From Mangrovibacillus cuniculi (GTDB lineage: Bacteria; Bacillota; Bacilli; Bacillales; R1DC41), in NCBI RefSeq assembly GCF_015482585.1, contig NZ_CP049742.1:2511001-2575000 (forward strand): 64,000 bases of DNA, read 5' to 3'. The translations under genes were made by a program, and so were the position numbers. The notes under the pieces are model-generated. The model was not told the origin of the DNA. It was given only the letters and a program-made list of their open reading frames with translations, and did no database searches. Each line of letters begins with the position of its first letter. The first letter of the stretch is position 1. Positions 1 to 64,000 of this stretch are shown here, piece after piece.

Positions 1-80
1 CAGTTTCGTACTCGTAATTTTCGATACCCTAAATTTCCGAACAGTAAACTTTGAAAGTTCAGTAAATTGAAAATAATTTA

Positions 81-109
81 TTGACTTTTCATAAATGTTT
101 TCTGATAAT
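81..109 (+). promoter_or_regulatory. Likely sigma-A promoter of the amino-acid symporter gene
   Basis: TTGACT at 81-86 and GATAAT at 104-109 are separated by 17 bp, close to the vegetative consensus, and lie about 45 bp before the symporter start. Confidence 0.5.
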
Positions 110-154
110 TAAGACAGATAAAGAAAATACAGTTTCCGGGGAGGTCAATGGAGT

Positions 155-1582
155 ATGGAGTTTATTGAAAAGTTCGTCGCTGCAGCAAACGGATATCTTT
201 GGGGGTACATTTTAATTGCCTTGTTACTAGGTTTAGGACTGTACTTTACGTTTGGTTCCAGGTTTGTTCAAATCACTCGTATTGGGGAAATGTTTAGGTT
301 ATTGTCTGATAAAGATGTTCAATCCGCTGAAGGACAACGAGGCATTTCTTCCTTACAAGCCTTCTTTATCGGAGCAGGTACTCGAATTGGTACAGGTAAC
401 TTAGCAGGTGTAGCAATTGCCTTAGCACTTGGAGGACCTGGTGCGGTATTTTGGATGTGGGTTGTCGCAATCTTAGGTGGAGCGAGCGCTTTCGTCGAAA
501 GTACACTAGCTCAGATTTACAAAGTAAAAAGTAAAGACGGATTCGTAGGTGGTCCTGCTTATTACATTAAAAAACAATTAGGAAAGCCTTGGATGAGTGC
601 AGCGTTTGCCGTTACAATCATCATGTCTTTTGGTTTAACATTTAACGCGGTTCAAGCAAATACCATTGCTACTGCTTTTGAAAATTCATTTAATGTAAAC
701 CCTTGGGTTATGGCTGGGATATTAGTTGCACTTACTGCTCTTATCATCTTTGGTGGAGTAAAACGTATCGCAACATTCTCTTCAATCATCGTTCCTTTCA
801 TGGCTGGATTCTATGTCTTATTAGCCCTAATAGTCGTTGCGTTAAATATTACAGAGATCCCTGGTGTCATCGCACTTATTTTTAAGAGCGCATTTGGACT
901 TGAGCAAGTAGTTGGTGGTGGTATTGGTGCTGCTATCATGAATGGTGTAAAACGTGGACTATTCTCAAATGAAGCTGGTATGGGATCTGCACCAAACGCA
1001 GCAGCTACAGCGAACGTTTCTCACCCAGTTAAACAAGGATTAATTCAAGCACTTGGTGTATTCTTTGATACATTAATCGTGTGTTCCGCTACTGCTTTTA
1101 TCATTCTTACTGCAGATGCGTACACAACTTCTGGTCTTATCGGAATCGAATTAGCACAAGCAGCAATGGCTGAGCATTTTAGTTCATGGGCAGGTATTTT
1201 CTTAGCAATCGCTATCTTCTCCTTCGCATTTAGTTCAATCGTTGGAAGTTACTACTACGGAGAAGCAAATTTACCTTTCATCAACAAGAGTGCAACAGGG
1301 CTTGTTGTGTATCGTATCTTAGCGCTTGGAATGGTTGCATTCGGATCTGTTGCATCTCTACAAATCGTATGGGACTTAGCAGACTTCTCGATGGCACTAA
1401 TGGCAATCATCAACCTAGTGGCAATTGGTATCCTGGCACCAATTGCATTCAAAGCTCTAAATAATTATATGGATCAACGAAGCCAAGGCTTAGATCCAAA
1501 ATTCTACGCTAATGATATTGATGGACTTAAAGGCGTTGAGGCTTGGCCTACTCGCGAGAAGGAAAAGCGTACGACTGCGTGA
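155..1582 (+). CDS. Sodium:amino-acid (alanine/glycine) symporter, AGCS/AlsT family
   Basis: This 475-residue polytopic membrane protein is a Na+-coupled importer of alanine, glycine or glutamine. The family signature is clear: GTGNLAGV at residues 79-86, GGPAYY at 132-137, and SNEAGMGSAPNAA near 271. The length is typical of the family. The ATG at 155 was chosen because GGGGAGGT ends 9 bp upstream; the ATG at 148 is in another frame. It is a single-gene unit with its own promoter and terminator. The exact substrate cannot be read from the sequence. Confidence 0.93.
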   Translation: MEFIEKFVAAANGYLWGYILIALLLGLGLYFTFGSRFVQITRIGEMFRLLSDKDVQSAEGQRGISSLQAFFIGAGTRIGTGNLAGVAIALALGGPGAVFWMWVVAILGGASAFVESTLAQIYKVKSKDGFVGGPAYYIKKQLGKPWMSAAFAVTIIMSFGLTFNAVQANTIATAFENSFNVNPWVMAGILVALTALIIFGGVKRIATFSSIIVPFMAGFYVLLALIVVALNITEIPGVIALIFKSAFGLEQVVGGGIGAAIMNGVKRGLFSNEAGMGSAPNAAATANVSHPVKQGLIQALGVFFDTLIVCSATAFIILTADAYTTSGLIGIELAQAAMAEHFSSWAGIFLAIAIFSFAFSSIVGSYYYGEANLPFINKSATGLVVYRILALGMVAFGSVASLQIVWDLADFSMALMAIINLVAIGILAPIAFKALNNYMDQRSQGLDPKFYANDIDGLKGVEAWPTREKEKRTTA

Positions 1583-1604
1583 TAAAAATTATTTAATAAA
1601 CCAA

Positions 1605-1640
1605 AAAACCGCTGCAGATTTGATTGCAGCGGTTTTTGTT
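1605..1640 (+). terminator. Intrinsic terminator after the symporter gene
   Basis: A perfect 12-bp stem (AAAACCGCTGCA with TGCAGCGGTTTT) and an 8-nt loop are followed by more T residues. The A-tract on the other arm may let it also serve argS on the minus strand. Confidence 0.85.
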
Positions 1641-1702
1641 TTAAGCAAATTTGAAATTAAATAGTAATTTCCACAGAGCCAACGTAGTAACTAGTTTTCA
1701 GT

Positions 1703-1732
1703 AGGGATTGGAGCGGAAATCACATTGCAGTC
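1703..1732. repeat. Internally deleted remnant of the dispersed GC-rich repeat
   Basis: These 30 bp match the two outer ends of the full repeat at 22,775-22,912 read on its minus strand. They are joined at the AGCGGAA that occurs near both ends of the full copy. It looks like a recombination footprint left after loss of the element's interior. Confidence 0.55.
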
Positions 1733-1756
1733 GTTAAAGCTCTTTTCACTTTACTA

Positions 1757-3427
1757 TTACATCTGCTCCGGAGCTGAAACTCCAATTAACGTAAGTGCAT
1801 TACGCAACGTTTGCGCAACTGCTTGAATTAACGCTAAGCGTGCTTTCGTACGTTCTGGCGCCTCTGCATCCAATACTTTTTCCGCATTGTAAAAACTATG
1901 GAATGCAGATGCAAGATCATTGATGTAGTTAGAAATACGGTGAGGAATACGCTTTTCTGCCGCTTCCGCTACTACCGCAGGGAAGTCACCGATTTGTTTT
2001 AACACATCATACTCTTTCTCGGAAGCTACTTGTGTCAAATCAAGATCACCATCTAATGCGAAGCCTTGCTCAGAAGCCGTACGTAAAATACTGTGGATAC
2101 GAGCATGTGCATATTGTGCATAATACACTGGGTTTTCATTAGACTGAGATACAGCTAAATCTAAATCAAAGTCCATATGAGTATCTGCGCTACGCATTGC
2201 AAAGAAGTAACGAGTTGCATCTAATCCAACTTCTTCTACTAGGTCACGCATGGTTACTGCTTTACCCGTACGCTTACTCATCTTCATTTTCTCGCCGTCT
2301 TTATACAGATGTACTAATTGAATAACTTCTACTTCTAACTTCTCACGATTAAATCCAAGTGCTTCTACAGCCGCTTTCATACGAGGGATGTATCCGTGGT
2401 GATCAGCACCCCAAATATTAATAAGTGTTTCGTGTCCACGATTAAATTTGTCCTTATGGTAAGCGATATCTGGAGTTAAATACGTGTAAGTACCATCATT
2501 CTTTATCAATACTCGGTCTTTGTCATCACCAAGCTCAGTAGAACGGAACCAAGTTGCTCCATCTTCTTCATAAATATGTCCGTTTTCACGAAGAGCAGCT
2601 AACCCTTCATCAATTTTACCGTTTTGGTATAAAGAAGTCTCAGAGTACCACACGTCGAAGTTCACACGGAAATCACTTAAATCTTGCTGTAATTTCTTCA
2701 TTTCATATTTCAAACCGTAACTACGGAAGAACTCGTAACGCTCTTCTTCTGTTGTTTGCTTATACTTCTCGCTGAACTCTTCTGCTAGATCCTTACCAAT
2801 GTTAATGATATCTTGTCCATGGTATCCATCTTCCGGCATCGGAAAGTCTTCTCCAAGCGCTTGGAAATAACGAGCTTCTACCGACTTCGCAAGGTTATGA
2901 ATTTGATTACCAGCATCATTAATGTAATACTCACGAGTTACATCGTAGCCAGCCATATCTAGAATATTACATAGAGAATCCCCAACAGCTGCGCCACGAG
3001 CATGACCTAAGTGAAGATCTCCAGTTGGATTGGCAGAAACAAACTCCACATTAACTGTTTCTTTCTTTCCATAATTAGAAGAACCGTATCCTTGACCTTG
3101 TTCTAGTACTAAAGGAATTAGTTTTGTTAAATAACTATTGTTCATGTGAAAGTTGATGAAGCCTGGTCCAGCAATCTCCACTTTTTCCACAGAAGCTTTT
3201 TCCAGGTCTAAATTAGCTTTGATTTCTTCCGCAATTTGGCGTGGTGCCTTACGAGCAACACGCGCAAGCTGCATCGCTGTGTTCGTCGCAAAATCCCCAT
3301 GCGTTTTATCTTTCGGCGTTTCTAACATAATAGAAGGAATTTGCTCTTCTGTCGCTAATCCTGCTTTTATTACCGCTTCACGAATCGATAACTTTAACTG
3401 TTCTTGCACTTGTTCTACTGCATTCAT
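1757..3427 (-). CDS. argS: Arginyl-tRNA synthetase
   Basis: Class I aminoacyl-tRNA synthetase that charges tRNA-Arg in the cytoplasm. The HIGH-type signature HLGH is at residues 139-142 and the KMSKS-type KMSKR at 382-386. The N-terminal Arg-S additional domain and the C-terminal DALR anticodon-binding domain (ending near the [14 protein letters not shown] segment) are both present, and 556 residues is the usual length. AGGAGG precedes the ATG by about 10 bp. The start overlaps the stop of ywiB by four bases (ATGA), so the two genes are translationally coupled, as I recall them being adjacent in B. subtilis. Confidence 0.98.
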
Positions 3428-3861
3428 GCCGTTTCGTCCTCCTTATAGGTAATGTCCATTTTATATGATCCAACATGTTGTTCATTCATAAATAACTCAT
3501 AATCTACAGAAATAGAGCCTTCTTCTTCTCCAAATACCGTTTTCAGCTCATTTGTTTCAGTTGTAAATAACAGTGTACCCTGCGGCGTGTCGTAAGATCC
3601 ATTTAAAGGAATTTCTTTATTGAAAGAAAGGCGCATATTTACCGCACCTCTTCGTTGTATCAATGTCTTTTCTGGTGCAACTTTCACTAATGTATTAACC
3701 GTTCCATTTTCCTGCACCTCATCATAATGCAAGTAAGCAGAACCATTTTTGAACTGGATTGTCCCAGTAGTCTGCAATTCATAACTTTCCGTTTCTTGCT
3801 CAATGGTTATGGACGTGAGAAGTTTCACACGAACAGCCGTTTGAAGCTTGTTAGTCGCCAC
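3424..3861 (-). CDS. ywiB: YwiB family beta-barrel protein (DUF1934)
   Basis: A small beta-rich cytosolic protein of unknown role that usually sits directly before argS. The open frame extends upstream to 3930. The GTG at 3861 (start VATNKL) is the better start, because AAGGAAGTGG lies about 8 bp before it and the resulting 145 residues match the family length. The C-terminus overlaps argS by four bases. The longer form (start 3930) is possible but has no comparable ribosome-binding site. Confidence 0.85.
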
Positions 3862-4020
3862 ATTGTCCACTTCCTTTTCTACATATTTTTCGCTCTCTAT
3901 AACTAAATCATTATAGAAATAATTGAGCAAAATTGCAATGGTGGAAGGAAGGAAATGAAGAACAGGAGATAAAGTTCAGACAAAAATATTTAATTATAAA
4001 ATATTTTTATGTATTTGTAC

Positions 4021-4240
4021 ACCTCTTATAGGCGGTATTTTGGCTATTTTTAGGTAATTTTAGCGATATTCTTTCTTTTTTTGGTCGCAAGAATCGATCC
4101 CCCGGGTAGTGTCACATTATTACTTTTGTTAATTAAAAAATTTATAATTATATCAATAAAAATACTATCTATCCACCTCCTATAAGCGGTATTTTGGTAA
4201 TTTTAGGTGATTTTAACTGTTTTTTTTCGCTGGTTTAAAC
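4021..4240. repeat. Two-copy AT-rich direct repeat upstream of ywiB
   Basis: Two copies of a segment of about 60-65 bp (4021-4088 and 4175-4237) share the order ACCTCYTATARGCGGTATTT, TTTTAGGT, GATTTTA/TTTTAGCG and a T-rich end. Their starts are about 154 bp apart. No coding potential was seen. The stretch lies between the ywiB start and the tandem array at 4281. Confidence 0.6.
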
Positions 4241-4280
4241 TTAGAATCGCAACAGGAGTTCTACTCACTCTCATCTCCAT

Positions 4281-4560
4281 CGTGATCACGCGTTATTTTA
4301 TTAACGGGTGCTCTACCTCTCTTTTACAACTTCTTGACCGCACGTTATCTCCTTAACGGGTGCTCTACTCTCCCTCTCCGCCTTCTTGAACGCACGTTGT
4401 CTCCTTAACGGGTGCTCTACTCTCCTTCTGCCCCTTCTTGAACGCACGTTACATCCTTAACGTGTGCTCTGCTACTACTTCTCACCTTTTTGAGAACTCA
4501 TTACATTGTAACTGTGTACTCCACTCCTCCTCTTCACACACTTCTTGCCACAAGTTATTA
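4281..4560. repeat. Tandem dyad array, family R1, copy a (six units of 52 bp)
   Basis: Anchor positions of the CACGTTA-like motif fall at 4289, 4341, 4393, 4445, 4497 and about 4549, exactly 52 bp apart. Each unit is an inverted repeat (for example GCACGTTA, six bases, TAACGGGTGC) followed by a C/T-rich spacer ending CTTCTTGAAC. Units diverge toward the right end. The same family recurs at 23,036-23,362. No gene is supported here. Confidence 0.85.
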
Positions 4561-4563
4561 GGA

Positions 4564-4626
4564 GACTCATCTAAGAACAGGCCACATCACGTGGCCAACG
4601 ATGAGTTGTTGCTGTTCACGCAACAA
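4564..4626 (-). repeat. Terminator-linked two-hairpin element, copy A
   Basis: Read on the minus strand, it begins in the T-tract of the speB terminator. A small hairpin (TGTTGC with GCAACA) comes first. An outer stem CTCATC/GATGAG then encloses a hairpin GGCCAC-ATCAC-GTGGCC. Three other copies share this architecture (9178, 13,060 and 53,086) with compensating base changes. Confidence 0.7.
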
Positions 4627-4628
4627 AA

Positions 4629-4665
4629 AAAGCCCAGAAAGTAGTCAATCTTCTTTCTGGGCTTT
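4629..4665 (-). terminator. Intrinsic terminator of speE-speB
   Basis: A 13-bp stem (AAAGCCCAGAAAG at 4629-4641 with its complement at 4653-4665) runs into a T-tract on the minus strand, just past the speB stop codon. Confidence 0.85.
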
Positions 4666-4671
4666 GCTCTA

Positions 4672-5556
4672 TTATTTCTTTGTTGTCATTGTATACCCTA
4701 AAATCATCTCACGAATAAGCTTAGAAGCTGTATTCGCTGTTTGCTCAGATGCATCATAGATTGGCGCTACTTCTACTAAGTCTGCTCCAACTACTTGTAC
4801 ATCAGAACGAGAGATAGCATGAATTGATGCTAGTAATTCACGAGATGTAATACCGCCGCAATCCACTGTTCCAGTTCCTGGTGCATGTGCCGGGTCTAAC
4901 ACGTCTATGTCGATTGTTACGTATACAGGACGACCAGCTAATGTAGGTAAAATCTCTTTCAACGGCTCTAGCACTTCAAATTTAGAGATGTGCATACCGT
5001 TCTCTTTTGCCCATTTGAACTCTTCTTTCATTCCAGAACGAATTCCGAAAGAGTAGACATTTTTAGGACCAATGTGTTCTGCAATTTTACGAATTGGAGT
5101 GGAGTGAGAAAGAGGTTCTCCTTCATAATCCACTCGAAGATCCGTATGTGCATCCATATGGATGATTGCTAGATCAGGATATTTTTTTGCTACGGCTTTC
5201 ATAACTGGCCAAGAAACTAAGTGTTCCCCACCGATTCCAAGTGGCATTTTCCCATGACCTAGGATTTCATCTACGTATGCTTCAATAACATCTAAGCTCT
5301 TTGGCGCGTTACCGAATGGTAGAGGAATATCACCAGCGTCGTAAACAGAAACTTCGTGTAACTCACGGTCTAAATACGCACTGTATTCTTCTAAGCCAAT
5401 AGAAACTTCGCGGATACGAGTGGGACCAAAACGAGAGCCTGGACGGTAGCTTACTGTCCAGTCCATTGGCATGCCGTAAAGTACGACTTCCGCTTCCTCA
5501 AAGTTTTGTTGACTTCCAATAAAGATATTACCCGAGTATGCTTCATCAAAACGCAT
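4672..5556 (-). CDS. speB: Agmatinase
   Basis: A manganese-dependent ureohydrolase that converts agmatine to putrescine and urea, supplying the substrate for SpeE. The metal-binding motifs are intact: GGEHLVSW at residues 109-116, DAHTDLR at 135-141 and DIDVLDPAHAPGTGT near 216-230. At 294 residues it has family length. AAGGAGGACG lies before the ATG, and only 13 bp separate it from the speE stop, so speE-speB form one transcript as in B. subtilis. A different ureohydrolase substrate is possible in principle, but the speE linkage argues for agmatine. Confidence 0.95.
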   Translation of the reverse strand: MRFDEAYSGNIFIGSQQNFEEAEVVLYGMPMDWTVSYRPGSRFGPTRIREVSIGLEEYSAYLDRELHEVSVYDAGDIPLPFGNAPKSLDVIEAYVDEILGHGKMPLGIGGEHLVSWPVMKAVAKKYPDLAIIHMDAHTDLRVDYEGEPLSHSTPIRKIAEHIGPKNVYSFGIRSGMKEEFKWAKENGMHISKFEVLEPLKEILPTLAGRPVYVTIDIDVLDPAHAPGTGTVDCGGITSRELLASIHAISRSDVQVVGADLVEVAPIYDASEQTANTASKLIREMILGYTMTTKK

Positions 5557-5569
5557 CTATTCGTCCTCC

Positions 5570-6400
5570 TTATTTCGTTAAATCTTTAACAAATTTAGGT
5601 AGTGCAAATGCTGCTTTGTGTAGCTCTTTCGTGTAGTACTTCGTCTCCATTTCATGGAAACGCTCATCTGCTACTTCAAGAGGATCATGTTTCTTAGATC
5701 CAATTGTGAACGACCACATTCCACTTGGATACGTAGGGATGTTCGCAATGTATAGACGAGTGATTGGGAATATCTCACTTACGTCGCGTTGTACGTTACG
5801 GATTAGGTCAGGCGTAAACCACGGATTGTCCGATTGCGCTACGAATAAACCATCTTCTTTTAGCGCTTTAGAGATACCTGCGTAGAATCCTTTTGTAAAT
5901 AGGTTAACAGCTGGTCCAACTGGTTCAGTAGAATCCACCATGATTACATCATACTCGTTCTCAGATTCTGCAATGTGAAGGAATCCGTCGCCAACTTTAA
6001 CTTCTACTCGAGCATCCTCAAGATCTCCAGCGATTTCTGGTAGATATTTTTTAGAGTACTCGATTACTTTCCCGTCGATTTCTACTAGAGTAGCTTTTTT
6101 CACGCTTGGATGTTTCAGAACTTCACGGATTACTCCACCGTCTCCACCACCAACAACTAGTACGTTTTCAGGGTTAGGGTGAGTGAATAGAGGGACGTGT
6201 GCAACCATTTCGTGATAAACGAACTCATCAACTTGAGAAGTCATTACCATACCGTCTAATAAAAGCATGTTGCCCCACTCTTCTGTTTCTACCATATCAA
6301 GCTTCTGGAATTCCGTCTGCTCTGTATGTAAAGTCTTATTTACCTTAATCGTAATACCAAAGTTTTCTGTCTGCTTTTCTGTGAACCAAAATCCGCTCAT
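5570..6400 (-). CDS. speE: Spermidine synthase (polyamine aminopropyltransferase)
   Basis: Soluble enzyme that moves the aminopropyl group from decarboxylated S-adenosylmethionine to putrescine. Seen in order: LDG at residues 48-50, DEFVYHEM at 58-65, the nucleotide loop GGGDGG at 84-89, and the catalytic Asp in VDSTEP near 156. The 276-residue length is normal. It is the first gene of the speE-speB operon. A second, membrane-fused homologue lies at 59,499-61,031, so the window carries two very different members of this family. Confidence 0.97.
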
Positions 6401-6515
6401 TTTTCGCTTCCTCTCTTTGTTTAAAAGTTTTTATTAGAACTGTGCTCTACTGCACTAGCTTTTCGCTAAATCGCTAAAGACATTCATCGTTAGTATAATG
6501 AAAAACATGAGCAAA

Positions 6516-6544
6516 AGTATAGTGTTTTTGTCGAAAAAAGTAAA
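6516..6544 (-). promoter_or_regulatory. Possible promoter of speE-speB
   Basis: On the minus strand TTTACT (6539-6544) and TATACT (6516-6521) are 17 bp apart, about 115 bp upstream of speE. The match is moderate. Confidence 0.4.
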
Positions 6545-6641
6545 GAAATGCTTTGAAGACAATTTTTTGTCATATACCGTTTAATCTCTTATCCTTCAGA
6601 CCATACTAATTGTAAGAATACTAGATTTGGTGGTGATGAAG

Positions 6642-8723
6642 ATGGAGATGTTTCCTCCCGTTGGTCGCGAACGGTCAAAGAAGTGGTTTCGCGCAGGACT
6701 TATACTTGGTGGCTTTGTAGCAGCTGCAATTGTGACGGTTTGTATCGCTTTACTTATTTACGCACGTATTTTAGGGGCACCCCCTTTAGCTGTTCCTCAG
6801 TCAAGTCTTTACTTTTCCTCTACTGGAGAAAAAATTGGGGAGAGTCATTCTGGTGAAATAAGATATTGGATACCTATTGAAGATATGTCAGAAGATTTAG
6901 TTCACGCTACAATTGCTGTTGAGGATCGTAATTTTTATTCACATCCGGGATTTGATGTAAAGAGGATTGGTGGAGCTGTTTTAGCCGACTTACGATCTAT
7001 GTCCATGGCACAAGGAGCAAGCACTATCACCCAACAATACGCTAGGAACCTTTTTCTATCACACGAAAAATCATGGAAAAGGAAAATCTCTGAAGCTTTT
7101 TATACACTAAGACTAGAAATGAACTATACAAAAGATGACATTCTATCTGGCTATTTAAATACAATTTATTATGGACATGGAGCATATGGAATCGAAGCAG
7201 CTAGTATCTATTACTTTGGAAAAAGTGCTAAAGAGCTGACCCTTGCAGAAAGCGCAATGATTGCAGGCGTTCCAAAGGGCCCTACCTACTTTTCTCCATT
7301 TGTTAATAAAGATAAAGCTTTTGACCGTATGAATATCGTTCTATCCTCCATGGTGACGAACGGATATATTACAGAAGAAGAAAAAGCAGCTGCGTTAAAA
7401 GAGCGTTTGACGTTTATCGGACAACATATTGGTAACCAACAAGAAATGGCTCCTTACTTCCAAGACGCTGTTCGTGCTCAACTTCAAGATAAGATTGGAT
7501 TAGATGCTAAAGCAATTGCGCTTGGAGGACTGCGAATTTACACGACTTTGAATTCGAAACATCAAGAGATTGCAGAACAAGTCGTAGCCGAGACGATTTC
7601 AGAGGAAAGTGAGATTCAACTAGGATTCACTTCTCTTGATCCGAAAACAGGTTACGTGACAGCACTTGTCGGCGGAAGGAACTATAAAGAAAGCCCATAT
7701 AATCGCGCGACTCAAGCTATTCGTCAACCTGGTTCAACGATGAAACCTTTATTATATTACGCTGCATTAGAACGTGGGTTTACACCAGTTACCATGCTGC
7801 GCAGTGAACCAACATCATTCCGATATGACGATGATCGCGAAGTGTATGAACCACAAAACTTTAATCACTATTATGCAAACGGTGAAATTACGATGGCCCA
7901 AGCGGTTGCCGTATCAGATAACATCTACGCTGTAAAGACTCATCTCTTCTTAGGAGATAACATACTTGCTTCCACAGCAAAGCGCTTTGGATTAACGACG
8001 AAGATGAAAGATGTACCTTCTCTCGCTTTAGGTACTTCTGGCGTGCGGGTCATCGATATGGCGAACGCGTATGGAATGTTAGCAAACGGCGGAGTGGAAA
8101 TTGAACCTGTGTTAGTTACGAAGGTGGAGACTTATAACGGGGAGGTTCTCTATGAACACAAACCTAGTGAGAAGCAACAACTGAACCCTGACGTAGCTTA
8201 TGTGACAACGAATATGCTAACTGGAATGTTCGATACAAAATTAAATGGGTACGCGAGTGTTACGGGTAGTTCCCTTATCCCTCAGATGACAAGACCTTAC
8301 GCTGGTAAAACAGGATCTACTTCGTCTGATAACTGGATGGTAGGGTATTCCCCTAGTTTATCAACCGCTATTTGGACGGGGTATGATGAAGGAAGAGAGA
8401 TTACTTTACTTTCAGACAAGTTATACGCAAAAAACATCTGGATTCGCTTTATGGAACGCGTGGCATCCGGAACTCAATCTGAGAACTTCACACCTACTGG
8501 TAATGTGGTTTCTTTACCAATTGATCCGAAGAGCGGCAAAATTGCAACGAATCACTGCTCGGAAAATGTACGCTCTATGTACTTTATAAAAGGATCAGAA
8601 CCCACAGAATTTTGTGATGTAGTTTCAGAGGAGCAGTTTGACACAGAAGAAGAAACACCGAAATTATCCGAGCCGCTTCCGGTTGAAGAAAAGAAAGATA
8701 AACCTTGGTGGAAGTTTTGGTAA
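6642..8723 (+). CDS. pbpG: Class A penicillin-binding protein (bifunctional transglycosylase/transpeptidase), PbpG-like
   Basis: Peptidoglycan polymerase and cross-linker anchored by one N-terminal membrane helix (about residues 20-42). The glycosyltransferase-51 domain follows, with catalytic Glu in VEDRNFYSHPG near residue 94 and then QGASTITQQYARN. The transpeptidase domain has SxxK (GSTMKP, Ser near 365), SDN and KTGSTSSDNW. The frame opens at a TTG at 6627. I prefer the ATG at 6642 because GGTGGTG lies just upstream; the ATGs at 6636 and 6648 are alternatives. The position next to speE and ywhD matches B. subtilis pbpG, a forespore gene involved in spore cortex synthesis. Confidence 0.9.
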   Translation: MEMFPPVGRERSKKWFRAGLILGGFVAAAIVTVCIALLIYARILGAPPLAVPQSSLYFSSTGEKIGESHSGEIRYWIPIEDMSEDLVHATIAVEDRNFYSHPGFDVKRIGGAVLADLRSMSMAQGASTITQQYARNLFLSHEKSWKRKISEAFYTLRLEMNYTKDDILSGYLNTIYYGHGAYGIEAASIYYFGKSAKELTLAESAMIAGVPKGPTYFSPFVNKDKAFDRMNIVLSSMVTNGYITEEEKAAALKERLTFIGQHIGNQQEMAPYFQDAVRAQLQDKIGLDAKAIALGGLRIYTTLNSKHQEIAEQVVAETISEESEIQLGFTSLDPKTGYVTALVGGRNYKESPYNRATQAIRQPGSTMKPLLYYAALERGFTPVTMLRSEPTSFRYDDDREVYEPQNFNHYYANGEITMAQAVAVSDNIYAVKTHLFLGDNILASTAKRFGLTTKMKDVPSLALGTSGVRVIDMANAYGMLANGGVEIEPVLVTKVETYNGEVLYEHKPSEKQQLNPDVAYVTTNMLTGMFDTKLNGYASVTGSSLIPQMTRPYAGKTGSTSSDNWMVGYSPSLSTAIWTGYDEGREITLLSDKLYAKNIWIRFMERVASGTQSENFTPTGNVVSLPIDPKSGKIATNHCSENVRSMYFIKGSEPTEFCDVVSEEQFDTEEETPKLSEPLPVEEKKDKPWWKFW

Positions 8724-8733
8724 ATGGTTTTAG

Positions 8734-8768
8734 GAGGGGCACCAGTAGAATAGGTGCTTCTTTTTTTT
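8734..8768 (+). terminator. Intrinsic terminator after pbpG
   Basis: GGGCACC and GGTGCTT pair around a short loop and are followed by eight T residues. Confidence 0.75.
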
Positions 8769-8811
8769 AGCCGATGGCAAGGGATTGGTGGTTCTCAGAT
8801 TGGGGACTTCT

Positions 8812-9140
8812 GAATTTTGACAACCATCCTAGCATTCAGGTGGTGTTCAAATAGCTCATTTTTCAGTTTTGACGCCCTTCTCACTGTCGAGACGGTTCTC
8901 AAATTCCCTACTCTTTACTTTTGACGTCCTTCGCAAGTTCGAGATGGTTCTCAAATTCCCTACTCTTTACTTTTGACGTCCTTCGCAAGTTCGAGACAGC
9001 TCTCAAGTCCCCTACTCTTTACTTTTGACGTCCTTCTCACTGTCGAGATGGTTCTTAAATTCCCTATTCCCCAATTTTGACGTCCTTCTCGAGGTCGAGA
9101 CGGTTCTCAAATTACCCGCTCTCTCATTTTGACGTCCTTA
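8812..9140. repeat. Tandem dyad array, family R2 (seven units of 52 bp)
   Basis: The GACG/GACA of the TTTTGACG motif falls at 8819, 8871, 8923, 8975, 9027, 9079 and 9131, so the period is exactly 52 bp. Each unit can fold with outer arms TTTGA/TCAAA and inner arms CCTTCTC/GAGACGG, and is followed by a pyrimidine-rich spacer such as TTCCCTACTCTTTAC. The sequence is unrelated to family R1, yet the spacing and layout are identical. It lies between the convergent genes pbpG and ywhD. No gene is supported here. Confidence 0.85.
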
Positions 9141-9177
9141 TTATCAACGTCTGGCGCAACCGCAGACCTTTAAAAGA

Positions 9178-9241
9178 AGACTCAGTTAAAAGCAGGCCAC
9201 ATCACGTGGCCAACACTGAGTTGTTACCAGTCACGTAACAA
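9178..9241 (-). repeat. Terminator-linked two-hairpin element, copy B
   Basis: The arrangement is the same as copy A, read on the minus strand from the ywhD terminator T-tract: TGTTAC/GTAACA hairpin, then outer stem CTCAGT/ACTGAG around GGCCAC-ATCAC-GTGGCC. Both outer stem and small hairpin differ from copy A by paired substitutions. Confidence 0.7.
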
Positions 9242-9245
9242 AAAC

Positions 9246-9282
9246 GAGCCCCTCTCCAGATGTCCGGTCTGGAAAGGGGCTC
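9246..9282 (-). terminator. Intrinsic terminator of ywhC-ywhD
   Basis: A 15-position stem (GAGCCCCTCTCCAGA with TCTGGAAAGGGGCTC, one mismatch) is followed on the minus strand by five T residues. The remaining 130 bp up to ywhD hold nothing I can identify. Confidence 0.85.
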
Positions 9283-9416
9283 TTGTCCTAGTTATGCATA
9301 TGCTAACTGTACTGTAAGTGTAAGGGTTTTCGAGGCGTTAGACAATGAGTAGTTGCGAATGTCACATTTTTGTCACAATTACTTATCACAGTTACAATTT
9401 ACACACACGAAATCCT

Positions 9417-9926
9417 CTACACACTTAATCCATTCTTTAGCTCATCAGAAGAAAGTTCCCACATTTGCTCGTTATGAGAACGTAAGAATTCTGTTAGTAA
9501 ACCCTTCGACACATCATCCATGTGATCGACCATAATATGACCTTTCATGGACTTATCCATTTTGTTTACATGCTCAGGTAGAGATTTGTAGCCTCTTCGG
9601 ATTTCTCTATTCACACTCATTTCACAAGCCGTTACGCCTCTGTAAAAAGGTCCTTCCATTTTACGATCAACCGTTACCCATACTAACCAGAACGGCTTCG
9701 CTCCAGGAGAATCTTCACGATTCGGTGTAAATTTAATCCCTCTTTCGACTTGACTTCGGGCATGCATAGCACCGATATCAATGAACACACTCTTTTCTTT
9801 AATATCGATAAATACTGGTGAGACATTGTCTAAACTTAACGCACCTACACCAAAGCCACCATGGCCATCTGTTGGATCATTTTTAATAATATTAAAACCT
9901 AGTTTTTGCTTTTTAGAATCTGACAT
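9417..9926 (-). CDS. ywhD: YwhD family protein
   Basis: Conserved soluble Bacillus protein of unknown function, 169 residues. I recognise it from its sequence (start MSDSKKQKLGFNIIKND) and its position between pbpG and ywhC. AGGAGGT lies about 9 bp before the ATG, and only 15 bp separate it from the ywhC stop, so it is the second gene of a ywhC-ywhD unit. No catalytic motif is visible. Confidence 0.85.
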   Translation of the reverse strand: MSDSKKQKLGFNIIKNDPTDGHGGFGVGALSLDNVSPVFIDIKEKSVFIDIGAMHARSQVERGIKFTPNREDSPGAKPFWLVWVTVDRKMEGPFYRGVTACEMSVNREIRRGYKSLPEHVNKMDKSMKGHIMVDHMDDVSKGLLTEFLRSHNEQMWELSSDELKNGLSV

Positions 9927-9941
9927 ATTAATAACCTCCTA

Positions 9942-10613
9942 TTACACAAATACGGAAAGTAACATAGTGAAAAACTGTTGGAATAACGGAATAAACGTAA
10001 AAAAGATTGGTTCAATAATATATCCACTTAAAGGAGTTAGTACTACAAATAAAAAGAACAATGCTCCGAAAGGCTCTAATTTTGTTAGCTTAGGGCGCAC
10101 GGAAGAAGGTACCAAATCTTGTATAATTCTGAATCCATCTAATGGAGGAAACGGTAGTAAGTTAAATACAAATAACAATAAATTTATAAATACAAACCTA
10201 TCTAAAAAGTCTATTAAGAATTGCATACTCCCACTAGTATTCACTTGAAACATCAAGAATAATAACACGAAACCTATAAACGCTAATAAAAAGTTACTAA
10301 GTGGTCCTGCAACCGAAACCATTACTCCAGCTAACCGCGGTTTAGAGAACTTAAAACGGTTCACCGGAACAGGTCTTGCCCAACCAAAGCCAAAAAGTAA
10401 AATTAATAATGTTCCCAATGGATCTAAATGCTGAACAGGATTCAATGTTAGTCTGCCCTGTTTGGCAGCTGTATCATCCCCAAATTTATATGCAACATAA
10501 GCATGTGCAAATTCATGGACCGTGAATGCTATTACTAAGCTTACGACAATGAATGGTAAATCCTCTACTTGAAAAGCCAGAAATCTATCTAGAAACTCAA
10601 TTAACCAATCCAA
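9942..10613 (-). CDS. ywhC: Site-2-protease family membrane metalloprotease YwhC
   Basis: Intramembrane zinc metalloprotease of family M50. The zinc motif HEFAH lies in the first membrane segment (about residues 30-34), and the second metal-ligand region NLLPFPPLDG is near residue 160. Both are intact, so it should be active. There are five to six hydrophobic segments, and 223 residues is family length. The start is a TTG with AAAGGAGCG upstream; no ATG fits. Its substrate is not known. Confidence 0.9.
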   Translation of the reverse strand: MDWLIEFLDRFLAFQVEDLPFIVVSLVIAFTVHEFAHAYVAYKFGDDTAAKQGRLTLNPVQHLDPLGTLLILLFGFGWARPVPVNRFKFSKPRLAGVMVSVAGPLSNFLLAFIGFVLLFLMFQVNTSGSMQFLIDFLDRFVFINLLLFVFNLLPFPPLDGFRIIQDLVPSSVRPKLTKLEPFGALFFLFVVLTPLSGYIIEPIFFTFIPLFQQFFTMLLSVFV

Positions 10614-10697
10614 CTATACTCGCTCCTTTATAAAAACAAACCTACTACTAGTATAGCGTATCATCTCCGCGATTTCATGGAAAAGAAAGTGACTTGC

Positions 10698-10726
10698 TTG
10701 TCTTCTTCTATGTTTAGGATTACAAT
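10698..10726 (+). promoter_or_regulatory. Likely promoter of ywhB
   Basis: TTGTCT (10,698-10,703) and TACAAT (10,721-10,726) are separated by 17 bp, 30 bp before the ywhB start. Confidence 0.5.
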
Positions 10727-10755
10727 TTTATCAAATGAATCTTGGAGGTTTTGTC

Positions 10756-10944
10756 ATGCCATACGTTACGGTAAAAATGTTAGAAGGTCGTACTGACGAG
10801 CAAAAACGTGCATTAGTAGAAAAAGTAACTGCAGCCGTTGCAGAAACAACAGGTGCTTCTCCAGACAAGGTGGTTGTTTTTATTGAAGACATGCAAAAAA
10901 GCCACTATGCTGTTGGTGGAAAACGTCTAAGTGACGCAGAATAA
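10756..10944 (+). CDS. ywhB: 4-oxalocrotonate tautomerase-like protein
   Basis: A 62-residue tautomerase subunit that forms oligomers. The catalytic base is the N-terminal Pro exposed when Met is removed, and here the sequence begins MPYVTVKMLEGRT. The frame starts earlier at 10,735, but the ATG at 10,756 is correct because CTTGGAGG precedes it and only this start puts Pro at position 2. Arg residues at 11 and 39-equivalent positions should be checked by alignment. The physiological substrate in Bacillus is unclear. Confidence 0.92.
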   Translation: MPYVTVKMLEGRTDEQKRALVEKVTAAVAETTGASPDKVVVFIEDMQKSHYAVGGKRLSDAE

Positions 10945-10952
10945 CCCCAACC

Positions 10953-10978
10953 CTCCTCTCGTGAAAACGAGGGGATTT
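10953..10978 (+). terminator. Intrinsic terminator after ywhB
   Basis: CCTCTCGT and ACGAGGGG pair around GAAA and are followed by ATTTTT. Confidence 0.8.
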
Positions 10979-10987
10979 TTCTACAAA

Positions 10988-11020
10988 AGAAAAACCACCA
11001 AGCGCATAGCTTAGTAGTTT
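10988..11020 (-). terminator. Intrinsic terminator of ywfO-ywgA
   Basis: On the minus strand AAACTACTAAGC pairs with GCTTGGTGGTTT (wobble pairs included), and T residues follow. Confidence 0.65.
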
Positions 11021-11526
11021 CAATGTTTTACCTCATCTCTCAACTGCTCAATATAGGAATATGCTTCGTCAATTTCTTCTTCTGAATAATTCTGCTTACT
11101 CTTCACTTTCGCAATCTTCGCAGAAACGTCTTCTCTCGTCAACGTATCAAAATAAAGTACGGTGGATACCAACTCCAAGAAACGAGAGCTCTTTTCGTTC
11201 ATATTTTGAAAGCAGCCTTCCATATTAAGCACAGGCTCTTCATATAGAGATAAAAACTCTTGGCCATTTTCTGTAATCGTATATCGATATTGAAAATAAC
11301 CACCTTTTTTTTCTCGCACTTCATCGATAAAACCCATATTACAAAGTTCTTCAACTTTTAGCGTCAACTCTTCTGAATAAGGTCCGTAAAAATGGAATTG
11401 ATATTTTTCTTGAAATGGAAAAGATAATTTCTTCGCAATATATATCATTTTTTGTAGCTTTTTTCGTCCAATTATTTCACCTGATGCTGCAAATGCCTTC
11501 ATCAGTTTCGCATGTTCTTTCAACAA
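11020..11526 (-). CDS. ywgA: YwgA family protein
   Basis: A 168-residue soluble protein of unknown function, recognised from sequence and from its place directly after ywfO. The first 90 residues read like a winged-helix fold (GRKKLQKMIYIAKKL, then a stretch giving FQYRYTITENGQEFL), so a regulatory or adaptor role is plausible but not shown. The start is TTG with TAGGAGTG upstream; a second TTG follows directly. It is 26 bp from the ywfO stop and likely co-transcribed. Confidence 0.8.
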   Translation of the reverse strand: MLKEHAKLMKAFAASGEIIGRKKLQKMIYIAKKLSFPFQEKYQFHFYGPYSEELTLKVEELCNMGFIDEVREKKGGYFQYRYTITENGQEFLSLYEEPVLNMEGCFQNMNEKSSRFLELVSTVLYFDTLTREDVSAKIAKVKSKQNYSEEEIDEAYSYIEQLRDEVKH

Positions 11527-11552
11527 TGGTCGTTCACTCCTACTAAAACGAA

Positions 11553-12869
11553 TTAACGGTCACGGTCATCACTTAACTCTAAAATAGCTCGGATTTGGCG
11601 TTTCGTATTTTTACGCGTACGTTCATCTCGCAACAAATCAGCTGGGAAATACAACTTATGATCTGTACGACGTTTACCCGAGATGGCATCTACGATAGAT
11701 GACTGTCTTGATAGCTCACGCAGCTCTCCGCTCGGCATGAGTAAGTGGATAGGAAGTCTTTCTTCCTCTTCACCTGGGCGATAAAAATCGTATGGTAAGT
11801 CACTAGAAGAATCTAGCACTAAATAATAATTAGGATCTAAATCTGCTTTTTTAAATAACTGTTCTAACTCAGCTAGTTTTTTATATTCTTTTGCAGGATC
11901 AATCTCAACATATTTAAATAATTGACGGTTCATAAAACGGCGACTTAAGTCTCGTAAAATAGGATCCTCTTCTTCTTGCCACATTTGGAAGTAAAACATG
12001 ACAACAGACTCGTCCAATTTAATGTAATCTTCTAAAGTGGTTTCTCCTTCAAAAATGGAGTAAAAATGTATAGGATGGTGCTTAAATTCGTAGTATTGAT
12101 GATGAAGTTCTTTCGCTCGGTGTAGAATTTTGGTTAAAATTACTTCTGCACTTCGCGAAACTGGATGGAAGTATACTTGCCAATACATTTGATAACGGCT
12201 CATGATGTAATCTTCTACTGCGTGCATACCGCTGTGTTTAATAACCACTTGGTCTTCGCGTGGTCTCATGACACGTAAAATACGTTCCATATCAAAATGA
12301 CCATAACTCACACCTGTGAAATACGCATCGCGTTGTAAATAATCCATACGGTCTGCATCAATTTGAGATGAAATCATGCTGACAACTTGTTTGTTTTCAT
12401 AAGTTTTGTTAATGACATCTGCCACATGTTGAGGAAATTGATTATGCACTCGTTTTAAAACAGCATGGACCTCTGTATCACCTAATACAATCGCTTGTGT
12501 AAATTCTTCGTGATCTAGATCAAATACTTTTTCAAACGCATGAGAAAAGGGACCATGTCCAAGATCGTGTAGTAAAGCAGAACAAAGACAAAGAAGGCGT
12601 TCTTCTTCTTTCCACTCTGGACGCCCAGTAAACACATCGTCAATCATACGTCGGACTATTTCATAAACACCCAAAGAATGATTGAAACGGCTATGCTCTG
12701 CCCCGTGGAATGTTAAATAAGTCGTTCCTAACTGTCGAATACGACGTAATCGTTGAAATTCTTTTGTTCCGATTAAATCCCAAATCACTCGATCTCTTAC
12801 GTGTATATAACGGTGTACAGGGTCTTTAAATACCTTTTCTTCACTTAGCTTCTGCTTTGCATAATCCAT
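11553..12869 (-). CDS. ywfO: HD-domain phosphohydrolase YwfO
   Basis: Cytosolic HD-superfamily metal-dependent phosphohydrolase of the dGTPase-like group. Metal ligands are visible: the early His in GAEHSRFNHSLGV, HD in LLHDLGHGPFSHAFE, and the later Asp in QIDADRMDYLQRD. The frame opens at a GTG at 12,881, but AGAGGAAGTG lies at the right distance for the ATG at 12,869, giving MDYAKQK and 438 residues. The likely substrate class is nucleotide triphosphates, by family only. It heads a ywfO-ywgA transcript. Confidence 0.88.
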   Translation of the reverse strand: MDYAKQKLSEEKVFKDPVHRYIHVRDRVIWDLIGTKEFQRLRRIRQLGTTYLTFHGAEHSRFNHSLGVYEIVRRMIDDVFTGRPEWKEEERLLCLCSALLHDLGHGPFSHAFEKVFDLDHEEFTQAIVLGDTEVHAVLKRVHNQFPQHVADVINKTYENKQVVSMISSQIDADRMDYLQRDAYFTGVSYGHFDMERILRVMRPREDQVVIKHSGMHAVEDYIMSRYQMYWQVYFHPVSRSAEVILTKILHRAKELHHQYYEFKHHPIHFYSIFEGETTLEDYIKLDESVVMFYFQMWQEEEDPILRDLSRRFMNRQLFKYVEIDPAKEYKKLAELEQLFKKADLDPNYYLVLDSSSDLPYDFYRPGEEEERLPIHLLMPSGELRELSRQSSIVDAISGKRRTDHKLYFPADLLRDERTRKNTKRQIRAILELSDDRDR

Positions 12870-13059
12870 CTTGTTAGTCACTTCCTCTAAATGGTCTTTC
12901 TATCATAGCCAACATGAAAGTAGTCGTCTACCACGAATCGTGTCGAAAATTTTCCTAATTAGCCGCAATGATAGATTTTATGAGACTTTATATTCCTATA
13001 AAAAATTTACGACAAATAGAGAGTCTTGACAACCGCTGAAGACAAAGAAATAGAAAGAG

Positions 13060-13122
13060 ATTCCTCTAAGTGCAGACCACAACACGTGGCTATAGAGGCA
13101 TTGTTTCTATTAACGTAACAAT
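13060..13122 (-). repeat. Terminator-linked two-hairpin element, copy C
   Basis: Most diverged copy. The minus strand reads terminator T-tract, ATTGTT/AACAAT hairpin, then outer stem CCTCTA/TAGAGG enclosing CCAC-AACAC-GTGG. The stem sequences differ from copies A, B and D but still pair. The rest of 12,870-13,163 shows nothing else. Confidence 0.6.
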
Positions 13123-13124
13123 AA

Positions 13125-13157
13125 AAAAATCACCTTATCCAACACGGAAGAGGCGAT
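13125..13157 (-). terminator. Intrinsic terminator of the DUF1450 gene
   Basis: On the minus strand AATCGCCTCTT pairs with AAGGTGATT with wobbles, and seven T residues follow. Confidence 0.6.
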
Positions 13158-13163
13158 TCCTTC

Positions 13164-13388
13164 TTATTTTTTCAGCTTCTGCTTAACTTTTTCCATTAAT
13201 TCTTCTTCTGTCAACGCTGCACATGGACGATTATTGACAAATGCAAATGTCTTCTTTCGTCCTGGTCCACAATAGGACTGACACCCAACATCGATCGGTG
13301 CATCCGGATCAATTTCTTTTAATTTTGGGATGAGTGTCTTTATATTAACAGCTTGGCAATCGTCACAAATACGAAACTCGTTTGCCAC
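13164..13388 (-). CDS. DUF1450 family small Cys-rich protein
   Basis: A 74-residue protein with CxxC at residues 8-11 (CDDC) and further Cys in GCQSYCGPG and PCAAL. The pattern resembles the thioredoxin-like ferredoxin fold of DUF1450 (YuzB-type) proteins, so metal or Fe-S binding is possible. The start is GTG with AAAGGGTG upstream. It is a single gene with its own terminator. Function is unknown. Confidence 0.75.
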
Positions 13389-13605
13389 GCATCGTCACCC
13401 TTTCTAATTATACCTAGTCGTTCTTATTCACTATTCGGTATTTTACATGGTCATTTCACCTTTTGCAAGGTCTATAGCCCTGTCAAACATGACCAACCGC
13501 TAAACTAGCATACTGCAAACTAGTAAATTTTTTAGCATTTTGGTATAAACAGATGTTTTCTTGTCCATGATAGTACCATGAAATGGATAAGAAAAGGGGT
13601 AAGCA

Positions 13606-14454
13606 ATGATGACGAAAACGAGACAAGACGCTTGGACGGAAGAAAACGATCTTTTACTAGCAGAAACGGTACTAAGACACGTTCGCGAAGGTAGTACCCA
13701 ATTAAACGCATTCGAGGAAGTCGGCGATGCACTTAACAGAACTTCTGCAGCATGTGGATTTCGCTGGAATGCCGTCGTAAGACATGAATACGAAAAAGCC
13801 TTGGAACTGGCAAAAAAACAGCGAAAACAACGAAATCGTTTGTTAGGAAAAGAACAGAGCGGCAAGAAGAAATTGCTTTATCAACCACCTACAGTAGACC
13901 CTAGTCTATTAGATATGAATCAAGCACCTGCATGGGCATCAATATTAACAGACGAGCAAGAAGAAGAAATGGTTCGTAATGCAGCGTCTAGTTATCAATC
14001 AGAAGAAGTTGTGGAAGAAGAAACACCTGAAGTTACTACATCTACAATACCTTCTTATGAAAAAGAAGAACTAGCAGAAGAAGTTACCCCTGTAGCAAGT
14101 TCGTTTACACAACGATTAGCAGGTACTTCATCACAAGACCAAGTGTCCCTATCTAGCGTTATCTCTTATTTAAGCAAGTTAGACCGCTCAAGCGATCAAT
14201 CTTCTGTGCTAAAATCGGAGAATGAGAGATTGAACCAGCAGTTACATCTAGTACTTCAAGAAAATGAGCAATTGAAGAAACATGTAGCTAAACTAGAACG
14301 TACTACTGTTACCATGCAAGAAGACTATGAAACATTAATGAAAATCATGAATCGTGCAAGAAAGCTAGTATTGTTTGAAGAAGAGGAAGAAACAAATCAC
14401 TCTAAATTCAAAATGGATCGCAATGGTAACTTAGAAAAAGTTGCAGAAGGTTGA
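13606..14454 (+). CDS. rsfA: RsfA family prespore regulator
   Basis: Transcription factor of the RsfA family, which in B. subtilis tunes sigma-F-dependent expression in the forespore. The N-terminal 60 residues form a Myb/SANT-like DNA-binding segment ([17 protein letters not shown] then [16 protein letters not shown]). A long acidic, low-complexity middle follows, then a coiled coil near residues 205-245 ([18 protein letters not shown]). It is 282 residues, slightly longer than I recall for B. subtilis because of the acidic middle. The ATG at 13,606 has AAAAGGGGT upstream. No convincing sigma-F promoter was found. Confidence 0.88.
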
Positions 14455-14460
14455 TGGAAC

Positions 14461-14497
14461 AGCAGGCACATTCCAATTGGGAGTGTGTCTGCTTTTT
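14461..14497 (+). terminator. Intrinsic terminator after rsfA
   Basis: AGCAGGCACATTCC pairs with GGAGTGTGTCTGCT (two mismatches) and five T residues follow. Confidence 0.75.
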
Positions 14498-14527
14498 CTA
14501 CTTATAGTATAGAACGTATGTTCGTTA

Positions 14528-14568
14528 TTTACAACAAAAAAAAGAAAGGTTTTCCTCTCTTTTTTTGT
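14528..14568 (-). terminator. Intrinsic terminator of lipL
   Basis: On the minus strand ACAAAAAAAGAGAGG pairs with CCTTTCTTTTTTTTGT. The A- and T-rich arms could work in both directions. Confidence 0.65.
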
Positions 14569-14593
14569 AAGAGTAATATGTTTTTCAATGGCT

Positions 14594-15424
14594 TCAACCT
14601 AATATCTTTTCATTCCTTGCTACTACTCTTTGATAATATTCTTGGTATAAATGAGATTCGTTAGGTGTTAACTCTTTTGCATATAAGCCTTCCTGCGTAT
14701 AGACTTTCATTTGATTTAACAGTTTAAACATTACATCCGTTACTGTTAGCTCCACTCCGAATAACTCTTGCAGCGACGCCATCACAGCTGGCTTAATTTC
14801 TGGATATGTGAACTTTGTTTCTTCTTCGTTTTTCCCTATTTCATAGAAACGTTGAATGACCTTCGCTCTATCAGCTCCGCTTCCCGTCACACATAGATAA
14901 ATTTGAACGGCTACTCCATTTCTAATTCTACGTTGGGAGATACCAGCGAATTTTTTTCCATCAATACTTAAATCAAATGAACCCGGACAATAGGAACCTA
15001 CTATTTCATACGCTTTAATTTCTTTACCATACTCTGCAAACATCTGTTGGATAAGTGTCAACATTGCTTCATATCCACGATCAATGTCTATTCCTTTTTC
15101 TTGATCCGGAAATACAAGAGAAATGTTAAGCACTCCTTCATCTAAGACGACGGCTAATCCACCTGAGTTGCGAACGATGACATCGTAGCCTTCTGATTTT
15201 AAGTAATTAATTGCCTCTTGTATTTTGGGCAACCTGGAGTCTTGAACTCCCAATACAATAGTATCGTGATGAACCCATGTCCTAACGACACTGTCTGATT
15301 CCTTTAAACCAACAGAAGTACAAAGAGTGTCATCCATTGCAAAGGATTGCAGTGCATGAAAATAAGGACCAAGACTAGACTGATCTAACACACGCCATTT
15401 TGGTTGAACTAATAATTGTACCAT
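14594..15424 (-). CDS. lipL: Octanoyl-[GcvH]:protein N-octanoyltransferase
   Basis: Moves octanoyl groups from the glycine-cleavage H protein to the E2 subunits of 2-oxoacid dehydrogenases in lipoate assembly. The fold is BPL/LplA-like, with [16 protein letters not shown] near residues 85-100, the catalytic Cys in GSYCPG (Cys146) and the [10 protein letters not shown] lysine loop near 157. Length 276 is normal. The ATG is preceded by GTAGGGAAC. It sits next to pta as in B. subtilis (ywfL). Confidence 0.93.
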
Positions 15425-15506
15425 TTAGTTCCCTACTTTCTTGTAAGCTCTTTACAAAGAGTAAGCGCTGAAATGTTTATCATTACAGCGCTCCTCTCAT
15501 GTAAAA

Positions 15507-16478
15507 TTATAAACTTTGTGCTGCCGTAATCAACGCAAGTTTATACACATCTTCTTCGTTACATCCACGAGATAGATCGTTAACTGGCGCGTTTAACCCT
15601 TGTAAAATAGGTCCTACTGCTTCGAATTTACCTAAACGTTGTGCAATTTTGTATCCGATGTTTCCTGCTTCTAATGATGGGAATACGAATACGTTTGCAT
15701 CTCCTTTAATTGGAGAGTCTGGAGCTTTTTTCGCCGCAACAGATGGGACGAATGCAGCATCAAATTGGAATTCTCCATCTAACAGTAGATGCGGAGCTTT
15801 ATCTGTAGCAATTTGAACAGCTTCTACTACTTTATCTGTTTCAGGAGATTTAGCTGATCCCTTTGTCGAGAAGCTTAACATTGCAACGCGTGGCTCAATG
15901 TCAAACATTTCAGCAGTTTTAGCACTTTCAATGGCGATTTCTGCTAGGTCATTGCTGTCTGGGGAAATATTGATTGCACAGTCTGCAAACACATATTTCT
16001 CCTCATCACGAACCATAATGAATACACCAGATGTCTTTTTCACGCCTTCTTTTGTTTTAATGATTTGAAGTGCTGGACGAACTGTATCTGCTGTTGAATG
16101 AGCAGCACCACTTACTAGCCCATGTGCACGATTCGTGTACACTAGCATTGTTCCGAAGTAGTTCTCATCTAAAAGAATTTTGCGAGCATCTTCTTCTGAT
16201 GCTTTTCCTTTACGACGCTCAACGAATGCTGCTACTAGCTCGTCCATTTCACTATAAGAAGAAGGGTCTAAGATCGTTAGACCTTCTGTTGTTTTTCCTA
16301 ACTTTTCTGCCACTGCATTAATTTCTGCAGGGTTTCCTACTACAATAGAAGATAAAATACCATCGTTTTGCAGACGAATTGCAGCGCCTAATACACGCTC
16401 ATCTGTACCTTCTGGGAATACGATTTTTCGATCTTGACCTGTTACTTTTGAAACCAATCCTGTAAATAAGTCACTCAT
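15507..16478 (-). CDS. pta: Phosphate acetyltransferase
   Basis: Converts acetyl-CoA and phosphate to acetyl phosphate in acetate overflow metabolism. The short single-domain form is seen (323 residues), with KIVFPEGTDERVLGAA at the N-terminus and the GLVSGAAHSTADTVRPALQ motif near residue 120. AGGAGGC precedes the ATG. The upstream cre and promoter at 16,511-16,565 indicate CcpA activation, as known for this gene in B. subtilis. Confidence 0.96.
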   Translation of the reverse strand: MSDLFTGLVSKVTGQDRKIVFPEGTDERVLGAAIRLQNDGILSSIVVGNPAEINAVAEKLGKTTEGLTILDPSSYSEMDELVAAFVERRKGKASEEDARKILLDENYFGTMLVYTNRAHGLVSGAAHSTADTVRPALQIIKTKEGVKKTSGVFIMVRDEEKYVFADCAINISPDSNDLAEIAIESAKTAEMFDIEPRVAMLSFSTKGSAKSPETDKVVEAVQIATDKAPHLLLDGEFQFDAAFVPSVAAKKAPDSPIKGDANVFVFPSLEAGNIGYKIAQRLGKFEAVGPILQGLNAPVNDLSRGCNEEDVYKLALITAAQSL

Positions 16479-16510
16479 GGATGTGCCTCCTCATTATCTA
16501 TATCTTTTTT

Positions 16511-16538
16511 AGCATACCCCACTGTAAGAAAAATTCAA
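16511..16538 (-). promoter_or_regulatory. Promoter of pta
   Basis: On the minus strand TTGAAT (16,533-16,538) and TATGCT (16,511-16,516) are 16 bp apart, 33 bp before the ATG. Confidence 0.6.
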
Positions 16539-16551
16539 GAAATGGTACAAA

Positions 16552-16565
16552 TGAAATCGTTTACA
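16552..16565. promoter_or_regulatory. CcpA-binding cre site upstream of the pta promoter
   Basis: TGAAATCGTTTACA fits the consensus TGWNANCGNTNWCA at every position. It lies just upstream of the -35 box, the placement expected for CcpA activation rather than repression. Confidence 0.8.
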
Positions 16566-16687
16566 CTTAAAAAGTGTTGAAATTCTGACAATTGATCCCC
16601 TCTTGTTCTCCTAAAAGATTGTTCGTCCTATTTTATGGTATAGTGGGAATTATGAAGGATTTTGTTTAAATAAAAGGAGTGTTAGTA

Positions 16688-17431
16688 ATGGCAGAAGCAG
16701 CACAAACGTTAGATGGTTGGTATTCCTTACATGATTTCCGTACAATGGATTGGGTTTCATGGAAAGCTCTAACTGCAGATGAGCGCGGCAACGCTATCGC
16801 AGAATATCAAGCATTTTTAGAAAAATTAGATGAAACGCAAACAGAAGGAAAAGGATCTCACGCGTTCTACTCTATTGTTGGTCAAAAAGCAGACATCATG
16901 CTGATGATTTTACGTCCTACGATGAAAGAGTTAAATGTGTTAGAAAATGAATTTAACAAGCTGACAATTGCAGAGTATTTACTTCCATCTGGTTCCTACG
17001 TTTCCGTTGTAGAGTTAGGAAACTATATGCCAAGTGAGGGAGATCCTTACGAAAATCCATACGTTCGTGAGCGTCTATATCCAGAATTACCAAAAGCAGA
17101 GCACGTTTGTTTCTATCCAATGGACAAAAAACGTGAAGGCAATGACAATTGGTACATGCTTGATATGGAAGACCGTAAATCTATGATGAGAAGCCATGGA
17201 ATGATTGGTCGTCAATATGCAGGTAAAGTAAAGCAAATCATTACTGGCTCTGTAGGATTCGATGATTACGAATGGGGTGTTACGTTATTTGCAGATGACG
17301 TGCTTCAGTTTAAAAAGCTAGTGTATGAAATGCGTTTTGATGAAGTAAGTGCACGTTATGGACTATTCGGTTCTTTCTTTGTGGGTACATTGCTTACTCC
17401 ACAAGAGCTACCAACTTTCCTAAATATTTAA
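16688..17431 (+). CDS. hemQ: Coproheme decarboxylase (HemQ, chlorite dismutase-like)
   Basis: Last step of the coproporphyrin-dependent haem pathway of Gram-positive bacteria: oxidative decarboxylation of coproheme to haem b. It is a 247-residue family member. It has the tract around [21 protein letters not shown] that should hold the catalytic Tyr, and [17 protein letters not shown] before the haem-ligand region. The frame opens at a GTG at 16,679, but AAAGGAGTG places the start at the ATG at 16,688. An extended -10 (TGGTATAGT, 16,636-16,644) may be its promoter. Confidence 0.95.
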
Positions 17432-17436
17432 TGAAG

Positions 17437-17473
17437 AAGCTGTTCGGGCTACATGTTCCGAACAGCTTTTTTT
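17437..17473 (+). terminator. Intrinsic terminator after hemQ
   Basis: A perfect 11-bp stem (AAGCTGTTCGG with CCGAACAGCTT) is followed by seven T residues in total. Confidence 0.9.
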
Positions 17474-17586
17474 GTATTTGTGTCCAACAAGAAAGTATCC
17501 GTTCTATTTACTTCCTCTTCCACATAACTATGGAATAGTGAGGATTGCACTAGCGCTTTGATGAGTAGGAGAAAGAGGTGGCTCAG

Positions 17587-18009
17587 ATGGCGGTAATCGC
17601 CTACAACGAAGAAGAAGTAAAGCTACTCGCCCGTCTTCTCCGCGCAGAAGCGGAAGGAGAAGGACAGTTAGGTATGCTCCTAGTTGGAAATGTTGGAGTA
17701 AATCGCGTTCGCGCAAACTGTTTAGACTTTAAAAACATCACCTCCATTCAAAAAATGGTGTTTCAAAGTCCTGGGGGCTTTGAGGCGACACAAAAAGGGT
17801 ACTTTTATCAACGTGCTAGAGAAAAAGAAATAGCTTTAGCCAGAAAAGTAATAAAAGGGCTTCGCTATAACCCTGCGGAGTACTCTCTCTGGTTCTTCAG
17901 ACCAGAAGGAGCTTGTCCTTCCCAATGGTATAACCAGTACAATACTGGCCGTTACAAAGCTCACTGTTTCTTTCAGCCAACTCGTGCCAATTGCCCAAGT
18001 GTTTATTAG
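17587..18009 (+). CDS. cwlJ: Spore cortex-lytic enzyme CwlJ
   Basis: Cell-wall hydrolase of the SleB/CwlJ group that degrades cortex during germination and sits in the spore coat. Its Hydrolase_2 domain starts at LLARLLRAEAEGEGQLGM, with the conserved Glu pair, then GYFYQRAR and SLWFFRPEGACPSQWYNQ. There is no signal peptide, as expected for CwlJ. The ATG at 17,587 (MAVIAYNEEE) matches the B. subtilis N-terminus as I remember it; a GTG at 17,578 is possible. It is followed 36 bp later by gerQ, which CwlJ needs for localisation. An approximate sigma-E-like match (TCTATTT, 13 bp, CATAACT) lies upstream but is weak. Confidence 0.95.
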   Translation: MAVIAYNEEEVKLLARLLRAEAEGEGQLGMLLVGNVGVNRVRANCLDFKNITSIQKMVFQSPGGFEATQKGYFYQRAREKEIALARKVIKGLRYNPAEYSLWFFRPEGACPSQWYNQYNTGRYKAHCFFQPTRANCPSVY

Positions 18010-18045
18010 TCATTTTGCTATGTAGATAAAGGAGGCGGTCAACTC

Positions 18046-18501
18046 ATGAATCAGTTTTATCCACAAGGTTCACAAGCATTTTACCCACAACAAGGGTACG
18101 GTCAAGGTTATGGCCAACAACAAAATTATAATCCGCAACAAGTAGCAGGTGCTCAACAAGGCTCTGTGCCAGTCCCACAAAATCCTACAAAGCCACAAAA
18201 CGTCCCAGGTATGCTTCCGATTGAAGAATCGTATATCGAGAACATTTTACGATTAAACAAAGGAAAGATTGCTACGGTTTATATGACGTTTGAAAACAAT
18301 AAAGAGTGGAACAGCAAGATTTTCAAGGGGGTTATTGAAGCAGCTGGCCGTGACCACTTGATTTTATCTGATCCACAAACAGGAACTCGTTATTTGTTAC
18401 CGATGATTTACTTAGACTATATTACGTTTGATGAAGAAATCGAATACCAATATCCGTTTAATGGATTTGGTGGCGGAATGGCTGGTTATCCGCAACGATA
18501 A
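18046..18501 (+). CDS. gerQ: Spore coat protein GerQ
   Basis: Coat protein needed for CwlJ assembly, cross-linked by transglutaminase in B. subtilis. The 151-residue protein begins with about 55 residues rich in Gln, Gly, Tyr and Pro (FYPQQGYGQGYGQQQNYNP). The conserved domain follows (PIEESYIENILRLNKGK to DYITFDEEIEYQYPFNG). AAGGAGGCGG lies before the ATG. It forms a two-gene unit with cwlJ. Confidence 0.95.
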   Translation: MNQFYPQGSQAFYPQQGYGQGYGQQQNYNPQQVAGAQQGSVPVPQNPTKPQNVPGMLPIEESYIENILRLNKGKIATVYMTFENNKEWNSKIFKGVIEAAGRDHLILSDPQTGTRYLLPMIYLDYITFDEEIEYQYPFNGFGGGMAGYPQR

Positions 18502-18535
18502 ACGGATATAGTAAGGATAATCACTACTTAACAGA

Positions 18536-18570
18536 AAAGGATGCCAGGGCATATCCCGGCATCCTTTCTT
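18536..18570 (+). terminator. Terminator between gerQ and ywdK, probably bidirectional
   Basis: AAAGGATGCC and GGCATCCTTT pair perfectly. T-rich tracts flank the stem on both strands, suiting the convergent genes gerQ and ywdK. Confidence 0.8.
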
Positions 18571-18937
18571 ATTTCATCACAGCAATCGCTAACAACAACC
18601 AACCTACTAAAAATGCAACGCCACCAATTGGTGCCACCGCACCTAGAATACTAATTTGCGTTAAGGTTAAGACGTATAAAGTGAAAGAAAAGAAAACAAT
18701 CCCTACTTGCATCGCCCAGCCTGCATAAGTAAACAACATGCTTCCGTTCCCCATAATCATCGCTAAGCCACCTACCGTAAGCATCCCTAACGCGTGGTAC
18801 ATGTGGTATTGCACACCGGTATTCCAAGTGGCTAAGTACTTCTCTGGTACTCGACCTTCTAGTCCGTGAGCACCAAAAGCCCCAAGCGCTACAGCTAGAA
18901 ATCCATTAATTGCACCGAATAATAAAAGCAACTTCAT
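18569..18937 (-). CDS. ywdK: DUF423 family membrane protein YwdK
   Basis: A 122-residue inner-membrane protein with four hydrophobic segments. The family signature GAINGFLAVALGAFGAHGLEGR is at the N-terminus. Function is unknown across bacteria. AAAAGGGGG precedes the ATG, and ywdI lies 22 bp upstream, so the two are likely co-transcribed. Confidence 0.9.
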   Translation of the reverse strand: MKLLLLFGAINGFLAVALGAFGAHGLEGRVPEKYLATWNTGVQYHMYHALGMLTVGGLAMIMGNGSMLFTYAGWAMQVGIVFFSFTLYVLTLTQISILGAVAPIGGVAFLVGWLLLAIAVMK

Positions 18938-18959
18938 GATTTGTTCCCCCTTTTAAAAA

Positions 18960-19268
18960 TTAAAAATCAAAAATCGAATCTCCGTTACTTCCGTCATCTG
19001 ATGGAAGAGGTTGAGATGATAGACTCATTGGTTGAGATGGTTGAGGACTTTGTGTAACGACTTGTGGTTGTTGCATTGCAGTATAGCTACCTGTATTAGT
19101 AGCAACTTGCGGAACTGCGGAAGTGGGTGAACCATTCTTTTCTGTAACCAATTCTGCTAAAGTCTTGATAGCATATAAGTGACCTTGTATGTTAGCTTCA
19201 GTCCCTTGCTTTGCTCTCATCACTTCTTGCTCTATTTTTAACAAAATATCTTTGGATGAAATATTCAC
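18960..19268 (-). CDS. ywdI: YwdI family protein
   Basis: A 102-residue protein of unknown function. The first 50 residues form a helical domain (KDILLKIEQEVMRAKQ). A Gln/Pro/Ser-rich tail follows and ends DSIFDF. The frame runs back to 19,367, but the GTG at 19,268 is chosen because TTAGGAGGC sits about 8 bp before it. It is followed by ywdK as in B. subtilis. Confidence 0.82.
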   Translation of the reverse strand: MNISSKDILLKIEQEVMRAKQGTEANIQGHLYAIKTLAELVTEKNGSPTSAVPQVATNTGSYTAMQQPQVVTQSPQPSQPMSLSSQPLPSDDGSNGDSIFDF

Positions 19269-19365
19269 GGTGCTGCCTCCTAAAACAAATTTCTCTCTTT
19301 CATTATAGACATTTGCTAGAAAGAAGTAAAAAGTCTTTGGCTTTGTGCACACATTCCTAGACCAC

Positions 19366-19411
19366 ACAAAAAAGACTGTAGAAATTTATCCTAAATCTCC
19401 ACAGTCTTTTT
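19366..19411 (-). terminator. Intrinsic terminator of the small Cys-rich gene
   Basis: AAAAAGACTGT and ACAGTCTTTTT pair across a 20-nt internal region, directly after the TAA at 19,411-19,413. Confidence 0.75.
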
Positions 19412-19572
19412 TACTTTTTCTTCTCTAAAAATTTTAAACACTCCTGGCCCGAGGCTTTTTTCACTGTCATAGATGGCATTTCTTTCGTTTTAAACCCATA
19501 TGCCTTACATCCCCGTGGATGGTGCTTATCCCAAGTGACATAGAAGTACTGACATTGAAAACAATTTGGCAT
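19411..19572 (-). CDS. Small conserved Cys-rich protein (53 residues)
   Basis: The frame starts MPNCFQCQYFYVTWDKHHPR and ends in KFLEKKK. It has four Cys in the order CxxC (residues 4 and 7), GC (22) and EC (45), with aromatic residues after the CxxC, which suggests zinc binding. GTTGGTGAT precedes the ATG, and a terminator begins at the stop codon. I recall similar small proteins in other Bacillaceae, but I know no function. It lies 41 bp after the subtilisin-like gene and could share its transcript. Confidence 0.75.
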   Translation of the reverse strand: MPNCFQCQYFYVTWDKHHPRGCKAYGFKTKEMPSMTVKKASGQECLKFLEKKK

Positions 19573-19613
19573 ATAAATCACCAACTTTTTCTTCTAGTGT
19601 ACCACGATACGCT

Positions 19614-21002
19614 TTACTTGGTTACCGCAATTGGTATTTCTACCGTTTTTGGTTTAAATTGATCCTTAGACACTTGGATCGTCATAGTATAATCTCCAGC
19701 ATACTTCGGATGAAAAGGAAAAACTACTACCCCTTGTTTTGTCGTTACTTTTCTCCAGTACTTTGTTACTTTGCCTTGTCGTTCCAAAGTAGATGTTACC
19801 GAAGCTTTAGATAGGGGCTCCCCCTCCAACCCGTTTACCCTTACCCTGATCAAATATTTTCTATTCACACTTGCTGTTTTGGGGTGCAGGATAGTTACAT
19901 CCATCTCCGCAAAAGTAGGAATCTGTAAAAGTCCATATCCTGTTGTGTGATCTACGCCCTTTTCTCCTAAATCAAGTGCTTCTGTATAAAGTAGTTCTCT
20001 CATCTCTTTTGCTAGTAAACTAGGATTTTCTTGCAACAGTAATGCTGCAGTACCAGCAACAAACGGTGTAGCCATTGAAGTACCATTCAACGACTTGTAC
20101 GTATTATCTTTGTAGGTACTTAAAATGTCATTACCAGGCGCAACAATTTTTAATGATGGCCCAACACTAGAAAAGCTCGCTCTCCTATCTAATTCATTTG
20201 TCGCACCAACTGCGATTACGCTATCTAATTTTGCAGGATAACCGATGGAATCGGCAACAGAATCTCCTTGATTTCCTGCTGCAGCCATGATCAAAATATT
20301 GTTATCTTCTGCACGCTTCACTGCTTCTAATAGCGCAACAGAAGATTCCTTGGCGGATAGACTTAAATTAATGATATCTATTTCATTCTCAATGGACCAG
20401 TCTATCCCTCTTATCACATCTGAAAGATATCCTACACCTTGTTTATTTAATACTTTTACAGAATAGATATCCGCATCTGGTGCTACGCCCACTATACCAA
20501 TAGAGTTATTTCTTGCTCCAATAATTCCCGCAACATGTGTCCCGTGGCCGTGGTCATCTGCATAACTTTCCATAGAAGGAATGAAGGACGTTCCACCTTT
20601 CACCACTAAATCTTCATGATTTTCCACTCCTGTATCTAAGACGGCAACCTTAATTCCTTTTCCTGTCACACCTTTTAACCAAAAGGGCTGAGGGTTTAAT
20701 CGAGTTATTCCCCAATTTTCTCTTTGATCAGTACCCAGACTTGTAGAAACTGTCACGACTTGATCTTTTTCAATAGTAGCCACTAATGGATTATTTGATA
20801 GTTCTACCAGTTCCTCGTCTGAGACATACTTCACTTCCAAAGAATTAACCGATGAAGTTGTTGCTTGTCCATCCGTAGATTTATATGTGACGATTACTCT
20901 TTCTTTATCTACAGGTGGTGCGGTATCTGATTGGCTACCTACACTTGCTGGGAAAGTGATAGATAAATATAAAACAACTAATATTACAAAGAAACGCTTC
21001 AC
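19614..21002 (-). CDS. Secreted subtilisin-like serine protease (S8) with C-terminal beta domain
   Basis: Extracellular serine endoprotease. A signal peptide covers about residues 1-23. A short I9-like propeptide follows (ERVIVTYKSTDG to LVATIEKDQ), then the catalytic domain with Asp in VAVLDTGVENHEDL, His in HGHGTHVAGIIG, the oxyanion Asn in AAGNQGD and Ser in NGTSMATPFVAG. The last 90 residues look like an immunoglobulin or carboxypeptidase-regulatory-like beta domain (KYLIRVRVNGLEGEPLSKA). It is 462 residues with a GTG start after GGGGGAGAG. It is not part of the conserved B. subtilis order here as far as I recall, so it may be a local insertion. Confidence 0.9.
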   Translation of the reverse strand: MKRFFVILVVLYLSITFPASVGSQSDTAPPVDKERVIVTYKSTDGQATTSSVNSLEVKYVSDEELVELSNNPLVATIEKDQVVTVSTSLGTDQRENWGITRLNPQPFWLKGVTGKGIKVAVLDTGVENHEDLVVKGGTSFIPSMESYADDHGHGTHVAGIIGARNNSIGIVGVAPDADIYSVKVLNKQGVGYLSDVIRGIDWSIENEIDIINLSLSAKESSVALLEAVKRAEDNNILIMAAAGNQGDSVADSIGYPAKLDSVIAVGATNELDRRASFSSVGPSLKIVAPGNDILSTYKDNTYKSLNGTSMATPFVAGTAALLLQENPSLLAKEMRELLYTEALDLGEKGVDHTTGYGLLQIPTFAEMDVTILHPKTASVNRKYLIRVRVNGLEGEPLSKASVTSTLERQGKVTKYWRKVTTKQGVVVFPFHPKYAGDYTMTIQVSKDQFKPKTVEIPIAVTK

Positions 21003-21112
21003 TTACTCTCCCCCTACTCTAACTTGTCCACTGTTCTTGTTAGAGTATGAAGATTGTACTAGATGGTGCGGGCGTGCATTGTAGGTAGATCCATATTCGG
21101 TTTATGAACGAA

Positions 21113-21138
21113 AAAACCTACTAGTGATTAGTAGGTTT
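21113..21138 (-). terminator. Intrinsic terminator of ung
   Basis: A 9-bp stem (AACCTACTA with TAGTAGGTT) is followed by T residues on the minus strand. Confidence 0.8.
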
Positions 21139-21143
21139 GGTGA

Positions 21144-21815
21144 TTATGGAAGCTTCCACTCAATGGGGGTAAGACCTTTCTCTTCTAACCAAGCATTCGC
21201 TCTAGAAAATGGGTGGCTACCGAAAAAGCCTCTGTAGGCAGAAAGTGGGCTTGGGTGTGGTGCTTTAATGACCCCATGTCTATCCGTATCTATCATTATC
21301 TCTTTTTGTTGTGCCGGTTTGCCCCAGAGGATAAATAATATTGGGTCTTCTCTATTATTAAGATGTTGGATAATGGTGTTGGTGAACTGGTCCCATCCTT
21401 TTCCTTTATGGGTAAAAGCTTTCCCTTTACGAACCGTAAGCGTAGTGTTTAAAAGAAGAACACCTTGTTTTGCCCAGTTTGTTAAGTCACCATGCTTTGG
21501 GATCGGCACTTGCAGATCGTCTTGTAACTCTTTGAAAATATTTTGGAGTGACTTTGGAATGGGCACTCCTTTTTCTACCGAGAAGCTCAGTCCGTTTGCT
21601 TGCCTTTCTCCGTGATACGGGTCTTGTCCTAGAATGACGACCTTTACTTGGTGCAATGGTGTTAGCTCTAAAGCGCGAAAGACTTGAGATTCCGGCGGAT
21701 AGATCATTTCGTTTTCTCTTTCTATTTCTATAAAGTCTTGTAATCTTTGCATGTATTCTTTCGACCACTCTTCTTCTAGTAGAGGTGTCCAATCGTTAAT
21801 CCAGTTCGGTTTCAC
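21144..21815 (-). CDS. ung: Uracil-DNA glycosylase
   Basis: Family 1 UDG that removes uracil from DNA at the start of base-excision repair. The water-activating motif GQDPYHGERQANGLSFSV is near residues 63-80, and the His-loop HPSPLSAYRGFFGSHPF is near 187-203. Length 223 is normal. The start is GTG with AAAGGAAGTG upstream. Confidence 0.97.
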   Translation of the reverse strand: MKPNWINDWTPLLEEEWSKEYMQRLQDFIEIERENEMIYPPESQVFRALELTPLHQVKVVILGQDPYHGERQANGLSFSVEKGVPIPKSLQNIFKELQDDLQVPIPKHGDLTNWAKQGVLLLNTTLTVRKGKAFTHKGKGWDQFTNTIIQHLNNREDPILFILWGKPAQQKEIMIDTDRHGVIKAPHPSPLSAYRGFFGSHPFSRANAWLEEKGLTPIEWKLP

Positions 21816-21934
21816 TTTCTCACTTCCTTTGTCATCGTACTTCTCCTTGAATTCCTTTTATTATACAATGGGTTGTATGGACTCGCTAACCATTCCTATT
21901 AGCGGAACATGCAACTAAGAGAGGATGATCAAAC

Positions 21935-22738
21935 GTGGCATTACGTAAGACGTTAACATTAGCAGGCTCTGATACAAGTGGAGGCGCAGGCATCCAAGCA
22001 GATTTAAAGACGTTTCAAGAGCACGGTACATATGGCATGACAGCTTTAACAACAATTGTAGCAATGGATCCTGAAAACCATTGGCATCATCAAGTATTCC
22101 CAATTGACGTAGAAACGGTGAAAATTCAGTTGAAGACAGCTTTATCCGTAGGAATTGATGCGATGAAAACTGGCATGTTGCCAACTGTTGAAATTATTGA
22201 AGTGGCTGGACAAGCAATTAAGCAAAGCGGGATTACAAACGTGGTAATCGATCCGGTTATGGTTTGTAAGGGAGAAGATGAAGTATTACTTCCAGAGAAT
22301 ACTGTGGCGATGCGAGAACATTTACTTCCAGTAGCAACGGTGGTTACGCCGAACTTATTTGAAGCTGGACAGTTGGCGGAAATGGGTGCACTTCGTTCTG
22401 TAGAAGAGATGAAAGAAGCAGCTAAACGTATTCACGATCTTGGTGCTAAGCATGTTGTTATTAAAGGTGGTAGCGAGCTTAAAACGGAGAAAGCTGTAGA
22501 TTTATATTTTGATGGTGATACGTTTGAGTTACTAGAAGCTGAGAAAGTAGACTCTACGTATAATCACGGTGCTGGTTGTACATTTGCAGCTGCTATTACA
22601 GCAAACCTAGCAAACGGTAAGAGTGTGAAAGAAGCTGTTCATGCTGCGAAAGCGTTTGTGACGGCAGCGATTGAGCACGGTTGGAAGTTAAACGAGTATG
22701 TAGGACCAGTTATGCATGGTGCTTATAATAAAAAGTAA
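21935..22738 (+). CDS. pdxK: Pyridoxine/pyridoxal kinase of the ThiD family
   Basis: ATP-dependent kinase of the ribokinase superfamily, in the HMP/pyridoxine group. GSDTSGGAGIQADLKTF lies at residues 11-27 and the anion-hole loop GAGCTFAAAITANLA near 213-227. The sequence is closer to B. subtilis PdxK (including MKTGMLPT and PVMVCKG) than to typical ThiD, so vitamin B6 salvage is the likely main role; some HMP kinase activity is possible. GTG start with AGAGAGGATG upstream. Confidence 0.92.
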   Translation: MALRKTLTLAGSDTSGGAGIQADLKTFQEHGTYGMTALTTIVAMDPENHWHHQVFPIDVETVKIQLKTALSVGIDAMKTGMLPTVEIIEVAGQAIKQSGITNVVIDPVMVCKGEDEVLLPENTVAMREHLLPVATVVTPNLFEAGQLAEMGALRSVEEMKEAAKRIHDLGAKHVVIKGGSELKTEKAVDLYFDGDTFELLEAEKVDSTYNHGAGCTFAAAITANLANGKSVKEAVHAAKAFVTAAIEHGWKLNEYVGPVMHGAYNKK

Positions 22739-22774
22739 TTTTCTTGAGGAGAAGCTGGAACAAAACCCGAAAGT

Positions 22775-22912
22775 GACTGCACTGGGATTTCCGCTGCAGG
22801 GGGACGCTTTCCACGGGGCGGTTTGCTGAGCCTCCTCGTCGCTGAAGAACGCTCCTGTGGGGTCTCAGTAACCCACCTATCCCGTAGGAGTCGCCCCCTT
22901 CCGCTCCAATCC
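22775..22912. repeat. Dispersed GC-rich Bacillaceae-type repeat, full copy
   Basis: About 138 bp, much richer in GC than its surroundings. It starts near GGGATTTCCGCTGCAGGGGG and ends near GCCCCCTTCCGCTCCAATCC. The ends are imperfect inverted repeats (GGGATT then GGGGG-CG on both strands). I recognise very similar units scattered through many Bacillaceae genomes. No protein is encoded. An internally deleted relative is at 1703-1732. Confidence 0.7.
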
Positions 22913-22966
22913 CTAAGAATTATTCTTTAAATGCACTAATTCTGCAGTATCATGATCTTCAATACA

Positions 22967-23012
22967 ACGCAAAAAAGTACATTCGTTTTCTCGAAATGTA
23001 CCTTTTTTGTTC
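22967..23012. terminator. Terminator-like hairpin downstream of pdxK
   Basis: AAAAAAGTACATT and its partner AAATGTACCTTTTTT pair across a short loop, with A/T tracts on both sides. It probably ends the pdxK transcript after the dispersed repeat. Confidence 0.6.
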
Positions 23013-23035
23013 TGTACCAGCCTCTCTTTTATGAT

Positions 23036-23362
23036 GGAGCTGGATTTGGACTTTACATGTGTTCTAGAACTCACCAACTCCACCTTGAACACTCGTTATT
23101 TCTTTAACATGTGCTCTCCAACTCTCCTACTCCTCCTTGAACACTTGTTATTCCATTAACGTGCGCTCTCCAACTCACCAACTCCACCTTGAACACTCGT
23201 TATTTCTTTAACATGTGCTCTCCAACTCTCCCACTCCTCCTTGAACGCACGTTATTCTTTTAACGTGCGCTCTCCAACTCACCAACTCCTCCTTGAACGC
23301 ACGTTATTCTTTTAACGTGTGCTCTAGTCCCCATCCACTCCATCATGAACACACGTTACCCT
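23036..23362. repeat. Tandem dyad array, family R1, copy b (six to seven units of 52 bp)
   Basis: The CGTTA/TGTTA anchor falls at 23,094, 23,146, 23,198, 23,250, 23,302 and 23,354, exactly 52 bp apart, with a partial unit before. The best unit pairs CGCACGTTA with TAACGTGCG around TTCTTT, followed by the spacer CTCTCCAACTCACCAACTCC. Units alternate between two subtypes (ACACTCGTTA and CGCACGTTA). It lies between pdxK and yojF, and no gene is supported in it. Confidence 0.87.
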
Positions 23363-23469
23363 CCCTCCCCCCTAATCATCCACAATTAGGCAAGTCCCCT
23401 TATTCGCATTTCCTTTCAGCGTTTAGTAATATACAATAAAGAGCTTATATAATTCGTAGGAGGCTTACG

Positions 23470-23817
23470 ATGAAACCGATAGATACTACTACTGTGCAGA
23501 GTTGGATTGATTCTTTTGCAAATGAAGAGATCTATTTGCACCTAGAAACAACGAATGGAGCTTACGCTTCTCATTTTAATGAGAACTTTTTTTCAGCAGG
23601 AGCTTATATACGAAATGCCCAAGTTCACTATGAACACGGCAAAATTGTTGGCGACGGACCATACCGAGTAGGATTAAAATTAGCCATTGGCTGGGTCTAC
23701 GCAGAAGGCTTAACACATGCGATGCTAGATGAAGAAGAAAGACTTCTTATGGCTGGGCATGATCAACAAGGGAAGTTGGCTGTTGCACTGCAAATCAGCC
23801 GTACACCGTTTGAATAA
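23470..23817 (+). CDS. yojF: YojF family protein (DUF1806)
   Basis: A 115-residue soluble protein of unknown activity that is regularly encoded next to the bacillithiol deacetylase gene. Conserved features include NGAYASHFNENFFSAGAYIRNA and VGLKLAIGWVYAEGLTH. GTAGGAGGC precedes the ATG. It ends 13 bp before bshB2. The pairing suggests a helper role in bacillithiol metabolism, but that is inference. Confidence 0.88.
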   Translation: MKPIDTTTVQSWIDSFANEEIYLHLETTNGAYASHFNENFFSAGAYIRNAQVHYEHGKIVGDGPYRVGLKLAIGWVYAEGLTHAMLDEEERLLMAGHDQQGKLAVALQISRTPFE

Positions 23818-23830
23818 GGGAGGGAAAAGC

Positions 23831-24520
23831 GTGAACATACAAGAACAAAAAAGTGTACTAGTGATATTCCCACATCCTGATGATGAAGCATTTGGTGTAT
23901 CTGGAACAATTGGAACGTTCACTGGAAGAGGAACTCCATTAACCTATGCTTGTTTAACATTAGGTCAGATGGGACGAAATATGGGAAATCCACCATTTAC
24001 AACGCGCGAAGAACTGCCGAAGATACGGCAAAAAGAGTTACTTGATGCAGCAAAAGTAATGGGTATTCAAGATTTACGCATGATGGGCTTTCGTGACAAA
24101 ACGTTGGAATTTGAAGATGATCAAAAAATGGCGGACATGGTTACCACTTTAATCAATGATGTGAAGCCAAGCTTAATTATCTCTTTCTATCCTGGCTACG
24201 CGGTACACCCTGATCACGAGGCGACTGCAAGAGCAGTAGTTAGAGCCATGCGTGCAATCCCCGCTTCCGAACGTCCAACTCTATACGGAGTGGCATTCGC
24301 GAACAATACAAGCCAAAAATTAGGTGCACCTCATGTATTACACGATGTATCTACTATGAGAGAAGTAAAACTCAGCGCTATGCGAGCACACGCATCCCAA
24401 ACTGTGTGGATGTTAGCAGACTTAGAAAAGCGATTGCAGGCAGGCGATCCAGAAGCAAAAGCGTGGGTGGAAACAGAGCGATTCTACATCTATGATTTTG
24501 ACAAGGATACCGTTTCTTAA
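23831..24520 (+). CDS. bshB2: Bacillithiol biosynthesis deacetylase BshB2
   Basis: Zinc-dependent LmbE/PIG-L family deacetylase that removes the acetyl group from GlcNAc-malate. The metal motif HPDDEAFG occurs near residue 17 and HPDHEATA near 123. The frame extends upstream inside yojF, but the GTG at 23,831 after GGGAGGG gives 229 residues and starts VNIQEQKSVLVIFPHPDDE, which fits the family. yojF-bshB2 is the B. subtilis arrangement. Confidence 0.93.
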   Translation: MNIQEQKSVLVIFPHPDDEAFGVSGTIGTFTGRGTPLTYACLTLGQMGRNMGNPPFTTREELPKIRQKELLDAAKVMGIQDLRMMGFRDKTLEFEDDQKMADMVTTLINDVKPSLIISFYPGYAVHPDHEATARAVVRAMRAIPASERPTLYGVAFANNTSQKLGAPHVLHDVSTMREVKLSAMRAHASQTVWMLADLEKRLQAGDPEAKAWVETERFYIYDFDKDTVS

Positions 24521-24525
24521 TACAG

Positions 24526-24557
24526 AAGCCAACTAGTATAGGAACTAGTTGGCTTTT
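24526..24557 (+). terminator. Intrinsic terminator after bshB2
   Basis: A perfect 12-bp stem (AAGCCAACTAGT with ACTAGTTGGCTT) is followed by T residues. Confidence 0.85.
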
Positions 24558-24561
24558 CTAA

Positions 24562-25500
24562 TTACCTCTTCAAACTAGAAGGCGCAGAACGAAGAGACTC
24601 CTCCCCACTTACATGAATAGCTGTCACAGCATACGTATTCTCTTCTGCATTTGCATCATGAATACTTTTTCGTTCGTGAGCAGATACACTTTCGATATGC
24701 TTCCATCCACCATCTTCTTTTCGGTAAATTCGATAGCCAACGATCGCGTCATTCCTCACTGCGTGCCAAGAAACTAATTCTCCGCTCACTTTAACATTAG
24801 AAGGGTAACCTACATCGCTACTTTCCCTATCAGCCACTACAGGGTCTTTCAACTCTGTCGTGACAACCAAGCGTTCTTCATGCGTCCTAGCATCTCGATT
24901 AAAAGTACCAATACAGGTAATTAGGTTTAATGCACGTTTATCCGTCGCACCAAAGATGTTACCAATAGGCGCATCTTGATAAGGATAACGCTCTTTACCA
25001 GTTACGACGAACGTTAAGGTTTGGCCTTCGTTGTCTGTGACTTTCACTTCATCGCCCTTCTCTAATTTTTCCAAGTCAAAAAAGATCGCTGGACCCGATC
25101 TACTGTCGACATGCCCGGCAAGTACGGCATTCCCCTTCTCACCTGGCTTCGCACCCGGCTCAAACCAGCCAACTTCGTCCATTGCTTCTGGTACACCCAT
25201 TTGTCCATTTTCTAGAATTCCCACTTCACTAACCTCTGCTGAAACATTTATTTTTTCTATTTCAATCCTTGTAGGCTCGATCGTTACAGCTTTTTGAGCT
25301 TCAGCTTGCTTCACTACCGCTTCACGATGTTTATCTAAAATAACAAACTCATCCGCTAGCGGGATTCCTTTTAAATCCTCTCCTGTTAAAATGGGTGTTC
25401 CATTAGCACTCTCTTCTTTTCCTGGTGACGCTGCATTAACTTGGCATGAAGCCAAGATCATTACACTAACTACCCCGTACCAAACCTTACGCTTGTTCAT
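24562..25500 (-). CDS. Sortase (class F/D-like) fused to a C-terminal fibronectin III-like domain
   Basis: Surface transpeptidase. The N-terminal segment VVSVMILASCQVNA carries a lipobox-like LASC, so the protein may be a lipoprotein rather than a simple membrane-anchored sortase. The sortase core runs from about residue 75 to 215: His in LAGHVDSRSG, Cys in NLITCIGTF and Arg in EERLVVTTEL form the expected triad. Residues 230-310 (KVSGELVSWHAVRNDAIVGY onward) read as an FN3 domain, which is unusual behind a sortase. AGGTG lies 7 bp before the ATG at 25,500; a GTG at 25,509 is possible. The neighbouring MPKTG protein is its probable substrate. Confidence 0.85.
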   Translation of the reverse strand: MNKRKVWYGVVSVMILASCQVNAASPGKEESANGTPILTGEDLKGIPLADEFVILDKHREAVVKQAEAQKAVTIEPTRIEIEKINVSAEVSEVGILENGQMGVPEAMDEVGWFEPGAKPGEKGNAVLAGHVDSRSGPAIFFDLEKLEKGDEVKVTDNEGQTLTFVVTGKERYPYQDAPIGNIFGATDKRALNLITCIGTFNRDARTHEERLVVTTELKDPVVADRESSDVGYPSNVKVSGELVSWHAVRNDAIVGYRIYRKEDGGWKHIESVSAHERKSIHDANAEENTYAVTAIHVSGEESLRSAPSSLKR

Positions 25501-25572
25501 CGTTTTCACCTACTTTTCCTTATAATAAAGAGAAGAGCTCCAGGGGAGGGACTCTTCTCTTTTCATTACTTC

Positions 25573-26919
25573 TTACGCTTGGTTACTCATACGACGGCGT
25601 AGAACGAATGCACCAGCGATCGCTGCAATAGAACCAAGACCTACCATCACCATAGTTGTAGAGTCATTGTCAGCCGTTCCACCCATACCCGTTTTTGGCA
25701 TTTCTTCTGGCATTGTTACGTCACCACCAAAAGCTTCAGGGTTTTGAGCGACAATCGCTCCACCTAGCGCTTCCCCAACACCGAACATAAATTGGAAGCC
25801 TTCTCGGAATTTGTTCCATGCTGTTTCATAGTCACCTGCAATATATGCGTCAAACGCTTCTTGCTTTTGTTTCTCATGTGTTTGTACAGAAGAGATTGCT
25901 GCGTCAGTTGGAAGGTTTTCTTCCGTTGCTGCTCCTAGGAAAGTACCAAATTCAGTTGCGAATTCGTTGTAAAGACGATCTTCTGCTGCTTTTTTCGCTT
26001 CATCATCACCTGCAACCGCTGCTGCAACTAAATCAGCTTCTGCTGTAATGTGATTTTCTTGCCAGATCTTTTCAAATTGAGCTGCACCTTCATCACCGTA
26101 AATAGATGCAATTGCTGCTTTAAAATCTGCTGTGTTAGCATCTTCTGCCCACGTAGTAAAGTCGTAGTCTTTTGCTTGATCAAATCCTTTTTGTAAGCCA
26201 AGAGATGCGAAAGCAAAGTGCTCAGATGCTAATTTGTTTAAAGTAGAACGTAACTCTACAGCTGGAGTATCTGCTTTTGTGCTTTCAAACTTATCAGGCA
26301 TTTGCGTAGTAATTGCGACAGATAATGCTTTAGAAATATCAAACATCAGACTGAAACCTTCACGGAATGTTGTGTACGCTTCTTCATATTCACCGTCTAC
26401 GTAAGATTCAAATGTCATTAACACTTGATCTTCGTGTAACTCAAGAACTTCTGCTGCTGTTTCTTTCGGTAGGTTACCTTCTGTTGCAGCATCTAGGAAT
26501 GTAGAGAATTCCTCCACGAACTCGTCTACTTCTGCTTCCGCTTCTGCACGAAGTTCCGCATTATCTTCTTTTGCTGCTGTTACGAAGTCAGCTGAGTAAT
26601 CGTTATGACCACGGAAGATACGTTCGAATTCTTTCGAACCTTCTTCTCCGTATACAGAGGCTATGGCTGGAGTCATATCTGCTGCGTTTTGATCTAACGC
26701 TTTAGCTACTTGTTCTGCATCAGGTGCACCGTCGTACGATTTCATCATAGATGTTACAGCTAATACGTAGTGTTCTGATAATAATGTATCAAGTGTTGCA
26801 CGTAGGTCTCCTGCTGGTGTTTTAGCAGTAGGTGCTTCTTGTGCTCCTGCCACCGTTGGGAATAACAGAGTTGCACCAATGACTGGTGCGGCAATTTTGT
26901 TCATCCATTTTTTCTTCAT
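25573..26919 (-). CDS. Sortase-anchored surface protein with two helical repeats and an MPKTG signal
   Basis: A 448-residue exported protein. The signal peptide ends near AGAQE. Two homologous helical repeats follow, each about 190 residues: one starts LRATLDTLLSEHYVLAVT, the other LRSTLNKLASEHFAFASL. Both contain SVYGEEG or SIYGDEG, FLDAATEGNLP or FLGAATEENLP, and FREGF. The C-terminus has MPKTG, a hydrophobic helix and RRRMSNQA, a typical wall-sorting signal with Met in place of Leu. The start was moved from 26,988 to the ATG at 26,919, next to GGGAGCGTGTAGGAAAG, so the signal peptide is N-terminal. Function is unknown; the repeats suggest a helical-bundle ligand-binding module. Confidence 0.8.
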   Translation of the reverse strand: MKKKWMNKIAAPVIGATLLFPTVAGAQEAPTAKTPAGDLRATLDTLLSEHYVLAVTSMMKSYDGAPDAEQVAKALDQNAADMTPAIASVYGEEGSKEFERIFRGHNDYSADFVTAAKEDNAELRAEAEAEVDEFVEEFSTFLDAATEGNLPKETAAEVLELHEDQVLMTFESYVDGEYEEAYTTFREGFSLMFDISKALSVAITTQMPDKFESTKADTPAVELRSTLNKLASEHFAFASLGLQKGFDQAKDYDFTTWAEDANTADFKAAIASIYGDEGAAQFEKIWQENHITAEADLVAAAVAGDDEAKKAAEDRLYNEFATEFGTFLGAATEENLPTDAAISSVQTHEKQKQEAFDAYIAGDYETAWNKFREGFQFMFGVGEALGGAIVAQNPEAFGGDVTMPEEMPKTGMGGTADNDSTTMVMVGLGSIAAIAGAFVLRRRMSNQA

Positions 26920-27086
26920 CTTTCCTACACGCTCCCTTTTAAACATTCTTTTTTTATTTTGTTGATTCACTAAGATAACGGAGCCCAATTTTATTTAGAT
27001 CACTTTTTATATAATTTTTTTAAAAAAAGTTTTCGCTGTTAGCATCAAACCTGTCATACCAAGGGATAAAAGAATTTTAAAATATA

Positions 27087-27114
27087 GAAACTTTTTTAAA
27101 AAGTTGTCCGTATT
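27087..27114 (+). promoter_or_regulatory. Possible ECF-sigma promoter of the 58-residue gene
   Basis: GAAAC (27,087-27,091) and CGTATT (27,109-27,114) are 17 bp apart. The form resembles the sigma-W/M/X class and the better match at 63,417-63,444. Confidence 0.35.
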
Positions 27115-27144
27115 AAGAAATATAAAGGGGAAGGGGGAAGATAA

Positions 27145-27321
27145 ATGTTGATAAAAAGTGTTCTATTAGTAGGTAGTTTAGTAAGTGGAGGAGCAGAAGA
27201 AGAACAAACAGAGAAAGTGAATCCTCCTATCCTAGTACAGCAAGAAGAATCACCAACAACAGTAGGAACCATGTGGATTCCGTATGATCACGATCCTGAT
27301 TGGTTTTATAAAAAACCATAA
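27145..27321 (+). CDS. Small exported or surface peptide (58 residues), unknown
   Basis: The frame begins MLIKSVLLVGSLVSGGAEEE and ends DPDWFYKKP. The first 14 residues are hydrophobic after one Lys, like a short signal or membrane segment. An acidic, Pro-containing tail with WIPYDHDPDW follows. AAGGGGGAAG precedes the ATG, and a terminator follows at once, so it is a plausible stand-alone gene. It is divergent from the MPKTG surface protein. No family is recognised. Confidence 0.6.
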   Translation: MLIKSVLLVGSLVSGGAEEEQTEKVNPPILVQQEESPTTVGTMWIPYDHDPDWFYKKP

Positions 27322-27324
27322 AAA

Positions 27325-27353
27325 AAGCTCCAGGATCATCTGGAGCTTCTTTT
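27325..27353 (+). terminator. Intrinsic terminator after the 58-residue gene
   Basis: AAGCTCCAG and CTGGAGCTT pair perfectly and are followed by a T-rich tract. It may also end the sucrose operon on the minus strand. Confidence 0.8.
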
Positions 27354-27361
27354 CATTCTTC

Positions 27362-28804
27362 TTATGATTCCAACTCCCACATCGCAAAGCTTGCACCAAG
27401 CTCTCCTTTTGTAGTAATGGTTACGAACGGATCATCTCCTTGAGGGAAGATACGAGCTGTAAATACCTCTTCTCCTCCATTAACGAATACCTCAATAGAA
27501 GATGTATCTCGAAACACTTGAATATCTGTTACGTTTTCGACTGGACATTGGCGCTTTTCCCATAAGCCGTCTACATAGCTCACTCTTTCTAAAGTTGCCA
27601 TTTTTGTCTGCTTATTATAAGAGAATCTCGCAGCACCTGACCACTCCACAGCAAACCAGTCACCGTCTAACGAGATATCGTTTAGTTGCAACTCATGGGC
27701 GTCTGCTGCTTCAAACGTTAACGTCGAACCCTCTAACTCAATCTGCTGCTCCCGTGGTGTTCCTAAACGAAGTTCTTCTAGTTCTTTTACTGGTAGTTGA
27801 TAAATTTTATCCTGCACGATCTTTATCTCACGTGGTATTGTCATGCAGTGAATCCAGCCGTGTTTTATGGTTGGATGTTCTTGCTCATGTTGATCTGGGA
27901 CACTCATCCACGCTACTAAAACTCTGCGTCCGAACTCATCTTCTGTTGTTTGTGGTGCGTAAAAATCAAAACCTCGATCTAACTCATGAAACGCACCGAA
28001 CGTATAACTCGCATCCGTTGCGTTAAACTCTCCCATAACATACCCTGCTTGGTAAACATTTTGATATTTCCACTCTTGCGCTTCTAATCCTTGTGGGGAA
28101 AAAACAAGTACGTCTTTTTGGTCTAATCGGAATAGATCCGGACATTCAAACATGTATCCAAAATCACCTAGAGAGTCCTTCCCTCCACCAGCAATTATTC
28201 GTTCATGTTTCCACTCCATCCCATCTATAGAAGAAAGTAATGCTACCGCTCCTTTCTCCTCTTTTGTCTGAGCGCCGACTACCATAAAGTACTTTCCATC
28301 CTGACTCCACACTTTTGGATCGCGGAAATGAGGCGTGTATTCTTCTGGCAGCTCTACGACAGGACCTTTTTTATCAAAACGTAGCCCATCTTTCGAAATA
28401 GCTAAACACTGATAGGTACTTCTTTCGTTTTTCTCATTTTTCAAGTTACCCGTGTAGTACAACCAAAGCTCGTCCTCTTTCGAAATAGCACTCCCTGAGT
28501 AGCAACCATTTTTTTCAAACCATTCAGAAGGAGTTAGCGCAATATCTTCGTGTTTCCAGTTTACTAGATCTTTGGAAGTAAAATGCCCCCAGAATTTTGC
28601 TCCATGGTCGGTCTTAAAAGGCATCCATTGATAGAAAAGGTGATATGTCCCTTTCCAGTGAATCCATCCATTTGGATCATTTAATAAACCTACTGGAGGC
28701 ATCACATGGAATTTCAAGCGATATGAATCACTTTCCACTACGTCTTTCTTCTCTTCTACTGCTTTCCACGCTGCATCTCTTAATTGCTGATCGTTTACTG
28801 ACAT
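27362..28804 (-). CDS. scrB: Sucrose-6-phosphate hydrolase (GH32)
   Basis: Cleaves sucrose-6-phosphate to glucose-6-phosphate and fructose in the cytoplasm. The five-bladed propeller motifs are present: LLNDPNGWIHWKGTYHLFYQ near residues 39-58 (nucleophile Asp in NDPNG), FRDPKVW near 160 and ECPDLF near 216, which holds the acid/base Glu. A beta-sandwich domain follows. At 480 residues it has normal length, and AAGGAGGATC precedes the ATG. It is the last gene of the sucrose operon. Confidence 0.95.
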   Translation of the reverse strand: MSVNDQQLRDAAWKAVEEKKDVVESDSYRLKFHVMPPVGLLNDPNGWIHWKGTYHLFYQWMPFKTDHGAKFWGHFTSKDLVNWKHEDIALTPSEWFEKNGCYSGSAISKEDELWLYYTGNLKNEKNERSTYQCLAISKDGLRFDKKGPVVELPEEYTPHFRDPKVWSQDGKYFMVVGAQTKEEKGAVALLSSIDGMEWKHERIIAGGGKDSLGDFGYMFECPDLFRLDQKDVLVFSPQGLEAQEWKYQNVYQAGYVMGEFNATDASYTFGAFHELDRGFDFYAPQTTEDEFGRRVLVAWMSVPDQHEQEHPTIKHGWIHCMTIPREIKIVQDKIYQLPVKELEELRLGTPREQQIELEGSTLTFEAADAHELQLNDISLDGDWFAVEWSGAARFSYNKQTKMATLERVSYVDGLWEKRQCPVENVTDIQVFRDTSSIEVFVNGGEEVFTARIFPQGDDPFVTITTKGELGASFAMWELES

Positions 28805-28816
28805 AGGAGATCCTCC

Positions 28817-29773
28817 TTAGCTTCGCTGAAGTCGATTTTGTACTTCTTCTAATGTAGGTAAAGCTGTCATCGCACCTTTTGTCGATGCTGCAAGTGCACC
28901 GGAAACCGCTGCAAAGCGAGCCATTTCGGCTGCTTCTTCTGAAGTTAGTTCGGTTATATCACCATCAAATTCATGTACACCGTAAAGAATGCTTGATACA
29001 AAAGCATCTCCAGCTCCAGTTGTATCAACTGTTTTTACTTTCATCGCAGGTACTTTCTTGCTGCCATCTTTCGTAAACACATAACTTCCTTCAGACCCTA
29101 AGGTAACTAATAGGAAAGGAATCTCATAGCCCTCTAGTTTTTTGACACCTGTATCCATATCTTTTTCACCCGTTAGAAATTCTAATTCTTCTTCAGAGAT
29201 CTTTACAACATCTGCATGTCCCATCATCGAAAGAATCGTATCGCGCGCTTGTTCTTCAGAAGGCCATAAGTTCAGACGTAAATTAGGATCATACGAAATA
29301 ACCATGCCCGATTCTTTTGCTAACTGTACCGCGTGTTGAGTAGCTTCTACTGAAGGACCGCTAATCATCGATATAGAACCGAAGTGAAGGATTTTATGCG
29401 AAGTAAACTCTTGCTCATTAATATCCCCCGCTTCCAGGAAACGATCTGCTGATGGTTCTATGTAAAAATCAAAGCTCCGTTCACCGTTTTCAGCAAGAGT
29501 TACAAAAACCGCTCCTGTACGCACATCTTTTGTAAAAGACATTTGAGACGTTTCCACACCAAAAGATGCTAGTGTCTCTTTCATAAACTTCCCAAGAACA
29601 TCCTCTCCAACTTTACCTAAAAAGCTAGATTTCGCTCCAAGTCGTGCTACACCAACAGCCACATTTGCAGGGGCACCACCAGGACTTTTTTGATAAGTTG
29701 TGTTTGTATCATCTAATGGAATAAAGTCAATTAATGCTTCTCCTAGAGAAATAACACCGTTCTTCTTCACCAC
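28817..29773 (-). CDS. scrK: Fructokinase (PfkB family)
   Basis: Phosphorylates the fructose released by ScrB. The ribokinase-fold motifs GGAPANVAVGVARLG near residue 32 and DTTGAGDAF near 250 (catalytic Asp) are present. At 318 residues it is normal. It starts with tandem GTG codons after GGGAGG, and either can be used. It is 12 bp from scrB and about 165 bp from sacP, with a hairpin between, so expression may be partly attenuated relative to sacP. Confidence 0.92.
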   Translation of the reverse strand: MVKKNGVISLGEALIDFIPLDDTNTTYQKSPGGAPANVAVGVARLGAKSSFLGKVGEDVLGKFMKETLASFGVETSQMSFTKDVRTGAVFVTLAENGERSFDFYIEPSADRFLEAGDINEQEFTSHKILHFGSISMISGPSVEATQHAVQLAKESGMVISYDPNLRLNLWPSEEQARDTILSMMGHADVVKISEEELEFLTGEKDMDTGVKKLEGYEIPFLLVTLGSEGSYVFTKDGSKKVPAMKVKTVDTTGAGDAFVSSILYGVHEFDGDITELTSEEAAEMARFAAVSGALAASTKGAMTALPTLEEVQNRLQRS

Positions 29774-29881
29774 TTATTCCTCCCTCGAATTCTTTATTTA
29801 TATTTTACCTCAAACCGTATCAGCCAAACCAACCACCCTCTCTTCTAAAGGAAAGGGGTTACAGCTCCTATAAACAAACAA

Positions 29882-29910
29882 TCCTTATCGGAGGCTTCCT
29901 CCGATAAGGA
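29882..29910 (-). terminator. Hairpin between sacP and the fructokinase gene
   Basis: A perfect 13-bp stem (TCCTTATCGGAGG with CCTCCGATAAGGA) around a 3-nt loop is followed on the minus strand by TTGTTTGTTT. It is probably a partial terminator or an mRNA stabiliser inside the operon. Confidence 0.7.
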
Positions 29911-29938
29911 ATCGTACTTACTGTATGAGGAAGGACTA

Positions 29939-31306
29939 TTATTTCTCTTCCTTCCAACCAAGTAATAGTGTAGCTAAAAACGCACCTACAACAGCGATGA
30001 TAAATGCAATTCCGTACTGCAATGGGTTATTAGCAATTGCAAACATCGGAATACCAGTTAAACCAATACCGTTTGCTTTTACGCCCATTAATACCACGTA
30101 TCCTCCACCTAATGCTCCACCGATTGCAGCACCGATAAATGGACGGCGGTATTTCAAGTTAACCCCGAAGATTGCTGGTTCTGTAATACCTAAGAAAGCT
30201 GATACGGCAGCTGGAAGTGCAATTTCTTTTGTTTTCTTGTTTTTCGTACGGAAGAAAACAGCGACTGTTGCTCCACCCTGTGCTACGTTTGCCATAGCCC
30301 AAATTGGTAGTAAGTAGTTACCACCTGCATTTAAAAGCTCTGCTTCTATTGCATGGAAACTGTGATGAACGCCAGTTAAAACAATTGTTGAGTATAATCC
30401 TCCAAAGATTAACCCAGCAATAGGACCAACTGTATCATATAAGAAGTTTAAGGTCGTGGTTATTCCCTCACCTAAAATACGTCCAGCCGGACCAACAACC
30501 ATTAATGCGATAAATCCAGTGAATATAACCGTTAAGAAAGGTGTAACTAGTAAATCTACAACATTAGGGATGACTTTACGTAATCCTTTTTCAATTTTAG
30601 ACATGATATAGACAACAAGTAGTACAGGTATTACTGTACCTTGGTATCCTAACATTTCAACATTTAATCCAAATACTTGAATGCTCTCCGGTGATGCGTT
30701 GGAAAGTCCCCAAGGATTTAATAGTGCAGGGTGAGTCATAATTCCACCAAGTACAGCACCTAAATAGGGGTTTCCTCCAAACTCTTTAGCAGCAGAAAAA
30801 CCAATAAGAATTGGTAAGATGATAAATGCTGCAGAAGAGAACATATCTAACATGGTATATAGTCCACTTGTGGCATCTACAATTTCATAAGTCTTAAACA
30901 AACCTAGAAGACCCATTAACATACCCGCTGCTACGATTGCCGGGATAATTGGTACGAAAATATTCGAAAGTGTCCTTGCAAAGCGTGCAAATGGATTCAT
31001 CTTTCTCTTCGCAGCATCACTATGATTAGCTGGCTTTTCGTCTCCGCCTTCCACATTTGCACCAACCATTGGGCCAAATTCAGCATACACTTTGTTTACT
31101 GTACCTGTTCCAAAGATAATTTGGTATTGTCCAGAGCTAGAAAACGCTCCTTTCACTCCATCTAACTCTTCTATTGTACTTTGGTCAATCTTACTTTCGT
31201 CATCTATCACTAGACGTAGACGAGTAGCACAGTGTGTCGCACTGATGACGTTTTCTTTTCCGCCTAACGCTTGAACTAACTTTTCTGCAACCTCGCGATG
31301 GTTCAT
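29939..31306 (-). CDS. sacP: Sucrose-specific PTS EIIBC component
   Basis: Membrane permease that imports and phosphorylates sucrose. The EIIB domain comes first (phosphorylatable Cys in SATHCATRLRLV, residue 26). The EIIC domain of the glucose superfamily follows from about residue 105, with ITEPAIFGVNLKYRRPF near 380. There is no EIIA domain, so it must borrow a glucose-type EIIA, as B. subtilis SacP does. Length is 455. The upstream RAT/terminator and the linked scrB and scrK define the substrate. Confidence 0.95.
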   Translation of the reverse strand: MNHREVAEKLVQALGGKENVISATHCATRLRLVIDDESKIDQSTIEELDGVKGAFSSSGQYQIIFGTGTVNKVYAEFGPMVGANVEGGDEKPANHSDAAKRKMNPFARFARTLSNIFVPIIPAIVAAGMLMGLLGLFKTYEIVDATSGLYTMLDMFSSAAFIILPILIGFSAAKEFGGNPYLGAVLGGIMTHPALLNPWGLSNASPESIQVFGLNVEMLGYQGTVIPVLLVVYIMSKIEKGLRKVIPNVVDLLVTPFLTVIFTGFIALMVVGPAGRILGEGITTTLNFLYDTVGPIAGLIFGGLYSTIVLTGVHHSFHAIEAELLNAGGNYLLPIWAMANVAQGGATVAVFFRTKNKKTKEIALPAAVSAFLGITEPAIFGVNLKYRRPFIGAAIGGALGGGYVVLMGVKANGIGLTGIPMFAIANNPLQYGIAFIIAVVGAFLATLLLGWKEEK

Positions 31307-31448
31307 GCGAAATTCCCCCTTCTTATTTGTGTATCGCTTTCATTTACAAGAATGAAGACTGGTGTACGGATGACATAATAATTACTTATTAGCATTCCCT
31401 AAAGCTGTGAAAGCATAAAATTTATGTGATAATTACTGTAAAGACACA

Positions 31449-31530
31449 AAAAAGACCTAAGCTGTACCGAGATATGGGTAGGTCAAACTAGACGATCTAC
31501 CTATGTCGTCGAATACATCTTAGGTCTTGC
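31449..31530 (-). terminator. Antitermination-controlled leader terminator of sacP
   Basis: On the minus strand AAGACCTAAG pairs with CTTAGGTCTT followed by TTTTT. The stem encloses about 57 nt that hold a second hairpin (ATAGGTAGATC with GACCTACCCAT). Its 5' arm overlaps the RAT, so the two folds exclude each other. Confidence 0.85.
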
Positions 31531-31552
31531 CTGCATTACCAGTCACAATCCT
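31523..31552 (-). promoter_or_regulatory. RAT (ribonucleic antiterminator), SacT/SacY type
   Basis: The minus strand reads AGGATTGTGACTGGTAATGC followed by AGGCAAGACC. As I remember the B. subtilis sacPA RAT, this is almost identical to it. It is the binding site for the antiterminator encoded just upstream. Confidence 0.9.
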
Positions 31553-31574
31553 GCGGTATGAAGTTGATGGTTCC

Positions 31575-31603
31575 AGTATACGAATCGTAAACGCTTTCGT
31601 CAA
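31575..31603 (-). promoter_or_regulatory. Promoter of sacP with overlapping cre
   Basis: TTGACG and TATACT are exactly 17 bp apart on the minus strand. A cre-like CGAAAGCGTTTACG (12 of 14 consensus positions) fills the spacer at 31,586-31,599, so CcpA would repress it. Confidence 0.75.
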
Positions 31604-31648
31604 TAGATGAAACCTATTTCTTGTCGAAACTTGTAGAATACTGATTGT

Positions 31649-32473
31649 TCACTTCATTAAACGCTGAATATGCAATGCTATATACGCAATTTCTGTATCA
31701 GGAAAATGGTACTGCTCATCTTCTCGTAAAGAAATAATGATTTCTTTCGCACATTGATAAGCCTCTTGATACTTTTCTTTGATAAGTTCTAACATATCTT
31801 CGTCTATCGGATGAAATTCTTCCCCTTGCTCGATGCGATGAAGCGCAAAACGCAGATGGGTAATTAACCTCTGATAGTTGATAGACTCTTCCTCAATACG
31901 AATTTGTAGCTTCTCTTCTATTTGCTCCACAAACTCTCTCATAATCGTTGCTTGCTTCAACGATTCGTTCATAGAAGGAGCGTCCATCTTGGCCGTATGG
32001 ATATGAAGAGCAATATGTGCCACTTCATCTTCAGGTATCTCCACACCGATTTCTTCTCTAATCAATTCTTTCGCCCACATACCTATTTCATATTCTTTTC
32101 GATACAATGTACGAATTTCATTTAATAGCTTATTGTGTATAACAAATCCATTGGCCATTCTTTCTAAGGCAAAAGATAGGTGATCCGTAAGAGCAATATG
32201 TATGTGATCACTTAGTGGAGCAGAAAGTTCTCTTTCTGCCTGACTGATGATTTTTTCTGCCAAATCAATATGCTTTTCCGGCACCGTAGCTAAAAGTTGC
32301 TGAAATTTTTCTGACGAGTTTGCATGCATGATAAAGATTTTCTCTATTTTATCTCTCGGAATAATATCATTGTTTCGCTTTCCAAATGCAATCCCTTTTC
32401 CCATCACAATCTTTTCTTGCGGCCCATCTACCACTACAACAGCGTTATTGTTTAGAATACGAAAAATCCTCAT
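31649..32473 (-). CDS. sacT: BglG-family transcription antiterminator (SacT type)
   Basis: RNA-binding antiterminator that opens the sacP leader when sucrose is present. The N-terminal CAT domain (MRIFRILNNNAVVV to about residue 55) is followed by PRD1 with HIHIALTDHLSFALERM and HIALHIHTA, and PRD2 with HLRFALHRIEQGEEF and ALHIQRLMK. The PTS-phosphorylated His positions in both PRDs appear intact. AGGAGGAG precedes the ATG. It is encoded right before its own target leader. Confidence 0.93.
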   Translation of the reverse strand: MRIFRILNNNAVVVVDGPQEKIVMGKGIAFGKRNNDIIPRDKIEKIFIMHANSSEKFQQLLATVPEKHIDLAEKIISQAERELSAPLSDHIHIALTDHLSFALERMANGFVIHNKLLNEIRTLYRKEYEIGMWAKELIREEIGVEIPEDEVAHIALHIHTAKMDAPSMNESLKQATIMREFVEQIEEKLQIRIEEESINYQRLITHLRFALHRIEQGEEFHPIDEDMLELIKEKYQEAYQCAKEIIISLREDEQYHFPDTEIAYIALHIQRLMK

Positions 32474-32523
32474 GTTCTCCTCCTAACCCTCTGGCAGATG
32501 GGTAAAATCACTTCTCAGTCTCC

Positions 32524-33384
32524 CTATTTCTCCAGAAATTTATTGACGATATACCCTACGCCACTTTCTCTGTTGGATAACGTTTGATAAGCACAGTACT
32601 GTTTTATTGGTTCAGCTGCATTACCCATGGCTACAGGTATACCCACTGCCTTCATCATCGATAAATCATTAAAGTTGTCGCCAATCGCCATGGTGTCTTT
32701 TAGAAGGAGATTATGTTTTTCTACGTACTTCTTCAACGCAATCCCCTTTTGAGCATGTAGACTATTTACTTCAATATTATCGCTACCTGATGAACTTATC
32801 GCTAAATTAGGAATCTCACGTAAAGCTATATTCGCATTGTCTAACGACTGATCTTTTCTGGAGAAAGCCAGGAATTTATAGATCGTTACGTCATCATTGT
32901 TAAATAAAGTATCATAGCCTTCTACTTCTTTTATATCGCTCTCTTTGAATCGTTCTAGCGCTTTCTTTTCTACCTCTTCTTTTGGTACTTCTGGATTGGC
33001 TGTTAAAAAGATATCCACCAAAACATCTACGCCACGTTGCTCATTTTCTGTGTAGGTACCATGACTTGTATACACTTCAAAATAAATATCTTCCTCACGA
33101 AGAATGGACGCAGCACGCATAGATTCTTCCACACCCATACCGTTCATCTCTATGATTGTGCCGTCTGGCTCTCTAATTTCTGCTCCATTTACACAAATAA
33201 GAGGTACTCTCAAACCAGCTTCTTGTAAAACATTCTTCGCTTCCACGTAGGAACGGCCTGTCGCAACCACTACGTGAACACCTTTTTCGATAGCATTCAA
33301 TAAAGCCAAGCGATTTTGTTCTGTAATCTCTTGATGTTGATTCAATAAAGTTCCGTCCATATCTGTTGCTATACACATTACCAT
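32524..33384 (-). CDS. Cof-type HAD phosphatase
   Basis: Cytosolic HAD-superfamily phosphatase with a type IIB cap. Motif I is ATDMDGTLL near residue 6, motif II VVATGRS near 39, and motif IV GDNFNDLSMM near 237. Its substrate is probably a sugar phosphate. It lies 50 bp before sacT with no terminator between, so it likely shares the sacT transcript and may relieve sugar-phosphate stress; this role is inference. Confidence 0.9.
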   Translation of the reverse strand: MVMCIATDMDGTLLNQHQEITEQNRLALLNAIEKGVHVVVATGRSYVEAKNVLQEAGLRVPLICVNGAEIREPDGTIIEMNGMGVEESMRAASILREEDIYFEVYTSHGTYTENEQRGVDVLVDIFLTANPEVPKEEVEKKALERFKESDIKEVEGYDTLFNNDDVTIYKFLAFSRKDQSLDNANIALREIPNLAISSSGSDNIEVNSLHAQKGIALKKYVEKHNLLLKDTMAIGDNFNDLSMMKAVGIPVAMGNAAEPIKQYCAYQTLSNRESGVGYIVNKFLEK

Positions 33385-33520
33385 GTCAAATCGCCCCTTT
33401 ATGATAGTAGTATCTGTATTGTACCACGATGATCTCTTACACTAACAGTTTTGGCTCTGCGTAATTCTATTCAAGGATATTATTTTCACGATACTTCCTG
33501 TCTTTCCTTTCAAACAAAAG

Positions 33521-33535
33521 TGTAAAGCGCTTACA
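33521..33535. promoter_or_regulatory. cre-like site upstream of the yjiH-like gene
   Basis: TGTAAAGCGCTTACA is a near-perfect palindrome; 12 of 14 bases fit the cre consensus in either register. It overlaps the -35 box, so CcpA would repress. Confidence 0.6.
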
Positions 33536-33559
33536 AGGTAATGATACTTGTGATACAAT
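33531..33559 (+). promoter_or_regulatory. Promoter of the yjiH-like gene
   Basis: TTACAA and TACAAT are separated by 17 bp. The start of transcription would be near 33,566, giving a leader of about 130 nt. Confidence 0.65.
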
Positions 33560-33612
33560 AGTTTTCGGAATGTTTCGTCTATATAGAGATTAGTGAAACC
33601 AGTAGATTTATT

Positions 33613-33663
33613 CACATTATTGTATTAAAATAAGACGAGTTTTTATTTTTATACAATAATGTG
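33613..33663 (+). promoter_or_regulatory. Long hairpin in the leader of the yjiH-like gene
   Basis: CACATTATTGTAT (33,613-33,625) and ATACAATAATGTG (33,651-33,663) pair perfectly. The enclosed AAAATAA and TTATTTTT add more pairs. No T-run follows, so it is not a simple terminator. It ends 35 bp before the start codon. Confidence 0.6.
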
Positions 33664-33697
33664 TTATATATATACATTCATTAAAGGAGGAACGATT

Positions 33698-35047
33698 ATG
33701 AAATCTACAAAAGGATTAAGCCTATTTATTATCCCTTCCCTGATAGGAATCATCCTATTTATGATTCCTCTACCTTATGACGGAGGATTTACCATACCAG
33801 TAGCTATTCTGTCCAATGAATTAGGGGCATTACTGGGTAACTCTGTACCTACTATCATGACTTGGTTAATCATTATTACAGCTATCTTAACCATCGTTTT
33901 TACGATTAAAGTAAAAGCAGACCCTAATGCTTTTGAACAATACCCATTCTTTAAAGGGCTATTTGCCGTAAACCTTGTTTGGGTCATTACTCGTATCATT
34001 GGAGCAATATTTGCTGCGATGACACTTTGGCAAATTGGACCTAAAGAAATTACAGGGGAGTACACGGGCGGATTACTCCTTTATGAATTGCTACCTATTC
34101 TATTCACAGTCTTTTTATTTGCCGGCCTATTTTTACCGCTTCTATTAAATTTCGGGTTATTAGAATTATTCGGTACACTTTTATCTAAATTTATGAGACC
34201 CATCTTTAAACTACCGGGTCGTTCATCCATTGATGCCTTAGCTTCTTGGTTAGGAGACGGCACTATTGGCGTTTTATTAACTAGTAAACAATACCAAGAA
34301 GGATTTTATACAAAAAGAGAAGCTGCTGTCATTGGGACAACTTTCTCTGTTGTATCTATTACATTCACTATCGTTATCTTAGAAAAAGTTGAACTATCTA
34401 GTTACTTCTTTTCCTTCTATGGAACCATCGTTTTAGCTGGAGTTGTTGCAGCCATAATAATGCCGCGCATTCCTCCTTTATCTACAAAAGCAAACACGTA
34501 TGTAACAGAAGTAGATTCAGATGGAAAGGAAGAAGATATTCCAGAAGGCAAAGGTCGTTTTGCACATGGAATCGAATTAGCTGTTGAACGTGCAGAGAAA
34601 AACACGAGTGTACGTGAGTTCTTGAAAGACGGCGGAAAAAATATTCTAGACATGTGGATGGGTGTTGCACCAGTCGTAATGGCCTTTGGTACCATTGCCG
34701 TCGTTATTGCGGAAACAACGCCTGTTTTCACTTACTTAGGAATGCCATTCGTTCCTCTATTAGAACTTCTGCAAGTTCCAGAAGCTAATAAGGCTGCTGA
34801 GACCGTTGTGATCGGTTTTGCAGATATGTTCCTACCGGCAATCTTAATTTCGGAAGTACAGTCAGAGCTAACTAGGTTTATCGTTGCAGCATTGTCCGTT
34901 ACGCAGTTAATTTACATGTCAGAGGTTGGTGGGCTATTACTAGGGTCAAAAATTCCTGTGAATTTTAAAGACTTAGTATTAATTTTCTTACTTCGCACAT
35001 TAATTACGTTGCCAATTATCGTGGGTATGGCTCATTTAATTTTCTAA
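33698..35047 (+). CDS. YjiH family membrane protein (nucleoside-recognition/gate domains)
   Basis: A 449-residue integral membrane protein with about ten helices and two gate-type segments (near LASWLGDGTIGVLLTSKQYQ and MFLPAILISEV). Such proteins are thought to be transporters; the substrate is unknown. The frame extends upstream to 33,659, but the ATG at 33,698 after AAAGGAGGAACG is correct. A cre-overlapped promoter implies that a good carbon source represses it. Confidence 0.85.
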   Translation: MKSTKGLSLFIIPSLIGIILFMIPLPYDGGFTIPVAILSNELGALLGNSVPTIMTWLIIITAILTIVFTIKVKADPNAFEQYPFFKGLFAVNLVWVITRIIGAIFAAMTLWQIGPKEITGEYTGGLLLYELLPILFTVFLFAGLFLPLLLNFGLLELFGTLLSKFMRPIFKLPGRSSIDALASWLGDGTIGVLLTSKQYQEGFYTKREAAVIGTTFSVVSITFTIVILEKVELSSYFFSFYGTIVLAGVVAAIIMPRIPPLSTKANTYVTEVDSDGKEEDIPEGKGRFAHGIELAVERAEKNTSVREFLKDGGKNILDMWMGVAPVVMAFGTIAVVIAETTPVFTYLGMPFVPLLELLQVPEANKAAETVVIGFADMFLPAILISEVQSELTRFIVAALSVTQLIYMSEVGGLLLGSKIPVNFKDLVLIFLLRTLITLPIIVGMAHLIF

Positions 35048-35052
35048 TAAAA

Positions 35053-35090
35053 AGGGTGCAGAGTTTATAAATTTACTCTGCACCCTCTTT
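35053..35090. terminator. Bidirectional terminator between yjiH-like and kinase genes
   Basis: A perfect 12-bp stem (AGGGTGCAGAGT with ACTCTGCACCCT) has T-rich tails on both strands. It serves the convergent genes on each side. Confidence 0.85.
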
Positions 35091-35093
35091 ATA

Positions 35094-36314
35094 TTATGCA
35101 ACGTTTTCCTCATAAATCGGTAACGTTACCTTCACTACAGTTCCCACAGACTCTTCACTGGTAATTTCTAATGTACCCTTATGTTCCTGAACCATTTTTG
35201 TAGTCAGCGTAAGGCCTAATCCAAGACCTTTCTCTTTTAGCGTAAAGAATGGTTGTCCAATGTGCTTTAATCGTTCTTTGGAGATTCCAATCCCTGTGTC
35301 TTTAATTGATAGAATAATAGAGCTATCTACAACTTGGCAACTTATAAAAACATAACCACCAGCAGGCATTGCTTCAATAGCATTCTTTATAATATTGATA
35401 AAAATCTGGATCAGTTGCTGTCGATCTCCCATCACTTCCACTTGTGGCCAAGTTGGTTCCCAATCTAGAACTACACTTTCTTTTGTCGCCTCTGGCTGTA
35501 GTAGAGATGTTACATAATCGAGAGCTTCTATTATGTTACACGGTGTTTTGGTTTTTGCTTGTGGTTTTGCTAAACTCAACCATTCACTGGACATAATATG
35601 TATTCGATCTAGTTCTACCTTCATTACCTGTGTATAATATTTATCCACCGTTCCACTTTCACTAATTAATTGGACGAAACCTTGAAGAGTGGTAATCGGA
35701 TTTTTTACTTCATGTGCGATTCCAGCAGCTAATTCACCTATGACCCCTAGCTTTTCTCTTTGAAGAACAATAGCTTCTGTCTCTTTTAATTGAGATATAT
35801 CGCGACCAATTGTCACTAAAGCTTTCCTGCTCCCATCTGGGTGAAACAAAGGAATCTTTATCACATCAAACGTTTTAAATTCTCCTGATGGAATATAGAA
35901 AGCTTCGTCTCCTCGAGTGTTTTCACCCACTTCCCAGGATTTTTGATCAGAGTCTCTACAGTATTCAAACGACTCTTTAAAAAACGGAATAAGTTCACCT
36001 AGTTCTGTATCTGTTTTCCCAATGTAATTGATTTCTTGCATACAGTATAAACGTTTACCAAATTCATTTACGTATAACCATCTTCCGTCTCCATCCTTAT
36101 AACAGACAAAATCAGGCATCGACTCTAGCATATGAGAGTAAAGCGTTTCCGTTATGGTTACCCCAGTTTTAACAGAAGTAGTCTCCCTTATCGTCTTTAC
36201 ACTAAAAAAAATCAAACCGATTAGTAAAGCTATTTGGGCCCACAATTCTTCTAATAAAATAATTCCAATAATAAAAGGTATGTATATAGTTGAACGATAG
36301 AGCCATGTCTTCAT
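35094..36314 (-). CDS. PAS-domain sensor histidine kinase (sporulation-kinase-like)
   Basis: Orphan sensor kinase. Two N-terminal hydrophobic segments (residues 7-40) are followed by a PAS domain (MLESMPDFVCYKDGDGRW onward, about 65-180). HisKA follows with the phospho-acceptor in AAGIAHEVKNPITTLQGF near residue 205, then HATPase with NIIKNAIEAMP, IKDTGIGIS and GLGLGLTLT. No response regulator is nearby, so it may feed a phosphorelay such as Spo0F; that is inference. The 406-residue layout resembles KinE/KinB-type kinases. Confidence 0.88.
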   Translation of the reverse strand: MKTWLYRSTIYIPFIIGIILLEELWAQIALLIGLIFFSVKTIRETTSVKTGVTITETLYSHMLESMPDFVCYKDGDGRWLYVNEFGKRLYCMQEINYIGKTDTELGELIPFFKESFEYCRDSDQKSWEVGENTRGDEAFYIPSGEFKTFDVIKIPLFHPDGSRKALVTIGRDISQLKETEAIVLQREKLGVIGELAAGIAHEVKNPITTLQGFVQLISESGTVDKYYTQVMKVELDRIHIMSSEWLSLAKPQAKTKTPCNIIEALDYVTSLLQPEATKESVVLDWEPTWPQVEVMGDRQQLIQIFINIIKNAIEAMPAGGYVFISCQVVDSSIILSIKDTGIGISKERLKHIGQPFFTLKEKGLGLGLTLTTKMVQEHKGTLEITSEESVGTVVKVTLPIYEENVA

Positions 36315-36531
36315 CTAACATAACCCGCCTTTTCTTAGGTAGTACTTTTATTTTACTAAATTTACACTCTTTTTCCTATTAAAAGAAGAAAGTTTCTAGT
36401 ATTGGAAAAAATTAAGCACAAGCTCTTTTCTTTTTCATAAAGTATGTTATTATAGTTGTAACAAAACGTTCACATTTTATATGTTTTTTAGACAAATTTG
36501 AAACCGCTATCATTAACAGGAGGGAAAAATT

Positions 36532-36804
36532 ATGGATGTATTTGTACTATATTTATGTATCGCAACAGCAACACCACTTTTCATGTGGAAGGAGCATCGT
36601 AAAATGGCAATCATCCATATCCCGTTTATTATCGGTTTATGGGTAGGATTTGGTTACTATCTAGCAAGTGAACAAATAACGCTGATGGGTCATATCGGTG
36701 TTTGGTCCATGATTTTAATAAACTTTATTTTTGCACACGTTGCGGCTTATGTCTTATACGCAAGCCCGTTCTTAAAGAAAATGAAACGTTCTACTCAACG
36801 ATAA
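36532..36804 (+). CDS. ywcE: Spore morphogenesis membrane protein YwcE
   Basis: A 90-residue protein with three hydrophobic segments and a basic tail (FLKKMKRSTQR). It resembles B. subtilis YwcE as I remember it (start MDVFVLYLCIATATPLF), a holin-like protein needed for normal spore coat structure. It lies on the opposite strand beyond qoxD, near its B. subtilis place. AGGAGGG precedes the ATG. Confidence 0.85.
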   Translation: MDVFVLYLCIATATPLFMWKEHRKMAIIHIPFIIGLWVGFGYYLASEQITLMGHIGVWSMILINFIFAHVAAYVLYASPFLKKMKRSTQR

Positions 36805-36810
36805 AATACA

Positions 36811-36839
36811 AAAAGCAGCCTGTGGAGGGCTGCTTTTTT
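36811..36839 (+). terminator. Intrinsic terminator after ywcE
   Basis: AAAAGCAGCC and GGCTGCTTTT pair perfectly and are followed by more T residues. Confidence 0.85.
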
Positions 36840-36984
36840 GTTTCGTCTATATTTGTGGACAAAGTGTTGATAACTGAATTGTTCCATACCTTTTCAACAA
36901 CTTATTAAGGAGATAAATTTAAACCTACTTGTTGTACACAGTTTTTTTGATTTTGTTAACTTTTTTGTGTTGATTTGTTTTTCT

Positions 36985-37305
36985 CTTGGCGATTTTGCAG
37001 TTTGTCGGCTACTGCTCCTTGCTCTCATGGCGACTTAACCACTTTGTCGCCTCCTTCCCCTCGATCGCATGGCGACTTTAGCGGTTTGTCGCCTTACTAT
37101 CCTCGCTCACATGGCGACTTTGACGCTTTGCCGCCTTCCTTTCCCCACTCTCATGGCGGCTTTGACGCTTTGCCGCCTTTTTCCCTCTCTTTCACAGCGG
37201 CTTAACCGCTTACGCCGCCTCTTTTCTCTAAGCTAACCAACGGCATAAGCGCTTACGCCGTACAAATAGAGATTCATCTAAGGTGCACAACCGCTTTTGC
37301 ACCAA
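36985..37305. repeat. Tandem dyad array, family R3 (about eight units of 42 bp)
   Basis: Units begin near 36,988, 37,029, 37,071, 37,113, 37,155, 37,196, 37,240 and 37,281, a period of 41-44 bp. Each is a hairpin with arms of five to six bases around a 10-11 base loop. The arms change in a paired way: GGCGAC/GTCGCC, GGCGGC/GCCGCC, GCGGC/GCCGC, ACGGC/GCCGT and GGTGC/GCACC. Loops keep GCTT or CGCTT. Spacers are C/T-rich and often end CTCTCATG. No protein is supported here. Confidence 0.85.
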
Positions 37306-37353
37306 CCCAAACATCTATCCACAATTCTTCCACAAATAATCTCCACACCATAA

Positions 37354-37380
37354 CAAAAAGGACTCCCCGTAGGAAGTCCT
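37354..37380 (-). terminator. Intrinsic terminator of qoxABCD
   Basis: On the minus strand AGGACTTCC pairs with GGGGAGTCCT and is followed by TTTTTG. Confidence 0.8.
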
Positions 37381-37386
37381 CATTTG

Positions 37387-37782
37387 TTACTCTCCACCAT
37401 GTTCCTCAGTGGATGAGTTATGCTCCATTTGCCCAGCTGGTATGTTGGAGTTATGTTCATGATCTCGGTGAATACCGAAGTACATAACCCATACAGATCC
37501 AACTACTACTACTGCTGCAATGAAAGCTGCGTATAATATGGTACCAGTTTGCCAGATTCCATCTTCAGACTCTGTCATGTGCATAAACATTACTAGCTGA
37601 AGAACTGCTTGAACGAGAGCAAAGATGGTGATAATCCACATTGTAGCTCCGTTAGAGAAGTCCATTTTCAGGACTACGAACACAGCTGCGATTGTTAAAA
37701 CTAGTGATAATACAAATCCAATCAAGTGTTTCCATGGAAAGGAATCGTAATCGTGTGCATGAGCTTCTTTTGTTTTAGCCAT
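37387..37782 (-). CDS. qoxD: Cytochrome aa3 quinol oxidase subunit IV
   Basis: A 131-residue membrane subunit with three helices; it supports assembly of the quinol oxidase. The start MAKTKEAHAHDYDSFPWKHL and a His-rich tail are typical. Its first codons overlap the end of qoxC by eight bases. Last gene of qoxABCD. Confidence 0.95.
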   Translation of the reverse strand: MAKTKEAHAHDYDSFPWKHLIGFVLSLVLTIAAVFVVLKMDFSNGATMWIITIFALVQAVLQLVMFMHMTESEDGIWQTGTILYAAFIAAVVVVGSVWVMYFGIHRDHEHNSNIPAGQMEHNSSTEEHGGE

Positions 37783-38398
37783 TTTGCAACACCAACCCTC
37801 CTAGATAAACTCCTGTGAATAAGAAGATCCACACAACATCAAGGAAGTGCCAGTATAAACTAGAGATAAATACTTTACGTGCAGTTACTGGTGTTAATCC
37901 ACGTTTACTTAACTGAATTAGGATTAAGATAATCCATAGGATACCCATAAATACGTGGGCACCGTGAGTTCCAGCTAGTAAGAAGAAGGATGACCAATAA
38001 GCACTTGTACCAATATTTGCACCTTCGTGAATGAAGTGTAAGAATTCTTCAATCTCAAAGTATAAGAATCCAACGCCCAGTAGAATCGTTACTACTAACC
38101 AAGTAATAGTACCTTTTAATCTACCACCGCGCATTTCATGAATTGCTAAACCACATGTAAAACTGGATGTTAATAGAATGAATGTTTGAATCAGTAGAGA
38201 ATCCACTGCAAACACGTCAGCCATTGTTACATCGCCATTCGTCCGTTGTAGAAGGACGAAGTATGCAGCAAACAGTGTCGAGAATAGCGCCACCTCGGCA
38301 CCAAGGAAAATCCAGAATCCTAAGATGTTTAGGCGGCCTGTTTCCGTTTGATATTCAAGCGGCATATGTTTGTATGCCGCATCATTTGCAGATGCCAT
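37775..38398 (-). CDS. qoxC: Cytochrome aa3 quinol oxidase subunit III
   Basis: A 207-residue subunit with five membrane helices; CoxC/CyoC family. Conserved features include LGFWIFLGAEVALFSTLFAAYFVL and AGTHGAHVFMGILWI, with a conserved Glu and His. AAGGAGGACG precedes the ATG, 15 bp after qoxB. Confidence 0.96.
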   Translation of the reverse strand: MASANDAAYKHMPLEYQTETGRLNILGFWIFLGAEVALFSTLFAAYFVLLQRTNGDVTMADVFAVDSLLIQTFILLTSSFTCGLAIHEMRGGRLKGTITWLVVTILLGVGFLYFEIEEFLHFIHEGANIGTSAYWSSFFLLAGTHGAHVFMGILWIILILIQLSKRGLTPVTARKVFISSLYWHFLDVVWIFLFTGVYLGGLVLQNG

Positions 38399-38413
38399 AT
38401 GTTTCGTCCTCCT

Positions 38414-40360
38414 TTACACAGACTTTTTCAGATCTTCTTGAATTTCTTCTACAGGTACATAGAATCCGTCATCATAGTCAAATGAACGCGTTGCAAGAGT
38501 TATAAGAACTCCAACTAGTCCGGCAATCGCCATTCCATACCACTCAAAGACTAAACCGAATCCTGCTACAAAGAAGAACACTGATTGGATAAACGGAATA
38601 CCAGAATAGCTTGGCATATGAATAGGCACAATCTTTTGAGGTTGACCTGGTTTCCAACCGTTTTTCTTCATGTAGTGGAATTGATCTAAAGATTCTACTT
38701 TTGGTACTACTGCAAAGTTGTAGTGAGGAATTGGTGTTTGTGTGTACCACTCTAACGTACGACCTTGGCCGTTCCATGAGTCTCCAGACGTTTCACGAGC
38801 TTCAAAACGGAAGCTGTAGTAGATGTTATACACAAGAATAACGAAACCAATTGCCATTCCTACTGCCCCAATACTTGATACAACGTTTAGATCCATCCAG
38901 CCAGTTTCTGCTGCATACGTATGAACACGACGAGGCATTCCATCTAGACCTAAGAAGTATTGCGGGAAGAAACAAATATTAAATCCGATAACGAAGAACC
39001 AGAAGCTCCATTTTCCAATTCGATCGTTTAATTTGTGACCAAACATTTTTGGGTACCAGAAGTATAGACCTGCGAAACAAGCGAATACCGTACCAGAAAT
39101 TAAAACATAGTGGAAATGGGCCACTAAGAAGTACGTATTATGATACTGATAGTCGGCTGCTGCCATCGCAAGCATTACCCCTGTTACTCCACCGATAACA
39201 AAGTTAGGAATAAACGCTAGAGACCAAAGCATTGGTGTCGTGAAGCTGATTTTCCCTTTATATAGCGTAAATAGCCAGTTAAAGATTTTAACCCCTGTAG
39301 GGATTGCAATCGCCATTGTTGTAATAGAGAAGAAGGAGTTAACCTCTTCACCCGCTCCCATTGTAAAGAAGTGGTGAACCCATACAACGAAGGAAAGTGC
39401 TGCGATACCAACCATGGAATAAACCATCGCTTTGTATCCAAAAAGTGTTTTCTTCGCAAACGTTGCGATAATTTCAGAGAACATACCGAACGCAGGAAGA
39501 ATAACAATATATACTTCAGGGTGTCCCCAAATCCAGAAAAGGTTCGCCCAAAGCATTGGCATACCATCTCCAGCAAGTGTGAAGAAGTGAGTACCAAACA
39601 GACGGTCTGTTGTCATCATTGCAAGAGCAACCGTTAAGATTGGGAAAGCAAAGATGATAATAATTGATGTAATAAGCGTTGACCAAGTAAAGATTGGCAT
39701 TCTCATTAATGTCATACCTGGTGCACGCATTTTCAAGATTGTTACTAAGAAGTTAATACCTGTTAATAACGTACCGATACCAGATACCTGTAGACCTAAT
39801 AGATAGTAGTTTTGACCAGGACCAGGGCTCAATTCGTTACCTGCAAGTGGCATGTAAGAAGTCCATCCTGCAGCTGGAGATCCTCCGTACACGAAAGAGA
39901 TGTTAAACAACATCGCTCCCATAAAGAATGTCCAGAAACTAATTGCATTTAAGTATGGATACGCAACGTCACGCGCTCCAATTTGAAGTGGAACAACCAC
40001 GTTCATTAAACCAATTAAGAACGGCATTGCCATGAAGATAATCATGACTGTACCATGTGTTGTAAATATTTCATTATAGTGCTGCGAACTTAAGAAATCA
40101 TTGTTCGGCACCGTTAGCTGCGCACGCATTAAAAGCGCATCGACACCACCGCGGAAGAACATTAATACTGCGGCGATAATATACATAATACCAATTTTCT
40201 TATGGTCAACAGTAGTTAGCCATTCTCTCCAAAGCCAACCCCATTTTTTAAAATAAGTAAGGACCGCTACGATAGCAATCGACGTCATGACGATTGACAC
40301 TTGAGCACCTAAGATTAGCGGGTCACCTGTAATGATATAGTCATACCATTTCACATCCAT
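38414..40360 (-). CDS. qoxB: Cytochrome aa3 quinol oxidase subunit I
   Basis: Catalytic haem-copper oxidase subunit that reduces oxygen and pumps protons. It has haem and CuB ligands in [26 protein letters not shown] (His-Tyr cross-link motif) and HHFFTMG, and the haem pair in VAHFHYVLI. Length is 648, with about 14-15 helices. GGGAGGCGCC precedes the ATG. Confidence 0.98.
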
Positions 40361-40378
40361 TGGTAAGGCGCCTCCCTT

Positions 40379-41293
40379 CTATTCTTCCTCTTTCACTTTT
40401 TCACGTAAATGATAGTTTACTGGCTCTTTTCCAAGTCGCTCACGAACTTCTACTGCGTAAGATGCATTTTGTGCGTGGTTAACCCAATCTAAATGAGTAC
40501 CACTAAATATCATCTCTTCTACTTGTCCTTGAACCATTAAATTTTCATCATAAAATTCTTGCGTTAATTCAGGAGCAGTTTCTTTTGTTTCTTCTGCCCA
40601 AGCGTCGAATTCACTTTCTTCCATTGCGGTTACCGTGAACTCTTGCCCTGTAAACTCTTCCCCATTGAAGTTAGAGTTACGTCCCCAGAACTCGCCTGGT
40701 TCGTTCGCCATTAGCATTAACTTTGTCTCCATACCAGCCATGGAATACTTTTGTCCTCCTAGAGCTGGAATCCAAAATGATTGCATGGAGTCAGCTGATG
40801 TCAGACGGAACATTACCGGTCGATCAGCTGGAATTACTAAGTGGTTAACTGTTTCAATATCCTCTTCTGGATAACTAAACATCCACTTCCAGTCTACAGA
40901 TGTTACATGAACTACTAGTGGATCTTTGTCACTGCCGTTCTCCGGTATTTCCTCTAGCGCATATATCGCGCGCACTGTAGGAACAGATAGAGCAATAACG
41001 ATTAAAATAGGAACTACTGTCCAAATAATCTCTAGTTTTGTACTACCGTGTTGTTCTGGATCATAATCTTCATCTCCATCGCGATCACGGTATTTTACTA
41101 GCATATAAGTAAACAAGATAAAGACTACAAGAACGATAAATAACATGAATCCTATGGAAAGCCAAATTAGGTTTGCTTGAATTTCAGCCATCGGTCCCTT
41201 AGGATCAAGTACCAGTAGCTGTGAGCATCCCGATAATACCAATAGAGGTAGCATCATTAAGCTCAAGCTAAAGAGTTTCCACCACTTACGCAT
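40379..41293 (-). CDS. qoxA: Cytochrome aa3 quinol oxidase subunit II
   Basis: Lipoprotein subunit with lipobox LVLSGCSQ near residue 24, two membrane helices and a cupredoxin domain. The cupredoxin region (DSMQSFWIPALGGQKYSMAGM) lacks the Cys pair of a CuA centre, which identifies a quinol rather than a cytochrome c oxidase. The frame starts at a GTG at 41,305, but GGGAAGGTGA is better placed for the ATG at 41,293. First gene of qoxABCD. An extended -10 (TGGTATAGT, minus strand, 41,389-41,397) may be the promoter. Confidence 0.95.
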   Translation of the reverse strand: MRKWWKLFSLSLMMLPLLVLSGCSQLLVLDPKGPMAEIQANLIWLSIGFMLFIVLVVFILFTYMLVKYRDRDGDEDYDPEQHGSTKLEIIWTVVPILIVIALSVPTVRAIYALEEIPENGSDKDPLVVHVTSVDWKWMFSYPEEDIETVNHLVIPADRPVMFRLTSADSMQSFWIPALGGQKYSMAGMETKLMLMANEPGEFWGRNSNFNGEEFTGQEFTVTAMEESEFDAWAEETKETAPELTQEFYDENLMVQGQVEEMIFSGTHLDWVNHAQNASYAVEVRERLGKEPVNYHLREKVKEEE

Positions 41294-41611
41294 AGGCGCA
41301 GTCACCTTCCCTTCAACTACTTTTCCTTTTATGGCAACTATGCATGAATCGAAATAAGCCTAAATTGATCATACATGATCGTGCTATTACTATACCAAAT
41401 TACAACTCTCTCTGTTCGCATATTCACAAAGATTCACCTGTTTCTCATCAAACTCTCACATTTTTGTTAAAGTTTCGTCACAATCCAGCCACAAATATGG
41501 ATTGTATACCCAATAGTGGAATTCTTCAACGGGAAATGAGTTTGTTTAAATTTTCACAATATATAAAAGAGTGGTTCTTTTGATGTTCTAATCCCTGTTG
41601 ACTTGCATATA

Positions 41612-41647
41612 GAAAAAAACCAGGTGAAAAATCTACCCGGCTTCTTT
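41612..41647 (-). terminator. Intrinsic terminator of the GGDEF-EAL gene
   Basis: On the minus strand AAGCCGGGT pairs with ACCTGGTTT (wobbles) followed by TTTTT. The other 300 bp between here and qoxA hold only the qox upstream region. Confidence 0.65.
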
Positions 41648-41654
41648 GTAACTT

Positions 41655-44054
41655 CTATTTATTGGATATTGGTTGTTTTAACAGTTCTTCTACCTGAGAT
41701 ACTTCCATTGGTTTACCAATATAATATCCTTGTAAGACGTCGCAATCTCTGCTCTTTAACCAATCAACTTGCTCTTTCGTCTCTACCCCTTCTGCTACAA
41801 CTACTAAATCCAATGCTCTTCCCATGGCGATGATAGCTTCTACAATCTTTGCCTGGTGATCTATTGTTGTAATATCCGCAATAAAGCTTCTATCAATTTT
41901 TAGCGTATCAAATGTGAAGTTCTTCAAATAATTCAAAGAGCTATACTCTACACCAAAGTCATCAATCGCAATCTTCATACCAATATCTTTTAGTCTTTCA
42001 AAAACCTTTGACGACTGACTAGAATTCTTCATTACCGTGTTTTCCGTAAGTTCTATTTCAATACACTTTGGGTCTACATCATATTTCATCAGTTTTCCTG
42101 TTAGCATCGTTAAAAAGTTTTCATGATGGACTTGTCTTGCCGATACATTGATTGCCATGCAGATTGAACTGCTAAGCGTTTGCTGCCACTCTTTTAATTG
42201 TTTTAACGCTTGATCAATAACCTGTTCCCCAATCGGAATGATTAATCCTGTTTCTTCTGCTAAAGGAATAAATTCCGCTGGTGAAATGAGACCTTTTTTC
42301 CCATGCTCCCACCTAAGCAACGCTTCTACACCTATTATCTTACCCGTATGACAACATTGCTTCGGTTGATAATGTAACAAAAATTCATCCTTTGTTAACG
42401 CTTTTCTCAAGTCTTCTTCTAGTTCGATTAAGTTTGTAGATGATTTTTGATTTCGGGCAGAATAAAATATAAAACTGTTCTGCTCTTCTTTTTTGGCAAC
42501 ATACATCGATATGTCCGCTCTTCGAAGTAACGTATTGATATCTGTTCCATCATCAGGAAACATCGTAACTCCAATACTAGTAGACACGACAATATCATGT
42601 CCTTTTATAGAAAGAGGCTTATGAAGCTGCTGCAAAAGATGGTGGATAAACATCTTTACTTCTTGAATAGACTTCACATCAGGTAGGAAAATGATAAATT
42701 CATCCCCACTCATCCTAGCAATAATCCCCTTATCTTTTACCCATTCTTTAAAGCGGTTGGCGACTCCTTGCAGAAGTAAATCACCATAAGCATGTCCTAA
42801 CGTATCATTGATTACTTTAAATCGATCTAAATCCATTACTAATAGCGCTGCAGGCTTTGGTTTTTTTGATAGATATTCGGAGATTTGCTTTTCCGCTAAC
42901 AATCTATTCGGTAAACCCGTTAGGTGATCATGATAGGCTAATTGTTCAATTTGTGCTTCCGCTTCTTTTTCTTTTGTTTTGTTTTGAACGAGAGCAAATA
43001 CACCAGAAATTGTTTCTTCCTCTTTCATCGGAGCTATTAACACATTTGTGTACAGATAAGAACCATTTCTGTGTAGCAATCTTACTTCAAATGTGGCAGG
43101 GATTCCATTTAAAGAATTTTTAAAATGTTCAAATACACTTTTTAGCTCATCTGGATGAATAAACGGTACAAACGTTTTACCGATAAAATCTTCTTTTCGG
43201 TAACCAAAATAATCATATACTCTCTGATTACTATTGGTTATTGTTCCATCTGATTTAATGGTAAAAGCAGCTAATGGATTTAGGTCAAATAACGACTGAT
43301 AATTTGCTTCGCTTTCTAAAATCATTCTTTCTTGTGATAGTTTTAAATCTTCCCCATTTAAATCGGGAATTAACCATAAGATAATCATCGACCCAAGAAC
43401 CACTGCATAAGGGATAACATCTGCGTGCAATACGGATATGGAAGGGTAATAAAGATGTATATCTGTTAAAGAAGCATACGTAATAAAAGGTATCCCTGCA
43501 AATGCTAAGCCCATTAATACACTCCACATTACTTTTCTTTTAACTGTTAGAGAAGGAAACACTCTATAAGACAATTGAGAAAGTAATCGATAAAATGGAA
43601 ATGCTACACCTAACATAATGAGTAGAGTAATAAGAATAAATACTGGCTGAAAAACTAATATGTCTCTCGTTAATACTAAATAACTTCCGTAATTAGCTAA
43701 TACGGTAGAAAAAAAGAATAGAACAGAGCCTATGGCATAATGCTTAGGAGTAAAAAGTTTTCGAGTCATATATTTTATGACTAAATAAGTGCCAATTGTC
43801 GCAAAGACAAAAAAGGACCCAGCATATATCCATCCGTATTTCACCAGTTGCTCTGGAGAATAGGAAAACGCTGTACAAAGATGACTTAATAAGAATAAAA
43901 ATGTGGAACCAAAAGCCCACTGGAACGGTTTCATTTCTTCGGGAGTCATTCCTCGCTTAGTAGCGTATGCAGTACCTGAAATAGCAAAATAACAAGAACA
44001 ACAGGAAATGATAAAACTGAGTGTTAAAAATATGGCATCATCTAATGTAAACAA
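41655..44054 (-). CDS. Membrane GGDEF-EAL protein with PAS domain (c-di-GMP turnover)
   Basis: About seven N-terminal membrane helices (residues 1-230) are followed by a PAS domain (YQSLFDLNPLAAFTIKSDG, about 250-370). A GGDEF domain follows, with degenerate signature SGDEF in RMSGDEFIIFL. The EAL domain has GVEALLRWEHG, INVSARQ, ELTENTVMK, DDFG, LKIDRSFI and VAEGVETKEQ. The EAL catalytic residues look complete, so phosphodiesterase activity is likely. SGDEF variants can still act as cyclases. The DDFG loop continues VEYSSL where TGYSSL is usual. The start is TTG after GGGGGTG. Length is 799. Confidence 0.92.
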   Translation of the reverse strand: MFTLDDAIFLTLSFIISCCSCYFAISGTAYATKRGMTPEEMKPFQWAFGSTFLFLLSHLCTAFSYSPEQLVKYGWIYAGSFFVFATIGTYLVIKYMTRKLFTPKHYAIGSVLFFFSTVLANYGSYLVLTRDILVFQPVFILITLLIMLGVAFPFYRLLSQLSYRVFPSLTVKRKVMWSVLMGLAFAGIPFITYASLTDIHLYYPSISVLHADVIPYAVVLGSMIILWLIPDLNGEDLKLSQERMILESEANYQSLFDLNPLAAFTIKSDGTITNSNQRVYDYFGYRKEDFIGKTFVPFIHPDELKSVFEHFKNSLNGIPATFEVRLLHRNGSYLYTNVLIAPMKEEETISGVFALVQNKTKEKEAEAQIEQLAYHDHLTGLPNRLLAEKQISEYLSKKPKPAALLVMDLDRFKVINDTLGHAYGDLLLQGVANRFKEWVKDKGIIARMSGDEFIIFLPDVKSIQEVKMFIHHLLQQLHKPLSIKGHDIVVSTSIGVTMFPDDGTDINTLLRRADISMYVAKKEEQNSFIFYSARNQKSSTNLIELEEDLRKALTKDEFLLHYQPKQCCHTGKIIGVEALLRWEHGKKGLISPAEFIPLAEETGLIIPIGEQVIDQALKQLKEWQQTLSSSICMAINVSARQVHHENFLTMLTGKLMKYDVDPKCIEIELTENTVMKNSSQSSKVFERLKDIGMKIAIDDFGVEYSSLNYLKNFTFDTLKIDRSFIADITTIDHQAKIVEAIIAMGRALDLVVVAEGVETKEQVDWLKSRDCDVLQGYYIGKPMEVSQVEELLKQPISNK

Positions 44055-44190
44055 GAGAACACCCCCTATACTAGGACTAATAAACGTGGTAAAACTACAT
44101 ATATTTTACCATAGAAGAAGATTTATACTATCTAATCCTTATGAGGTCCGACAAAATACTTCATGAAGAACTTTTTTACGTAAGTATGCT

Positions 44191-44430
44191 ACACTTTTTC
44201 TGAGTTCTGCTCACTTTTTCTGAGTTCTGCTCACTTTTTCTGAGTTCTGCTCACTTTTTCTGAGTTCTGCTCACTTTTTCTGAGTTCTGCTCACTTTTTC
44301 TGAGTTCTGCTCACTTTTTCTGAGTTCTGCTCACTTTTTCTGAGTTCTGCTCACTTTTTCTGAGTTCTGCTCACTTTTTCTGAGTTCTGCTCACTTTTTC
44401 TGAGTTCTGCTCACTTTTTCTGAGTTCTGC
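44191..44430. repeat. Near-perfect tandem repeat, 12 units of 20 bp (R4)
   Basis: The unit TCACTTTTTCTGAGTTCTGC is repeated twelve times with no change except the first base of the first unit. It lies between the divergent GGDEF-EAL and antiporter genes. The last half-unit is the base of the hairpin at 44,423-44,477. Confidence 0.97.
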
Positions 44431-44477
44431 TTTGCAACATAGGAAAGTACCACTTCCCTATGTTGCAAAGCAGAACT
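44423..44477 (+). promoter_or_regulatory. Long hairpin at the end of the 20-bp array, antiporter leader
   Basis: A perfect 21-bp inverted repeat: AGTTCTGCTTTGCAACATAG plus G at 44,423-44,443 pairs with 44,457-44,477. The inner bases AAAGT and ACTT extend the pairing. It stops 39 bp before the antiporter ATG and is not followed by a T-run. Confidence 0.85.
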
Positions 44478-44515
44478 ACACTAAAATTTTATATTCACAA
44501 GAAAGGAGACACGCT

Positions 44516-45958
44516 ATGCTCGGTGATTCCATGATTTTCTTAGCAGGACTAATCTTACTAATCGGAGTTCTAACCACGAAATTCTCAAATAAAATTGGCG
44601 TTCCCTCTCTAATTCTCTTCTTAGCAGTAGGTATGTTCCTCTCGCAATTTTATTACTTTGATAATGCACAAATCTCTCAAGTTGTAGGTATTTTTGCACT
44701 GATTGTTATTCTCTTCGAAGGTGGGCTACAGACAAAATGGCGTGAAGTAAAACCTGTTATAGCACCTTCGTTATCTTTAGCTACAATTGGCGTACTATTA
44801 ACGGCTAGCATCGTTGGAATAGCTGCCAAGTTTATATTAGATCTATCCTGGCTAGAAGGTTTACTAATTGGGGCCATTGTTGGTTCTACAGATGCTGCTG
44901 CTGTATTCGCTGCGATTGGAAGTAAAAATATCCGCCCCCGTCTAGCATCTACTTTAGAGGCAGAATCAGGAACGAACGATCCCATGGCCGTTTTCCTGAC
45001 TATATCTTTAATTGAGCTCATACAATTCCCGGAACTTTCTGCTTGGGCTCTTTTGTGGGACTTTGTCTTACAAATGGGGCTAGGTACATTATTTGGCTTA
45101 CTAACTGGTGTTGGAGCTGTTTGGGCTTTAAATAAAATCAACTTAGATTCATCCGGCTTATATCCAATTTTCGCATTAGGTTGCGCCGTATTTACCTATG
45201 GCGTAACTGCATTACTTGGGGGAAGTGGCTTACTCGCGGTATACTTAATGGCTGTATTTATCGGTAATCGCGACATTGCTTATAGACATTCTATATTCCG
45301 CTTTAACGAAGGTTTTGCTTGGATGATGCAGATTGTCATGTTTATCATTCTAGGACTACTTGTTTTCGTCGACGAGCTAATTTATATTGCTTGGCAAGGT
45401 ATCTTACTTTCTATCATCTTAATGCTGGTTGCAAGACCAGTAGGCGTGTTCATCAGTATGATACGTAGTAAGTTTTCTCTAAAGGAAAAAACGTTTATTG
45501 CCTGGTCCGGTCTTAAAGGGGCTGTCCCAATCGTACTCGCAACTTACCCTCTTCTTGCAGGTGTAGAAAATAGTGCTTTAATCTTTAACGTAGTATTTTT
45601 CGTTGTGCTAACGTCTGCTTTAATTCAAGGAGCAACCATTTCCAAGTTAGCTGACAAACTGGGACTGGCAGGAGCCGATAAAGTAGTCCCTCCCCATTCC
45701 ATGGAGCTTGTTTCTATGGGGAAAACAAATACAGATATGATGGAGATACAGGTGAAAAAAGATTCACCTGTTATATCAAAGAACTTACAGTCGATTATCT
45801 TGCCAGAAGAAACACTAATTACGGCAATCATCCGAGGAGACTGTGTTGTTACACCTCGCGGCAATACCGTTATTGAAGAAGACGACATTTTATATGTACT
45901 TGTCCCAAAGAAGTTAAGAGAACGAACAAAAATACTACTTCAAGGAAACGAGGAGTAA
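44516..45958 (+). CDS. Potassium/proton antiporter (CPA1 family) with TrkA-C domain
   Basis: Cation/proton exchanger of about 12-13 helices. IGAIVGSTDAAAVFA near residue 118 and AESGTNDPMAVFL near 150 are the conserved transport motifs. A cytoplasmic TrkA-C domain fills the last 85 residues (MMEIQVKKDSPVISKNLQSI to VLVPKKLRER), as in CvrA/NhaP2 proteins. The frame opens at 44,432 inside the hairpin, but the ATG at 44,516 after AAAGGAGAC is the start; this gives 480 residues. Confidence 0.92.
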   Translation: MLGDSMIFLAGLILLIGVLTTKFSNKIGVPSLILFLAVGMFLSQFYYFDNAQISQVVGIFALIVILFEGGLQTKWREVKPVIAPSLSLATIGVLLTASIVGIAAKFILDLSWLEGLLIGAIVGSTDAAAVFAAIGSKNIRPRLASTLEAESGTNDPMAVFLTISLIELIQFPELSAWALLWDFVLQMGLGTLFGLLTGVGAVWALNKINLDSSGLYPIFALGCAVFTYGVTALLGGSGLLAVYLMAVFIGNRDIAYRHSIFRFNEGFAWMMQIVMFIILGLLVFVDELIYIAWQGILLSIILMLVARPVGVFISMIRSKFSLKEKTFIAWSGLKGAVPIVLATYPLLAGVENSALIFNVVFFVVLTSALIQGATISKLADKLGLAGADKVVPPHSMELVSMGKTNTDMMEIQVKKDSPVISKNLQSIILPEETLITAIIRGDCVVTPRGNTVIEEDDILYVLVPKKLRERTKILLQGNEE

Positions 45959-45968
45959 AGTGATTAGC

Positions 45969-46024
45969 AAAAAAACAGATGCCCTAAAAAGTTCCACTGA
46001 GAACTTTCCGAGCATCTGTTTTTT
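45969..46024. terminator. Bidirectional terminator between the antiporter gene and tdh
   Basis: AAAAAACAGATGC pairs with GCATCTGTTTTTT and encloses a second stem, AAAGTTC with GAACTTT. It ends both convergent transcripts. Confidence 0.88.
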
Positions 46025-46973
46025 ATTTACCTAATTTCACTTTTAATTTCTCCAACATATCAACAGTCATCGTTTCTAAACTATAAGTTGGGTTGAAGCC
46101 CCACTCTTGCTTAGCAGCAGATGCGTCGATGGAGTTTGGCCAACTCTCTGCAATTCCTTGACGAATTGGGTCCACATGATAAGAAAGCTCAAACGTAGGA
46201 ATGTGCTTCCTAATCTCCGCCGCAACCATTTCTGGCTCCATACTCATTGCCGTTACGTTGAAAGAATTACGGTGCACTAGTTTAGTAGGGTCTGCTTCCA
46301 TTAAATCAATAATTGCTTGAATCGCATCTGGCATATACATCATATCCATGTACGTGCCTTTATTAATAAAGGAAGTATAGGCACCCTCTTCTATCGCTTT
46401 GTAATAGATATCTACTGCATAATCCGTTGTTCCGCCACCTGGTAACACTTCATAGGAGATTAATCCCGGGAAACGAAGGCCACGAGTATCTAACCCAAAC
46501 TTATGAAAGTAGTAGTCTCCTAGCAATTCTCCAGATACTTTGTTTACCCCATACATCGTAGTTGGACGTTGGATCGTATCTTGCGGTGTGCCATCTTTAG
46601 GCGTGGACGGACCAAACGCTCCTATAGAACTTGGCGTAAAGAATTGCATATTTTGCTCTTTTGAAACTTCTAGTGCATTCATTAATCCACCCATATTTAA
46701 GTTCCATGCTAGTAGTGGATTCGCTTCTGCCGTTGCAGAAAGTAGCGCAGCTAAATGGATCATGGTATCAGCACCATGACCTTTAGCTAGAGCTGCCATA
46801 CGCTCGCCGTCCATAACGTCCAACACTTCAAATGGTCCTTCTTGTGTAACTGGATGGTCAATGTGACGTATATCTGTTGCCAGAACATTGTCCGCACCGT
46901 ACTGCTTTCTCATTGCTGTGACAAGCTCGGAACCGATTTGGCCGAGCGCTCCTGTTACTATTACCTTTTTCAT
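46023..46973 (-). CDS. tdh: L-threonine 3-dehydrogenase, short-chain (SDR) type
   Basis: NAD-dependent oxidation of L-threonine to 2-amino-3-ketobutyrate. It is an extended SDR with [11 protein letters not shown] at residues 7-17, the catalytic YGVNKVSGE motif (Tyr and Lys) near 140, and GLRFPGLIS. It is distinct from the zinc-dependent MDR-type enzyme of E. coli. The start was moved to the ATG at 46,973 after AGGAGGAATT, giving 316 residues. It follows kbl, which uses its unstable product. Confidence 0.92.
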
Positions 46974-47014
46974 GTGTAAAATTCCTCCTATCCAAACCAG
47001 TTCCAAGTAAAATC

Positions 47015-48205
47015 TTATATTATCTCTAACTCTTTACCGACCTTTTCATATATAGCTAATGCTTCATCTAGCATTTCTTTTGTGTGTGCCGCTGTTGGCA
47101 TGTTTCTTACGCGTCCAGTACCTTTTGGAACAGTTGGGAAGACGATGGATTTTGCATAAACGCCTTCCTCATTCAGACGCTTACTAAACAATTGTGTCTT
47201 CGCTTCATCACCAATAATACATGGTGTAATTGGCGTTTCACTATCTCCAATGTTGAACCCTAGCTTTTTCAATCCAGCTTTTAGGTAGTCACCATTCTCC
47301 CAAAGTTTATCATGTAATTCTGTGCTTTCCATTAACATATGAATCGCTTCTCTTGCTGCTCGGACATCTGCAGGAGTAAGAGAAGTAGAGAATAAGAATG
47401 GACGAGAACGAACTTTTAACCAGTCAATTAGGTTTTGTGTTCCAGCTACATAACCACCAACTACTCCAATCGCTTTAGAAAGGGTACCAATTTGGAAGTC
47501 TACTTCATCTTGAAGCCCAAAGTGTTTTACCGTTCCAGCACCTTTTCCAGTAACCCCAGAACCATGTGCATCATCTACATATGTCATAATGTCAAATTCT
47601 TTTGCAATTTTCACGATTTCAGGTAACTTTGCGATATCTCCATCCATAGAGAAAACGCCATCTGTAATAACCATAATTTTATTATATTGACCAGATTCTT
47701 TTGCTTCTTTTGCTTTTTGACGAAGATCTTCCATATCTGAGTGATTGAAACGGATTACTTTCGCTTTTGATAGACGACAACCATCAATGATGGATGCATG
47801 GTTTAACTCATCAGATAGAATGGCATCATTTTTATCCATCACAGCAGAAATGGCAGCCATATTACAGTTAAAACCTGACTGATAGGCAATTGCGGCTTCT
47901 GTACCTTTAAATTTTGCAATAGCTTCTTCCAATTCCACGTGTAAAGATAACGTACCATTAATTGTACGTACCGCTCCGGCTCCTACTCCCCACTCATCTA
48001 TCGCCTCTTTAGCAACTTTTCGAAGTCGATCATGCGTTGCAAGACCTAGGTAATTGTTAGAAGAAAGGTTGATTAACTCTCTTCCTCCGATTCGGATTTT
48101 TGGACCATTTGGACTTTCGATTGGGTCAATTTCATTATATATCCCTTGATCTTTTAACGCTTGCACATTTTCTTGTAAAAATTGATCTAGTAAATGACTT
48201 CCCAT
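47015..48205 (-). CDS. kbl: Glycine C-acetyltransferase (2-amino-3-ketobutyrate CoA ligase)
   Basis: PLP enzyme of the alpha-oxoamine synthase family that cleaves 2-amino-3-ketobutyrate with CoA to glycine and acetyl-CoA. [13 protein letters not shown] is near residue 47, [10 protein letters not shown] near 207, and the PLP Lys lies in [13 protein letters not shown] near 243. Length is 396. AAAGGGTGG precedes the ATG. With tdh it forms a threonine degradation operon. A KBL-like protein could also be BioF-like, but the tdh linkage decides. Confidence 0.95.
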
Positions 48206-48283
48206 GAACTACCACCCTTTCTCAACATGTATACAACTGTCCTCCTCAAAAAGACAGAAGATATTTACGAATACTATGCATTT

Positions 48284-48312
48284 ATCATACATAAAATACT
48301 TCTATTTGTCAT
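48284..48312 (-). promoter_or_regulatory. Promoter of kbl-tdh
   Basis: ATGACA (48,307-48,312) and TATGAT (48,284-48,289) are 17 bp apart on the minus strand, each five of six to consensus. The rest of the 344-bp divergent region shows no clear operator. Confidence 0.55.
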
Positions 48313-48549
48313 GTATTCCACCCCGTGTGTACAGTAATTCACAATATGAGCATGCATAGTACCACAGTGAGCTGTATGTACTACTTTTCTCATAATCCCA
48401 TGAAACATGAGCAACATCCGTGCAACCCAAGTTACATTCCTGTACAATCCTACTGTTGTTCATCAATAGATTTCCCAAAAATGCTTAAGCTTTACTTTTC
48501 GTAGAAATTTATTTCTTTGTATAAACTAAAAACAACGAAAGGATTGATT

Positions 48550-49932
48550 ATGATGGAAGACCATCCCTACGAACATCCTGTGCTCTCGTTGGCAGAACAA
48601 AAGCGAGTTGTCATACTTATTAGTTCCGTCTTAGCTTTCGCTGTTGTGAATGGAACCATGTTTAATGTTGCTATTCCTGATATTGCTGCTACGTTTAAAC
48701 TAGATCCCTCTGAGGTTAGTTGGGTTTTAACCAGTTATATTTTAGTTTTCGCTATAGGCTCTCTACTGTATGGAAAGTTAGCAGATATTTATCCTATTAG
48801 GAGAATTTATTCTATTGGTATTAGTTTGTTTGCTATAGGAGCTTTCTTAGGGTTCCTAGCCCCAAACTATCCTACACTACTTGCAGCTCGTCTCATTCAA
48901 GCAACAGGTGGTGCAGCTATTCCAGCTATGGCTTTTTTAGTGCCTGCTCGATTTGTCCAGCAAAATAGAGGAAAAGTTTTTGCAGTCATCTCTTCTACCG
49001 TAGCTTTTGCCTCTGGAGTGGGTCCTATTATTGGTGGAGTAATTGGAGGCTTATTAAACTGGAGATTCCTTTTTATCTTATCTATGTTATCCGCTCTTGC
49101 AATCCCACTTGTTTTAAAATGGATTCCAAAAGAAGAGAAACGAGAAGGAAAAATTGATTGGATTGGAGCTTTCTTAGTTTCTGTCCTTATCGCTAATTTG
49201 TTAGGGTTTATCACCACATTTAACTGGTGGTTCCTAGTTATTTCTGTGACGTTTACTACCTTATTTATCTGGAGAATTGTCAAAGTATCTAATCCATTTA
49301 TCGATCCATTTTTATTAAAAGACCGTTCATATGTCTCGTTAATCGGCACGAGCTTCTTAGGGACAACATGTCTTTTCGGATTAATCTTTGTTTTGCCGAT
49401 TATGCTACGCGATTTAAACACCTTATCTACTTTAGAAATTGGGTTTATTCTATTCCCTGGTGCAATTCTATCTGGGTTTATGGGTCAAGTTGGAGGACGT
49501 CTAATAGAAACAAAGGGTTCACCTTTTGTGGTGACTGTAGCTTTATCCTTAGTGACGGCAGGGACTTTCCTAATTTCTAGCTTCGTTGGACAGACGGCAT
49601 ATTGGCTAATCCCATGTTTAATCGTTGCCTATCTAGGTTTTCCTTTAATACAAAGTTCAACGGCCGACCTTCTGACCAACCAGCTATCCTCTAAAGATGT
49701 TGGGGTAGGAATGGGCTTATTTAACCTCTTTAACTTTATGGCTGGAGCATTCGCGGCTGCAATCTTTGGTCGTTTACTGGATTTACAAGAGAACAGCATT
49801 CAGTTCAATCCATTAACAGCAGCTTCCCCAGTAAATGCCTTATACAGTAATTTATATTTAGGGTTAAGTATTTTAGCTATCCTTTCCATCATCTTGTTTA
49901 AGGTGGGTGTACGGGTGAAAGAGACCAACTAG
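48550..49932 (+). CDS. MFS transporter, 14-helix DHA2 type
   Basis: Proton-coupled efflux protein with about 14 membrane helices. Motif A-like GKLADIYPIRR is near residue 80, and motif C-like SGVGPIIGGVIGG near 156. The arrangement is that of TetL/Smr-type drug exporters, but the substrate is not readable. The start is the ATG at 48,550 after GAAAGGATTG, not the earlier ATG at 48,517. Its stop codon abuts the stop codon of the convergent ilvE-like gene with no base between. Confidence 0.88.
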   Translation: MMEDHPYEHPVLSLAEQKRVVILISSVLAFAVVNGTMFNVAIPDIAATFKLDPSEVSWVLTSYILVFAIGSLLYGKLADIYPIRRIYSIGISLFAIGAFLGFLAPNYPTLLAARLIQATGGAAIPAMAFLVPARFVQQNRGKVFAVISSTVAFASGVGPIIGGVIGGLLNWRFLFILSMLSALAIPLVLKWIPKEEKREGKIDWIGAFLVSVLIANLLGFITTFNWWFLVISVTFTTLFIWRIVKVSNPFIDPFLLKDRSYVSLIGTSFLGTTCLFGLIFVLPIMLRDLNTLSTLEIGFILFPGAILSGFMGQVGGRLIETKGSPFVVTVALSLVTAGTFLISSFVGQTAYWLIPCLIVAYLGFPLIQSSTADLLTNQLSSKDVGVGMGLFNLFNFMAGAFAAAIFGRLLDLQENSIQFNPLTAASPVNALYSNLYLGLSILAILSIILFKVGVRVKETN

Positions 49933-50796
49933 TTATTTTCGGTACACCAAACGTAAATAATCTTCCTTTAGCAGCTTGGTAACTGGTCCAATATGACCGG
50001 TTCCAAGCTTTCTTTGATCTATCGAAAAAATCGGCTTTATCTCAATCGCTGTACCGGTGTAGAAAGCTTCATCAAATTGATATACGTAACTCCTTGGGAC
50101 ACTTTTTTCCTTTACGATTAAACCTCTTGCCAGCGCAAGATCCATAACAGTTGCTCGTGTAATTCCAGCAAGAATTCCGTCTGATATAGGAGGAGTATAT
50201 AGCTCGTTTCCTTTCACAAAAAACACATTAGCACCTGAGCCTTCACTAATCATGCCTTGATCATTTAAAAGTAGTGCATCGTCATACCCATTTTGAACTG
50301 CTTCTGTTGCTGCTAACCCAAGAGTTAGATAGTGAGATGTTAGTTTTATATGTAATGGAAATGACTGTGGTGATGGTCTTGTCCAGGTGGATATCTGAAC
50401 ATCTAAACCTTCCTTTATTGTATAAACAGGATCAGTTAGGTAGATAATGATTTGTTGTCCAACTTCACTAATAAGTGGGCGAATAGTCTGTACTGATTTT
50501 AAAGCGACAGGCCGTATATATATATTTTGTCGAACGTTATTCTTCCATAATAATTCTTGTATGATGCTCACAAGTTCATCCATGCTCTCTCGAAACTCCA
50601 TGTTAAGAATCTTTGCCCCTTCTACCCATCTAGTTATATGGTCTTCAAGTCGAAAGATAGACAATTGTTCACGATCTTCTAACCAATAAGCACGAATACC
50701 TTCAAAGATACCTAGACCATATTGCACCCCCTTACTTTGTGCAAAGACAACCGGTTGGTCATCTTTTACCCACTTGCCATCTACATACATCCACAT
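49933..50796 (-). CDS. ilvE: Branched-chain amino acid aminotransferase (PLP fold type IV)
   Basis: Transaminates leucine, isoleucine and valine or makes them from 2-oxoacids. YGLGIFEGIRAY is near residue 27, the PLP Lys probably in HIKLTSHYL near 150, EGSGANVFFV near 187 and GITRATVMDLA near 213. It is 287 residues, close to family length, though HIKLTSHYL differs from the usual AKVSGNYLN-like context. D-amino-acid or aminodeoxychorismate enzymes share the fold, so the exact substrate should be treated as likely, not certain. Confidence 0.82.
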   Translation of the reverse strand: MWMYVDGKWVKDDQPVVFAQSKGVQYGLGIFEGIRAYWLEDREQLSIFRLEDHITRWVEGAKILNMEFRESMDELVSIIQELLWKNNVRQNIYIRPVALKSVQTIRPLISEVGQQIIIYLTDPVYTIKEGLDVQISTWTRPSPQSFPLHIKLTSHYLTLGLAATEAVQNGYDDALLLNDQGMISEGSGANVFFVKGNELYTPPISDGILAGITRATVMDLALARGLIVKEKSVPRSYVYQFDEAFYTGTAIEIKPIFSIDQRKLGTGHIGPVTKLLKEDYLRLVYRK

Positions 50797-50880
50797 ATCT
50801 CCACTCTCCTTTTACCTATATTTATATGTAGAGAGAGAAAAATTCTTTATCGAAAAATATATGGAAGAAAAGATTGATAT

Positions 50881-50894
50881 TGAAAGCGTTTTAT
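50881..50894. promoter_or_regulatory. cre-like site upstream of the alpha-glucosidase gene
   Basis: TGAAAGCGTTTTAT fits 12 of 14 cre consensus positions. Confidence 0.5.
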
Positions 50895-50907
50895 CTTACA
50901 ATGTATA

Positions 50908-50921
50908 TGCAACCGATTGCA
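50908..50921. promoter_or_regulatory. LacI-type operator 1 upstream of the alpha-glucosidase gene
   Basis: TGCAACCGATTGCA is a CG-centred near-palindrome, a half-strength version of operator 2. Confidence 0.6.
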
Positions 50922-50956
50922 TTAAATGATTTTAGTGTAATTCATTAAATATATAA

Positions 50957-50976
50957 TTGTGCAAACGATTGCACAA
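50957..50976. promoter_or_regulatory. LacI-type operator 2 overlapping the alpha-glucosidase promoter
   Basis: TTGTGCAAACGATTGCACAA is an almost perfect palindrome (only the central A-C-G-A differs). It begins at the last base of a TATAAT -10 box (50,952-50,957). The same core, GTGCAATCGTTTGCA, occurs at the PTS promoter at 57,116-57,133. Confidence 0.8.
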
Positions 50977-51010
50977 ACTCATAAAATAAGTATGTAAGGA
51001 GTGACTATCC

Positions 51011-52672
51011 ATGGAGAAAGTTTGGTGGAAAGAAGCAGTAGGTTATCAAATTTACCCTCGTAGTTTCCAAGATTCCAATGGGGACGGAATTGGAGATTTA
51101 CGCGGTATTATTAATCGTTTAGATTACGTAAAGGAATTAGGTGTAGATGTCATTTGGATCTGTCCGATGTATAAGTCTCCTAATGACGACAACGGATATG
51201 ATATTTCTGACTATCAAGATATTATGGAAGACTTCGGTAACATGCAGGACTTTGATGATTTATTAACAGAAGTTCATAAGCGCGACATGAAGCTAATCAT
51301 TGATCTAGTGTTAAACCATACATCTGATGAGCATCCTTGGTTCATTGAGTCTCGTGAATCAAAAGATAATCCGAAACGTGACTGGTATATTTGGAAAGAT
51401 GCAAAAGACGGTAAAGAGCCAAACAACTGGGAGAGTATCTTCAATGGCTCTGCTTGGCAATATGATGAAAAAACGGATCAGTACTATCTACATGTTTTCT
51501 CTACGAAACAACCAGACTTAAACTGGGAAAATGGTGAAGTGCGTGAAGCGCTATACGATACAGTAAACTGGTGGTTAGATAAGGGAATTGACGGATTCCG
51601 TATTGATGCTATTTCTCATATCAAAAAGCGTCCTGGTTTCCCTGACATGCCGAACCCTGATAAGAAGAAATATGTGTCTTCCTTTGACATGCATATGAAC
51701 CAAGAAGGCATTCATGAGTTCTTGGGTGAGTTTAAAGAAAAGACATACGCTAACTATGATGTTATGACTGTTGGAGAAGCAAATGGCGTTTCTATAGACG
51801 AAGCGGACCTTTGGGTAGGAGCAGAAAATGGTAAGATGGATATGATCTTCCAATTTGAGCACCTTGGACTATGGGATGTAGAAAGCGACCGCCAACTTGA
51901 CATCGTTGGTTTGAAGACTGTCTTAACAAGATGGCAAAAAGGCTTAGAAAATGCTGGCTGGAATGCATTATTTATTGAGAACCACGATAAGCCACGTGTT
52001 GTTTCTACTTGGGGTAATGACGGTCAGTACTGGAGAGAAAGTGCAACGAGTATGGCTGCAATGTACTTCTTAATGCAAGGTACTCCGTTCATTTATCAAG
52101 GACAAGAAATTGGTATGACAAACGTACAATTTGAATCTCTTGAAGATTATGATGATGTAGCAGTGAAAAACTTATACCGTGCGAAACTAGAAGACGGATT
52201 AAGCCACGAAGAAATCATGGATATCATCTGGGCTTCTTCTCGAGACAACAGTCGTACACCAATGCAGTGGTCAGCGGAAGCTAACGCAGGTTTCACAACA
52301 GGTACTCCTTGGATGAAACTAAATCCAAACTTTGTGGACATCAACGTAGAAGTACAAGAAAAAGACGAAAATTCTATCTTGAATTTCTATAAAAAGATGA
52401 TCCGCATCAAGAAAGAGAACGATATTTTCACGTATGGTGATTATGATCTAATCTTAGAAAAAGACGAGCAAATCTATGCTTACACTCGTACACTAGGCGA
52501 CCAAAAAATTGTAGTAATTGCCAATTTAACTGGTGAGCAAGCTACATTTGAAGAAGAAGGTTTTGCCTTATCTTCTGATAATCTTCTATTAAATAACTAT
52601 GAAGTGTCTAAGCATGAATATGCAACAACTCTTAAGCTTCAACCTTTTGAAGCTCGTGTTTACTTCGTATAA
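51011..52672 (+). CDS. malL: Alpha-glucosidase / oligo-1,6-glucosidase (GH13)
   Basis: Cytoplasmic GH13 enzyme of 553 residues that hydrolyses maltose, isomaltose or their phosphorylated or oligomeric forms. The four conserved regions are present: DLVLNHTS near 99, GFRIDAISHIKK near 195 (nucleophile Asp), VGEANG near 254 (Glu) and ENHDKPRVVS near 322. GTAAGGAGTG precedes the ATG. The operator shared with the PTS gene downstream suggests that the enzyme acts on the sugar that PTS imports. Confidence 0.93.
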   Translation: MEKVWWKEAVGYQIYPRSFQDSNGDGIGDLRGIINRLDYVKELGVDVIWICPMYKSPNDDNGYDISDYQDIMEDFGNMQDFDDLLTEVHKRDMKLIIDLVLNHTSDEHPWFIESRESKDNPKRDWYIWKDAKDGKEPNNWESIFNGSAWQYDEKTDQYYLHVFSTKQPDLNWENGEVREALYDTVNWWLDKGIDGFRIDAISHIKKRPGFPDMPNPDKKKYVSSFDMHMNQEGIHEFLGEFKEKTYANYDVMTVGEANGVSIDEADLWVGAENGKMDMIFQFEHLGLWDVESDRQLDIVGLKTVLTRWQKGLENAGWNALFIENHDKPRVVSTWGNDGQYWRESATSMAAMYFLMQGTPFIYQGQEIGMTNVQFESLEDYDDVAVKNLYRAKLEDGLSHEEIMDIIWASSRDNSRTPMQWSAEANAGFTTGTPWMKLNPNFVDINVEVQEKDENSILNFYKKMIRIKKENDIFTYGDYDLILEKDEQIYAYTRTLGDQKIVVIANLTGEQATFEEEGFALSSDNLLLNNYEVSKHEYATTLKLQPFEARVYFV

Positions 52673-52675
52673 GAT

Positions 52676-52710
52676 AAAAAGCCGTGATGAATATTTCATC
52701 TCGGCTTTTT
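52676..52710 (+). terminator. Intrinsic terminator after the alpha-glucosidase gene
   Basis: AAAAAGCCGTGATGA pairs with TCATCTCGGCTTTTT (one mismatch) and is followed by more T residues. Confidence 0.85.
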
Positions 52711-52948
52711 CTTATTAATGCATAGAGATCAGGTTAAACAAATGGCACTCTTTTCTTTTTTTCATGACTCCGTATACTGCTTCACGCCATAACAATTGTA
52801 AACAAAACGTAAAAATGTAAATTACTAAAATAGTTTTTAGATAAAATCAAGGATTCTTGACTTCAGCAATGATCTAACTATGTAGACGGTTGTTGGTTCC
52901 ATCACGATTCTTACTTCCATTCCCCTTATTTACTATCTTCATACACTT

Positions 52949-52980
52949 GTTACGAATTCTTAACTTTTGTTGGATATAAT
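52949..52980 (+). promoter_or_regulatory. Regulated promoter of the candidate small RNA
   Basis: TATAAT at 52,975-52,980 lies without a good -35 box. In that place is a 16-bp dyad GTTACGAATTCTTAAC (14 of 16 palindromic), a possible activator or repressor site. From 52,711 to 52,948 nothing else was identified. Confidence 0.45.
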
Positions 52981-52984
52981 AAAA

Positions 52985-53090
52985 TTGCAGGATCTAGTCA
53001 ACCCTGCAACCCTTTTATCCTACTACCCCTAGGATATCTTTTGCGTACAGCGGCCGTTTGATCTGGCACGGATCAAACGGTCCTTTTTGT
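52985..53090 (+). ncRNA. Candidate small regulatory RNA with exposed CCCC loop
   Basis: Three successive hairpins follow a TATAAT box by 4-5 bp. The first is TTGCAGG/CCTGCAA at 52,985-53,009. The second is ATCCTA/TAGGAT with loop CTACCCC at 53,017-53,035. The third is a strong terminator, GGCCGTTTGATC with GATCAAACGGTCC plus five T residues, to 53,088. There is no open frame with a ribosome-binding site. The C-rich loop could pair with Shine-Dalgarno sequences, as in RoxS/FsrA-type RNAs, but it is not recognisably either of those. Confidence 0.6.
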
Positions 53091-53150
53091 TACGTGACCA
53101 GTAACAACTCATCGTTAGCCACGTGATGTGGCTTGCTTTTAGATGAGTCT
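53086..53150 (+). repeat. Terminator-linked two-hairpin element, copy D
   Basis: It begins in the T-tract of the small-RNA terminator: hairpin GTTAC/GTAAC, then outer stem CTCATC/GATGAG enclosing AGCCAC-GTGAT-GTGGCT. It is the only copy on the plus strand. It ends two bases before the stop codon of the convergent HAD gene. Confidence 0.7.
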
Positions 53151-53152
53151 CC

Positions 53153-53800
53153 TCACTCCATTGCCTTTCGCAACTTCTCTAACGTAATCTCTCTAAAATC
53201 CTTCACATGTACATTCGCTCTACTTAAATGCTCCTCGTGACCAATTCCAACAGCAACCATAGAAGTATCCAAAATCCCCGTTAATCCCGCTTCACCATCT
53301 TCAAACGCAAAACAGTTTTCAGGTGCGATATTTATTGCTTTTGCAGCTGCAAGAAATATGTCAGGTGCTGGTTTTCCGTTTTGGACCTTTTTAGGATCAA
53401 TAATAGCTTGAAAAAGATGCTTAATCTGTAATTTCTCTAACACGTAATGCGCATTGGAACTAGAAGAAGCAAGCGCTATAGGATACCCTCGATCATAAAT
53501 AGCCAATAGAAATTCTTCTGCACCAGGAATCATGTTTTCTTTCGTTAAAGTAGAAAGGTATCGTTGATAGTATTGGTTCCTAACTTCACCAAGCGATTTT
53601 AGTTCTTCTTCTGAATAGGACTTATTGGAGCGTCTCGCTAACTCTTTCATTAGCGTCAGTCTAGGTACTCCTTGATAGCGATAGTTATCTTCTTCTGAAA
53701 AAGAGACTTCCATTCTATCTGTGATTTCTTTTGTAGCTAAATAATAGTAATGGACTGTGTCCACAAGAACTCCATCTAAATCAAAGATAAACCCGAACAT
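53153..53800 (-). CDS. Beta-phosphoglucomutase-like HAD enzyme
   Basis: HAD subfamily IA, 215 residues. Motif I FIFDLDGVLVDTVHYYYLA has the two Asp and the VDT cap signature of beta-phosphoglucomutases. Motif II is ALASSSSNA, motif III GKPAPDIF and motif IV FEDGEAGL. The start is the ATG at 53,800 after AAGGAGGG. Its place between the glucosidase and the alpha-glucoside PTS fits a role in beta-glucose-1-phosphate use, though no maltose phosphorylase gene is in view. Confidence 0.8.
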   Translation of the reverse strand: MFGFIFDLDGVLVDTVHYYYLATKEITDRMEVSFSEEDNYRYQGVPRLTLMKELARRSNKSYSEEELKSLGEVRNQYYQRYLSTLTKENMIPGAEEFLLAIYDRGYPIALASSSSNAHYVLEKLQIKHLFQAIIDPKKVQNGKPAPDIFLAAAKAINIAPENCFAFEDGEAGLTGILDTSMVAVGIGHEEHLSRANVHVKDFREITLEKLRKAME

Positions 53801-53895
53801 CTTGAACCCTCCTTCCACAAGAAATCTAGTATTTCTTTAAATTTAATTGTTTTATTATAACAAAAATATAGTAAGTGATAGATAAAGAAACCCAT

Positions 53896-53922
53896 AAAAA
53901 AAGCAGTGGCTAGCACCACCAC
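53896..53922 (-). terminator. Intrinsic terminator of the DM13 gene
   Basis: On the minus strand GTGGTGGT pairs with GCCACTGC (wobbles) and is followed by seven T residues. Confidence 0.65.
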
Positions 53923-53948
53923 GTAAAAACGTTCTTGCACACCCTATT

Positions 53949-54443
53949 TTATACAATAGACAAGATTGCGTAGCCAAAATCAACATCAAATTGCTTACAC
54001 CACACAACTAATCTCATTCCCTCTTTGACCGTGATATCTTTTGGAATGAAATAATTTTGGTTTCCCTTATTCCCTTTTAATTCACCAAGGTTCACACCGT
54101 CTTTTGTTTCTTGTCCTTCTTCCACTAAATACAGAAACAAATCAGGTCCGTTCGTAGCATCTAGATTCTCTATACGGATATTTTCCCCATCTACTTTTAC
54201 ATCCCCAGACACTTGATGAATGGCATCTGCATCTACAAAGCTTCCACTTAACATAGTAACAGTCGTTACTTCCTGTTCCTCCACGACTTGTTGATCAGTT
54301 GCCTCTTCAGCTTCTTCTGGTTGTGCTACTGTTACCGTAACAGGTTCTTCATTTACTACTTCATCTAAAAACAAAGGAGAAACTAGCCACCAACCAATAA
54401 TTAGTACAGGAATAGTAACAATAATAGCAATCCATTTTCTCAA
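53949..54443 (-). CDS. Membrane-anchored DM13 domain protein
   Basis: One N-terminal helix (WIAIIVTIPVLIIGWWLV) is followed by a Glu/Val-rich linker of about 45 residues. An extracellular DM13 domain follows (TMLSGSFVDADAIHQVSGD to MRLVVWCKQFDVDFGYAIL). It holds the single Cys typical of this domain, which has been proposed to act in redox or electron transfer. The frame starts with an ATG at 54,458, but that ATG lies inside the ribosome-binding site GAGGAGTGG; the TTG at 54,443 is the better start. Function is unknown. Confidence 0.8.
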   Translation of the reverse strand: MRKWIAIIVTIPVLIIGWWLVSPLFLDEVVNEEPVTVTVAQPEEAEEATDQQVVEEQEVTTVTMLSGSFVDADAIHQVSGDVKVDGENIRIENLDATNGPDLFLYLVEEGQETKDGVNLGELKGNKGNQNYFIPKDITVKEGMRLVVWCKQFDVDFGYAILSIV

Positions 54444-54565
54444 AAGACCACTCCTCATAAGCTAGATAGTTAATATTCTCAGTATAACTAATTTTCCACT
54501 TTAGCTAGTAGTTATATGTTTATAAAAAAATATTTCTACTTATACATAAGCATACTTACGTAACA

Positions 54566-54601
54566 AAAAGCCCAAAAAGCAATTAAGTACTTTTTGGGCA
54601 A
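54566..54601 (-). terminator. Intrinsic terminator of the PTS-nuclease operon
   Basis: On the minus strand GCCCAAAAAG pairs with CTTTTTGGGC and is followed by TTTTT. GTTACGTAAG comes right after, resembling the first bases of the two-hairpin element. Confidence 0.8.
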
Positions 54602-54607
54602 TGTTAT

Positions 54608-55393
54608 TTATATCTCTACCACTACTCCGGCATGATCGGAAAGGATAGGTGTTTCTTTCCCATCAAATCTTACAAAAGAGGATTGAACCGTTAGACGTTT
54701 GTTAACGAGAATATAATCAATTCTTCTTCCAGCCTTATTTCCTTCCCATCCTGCAATCTCTCCAGTAATGGTTAAGCCATCATCTTTCTTTTCTGCTAGG
54801 ATGTAAGTGTCATAAAAACCGTCAGATAAAACATAGTCATATCCTTCTGCACGAACTAGTGCGTCATTATTTAAGTCCCCCATGACGAACGTTGTTTGAT
54901 CTGGTTGAACAGTTTCTACAAGTCGTTCCCATTGGTCTTTAAATGGTTCTTCTTCGTCATTCCACCAGCCGAAGTGACCCGAGTAGAATGTATAATCTTC
55001 GTTGTTTACTTTTATTTCCGTACGAATGATTCTTCTTGTTTTCCAAAAATCCATCGTACGTGAAGTCGTCGTAAACAATTCTTGGACATCTGTTACTTTA
55101 TGTCTCGTTATGATGGCAACTCCCTCTTCATATACCTCGAAGCCAATATGTGCTTGTGTCCAATGAAGAGAGTAATCCGTTACTCCTAATCGTTCCAATT
55201 CTTTTAAAAGTACCAAACCATAATTATCCTCACGAAGATTACTATCGACAAGTGGAGAGTCGATACGTTGACTAACCTCTTGTAAAGCAATGACGTCATA
55301 TCTCTCTTTCGCAATATCCGCTGCAAGATCAGCAATTTTGCGAAGTTGATCTTCTTCTTGCCAGGCGTGTACGTTGAACGAAAGTAACTTCAT
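54608..55393 (-). CDS. Endonuclease/exonuclease/phosphatase family protein
   Basis: A 261-residue metal-dependent phosphoesterase of the DNase I fold. Motifs seen: LLSFNVHAWQ at the N-terminus, IALQEVSQR near residue 37, YSGHFGWW near 135, VMGDLNND near 168 and the terminal SDHAGVV. It starts 1 bp after the PTS stop codon, with only a weak AGGG upstream, so its translation is probably coupled to the PTS gene. The linkage to a PTS and a glucosidase suggests a sugar- or lipid-phosphate substrate rather than DNA; that is inference. Confidence 0.85.
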   Translation of the reverse strand: MKLLSFNVHAWQEEDQLRKIADLAADIAKERYDVIALQEVSQRIDSPLVDSNLREDNYGLVLLKELERLGVTDYSLHWTQAHIGFEVYEEGVAIITRHKVTDVQELFTTTSRTMDFWKTRRIIRTEIKVNNEDYTFYSGHFGWWNDEEEPFKDQWERLVETVQPDQTTFVMGDLNNDALVRAEGYDYVLSDGFYDTYILAEKKDDGLTITGEIAGWEGNKAGRRIDYILVNKRLTVQSSFVRFDGKETPILSDHAGVVVEI

Positions 55394-55394
55394 T

Positions 55395-57050
55395 TTATAA
55401 CCCTAAGCGATCTTGGATATCAGATTTTAATACATCGGCTTTTGGTCCATAAATTGCTTGAACGCCACGATCTTTTGTAACTAATCCCAGTGCTCCATTA
55501 CGTTTCCAATCCGCCTCTGGTGCTACTAAGCTCATATCTTTTACTGTTATACGCAGACGAGTCATACAAGCATCCACATCTTCCACGTTCGTTGCTCCAC
55601 CAAGCATGTCAATAATTTCTCCAGCTTGTCCACCTTTTGTATCTACCGCTTTTGCATCTGTAGTTGTTTCTTCACCTTGACCTTCAACATAGTTACCAGC
55701 ACGCCCTGGAGTTGGTAAGTTGAATTTTTTGATTAGGACATAGAATACTCCAAAGTTTAAGAAGAAGAACACGATACATGTTAAAACAAAGTTGAATACG
55801 TCTCTTGTTAACCCTGCATTAACAGCCAGTGGTGTACGAGTTAAGAATTCAATAAAACCGAAAGAGTGAACACGCATGTTAATGATGTCGGCCATTGCAA
55901 ATGCTGCACCAGTTAGAATTGCATAGACTACATATAATAGAGGTGCTGCAAACATGAACATAAATTCAATCGGTTCTGTTACACCAGTTAAGAATACTGC
56001 TAAACCAGCAGATAAGAACATAGATTTGTACGCTTTTTTCTTCTCTTTATCTACATTTAGGTACATTGCTAATGCAATACCGATTAGTGATGCTGTAGAA
56101 AGAATCATTTGACCTACTTTAAAACGAGCAGGTGTCACATCATTTAATAATGCTTCATAACCTGTTGTGTTACCTTCAGAAATAAAGTTATTTAAGTCAG
56201 CAATCCAAGCTAACCATAATGGATCTTGTCCTGCTACGGTAGAACCAGCATTAGACCCTGTTAGGATTTGGTACGTTCCACCTAATTCCGTATAGTTAAT
56301 AGGAACCGTTAACATATGGTGTAAACCAAATGGTAATAATAGACGCTCTAATGTACCGAATACGAATGGCGCAACGACTGGAGCTGTATTACGAGAAGTT
56401 GCGATCCATTTACCAAAGTCATTCAACGCTCCTTGGATAAATGGCCAAACAAGAGATAATAGAATTGCTACAACTACTGACCAAACAATAACCATGAACG
56501 GTACAAAACGCTTCCCGTTAAAGAATGCAAGTGCTTGTGGAAGCTTGTTGTAATTATAGTATTTGTTGAAAAGGTTAGCCCCTAAGAAACCTGAAATGAT
56601 ACCTACGAAGACTCCCATGTTTAAAGCAGGTGCTCCCATGATACTAGTGAAGTAATCACCAACAACTAATTCAGCTCCAAAAAGAGACTTAACTGTTGCT
56701 CCTTCTTCTGTTAAGCTGGCACCGCTTACACCGAAGATAGCACCAGTGATACGGTTAATTAAAATAAATGCGATAACAGCTGCGAACGCACCACCTGCAC
56801 GTTCTTTAGCCCACGAACCACCTATTGCAGCTGCAAATAAAATGTGTAGATTTGTAATAATAGCCCATCCGATGTCTTCCATTACACGTGCAATCGTTTG
56901 CATTAGTGTGATGTCTCCAACCCACATTCCTAGTAGCTTACCAAGTGAGATCATTAAACCTGCAGCTGGCATAACAGCTACCACGACTAGTAGGGCTTTA
57001 CCTAGCTTCTGCCAAAAATCAAATGAGATTAGCTTTTTCTTTTCACTCAT
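55395..57050 (-). CDS. PTS EIICB component of the glucose/alpha-glucoside family
   Basis: A membrane EIIC domain (residues 1-440) is followed by a linker and an EIIB domain with phosphorylatable Cys in VDACMTRLRI near 495. The conserved EIIC features GLHHMLTVPINY and FLTGVTEPIEFMFMF are present. There is no EIIA. Length is 551. AGGAGGAG precedes the ATG. The operator shared with the alpha-glucosidase gene points to an alpha-glucoside such as maltose, rather than free glucose. Confidence 0.9.
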   Translation of the reverse strand: MSEKKKLISFDFWQKLGKALLVVVAVMPAAGLMISLGKLLGMWVGDITLMQTIARVMEDIGWAIITNLHILFAAAIGGSWAKERAGGAFAAVIAFILINRITGAIFGVSGASLTEEGATVKSLFGAELVVGDYFTSIMGAPALNMGVFVGIISGFLGANLFNKYYNYNKLPQALAFFNGKRFVPFMVIVWSVVVAILLSLVWPFIQGALNDFGKWIATSRNTAPVVAPFVFGTLERLLLPFGLHHMLTVPINYTELGGTYQILTGSNAGSTVAGQDPLWLAWIADLNNFISEGNTTGYEALLNDVTPARFKVGQMILSTASLIGIALAMYLNVDKEKKKAYKSMFLSAGLAVFLTGVTEPIEFMFMFAAPLLYVVYAILTGAAFAMADIINMRVHSFGFIEFLTRTPLAVNAGLTRDVFNFVLTCIVFFFLNFGVFYVLIKKFNLPTPGRAGNYVEGQGEETTTDAKAVDTKGGQAGEIIDMLGGATNVEDVDACMTRLRITVKDMSLVAPEADWKRNGALGLVTKDRGVQAIYGPKADVLKSDIQDRLGL

Positions 57051-57115
57051 TTTTTTCTCCTCCTCTTCTCGATTGTATTAGAGAAATTTATCTTTATTTT
57101 TTTAAAATGAAAGCG

Positions 57116-57133
57116 TTTGTGCAATCGTTTGCA
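57116..57133. promoter_or_regulatory. LacI-type operator at the PTS promoter
   Basis: TTTGTGCAATCGTTTGCA carries the same palindromic core as the glucosidase operator and lies over the expected transcription start. An adjoining TGAAAGCG (57,108-57,115) may be part of a cre. Confidence 0.75.
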
Positions 57134-57139
57134 TCTGTG

Positions 57140-57168
57140 ATTGTATATCAAAATAGTAAAAGGTGCAA
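57140..57168 (-). promoter_or_regulatory. Promoter of the PTS-nuclease operon
   Basis: TTGCAC (57,163-57,168) and TACAAT (57,140-57,145) are separated by 17 bp on the minus strand, directly upstream of the operator. Confidence 0.7.
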
Positions 57169-57227
57169 GAGCTAAATACAGATTTTTTTATTGGTAATCG
57201 TCTTACATCATCCATGTTCTGTCCTTT

Positions 57228-57275
57228 GAACAATTAGAAGACCGAGAGATTTCTCCCTCAGTCTTCTAGTTGTTC
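57228..57275 (-). terminator. Hairpin overlapping the 3' end of the PadR gene
   Basis: Two 22-nt arms pair at 21 positions on the minus-strand RNA (two wobbles, one mismatch). The stop codon lies within one arm. No strong U-run follows, so it may be an atypical terminator or mRNA end stabiliser. Confidence 0.5.
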
Positions 57276-57779
57276 TTCCGCCCAAGTACACCAATCAATA
57301 TACATTTGTGCAAGTCTTCTTGAAAATTCTTTTGATAGAGGAGATTCATCAAAGAGGCGTTGATCCAGCTCATTCTTCCATTCTTTTTCAAGTTTTTTTA
57401 ATTCACTCTCTTCTCTATCATAAATAGATTGGAAGAACGCTTTCGCCTCATCGGGTTTTAATAAATGGATCCCACTTAGCTTTAGAAGCATTTCATCCTT
57501 TACTTTTCTTTCCTTCACCTCATTCTCTAACACCCATGACAATAAAATTGATTTGCCCTTATTCGTAATGCTGTAGATTTTCTTTGAAGGTGCTTGTTCT
57601 TGATGCTCTACTACATATGTTACTAATTTTTCGTCTTCTAACTTGCTCAATTCCCTATATACTTGAGAATGAGAGTTGCCCCATGCGTATAATACCCCTT
57701 GTTGTAGGTTCTTATATATATCATAACCCGTTTGACTTTTACCACTTATTAAACCTAGTATTGTATACCTCAATGACAT
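57258..57779 (-). CDS. PadR family transcriptional regulator
   Basis: A 173-residue winged-helix repressor: MSLRYTILGLISGKSQTGYDIYKNL and SQVYRELSKLEDEKLV form the DNA-binding domain. A Vir-like helical dimerisation region fills the C-terminal half. GGAGGAAAGGA lies upstream at a somewhat long distance. No obvious efflux or phenolic-acid target is adjacent, so the target is unknown. Confidence 0.9.
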   Translation of the reverse strand: MSLRYTILGLISGKSQTGYDIYKNLQQGVLYAWGNSHSQVYRELSKLEDEKLVTYVVEHQEQAPSKKIYSITNKGKSILLSWVLENEVKERKVKDEMLLKLSGIHLLKPDEAKAFFQSIYDREESELKKLEKEWKNELDQRLFDESPLSKEFSRRLAQMYIDWCTWAEEQLED

Positions 57780-57832
57780 CGTTCGCTCGATCCTTTCCTC
57801 CTAGACGAATTTTTCTATCTCATAAATCTATC

Positions 57833-57856
57833 TGATATTCACTCCACATAATATCA
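57833..57856. promoter_or_regulatory. Dyad upstream of the PadR gene, possible autoregulatory operator
   Basis: TGATATT and AATATCA are perfect inverted arms 10 bp apart, about 55 bp upstream of the PadR start. Nothing else was identified between 57,857 and 58,091. Confidence 0.35.
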
Positions 57857-58091
57857 AGGGATACTACATTCCCTTTTTAGAATTACACGGTCTTTATTAA
57901 GATTTCTTCCATCAATTTTGTTCCCTTACATTACAAAGCATGTCTACTTTCATATAAGATATCTTCATTCGAAATAATCTTTCACTTGTAACATATGTAC
58001 AAATAGCGCAAGTGCAAACAGACAAGTATCACTGTTTATCTAAAAATATGTTATAGCCTAGAGGGATAGAGTTATTTGGGCTACGAAAACA

Positions 58092-58127
58092 AAAAAACAG
58101 GTGCCTCCTATTTGGAATGCACCTGTT
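58092..58127 (-). terminator. Intrinsic terminator of the CNNM/CBS gene
   Basis: ACAGGTGC arms with additional GG/CC pairs form the stem, and seven T residues follow on the minus strand. Confidence 0.85.
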
Positions 58128-58168
58128 CTATTTGTTTAGTATAAGACTCTTTATAACCATTACCTAAT

Positions 58169-59431
58169 TTATTCTGTAGCTAGTTCGTCACTATGGTCTC
58201 TTTTCTCTACTATTACTTGGATAATCTTCGTTTGGTCCGTTTTGTTCACTGTGAAACGTAAGTGTTGGTAATCAAAAGTAGCCCCTTCATCTGGGAAGTC
58301 ACGTAGCTGAGAGAAAATAAAGCCAGAAACAGTATCCTCTTCTTCTGGTAATCTTGTTTTAAACGCCTCATTAAATCTGTGAAGCGTTAATTTACCATGA
58401 CAGATAATATGTGACTCAGTTAATTCTTCAATTAGGACATCTTCTTGATCATCCGTTTCATCAGCAATATCTTGTCCAATCATCGTCTCAATAATATCTT
58501 CTGTTGTTATTAATCCTAGTGTTCCTCCATACTCATCCAAAACAATTGCAATATGACGTCTTTCTTTTAACATCATCTTAAACACTCTAGACATGGATAA
58601 GGAATGAATAACGAATAGTGGTTCGTCGTCAATGAATTCATCTAGGCTTCTCGTAGGATCTACAGACCAAGTGATTAATTGTTTACTATGGAAAACACCT
58701 ACAATGTTATCCATATTATCCTTGTACACTGGATAACGAGTGTAATTATGCTCCATAACGATCTTACGTGTTGTTTCAAAATCTGCGTCAGATGGGATAC
58801 CGATCATATCGACACGTGGAGTTTGAAGAGCGTCCCGTAAGTTCTTCGTTTGGAAATCTAGTACACCTCGGATACGTAAGTACTCCTCATCTTTAAAAGT
58901 ACCTTCTGAGGTTGCTATATCAACCATTGTTTTTAACTCTTCTTTTGAAATGGTTGCTTCTTTAATTTGTCCTTTTGATAACAAGCGAATAATAAATGTC
59001 GTAACAAACGAAATGATGTATGTTAATGGACTTAGTATGATTACTAAGAAACGAATAACAGGTAAAACAAGATATGCTATCCGATCGGCAAAAGTTGCCG
59101 CAATACTCTTTGGAATTACTTCTGCAAATAGAATTAATGAAACTGTTAAAATCCCTGTAGCAAGACCTACGCTAAATCCGCGATCAATAGCAACAATCGT
59201 TACTAATGTTGGCAACATAATGTTAGCGATGTTGTTTCCAATTAGAATCGTTGTGATCATTCGATCTGGTTTGGATAACAATTTTAACAACTCTACAGAA
59301 GCTCTATCTCCTGCTTCTGCTTTCGTCTGTGCCTTCATCCGATTTGCTGCAGTTAATGCTGTTTCACTTCCTGATAAAAAGAAAGACATAAACATGAAAA
59401 AAGCGATGGCTATAAATATGGGGTCAAACAT
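58169..59431 (-). CDS. CNNM/DUF21-CBS-CorC hemolysin-family membrane protein
   Basis: DUF21 transmembrane domain (FFLSGSETALTAANRM near residue 18, FAEVIPKSIA near 102), two CBS domains (about 195-330) and a C-terminal CorC_HlyC domain. Family members export magnesium or, in bacilli, affect Mg tolerance. The ATG at 59,431 after GGAGGAAACT is preferred over the TTG at 59,443. A promoter-like pair (TTGTAT, 17 bp, TAAAAT; minus strand 59,461-59,489) gives it its own start, but it also follows the psp-type operon with no terminator between. Confidence 0.9.
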   Translation of the reverse strand: MFDPIFIAIAFFMFMSFFLSGSETALTAANRMKAQTKAEAGDRASVELLKLLSKPDRMITTILIGNNIANIMLPTLVTIVAIDRGFSVGLATGILTVSLILFAEVIPKSIAATFADRIAYLVLPVIRFLVIILSPLTYIISFVTTFIIRLLSKGQIKEATISKEELKTMVDIATSEGTFKDEEYLRIRGVLDFQTKNLRDALQTPRVDMIGIPSDADFETTRKIVMEHNYTRYPVYKDNMDNIVGVFHSKQLITWSVDPTRSLDEFIDDEPLFVIHSLSMSRVFKMMLKERRHIAIVLDEYGGTLGLITTEDIIETMIGQDIADETDDQEDVLIEELTESHIICHGKLTLHRFNEAFKTRLPEEEDTVSGFIFSQLRDFPDEGATFDYQHLRFTVNKTDQTKIIQVIVEKRDHSDELATE

Positions 59432-59498
59432 AGTTTCCTCCAAGACATAAATTTTCTTTTATTTTATCCTTTACCAGATAATAATACAAATAATTCAC

Positions 59499-61031
59499 CT
59501 AATACGCTCTCCATGCTTTCTCATAAAGTTCAATGATAATTGGCCTAATTAACGTATTCACCTTTGGCTGTTCTTCTAATGATTCTCGAGCAATATCCTT
59601 ACTAAATGTTTGACTACTGAGGATTACCTCATCTGTAAGATAACGCAAGGCGATATCATCGTTAAGATCTCTCATTTCAATTGGGGTCTTTCCAGCTAAA
59701 ATAAACCCCCAATCACCGAAACTAGGTACGTCGATATGCATTGTTTTCGTTACCATTCCGGTTTCTTTCACCGTAGCCTCTATCGTCCAATATACTTCCT
59801 TGGAGAAAGTAGGACTGGTTGCTTGCATCATCATTACTCCCTCTGGCGTTAGATGATTTCGAACTAGCTGATAAAATTCTAGCGTATAAAGCTTGTTTAA
59901 AGATTCATTATTCGGGTCTGGTAAATCAATAATTATTACATCGTAGAATTGACTCTCTTCTTTTAAAAACGTAAACGCATCCTCGTGGACAACTTTTACT
60001 TTTTCTCCTGCAAACGCATTTTCATTTAGAGCTAAAAGATGGTGATTGTTCTTTGCCATGTTCACAACCGCTGGGTCCAGGTCAACAAGTGTTATTTCTT
60101 GAATAGTAGAATACTTTTGCAGCTCTCTTATCGCCAGCCCATCTCCACCCCCTAGTACCAGGATAGACTTAGGGTCGTTAACTGCTGAGAGAGGTGTATG
60201 TACTAGCATTTCATGGTACCTATATTCATCTGACGAACTAAACTGCAATTGCCCATCCAAGAATAATCGGAGATCTTGTTGCTCTTTCGTCAGAATAATA
60301 GATTGATATGCAGTCTGTTCTTGGTGGATGATAGGATCTCGATACAGTTTTTGTTCAAAGGTAAATGCTACCTCTTCTGCCCAGAACAAACCAGAAAACA
60401 ACGTGATAAACAATCCTGCTCCTACAGTAGCATGAATTTTCAACCGTTTAAACTGCTTACGAAAATACCAAAGTACCCACAGTGCTACAGCAACGTTTAC
60501 TGTTGCAATTAATAAAGAAGTTTTCACTAATCCAAAGGATGGTCTTAAGATATAAACGAATAGCAGTCCTCCAATTAATCCACCGGAATAATCAGAAAAC
60601 AATACTCTTGCCGTGCTTCTACTCAATGTCTCCCCAATTTCGTTGGCTTTTCTAATGAGAATTGGTAGCTCAATACCAGTTAATCCACCCACCAGAAGAG
60701 TCATCGTATACAAGAAAAAAGCATCTGTTCCAGAGCTAAAGAAAGCTGTAACACCGAATAGGACAAAAATAGAGAAGCCACCTAAAAGGCCAATTAAGTA
60801 CTCTACATAAACAAAAGAGAGTAAAAGGTTTTTTGTCACTTTTTCACTTAACGCAGAGCCAATCCCCATACCTGTTAAAAAAAGAGAGATGGTGAGCGTA
60901 TACTGCTTCACACCATCCCCTAATAAATAAGAACCAGCTGCTCCAAACAATACTTCAAAAATAATTCCACAGATGGAAACTATTCCTGAAGCCCAATACA
61001 GAGCGTTTGTCTGTTTTTGATCATGTATCAT
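59499..61031 (-). CDS. Membrane protein with C-terminal spermidine-synthase-like domain
   Basis: The N-terminal half has seven hydrophobic helices (residues 10-215). The C-terminal half is an aminopropyltransferase fold with FLDGQLQFSSSDEYRYHEML, VLGGGDGLAIREL, TLVDLDPAVV, and the expected catalytic Asp in IIIDLPDPNN. All key motifs seem intact. The start is the ATG at 61,031 after AAAGGG, giving 510 residues. It is quite unlike the soluble SpeE at 5570. It is encoded 16 bp after the DUF350 gene and likely acts in the PspA-linked operon, not in bulk polyamine synthesis; the real substrate is unknown. Confidence 0.85.
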   Translation of the reverse strand: MIHDQKQTNALYWASGIVSICGIIFEVLFGAAGSYLLGDGVKQYTLTISLFLTGMGIGSALSEKVTKNLLLSFVYVEYLIGLLGGFSIFVLFGVTAFFSSGTDAFFLYTMTLLVGGLTGIELPILIRKANEIGETLSRSTARVLFSDYSGGLIGGLLFVYILRPSFGLVKTSLLIATVNVAVALWVLWYFRKQFKRLKIHATVGAGLFITLFSGLFWAEEVAFTFEQKLYRDPIIHQEQTAYQSIILTKEQQDLRLFLDGQLQFSSSDEYRYHEMLVHTPLSAVNDPKSILVLGGGDGLAIRELQKYSTIQEITLVDLDPAVVNMAKNNHHLLALNENAFAGEKVKVVHEDAFTFLKEESQFYDVIIIDLPDPNNESLNKLYTLEFYQLVRNHLTPEGVMMMQATSPTFSKEVYWTIEATVKETGMVTKTMHIDVPSFGDWGFILAGKTPIEMRDLNDDIALRYLTDEVILSSQTFSKDIARESLEEQPKVNTLIRPIIIELYEKAWRAY

Positions 61032-61047
61032 TTTTTGCACCCTTTAT

Positions 61048-61452
61048 TTACGTAATGGAAGCACCAACAACTAGTGCAATGCCTACAGATACAGCAAAGC
61101 TAATAATCCCCACTGAAATATTTCCTTTATGTAACTGATCTTCTACTGAAAATCTTCTAGTGAAAAGTTCAAATAATAAATAACCAACCATTTGTAGAAC
61201 AACACCAATTGCTCCCCAGATTACCGTGTCTAATAACTGTACGCTGTGATAAATGGAAAAGCCTAAGATGATACTGATTCCTGTTATTTTACCCGCAATT
61301 GATAATGCTACAGCGTTATTTCCTTTTAAAATTTCATCCCAATCCTTATATTTTGTCGTTAATAATTCAAAAATGAATACTCCGACTAGTATGATAGCGA
61401 TAGATACACCAAAATACATCAATGTTAATAATAGACTCTCAATTGAAAACAT
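61048..61452 (-). CDS. DUF350 family membrane protein
   Basis: A 134-residue protein with four membrane helices and the internally duplicated pattern of DUF350 (NNAVALSIAGKITGISIILGF and KGNISVGIISFAVSVGIALV). AGAGGTGAAAG precedes the ATG. The order spermidine-synthase-like, DUF350, DUF4247 is a conserved gene set. Confidence 0.88.
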   Translation of the reverse strand: MFSIESLLLTLMYFGVSIAIILVGVFIFELLTTKYKDWDEILKGNNAVALSIAGKITGISIILGFSIYHSVQLLDTVIWGAIGVVLQMVGYLLFELFTRRFSVEDQLHKGNISVGIISFAVSVGIALVVGASIT

Positions 61453-61469
61453 ACTTTCACCTCTTTATT

Positions 61470-62114
61470 TTATTTTCCTGCACCAGGTCCGCCACCTCGA
61501 TTTTGATTTCCCCTTATAGAAGGTGGTTGAGTAGACGGATTAGCTGATCGAAACGATCCACCAGCACCTGTTGTACCACTGTAACCTGTGTAGCATCCCT
61601 CTGGATTCTTCCTACACTCGTTACTTCTATTTTTTCTCCATCTGCTATCAAATACATCATCTAGTAAACTTGCAAGTAAATATCCTTCAAAAAAACCAGG
61701 TGCATAGTTTCTTCTAACAAATTCTTTTGTTGCCAACTGGATCTGTACCGAAGAATCATCCTCTGCGTATTTTGTTAATGTGACAAAATGATTATCATAT
61801 ACTAGGATCTGTTTGTCGTTTTTTATTTCACTGACTTCATATGGTCTCTCGTGTGCTTGTAGTTCAGATGAAACCTCTTCAATCGTGGCGTTGGTTGCCA
61901 AGTAAATATACTCTGTCATACTCGGGTTATTTTCACCTGATACAACATCAAGTAAAGAGTAGCTACTAGATATAAAATTATCTATATCTTCTTTAAAAAA
62001 GGATGTACTACTAGAGTTATTATCAAAGGTTTGTGTAGTTCCCGTTCCAGTCGTACAAGCTGTTAAGAATAATGTACTTAAAATAGAACCAATGACAAGT
62101 TTTTGTTTAAACAA
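61470..62114 (-). CDS. DUF4247 family lipoprotein
   Basis: A 214-residue protein with lipobox FLTACTTG (Cys at residue 20). A domain with YIYLATNATIEEVSSELQA and DKQILVYDNHFVTLT follows, then a C-terminal segment with two Cys (NECRKNPEGCYTGY) and a Ser/Gly/Arg-rich tail. The start is TTG after AAGGTGGTG. It should sit on the outer face of the membrane beside DUF350. Function is unknown. Confidence 0.83.
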   Translation of the reverse strand: MFKQKLVIGSILSTLFLTACTTGTGTTQTFDNNSSSTSFFKEDIDNFISSSYSLLDVVSGENNPSMTEYIYLATNATIEEVSSELQAHERPYEVSEIKNDKQILVYDNHFVTLTKYAEDDSSVQIQLATKEFVRRNYAPGFFEGYLLASLLDDVFDSRWRKNRSNECRKNPEGCYTGYSGTTGAGGSFRSANPSTQPPSIRGNQNRGGGPGAGK

Positions 62115-62142
62115 ATGATTTCACCACCTTTTTACATAAGAA

Positions 62143-62169
62143 AAGGTCATGTTGATAACCCATGACCTT
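62143..62169 (-). terminator. Hairpin between pspA and the DUF4247 gene
   Basis: AAGGTCATG and CATGACCTT form a perfect 9-bp stem followed on the minus strand by TTCTT. It is likely a leaky attenuator that makes DUF4178-pspA more abundant than the distal genes. Confidence 0.55.
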
Positions 62170-62180
62170 ATTATACACGA

Positions 62181-62852
62181 TTATTCTTTCGTTTCTAATT
62201 TCTTCCTTAAAGCAGCAAGTTCATCGTCTACACTTGATTTTCCTAATTGATTAAGTTCGTCATCAAGAGAGCGTGATGACGAACGTAAATCTTCACTAGT
62301 TTCTGCTTCCGCTTCGTAACGCATTACTTTTTCTTCCATACGTTCAAAACCTTGTCTAGAACGATCTCCACCGATAGAAGACATGGCACGATTCATTTTT
62401 GTACGTGTCTTAGCTGATTCTGCACGAGCTTTTAAAGAATCTTTTTTCAACTTCATTTCTTGATATTCTTGTTTCATCTCATCTAGCTTTTCACGAAGCG
62501 CCTGTGCATCACGTTTTGCTCTTTCATATCCCTCACGTAGGGAATCTGCTTGGGACTGATGAGTTTGTTTGTCTTCTAGTGCGCGTCTTGCTAAATCTTC
62601 ATTACCAGCTTCCAACGCTTGAAGTGCTTGCTCTTGTCTCTTTGCTACCATAGCGTCTGCATCTACTAAACGCTTTTCTAACATTTTCTCATTGGCAATT
62701 TGTTGTGCAACTGCTGTCTCCGCTTCTCGTATATCTGCTTCCATTTCACGCATAAATTGATCTAACATTTTCACCGGATCTTCCGCTTTATCTAACATAG
62801 AATTTAATTCTGAACCCACTACCGTTTTTACACGCTTAAAAAATTGAAACAT
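62181..62852 (-). CDS. pspA: Phage shock protein A (PspA/IM30 family)
   Basis: A 223-residue, almost fully helical coiled-coil protein: MFQFFKRVKTVVGSELNSMLDKAEDP is the amphipathic membrane-binding helix, and FMREMEADIREAETAVAQQ starts the first coiled coil. It binds and stabilises stressed membrane from the cytoplasmic side. AGGAGGAATT precedes the ATG. In B. subtilis pspA is a sigma-W gene; here the upstream ECF promoter agrees. Confidence 0.95.
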   Translation of the reverse strand: MFQFFKRVKTVVGSELNSMLDKAEDPVKMLDQFMREMEADIREAETAVAQQIANEKMLEKRLVDADAMVAKRQEQALQALEAGNEDLARRALEDKQTHQSQADSLREGYERAKRDAQALREKLDEMKQEYQEMKLKKDSLKARAESAKTRTKMNRAMSSIGGDRSRQGFERMEEKVMRYEAEAETSEDLRSSSRSLDDELNQLGKSSVDDELAALRKKLETKE

Positions 62853-62869
62853 GTCAATTCCTCCTAAGT

Positions 62870-63385
62870 TTAGTTTGCAGTACCTGCTAATATTTTGATT
62901 TCATATGGTTCAATACCATATCCTGCACTTACCTCAATCTCACTACCCCAAATTTCTACAGATAGATAATTCTCTTCTTCCTCATCTGTATACCCTGCGT
63001 AACGACATTCCTGTCCTGTGACAGCCTGACTACGACCTTGGCCAGTAACACGAGCAACACCACGTTCATCAAAGTAATATGTTCTTCTACTATGAGTTAT
63101 CTCTTCGGGTAGTGGCTCTGTCAGCCTCAACTTTATTTTTTCATATATTCCTACTTCTAACTCATCATCTTGTTCCACGCTTAACCATTTGGTACCAGAT
63201 ACGTTTTCTAATTGATAGGCTTTCCATTCGTATCTATTTTGTCGATATGTCATTACCCCTACTACTTGATAATCCACTAGGTCGTACGTGACAATATCCC
63301 CCACTTGAATGGTATGCAACGTACGTTCTTGGATTGGATTATCTATTGCTTTATTACCACCAAATATTTTTTTGAAAATATTCAT
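62870..63385 (-). CDS. DUF4178 family protein
   Basis: A 171-residue soluble beta-rich protein: HTIQVGDIVTYDLVDYQVVGVMTY starts the DUF4178 domain, with the terminal VEIWGSEIEVSAGYGIEPYE motif. It is the first gene of the operon, 17 bp before pspA. AGAGGTGAA precedes the ATG. DUF4178 is repeatedly linked with PspA and DUF350 genes, but no activity is known. Confidence 0.87.
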   Translation of the reverse strand: MNIFKKIFGGNKAIDNPIQERTLHTIQVGDIVTYDLVDYQVVGVMTYRQNRYEWKAYQLENVSGTKWLSVEQDDELEVGIYEKIKLRLTEPLPEEITHSRRTYYFDERGVARVTGQGRSQAVTGQECRYAGYTDEEEENYLSVEIWGSEIEVSAGYGIEPYEIKILAGTAN

Positions 63386-63416
63386 GTATTCACCTCTTTA
63401 TTGTATTACGACTACT

Positions 63417-63444
63417 AATACGAAACAGAACAGAAAAAGTTTCA
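63417..63444 (-). promoter_or_regulatory. ECF (sigma-W-like) promoter of the DUF4178-pspA operon
   Basis: On the minus strand TGAAAC (63,439-63,444) and CGTATT (63,417-63,422) are exactly 16 bp apart. The sigma-W consensus as I know it is TGAAAC-N16-CGTATA, so 11 of 12 bases match. It lies 32 bp upstream of the first start codon. Confidence 0.8.
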
Positions 63445-63524
63445 TAAATTAATAAGTAAATTATTTTCTCTTTTTCATAAGAAGCAGGTAAACTATAAGA
63501 AAAGCCATTTTGGAGGAGTTACTC

Positions 63525-63983
63525 ATGCTTTCGTTTAAAGAAAAAAGCGCCATCTTAGATACTTTCACTCAATTACAAAAAAAACCTATATCTCTTAAAC
63601 GAGTAAACTACCATTTTCCGGAGAGTGCATTTGAGAAGAAAATAGTAGTCAAACATCTTCATCCTAATGGAAATGGCTATGTGTATGTGGGAAGATTAGA
63701 AGATGCATATACATCCCAGGCAGATGATAAAGGGTATTTATCCATCCGAGATTTTTCAGAAGCTGCATTAAAAGAAGTGGTGTCAAAAACAATTACTTCT
63801 TTATCTCCGAATGCAAGTCAGGACACTACGTCCACTAAAGAAGCTGTCACATTTACGTCTTCAACAGGAGAAAAACTAAGATTAATATTCGAACACGACC
63901 TGTGGAATGTCTACGCAGATGATGTCTTAGAAATGGCTTTTGAAACGCGGGAAGAGGCAATGGAATATCTAGAAGAACAATAA
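63525..63983 (+). CDS. Conserved protein of unknown function, divergent from the psp operon
   Basis: A 152-residue soluble protein without signal peptide or membrane segments. It has a small alpha/beta N-terminal domain (FKEKSAILDTFTQLQKKPIS to GYLSIRDFSEAALKEVV), a Ser/Thr linker near residue 100, and a C-terminal beta segment ending in EAMEYLEEQ. The ATG at 63,525 after TTTGGAGGAG is preferred over the TTG at 63,510. I do not recognise a family. Divergence from the psp operon hints at, but does not prove, a link. Confidence 0.75.
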   Translation: MLSFKEKSAILDTFTQLQKKPISLKRVNYHFPESAFEKKIVVKHLHPNGNGYVYVGRLEDAYTSQADDKGYLSIRDFSEAALKEVVSKTITSLSPNASQDTTSTKEAVTFTSSTGEKLRLIFEHDLWNVYADDVLEMAFETREEAMEYLEEQ

Positions 63984-64000
63984 TGTATAAGGCTGAGAAG

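Follow-up and report, generated by a model that had tools for sequence, protein, structure and literature searches.

A Bacillaceae-1-type repeat behind hairpin-plus-T sites in Mangrovibacillus cuniculi, probably a non-autonomous mobile DNA unit

The element in the window

The DNA analysed here, referred to as the window, is a stretch of 64,000 nucleotides of the Mangrovibacillus cuniculi genome (contig NZ_CP049742.1, positions 2,511,001 to 2,575,000), and it contains four copies of a short two-hairpin element, each behind the hairpin of an intrinsic terminator. Copy 4 is on the forward strand (53084..53156; 92.7 bits with the family model R1) and comprises, in this order, a T-run, the hairpin P1, the outer stem P2, the inner hairpin P3 and a TCTCC end; the terminator hairpin on its 5' side, read from the sequence, spans 53052..53083 on the same strand and is followed by the T-run at 53084-53088, and the closest listed open frame of at least 60 aa upstream on that strand is an alpha-amylase, which ends at 52,672. 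The other three copies are on the reverse strand, 3' of terminator hairpins also read from the sequence, with the genes assigned by Pfam: copy 1 (4557..4629; 95.8 bits with R1) follows the terminator (4630..4665) of the gene for a SpeB-type arginase-family protein (4672-5556, PF00491); copy 2 (9172..9244; 92.7 bits) that of ywhD (hairpin 9246..9282; gene 9417-9926, PF08741); and copy 3, which is partly decayed (13052..13124; 65.8 bits), that of a DUF1450 gene (hairpin 13128..13158; gene 13164-13388, PF07293). A preliminary description of the window had noted these four copies and named the three genes; R1 recovers exactly the same four at E<=10, and the gene names are correct.

Regarding known families, a default Rfam scan of the window gave no match to RF01690; in a permissive scan this family, Bacillaceae-1, was the one relevant match, and it covered copy 4 at full length on the opposite strand (53089-53158) with 30.5 bits, the cut-off being 35 bits.

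Family size and relation to Bacillaceae-1

The element is about 66 bp long and has 148 copies in the genome of 3.15 Mb. Model R1, built from 25 copies, gave 147 matches among the 150 scored of 789 candidates; a direct search of 20 evenly spaced 20-kb stretches found 26 copies at E<=5e-6, 25 of which were already among the R1 matches, so that the list is nearly complete at that score level and the one new copy brings the total to 148. Weaker, decayed remnants exist besides these. The usable copies number 147, the copy at 332,220 having been dropped, and some counts below refer to the 137 that are left after the further removal of 10 "b-type" copies, which lie inside a larger repeat; the stem cells of the b-type copies were not used. 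The terminator, gene and cassette tests relied on home-made scripts with thresholds of our choice; by crude gene calls, 20 of the 137 copies overlap an open frame.

Across the genome, RF01690 matched 43 places, all over model positions 1-67, with 24 above the cut-off (150 of 281 candidates scored); the cut-off is thus reached by the family in this genome and not by every copy, those of the window being below it or unreported. The element is a divergent, lineage-specific form of the Bacillaceae-1 motif. This motif was listed in 2010 by Weinberg as an RNA that is probably not cis-regulatory (PMC2864571), eight Bacillaceae-1 structures were newly annotated in B. subtilis by BSGatlas (PMC8208703), and the motif is named in the abstract of PMC5764928. 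Some of what is described here may be covered already in Gonzalez-Tortuero et al. 2022 (Gene 841:146756); in the open-access literature nothing on a terminator-linked Bacillaceae-1 was found.

Structure and covariation

P1 is a hairpin of 6 bp, mostly TGTTAC/GTAACA; P2 is an outer stem of 7 bp that encloses P3, a second hairpin of 6 bp, mostly NNCCAC/GTGGNN. In P1 and P3 alike, the motif most often seen in the loop is CGTGA. In the first 25 copies, 95.6% of 475 cells pair, two-sided changes occur at 15 pairs and in 78 cells, and the covariation score is 0.479; for each of these measures, none of 500 shuffles was as high, whereas the number of further pair types did not exceed shuffles (330/500). 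When the pairing of these copies was slid, the paired fraction dropped to 28-49%. A second set of 84 distinct rows, which has at least one copy in common with the first, includes two fragments and, being fitted to the model, is biased towards it, gave 90.7% of 1554 cells paired and 132 two-sided cells; both values and the score beat 500 of 500 shuffles, the further pair types were matched by 4/500, and in its count of pairs with any two-sided change the set did not rise above the shuffles (114/500). The paired positions that had been proposed from the four copies of the window are therefore supported in both larger alignments.

The stems change mostly by subfamily, with P2 as ATC/GAT, GGT/ACC, AGT/ACT or CGT/ACG and the top pairs of P3 of the GG/CC, GA/TC or AG/CT type. 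A second subtype, with the stem CTTCTGC/GCAGAAG, has 10 copies nested in a larger palindromic repeat (loci L009-L011, L017-L021 and L023).

Ends and target site

Read in the direction of the upstream gene, a copy follows a terminator stem and consists of the T-run, P1, P2 enclosing P3, and then TNTCCTTA. Its ends are sharp: over 130 copies, the information content is about that of the background to the left of the T-run and to the right of TNTCCTTA, and the flanks of the copies are unrelated to one another; the right flank has a weak T excess, which does not decide whether a T-run is left over there.

A T-run of at least three T starts 132 of the 147 usable copies, and a strong stem (home-made score of at least 16 and at least 3 G-C pairs, in the 55 bases tested) stands directly before it in 111 of these 132, compared with 77/756 element-free T5G runs and 15/500 random positions. 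The link to terminators, which the preliminary description had seen in four copies, accordingly extends over the genome. As for the 15 copies lacking a T-run, 10 are nested b-type copies, 3 are in tandem, 1 is decayed and 1 lies at the start of the contig; this last one (55-125) has a visible stem and T-run and missed the T-run test because it lacked flank. Several of the 21 copies with a weak stem follow a dispersed palindromic repeat with arms that extend past the 55 bases tested. The reverse orientation against a terminator was seen in none of 137 copies by a simple test.

The dispersed palindromic repeat ends in ...CGCGCGCC...GCTTTT and occupies 27 distinct sites in the DNA retrieved: the element follows exactly after GCTTTT at 6 of them, a 5'-truncated element follows GCTTTTCT, two bases further on, at 2, and 19 are empty; this DNA is enriched for element flanks, hence 6/27 is not a rate for the genome, and the sites are copies of a repeat and not alleles of one site. 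The 5S genes at 2,728,722 and 2,750,000, considered as a filled and an empty site, have near-identical terminators, but the pair was rejected, as one of them carries the element and the other an apparent decayed one.

Regarding genes, the element stands behind 10 of 102 gene-linked terminators in a sample of 464 kb. According to crude gene calls, 113/137 copies share the strand of the upstream gene, whose stop codon is at a median distance of 45 bp, and the next gene is co-directional in 100/137 and convergent in 33/137, so that the element is not tied to convergent gene ends.

Orientation relative to the replication fork

When a gene is co-directional with the fork, its coding strand is the lagging-strand template. 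The elements are co-oriented with the fork in 124, 122 or 120 of 137 cases under three choices of origin and terminus, the first of which was fitted to the elements and the other two set by us with regard to GC skew and gene direction; in the sampled stretches only, the count is 23/26. Among element-free gene-linked terminators, used as the control, 58/92 are co-oriented (p 7e-7, 5e-6 and 2e-5). The excess is smaller against genes, with 268/353 co-oriented (p 0.0002, 0.001 and 0.004), and could partly reflect gene class. Co-orientation with the fork places the hairpin, the T-run and the element on the strand that is exposed as a single strand.

The element in relatives

A search of 61 genomes of the order, with stricter filters, found matches at 1e-4 in 11 of them, M. 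cuniculi included; the others have 1-16 copies, and none of the other genomes searched belongs to the family of M. cuniculi. The relatives yielded 46 distinct copies among at most 80 candidates scored per genome. Their flanks were studied in 42 copies, 40 of the 46 plus two from SpeB loci, a match of 25.3 bits at locus L130 being left out: a terminator-like stem stands at the left end of 1/42, against 111/132 T-run copies in M. cuniculi, and for 19/42 a loose motif test places the copy within or next to a larger palindromic cassette. The b-type copies of M. cuniculi are still nested inside a larger repeat, and we infer from this that nesting came first, the terminator-homing form having originated in the M. 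cuniculi lineage. A similar nesting is present in one relative (G032), inside a tgtctagctccagcgcc...cgcttttct cassette.

The loops differ as well. The relatives have GGA in 37/46 P3 loops and in 27/41 P1 loops (a P1 loop was found in 41 copies); the motif is in both loops in 22 copies, only in P3 in 10, only in P1 in 5 and in neither in 4, and the coupling between the two loops is loose. In M. cuniculi, GGA is absent from both loops in 145/147 copies. That both loops differ between this lineage and its relatives suggests, from the sequences compared, that a single factor may read both hairpins. Most hairpin loops of the relatives (L249-L288) read ACAGGA(C/T)GT or similar, which we take to be close to the CsrA consensus; csrA is present in 57/61 of the genomes searched, with two copies in M. 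cuniculi.

A 24-base P1 pattern, allowing at most 2 mismatches, occurs 105 times in M. cuniculi, and the 396 other genomes of the order together contain three matches; these (L300, L302 and L303) were dismissed as chance, as they score 10.7-14.7 bits and have no second hairpin, and a reversed control pattern gave 2. Viral contigs, searched with one pattern, and plasmids gave no element match. Among the best 80 of 580 SpeB loci from other species, three had a match at E<=1. One match behind speB, in Bacillus sp. V59.32b (L115), was rejected as an orthologous site, since it lies about 130 bp past the terminator, inside an apparent larger palindromic repeat.

Candidate mobilisers

The preliminary description had suggested looking for a transposase with matching ends. 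The genome has a single Y1 (IS200-like) gene, for a protein of 195 residues (genome 2436171-2436755; locus L031, 1234-1821), which is RAYT-like in our judgement, and no sign of a link between it and the element emerged: no more of the element than a remnant of 13.5 bits lies near the gene, and RAYT-like proteins, relatives of this one, occur in 6/11 element-bearing genomes and 32/50 others, hence with no association. Y1 proteins of any kind are present in 11/11 element-bearing and 42/50 other genomes. This protein is thus no more than a candidate mobiliser. The gene adjoins a tandem array of another repeat, with units of about 85 bp (GGCGACTTGCCGTGGGG...; L031, about 1933-2480), and similar repeats occur elsewhere in the genome.

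As for retroelements, neither reverse transcriptase (RVT_1) nor group II intron (RF00029; 150 of 191 candidates scored) has a match in the genome.

Nature of the element

The element forms an abundant repeat family of the Bacillaceae-1 kind that is real, has sharp boundaries, is decayed in part and sits behind hairpin-plus-T sites; for this family, copy number, ends, target, orientation, strand bias, covariation and the broken pairs of many copies are matters of observation. We consider it, with a probability of roughly 65%, to be a non-autonomous mobile DNA unit that inserts in a single orientation behind a hairpin and T-run. Transposition itself, a single-stranded route, a mobiliser acting in trans and recognition through the loops are what we infer from these observations. 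The insertion sites would in practice be intrinsic terminators and the GCTTTT end of the dispersed palindromic repeat; the route would likely be single-stranded DNA at the replication fork, with hairpin, T-run and element on a strand that is preferentially the lagging-strand template; a putative trans-acting factor could read both hairpins, whose loops have the same CGTGA motif; and landing behind terminators would do little harm to the host. Selection on the structure would act mainly in copies able to move, and most inserted copies would decay afterwards. Of the two proposals in the preliminary description, a mobile unit that targets terminators is the better supported, by ends, flanks, orientation, fork bias, decay and the occurrence of the palindromic repeat with and without the element, although the suggested kinship with IS200/IS605 is conjectural, as nothing links the one Y1 gene to the element.

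The second proposal, a selected 3'-end element, would have the folded read-through RNA cut or bound, so that it limits read-through or shapes the 3' end, and its copies spread by recombination. The strict position at the T-run in sense orientation and the strong covariation are in line with it, as are the upstream genes, which are on the same strand and close by, and the stems of the relatives, in which 573 of 590 P2/P3 cells are Watson-Crick, 6 G·T, 3 A·C and 8 other; these are much better kept than the stems here, as in a functional RNA, with wobble cells too few to judge the strand. If an RNA is under selection, G·U is expected to be better tolerated than A·C on the strand of that RNA. In the 130 T-type copies of M. 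cuniculi, however, the stems have 71 G·T and 72 A·C cells, beside 2160 Watson-Crick cells and 167 others, so that an excess of G·U over A·C is absent on either strand, and this weakens the proposal. Broken pairs occur in many copies, 65/102 of the full-length ones having one or more non-standard pairs; the element stands behind only about a tenth of the gene-linked terminators sampled, and it has no tie to the arrangement of the genes. We therefore regard a selected 3'-end element as rather unlikely.

The mode of decay can be followed in the 102 full-length copies, in which 190 rare pair cells are one-sided and 23 are two-sided Watson-Crick, about 5 two-sided being expected by independence. 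Change rates at paired and unpaired positions are 3.4 vs 5.2% for A/T and 5.9 vs 7.0% for G/C. The slightly lower change of paired positions and the 23 two-sided cells against about 5 expected make some retained constraint possible; we read the data as mostly unconstrained decay after insertion, with the constraint on source copies and possibly a weak constraint remaining. The copies are not recent: the median identity to the nearest neighbour is 0.909, and only 2/102 have an identical partner. The missing G·T excess, the decayed copies and the fork-strand bias together favour a mobile unit over a functional RNA.

A small RNA, or an RNA that binds CsrA, is how the family is filed and what one paper suggested for the Bacillaceae-1 reverse complement; this reading has little probability. 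The match of RF01690 to part of the copies and the two csrA genes speak for it, and the GGA loops of the relatives, in an ACAGGA context, resemble CsrA sites as presented in PMC4333381; yet nearly all M. cuniculi copies lack GGA in both loops, the copies are behind a terminator and would thus be transcribed mainly by read-through, and the G·U excess is missing here too. Finally, as a degenerate derivative or a parasite of a retroelement of the group IIC intron type, inserted through reverse splicing or the action of an intron-encoded reverse transcriptase that is now lost, the element would share target and strand preference with bacterial-C introns (PMC8919778), and decayed copies fit a lost mobiliser, but the genome has no RVT_1 or RF00029 match and the fold has no resemblance to domain V visible by eye, which leaves this origin improbable.

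Beyond the mobile unit as such, a wider and more tentative interpretation may be considered, which is possible and, in our view, somewhat doubtful: Bacillaceae-1 might essentially be a mobile element of single-stranded DNA and not an RNA gene, which in this lineage would have changed its loops and their recognition, left the larger palindromic cassette and taken to fork-mediated homing on terminators without reverse transcriptase; the safe-site strategy known from group IIC introns would then have been invented a second time, independently, by a unit of 66 bp.

Comparison with known systems

The relation to Bacillaceae-1 (RF01690) lies in the two hairpins, of identical order and size; the differences are in the loops, CGTGA in M. 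cuniculi and mostly GGA in relatives, and in the position at terminators. The closest functional parallel is that of the group IIC (bacterial-C) introns, which insert immediately after intrinsic terminators and prefer the lagging-strand template (PMC8919778). The M. cuniculi element shares this strand preference and the terminator target (111/132 vs 77/756), but it has about 66 bp, no open frame and no ribozyme, in a genome free of reverse transcriptase and group II matches.

As for REP/BIME sequences and their RAYT proteins (IS200/IS605-like, Y1), the likeness consists in short, high-copy, hairpin-bearing, non-coding units and in the one Y1 gene of the genome; the M. cuniculi element differs in being unlinked to that gene and in its fixed target behind terminators. 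REP/BIME units have a GTAG or CGTC tag beside the palindrome, according to PMC3733652, and these tags are absent, by eye, from both strands of the 102-copy consensus. Bacterial MITEs, of which bcr1 and RUP are given as examples in the same source, are comparable as small, dispersed, non-coding elements with a lineage-specific burst, whereas neither a terminal inverted repeat (in the consensus) nor a target duplication (in the listed copies) was seen here, both judged by eye only.

If the mobile-DNA reading is true, a curated "RNA" family behaves as mobile DNA, at least in the M. cuniculi lineage, and this bears on how covariation in short repeats is to be interpreted. Homing on terminators has already been described for group II introns; a unit of 66 bp that achieves it in a genome without reverse transcriptase would suggest that hairpin-plus-T sites are generally open on the lagging-strand template. 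The element also accounts for about 150 3' intergenic stretches of the genome and offers a testable case for the search of a mobiliser.

Tandem arrays near the element

The preliminary description had mentioned a dyad array beside two copies, and arrays of 52 bp do border two copies of the window. Genome-wide, tandem arrays are near 35/137 elements, some of them being arrays of the element itself, and near 20/140 element-free terminator-like sites, a moderate excess. Short tandem arrays of the element or of its parts, with a spacing of about 72-99 bp, are at genome positions 1818208-1818425, about 843353, 1050750-1050919 and 55-203. In the window, tandem arrays whose period is constant at 52-53 bp lie at 4301-4493, 8867-9139 and 23051-23358, and arrays of this period also occur beside other copies in the genome; others have a period of 42 bp, for example at 37001-37179 of the window, and in both kinds the sequence of the unit varies by locus. 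Finally, 12 repeats of a 20-bp unit, 99% matching, are at 44187-44431 of the window.
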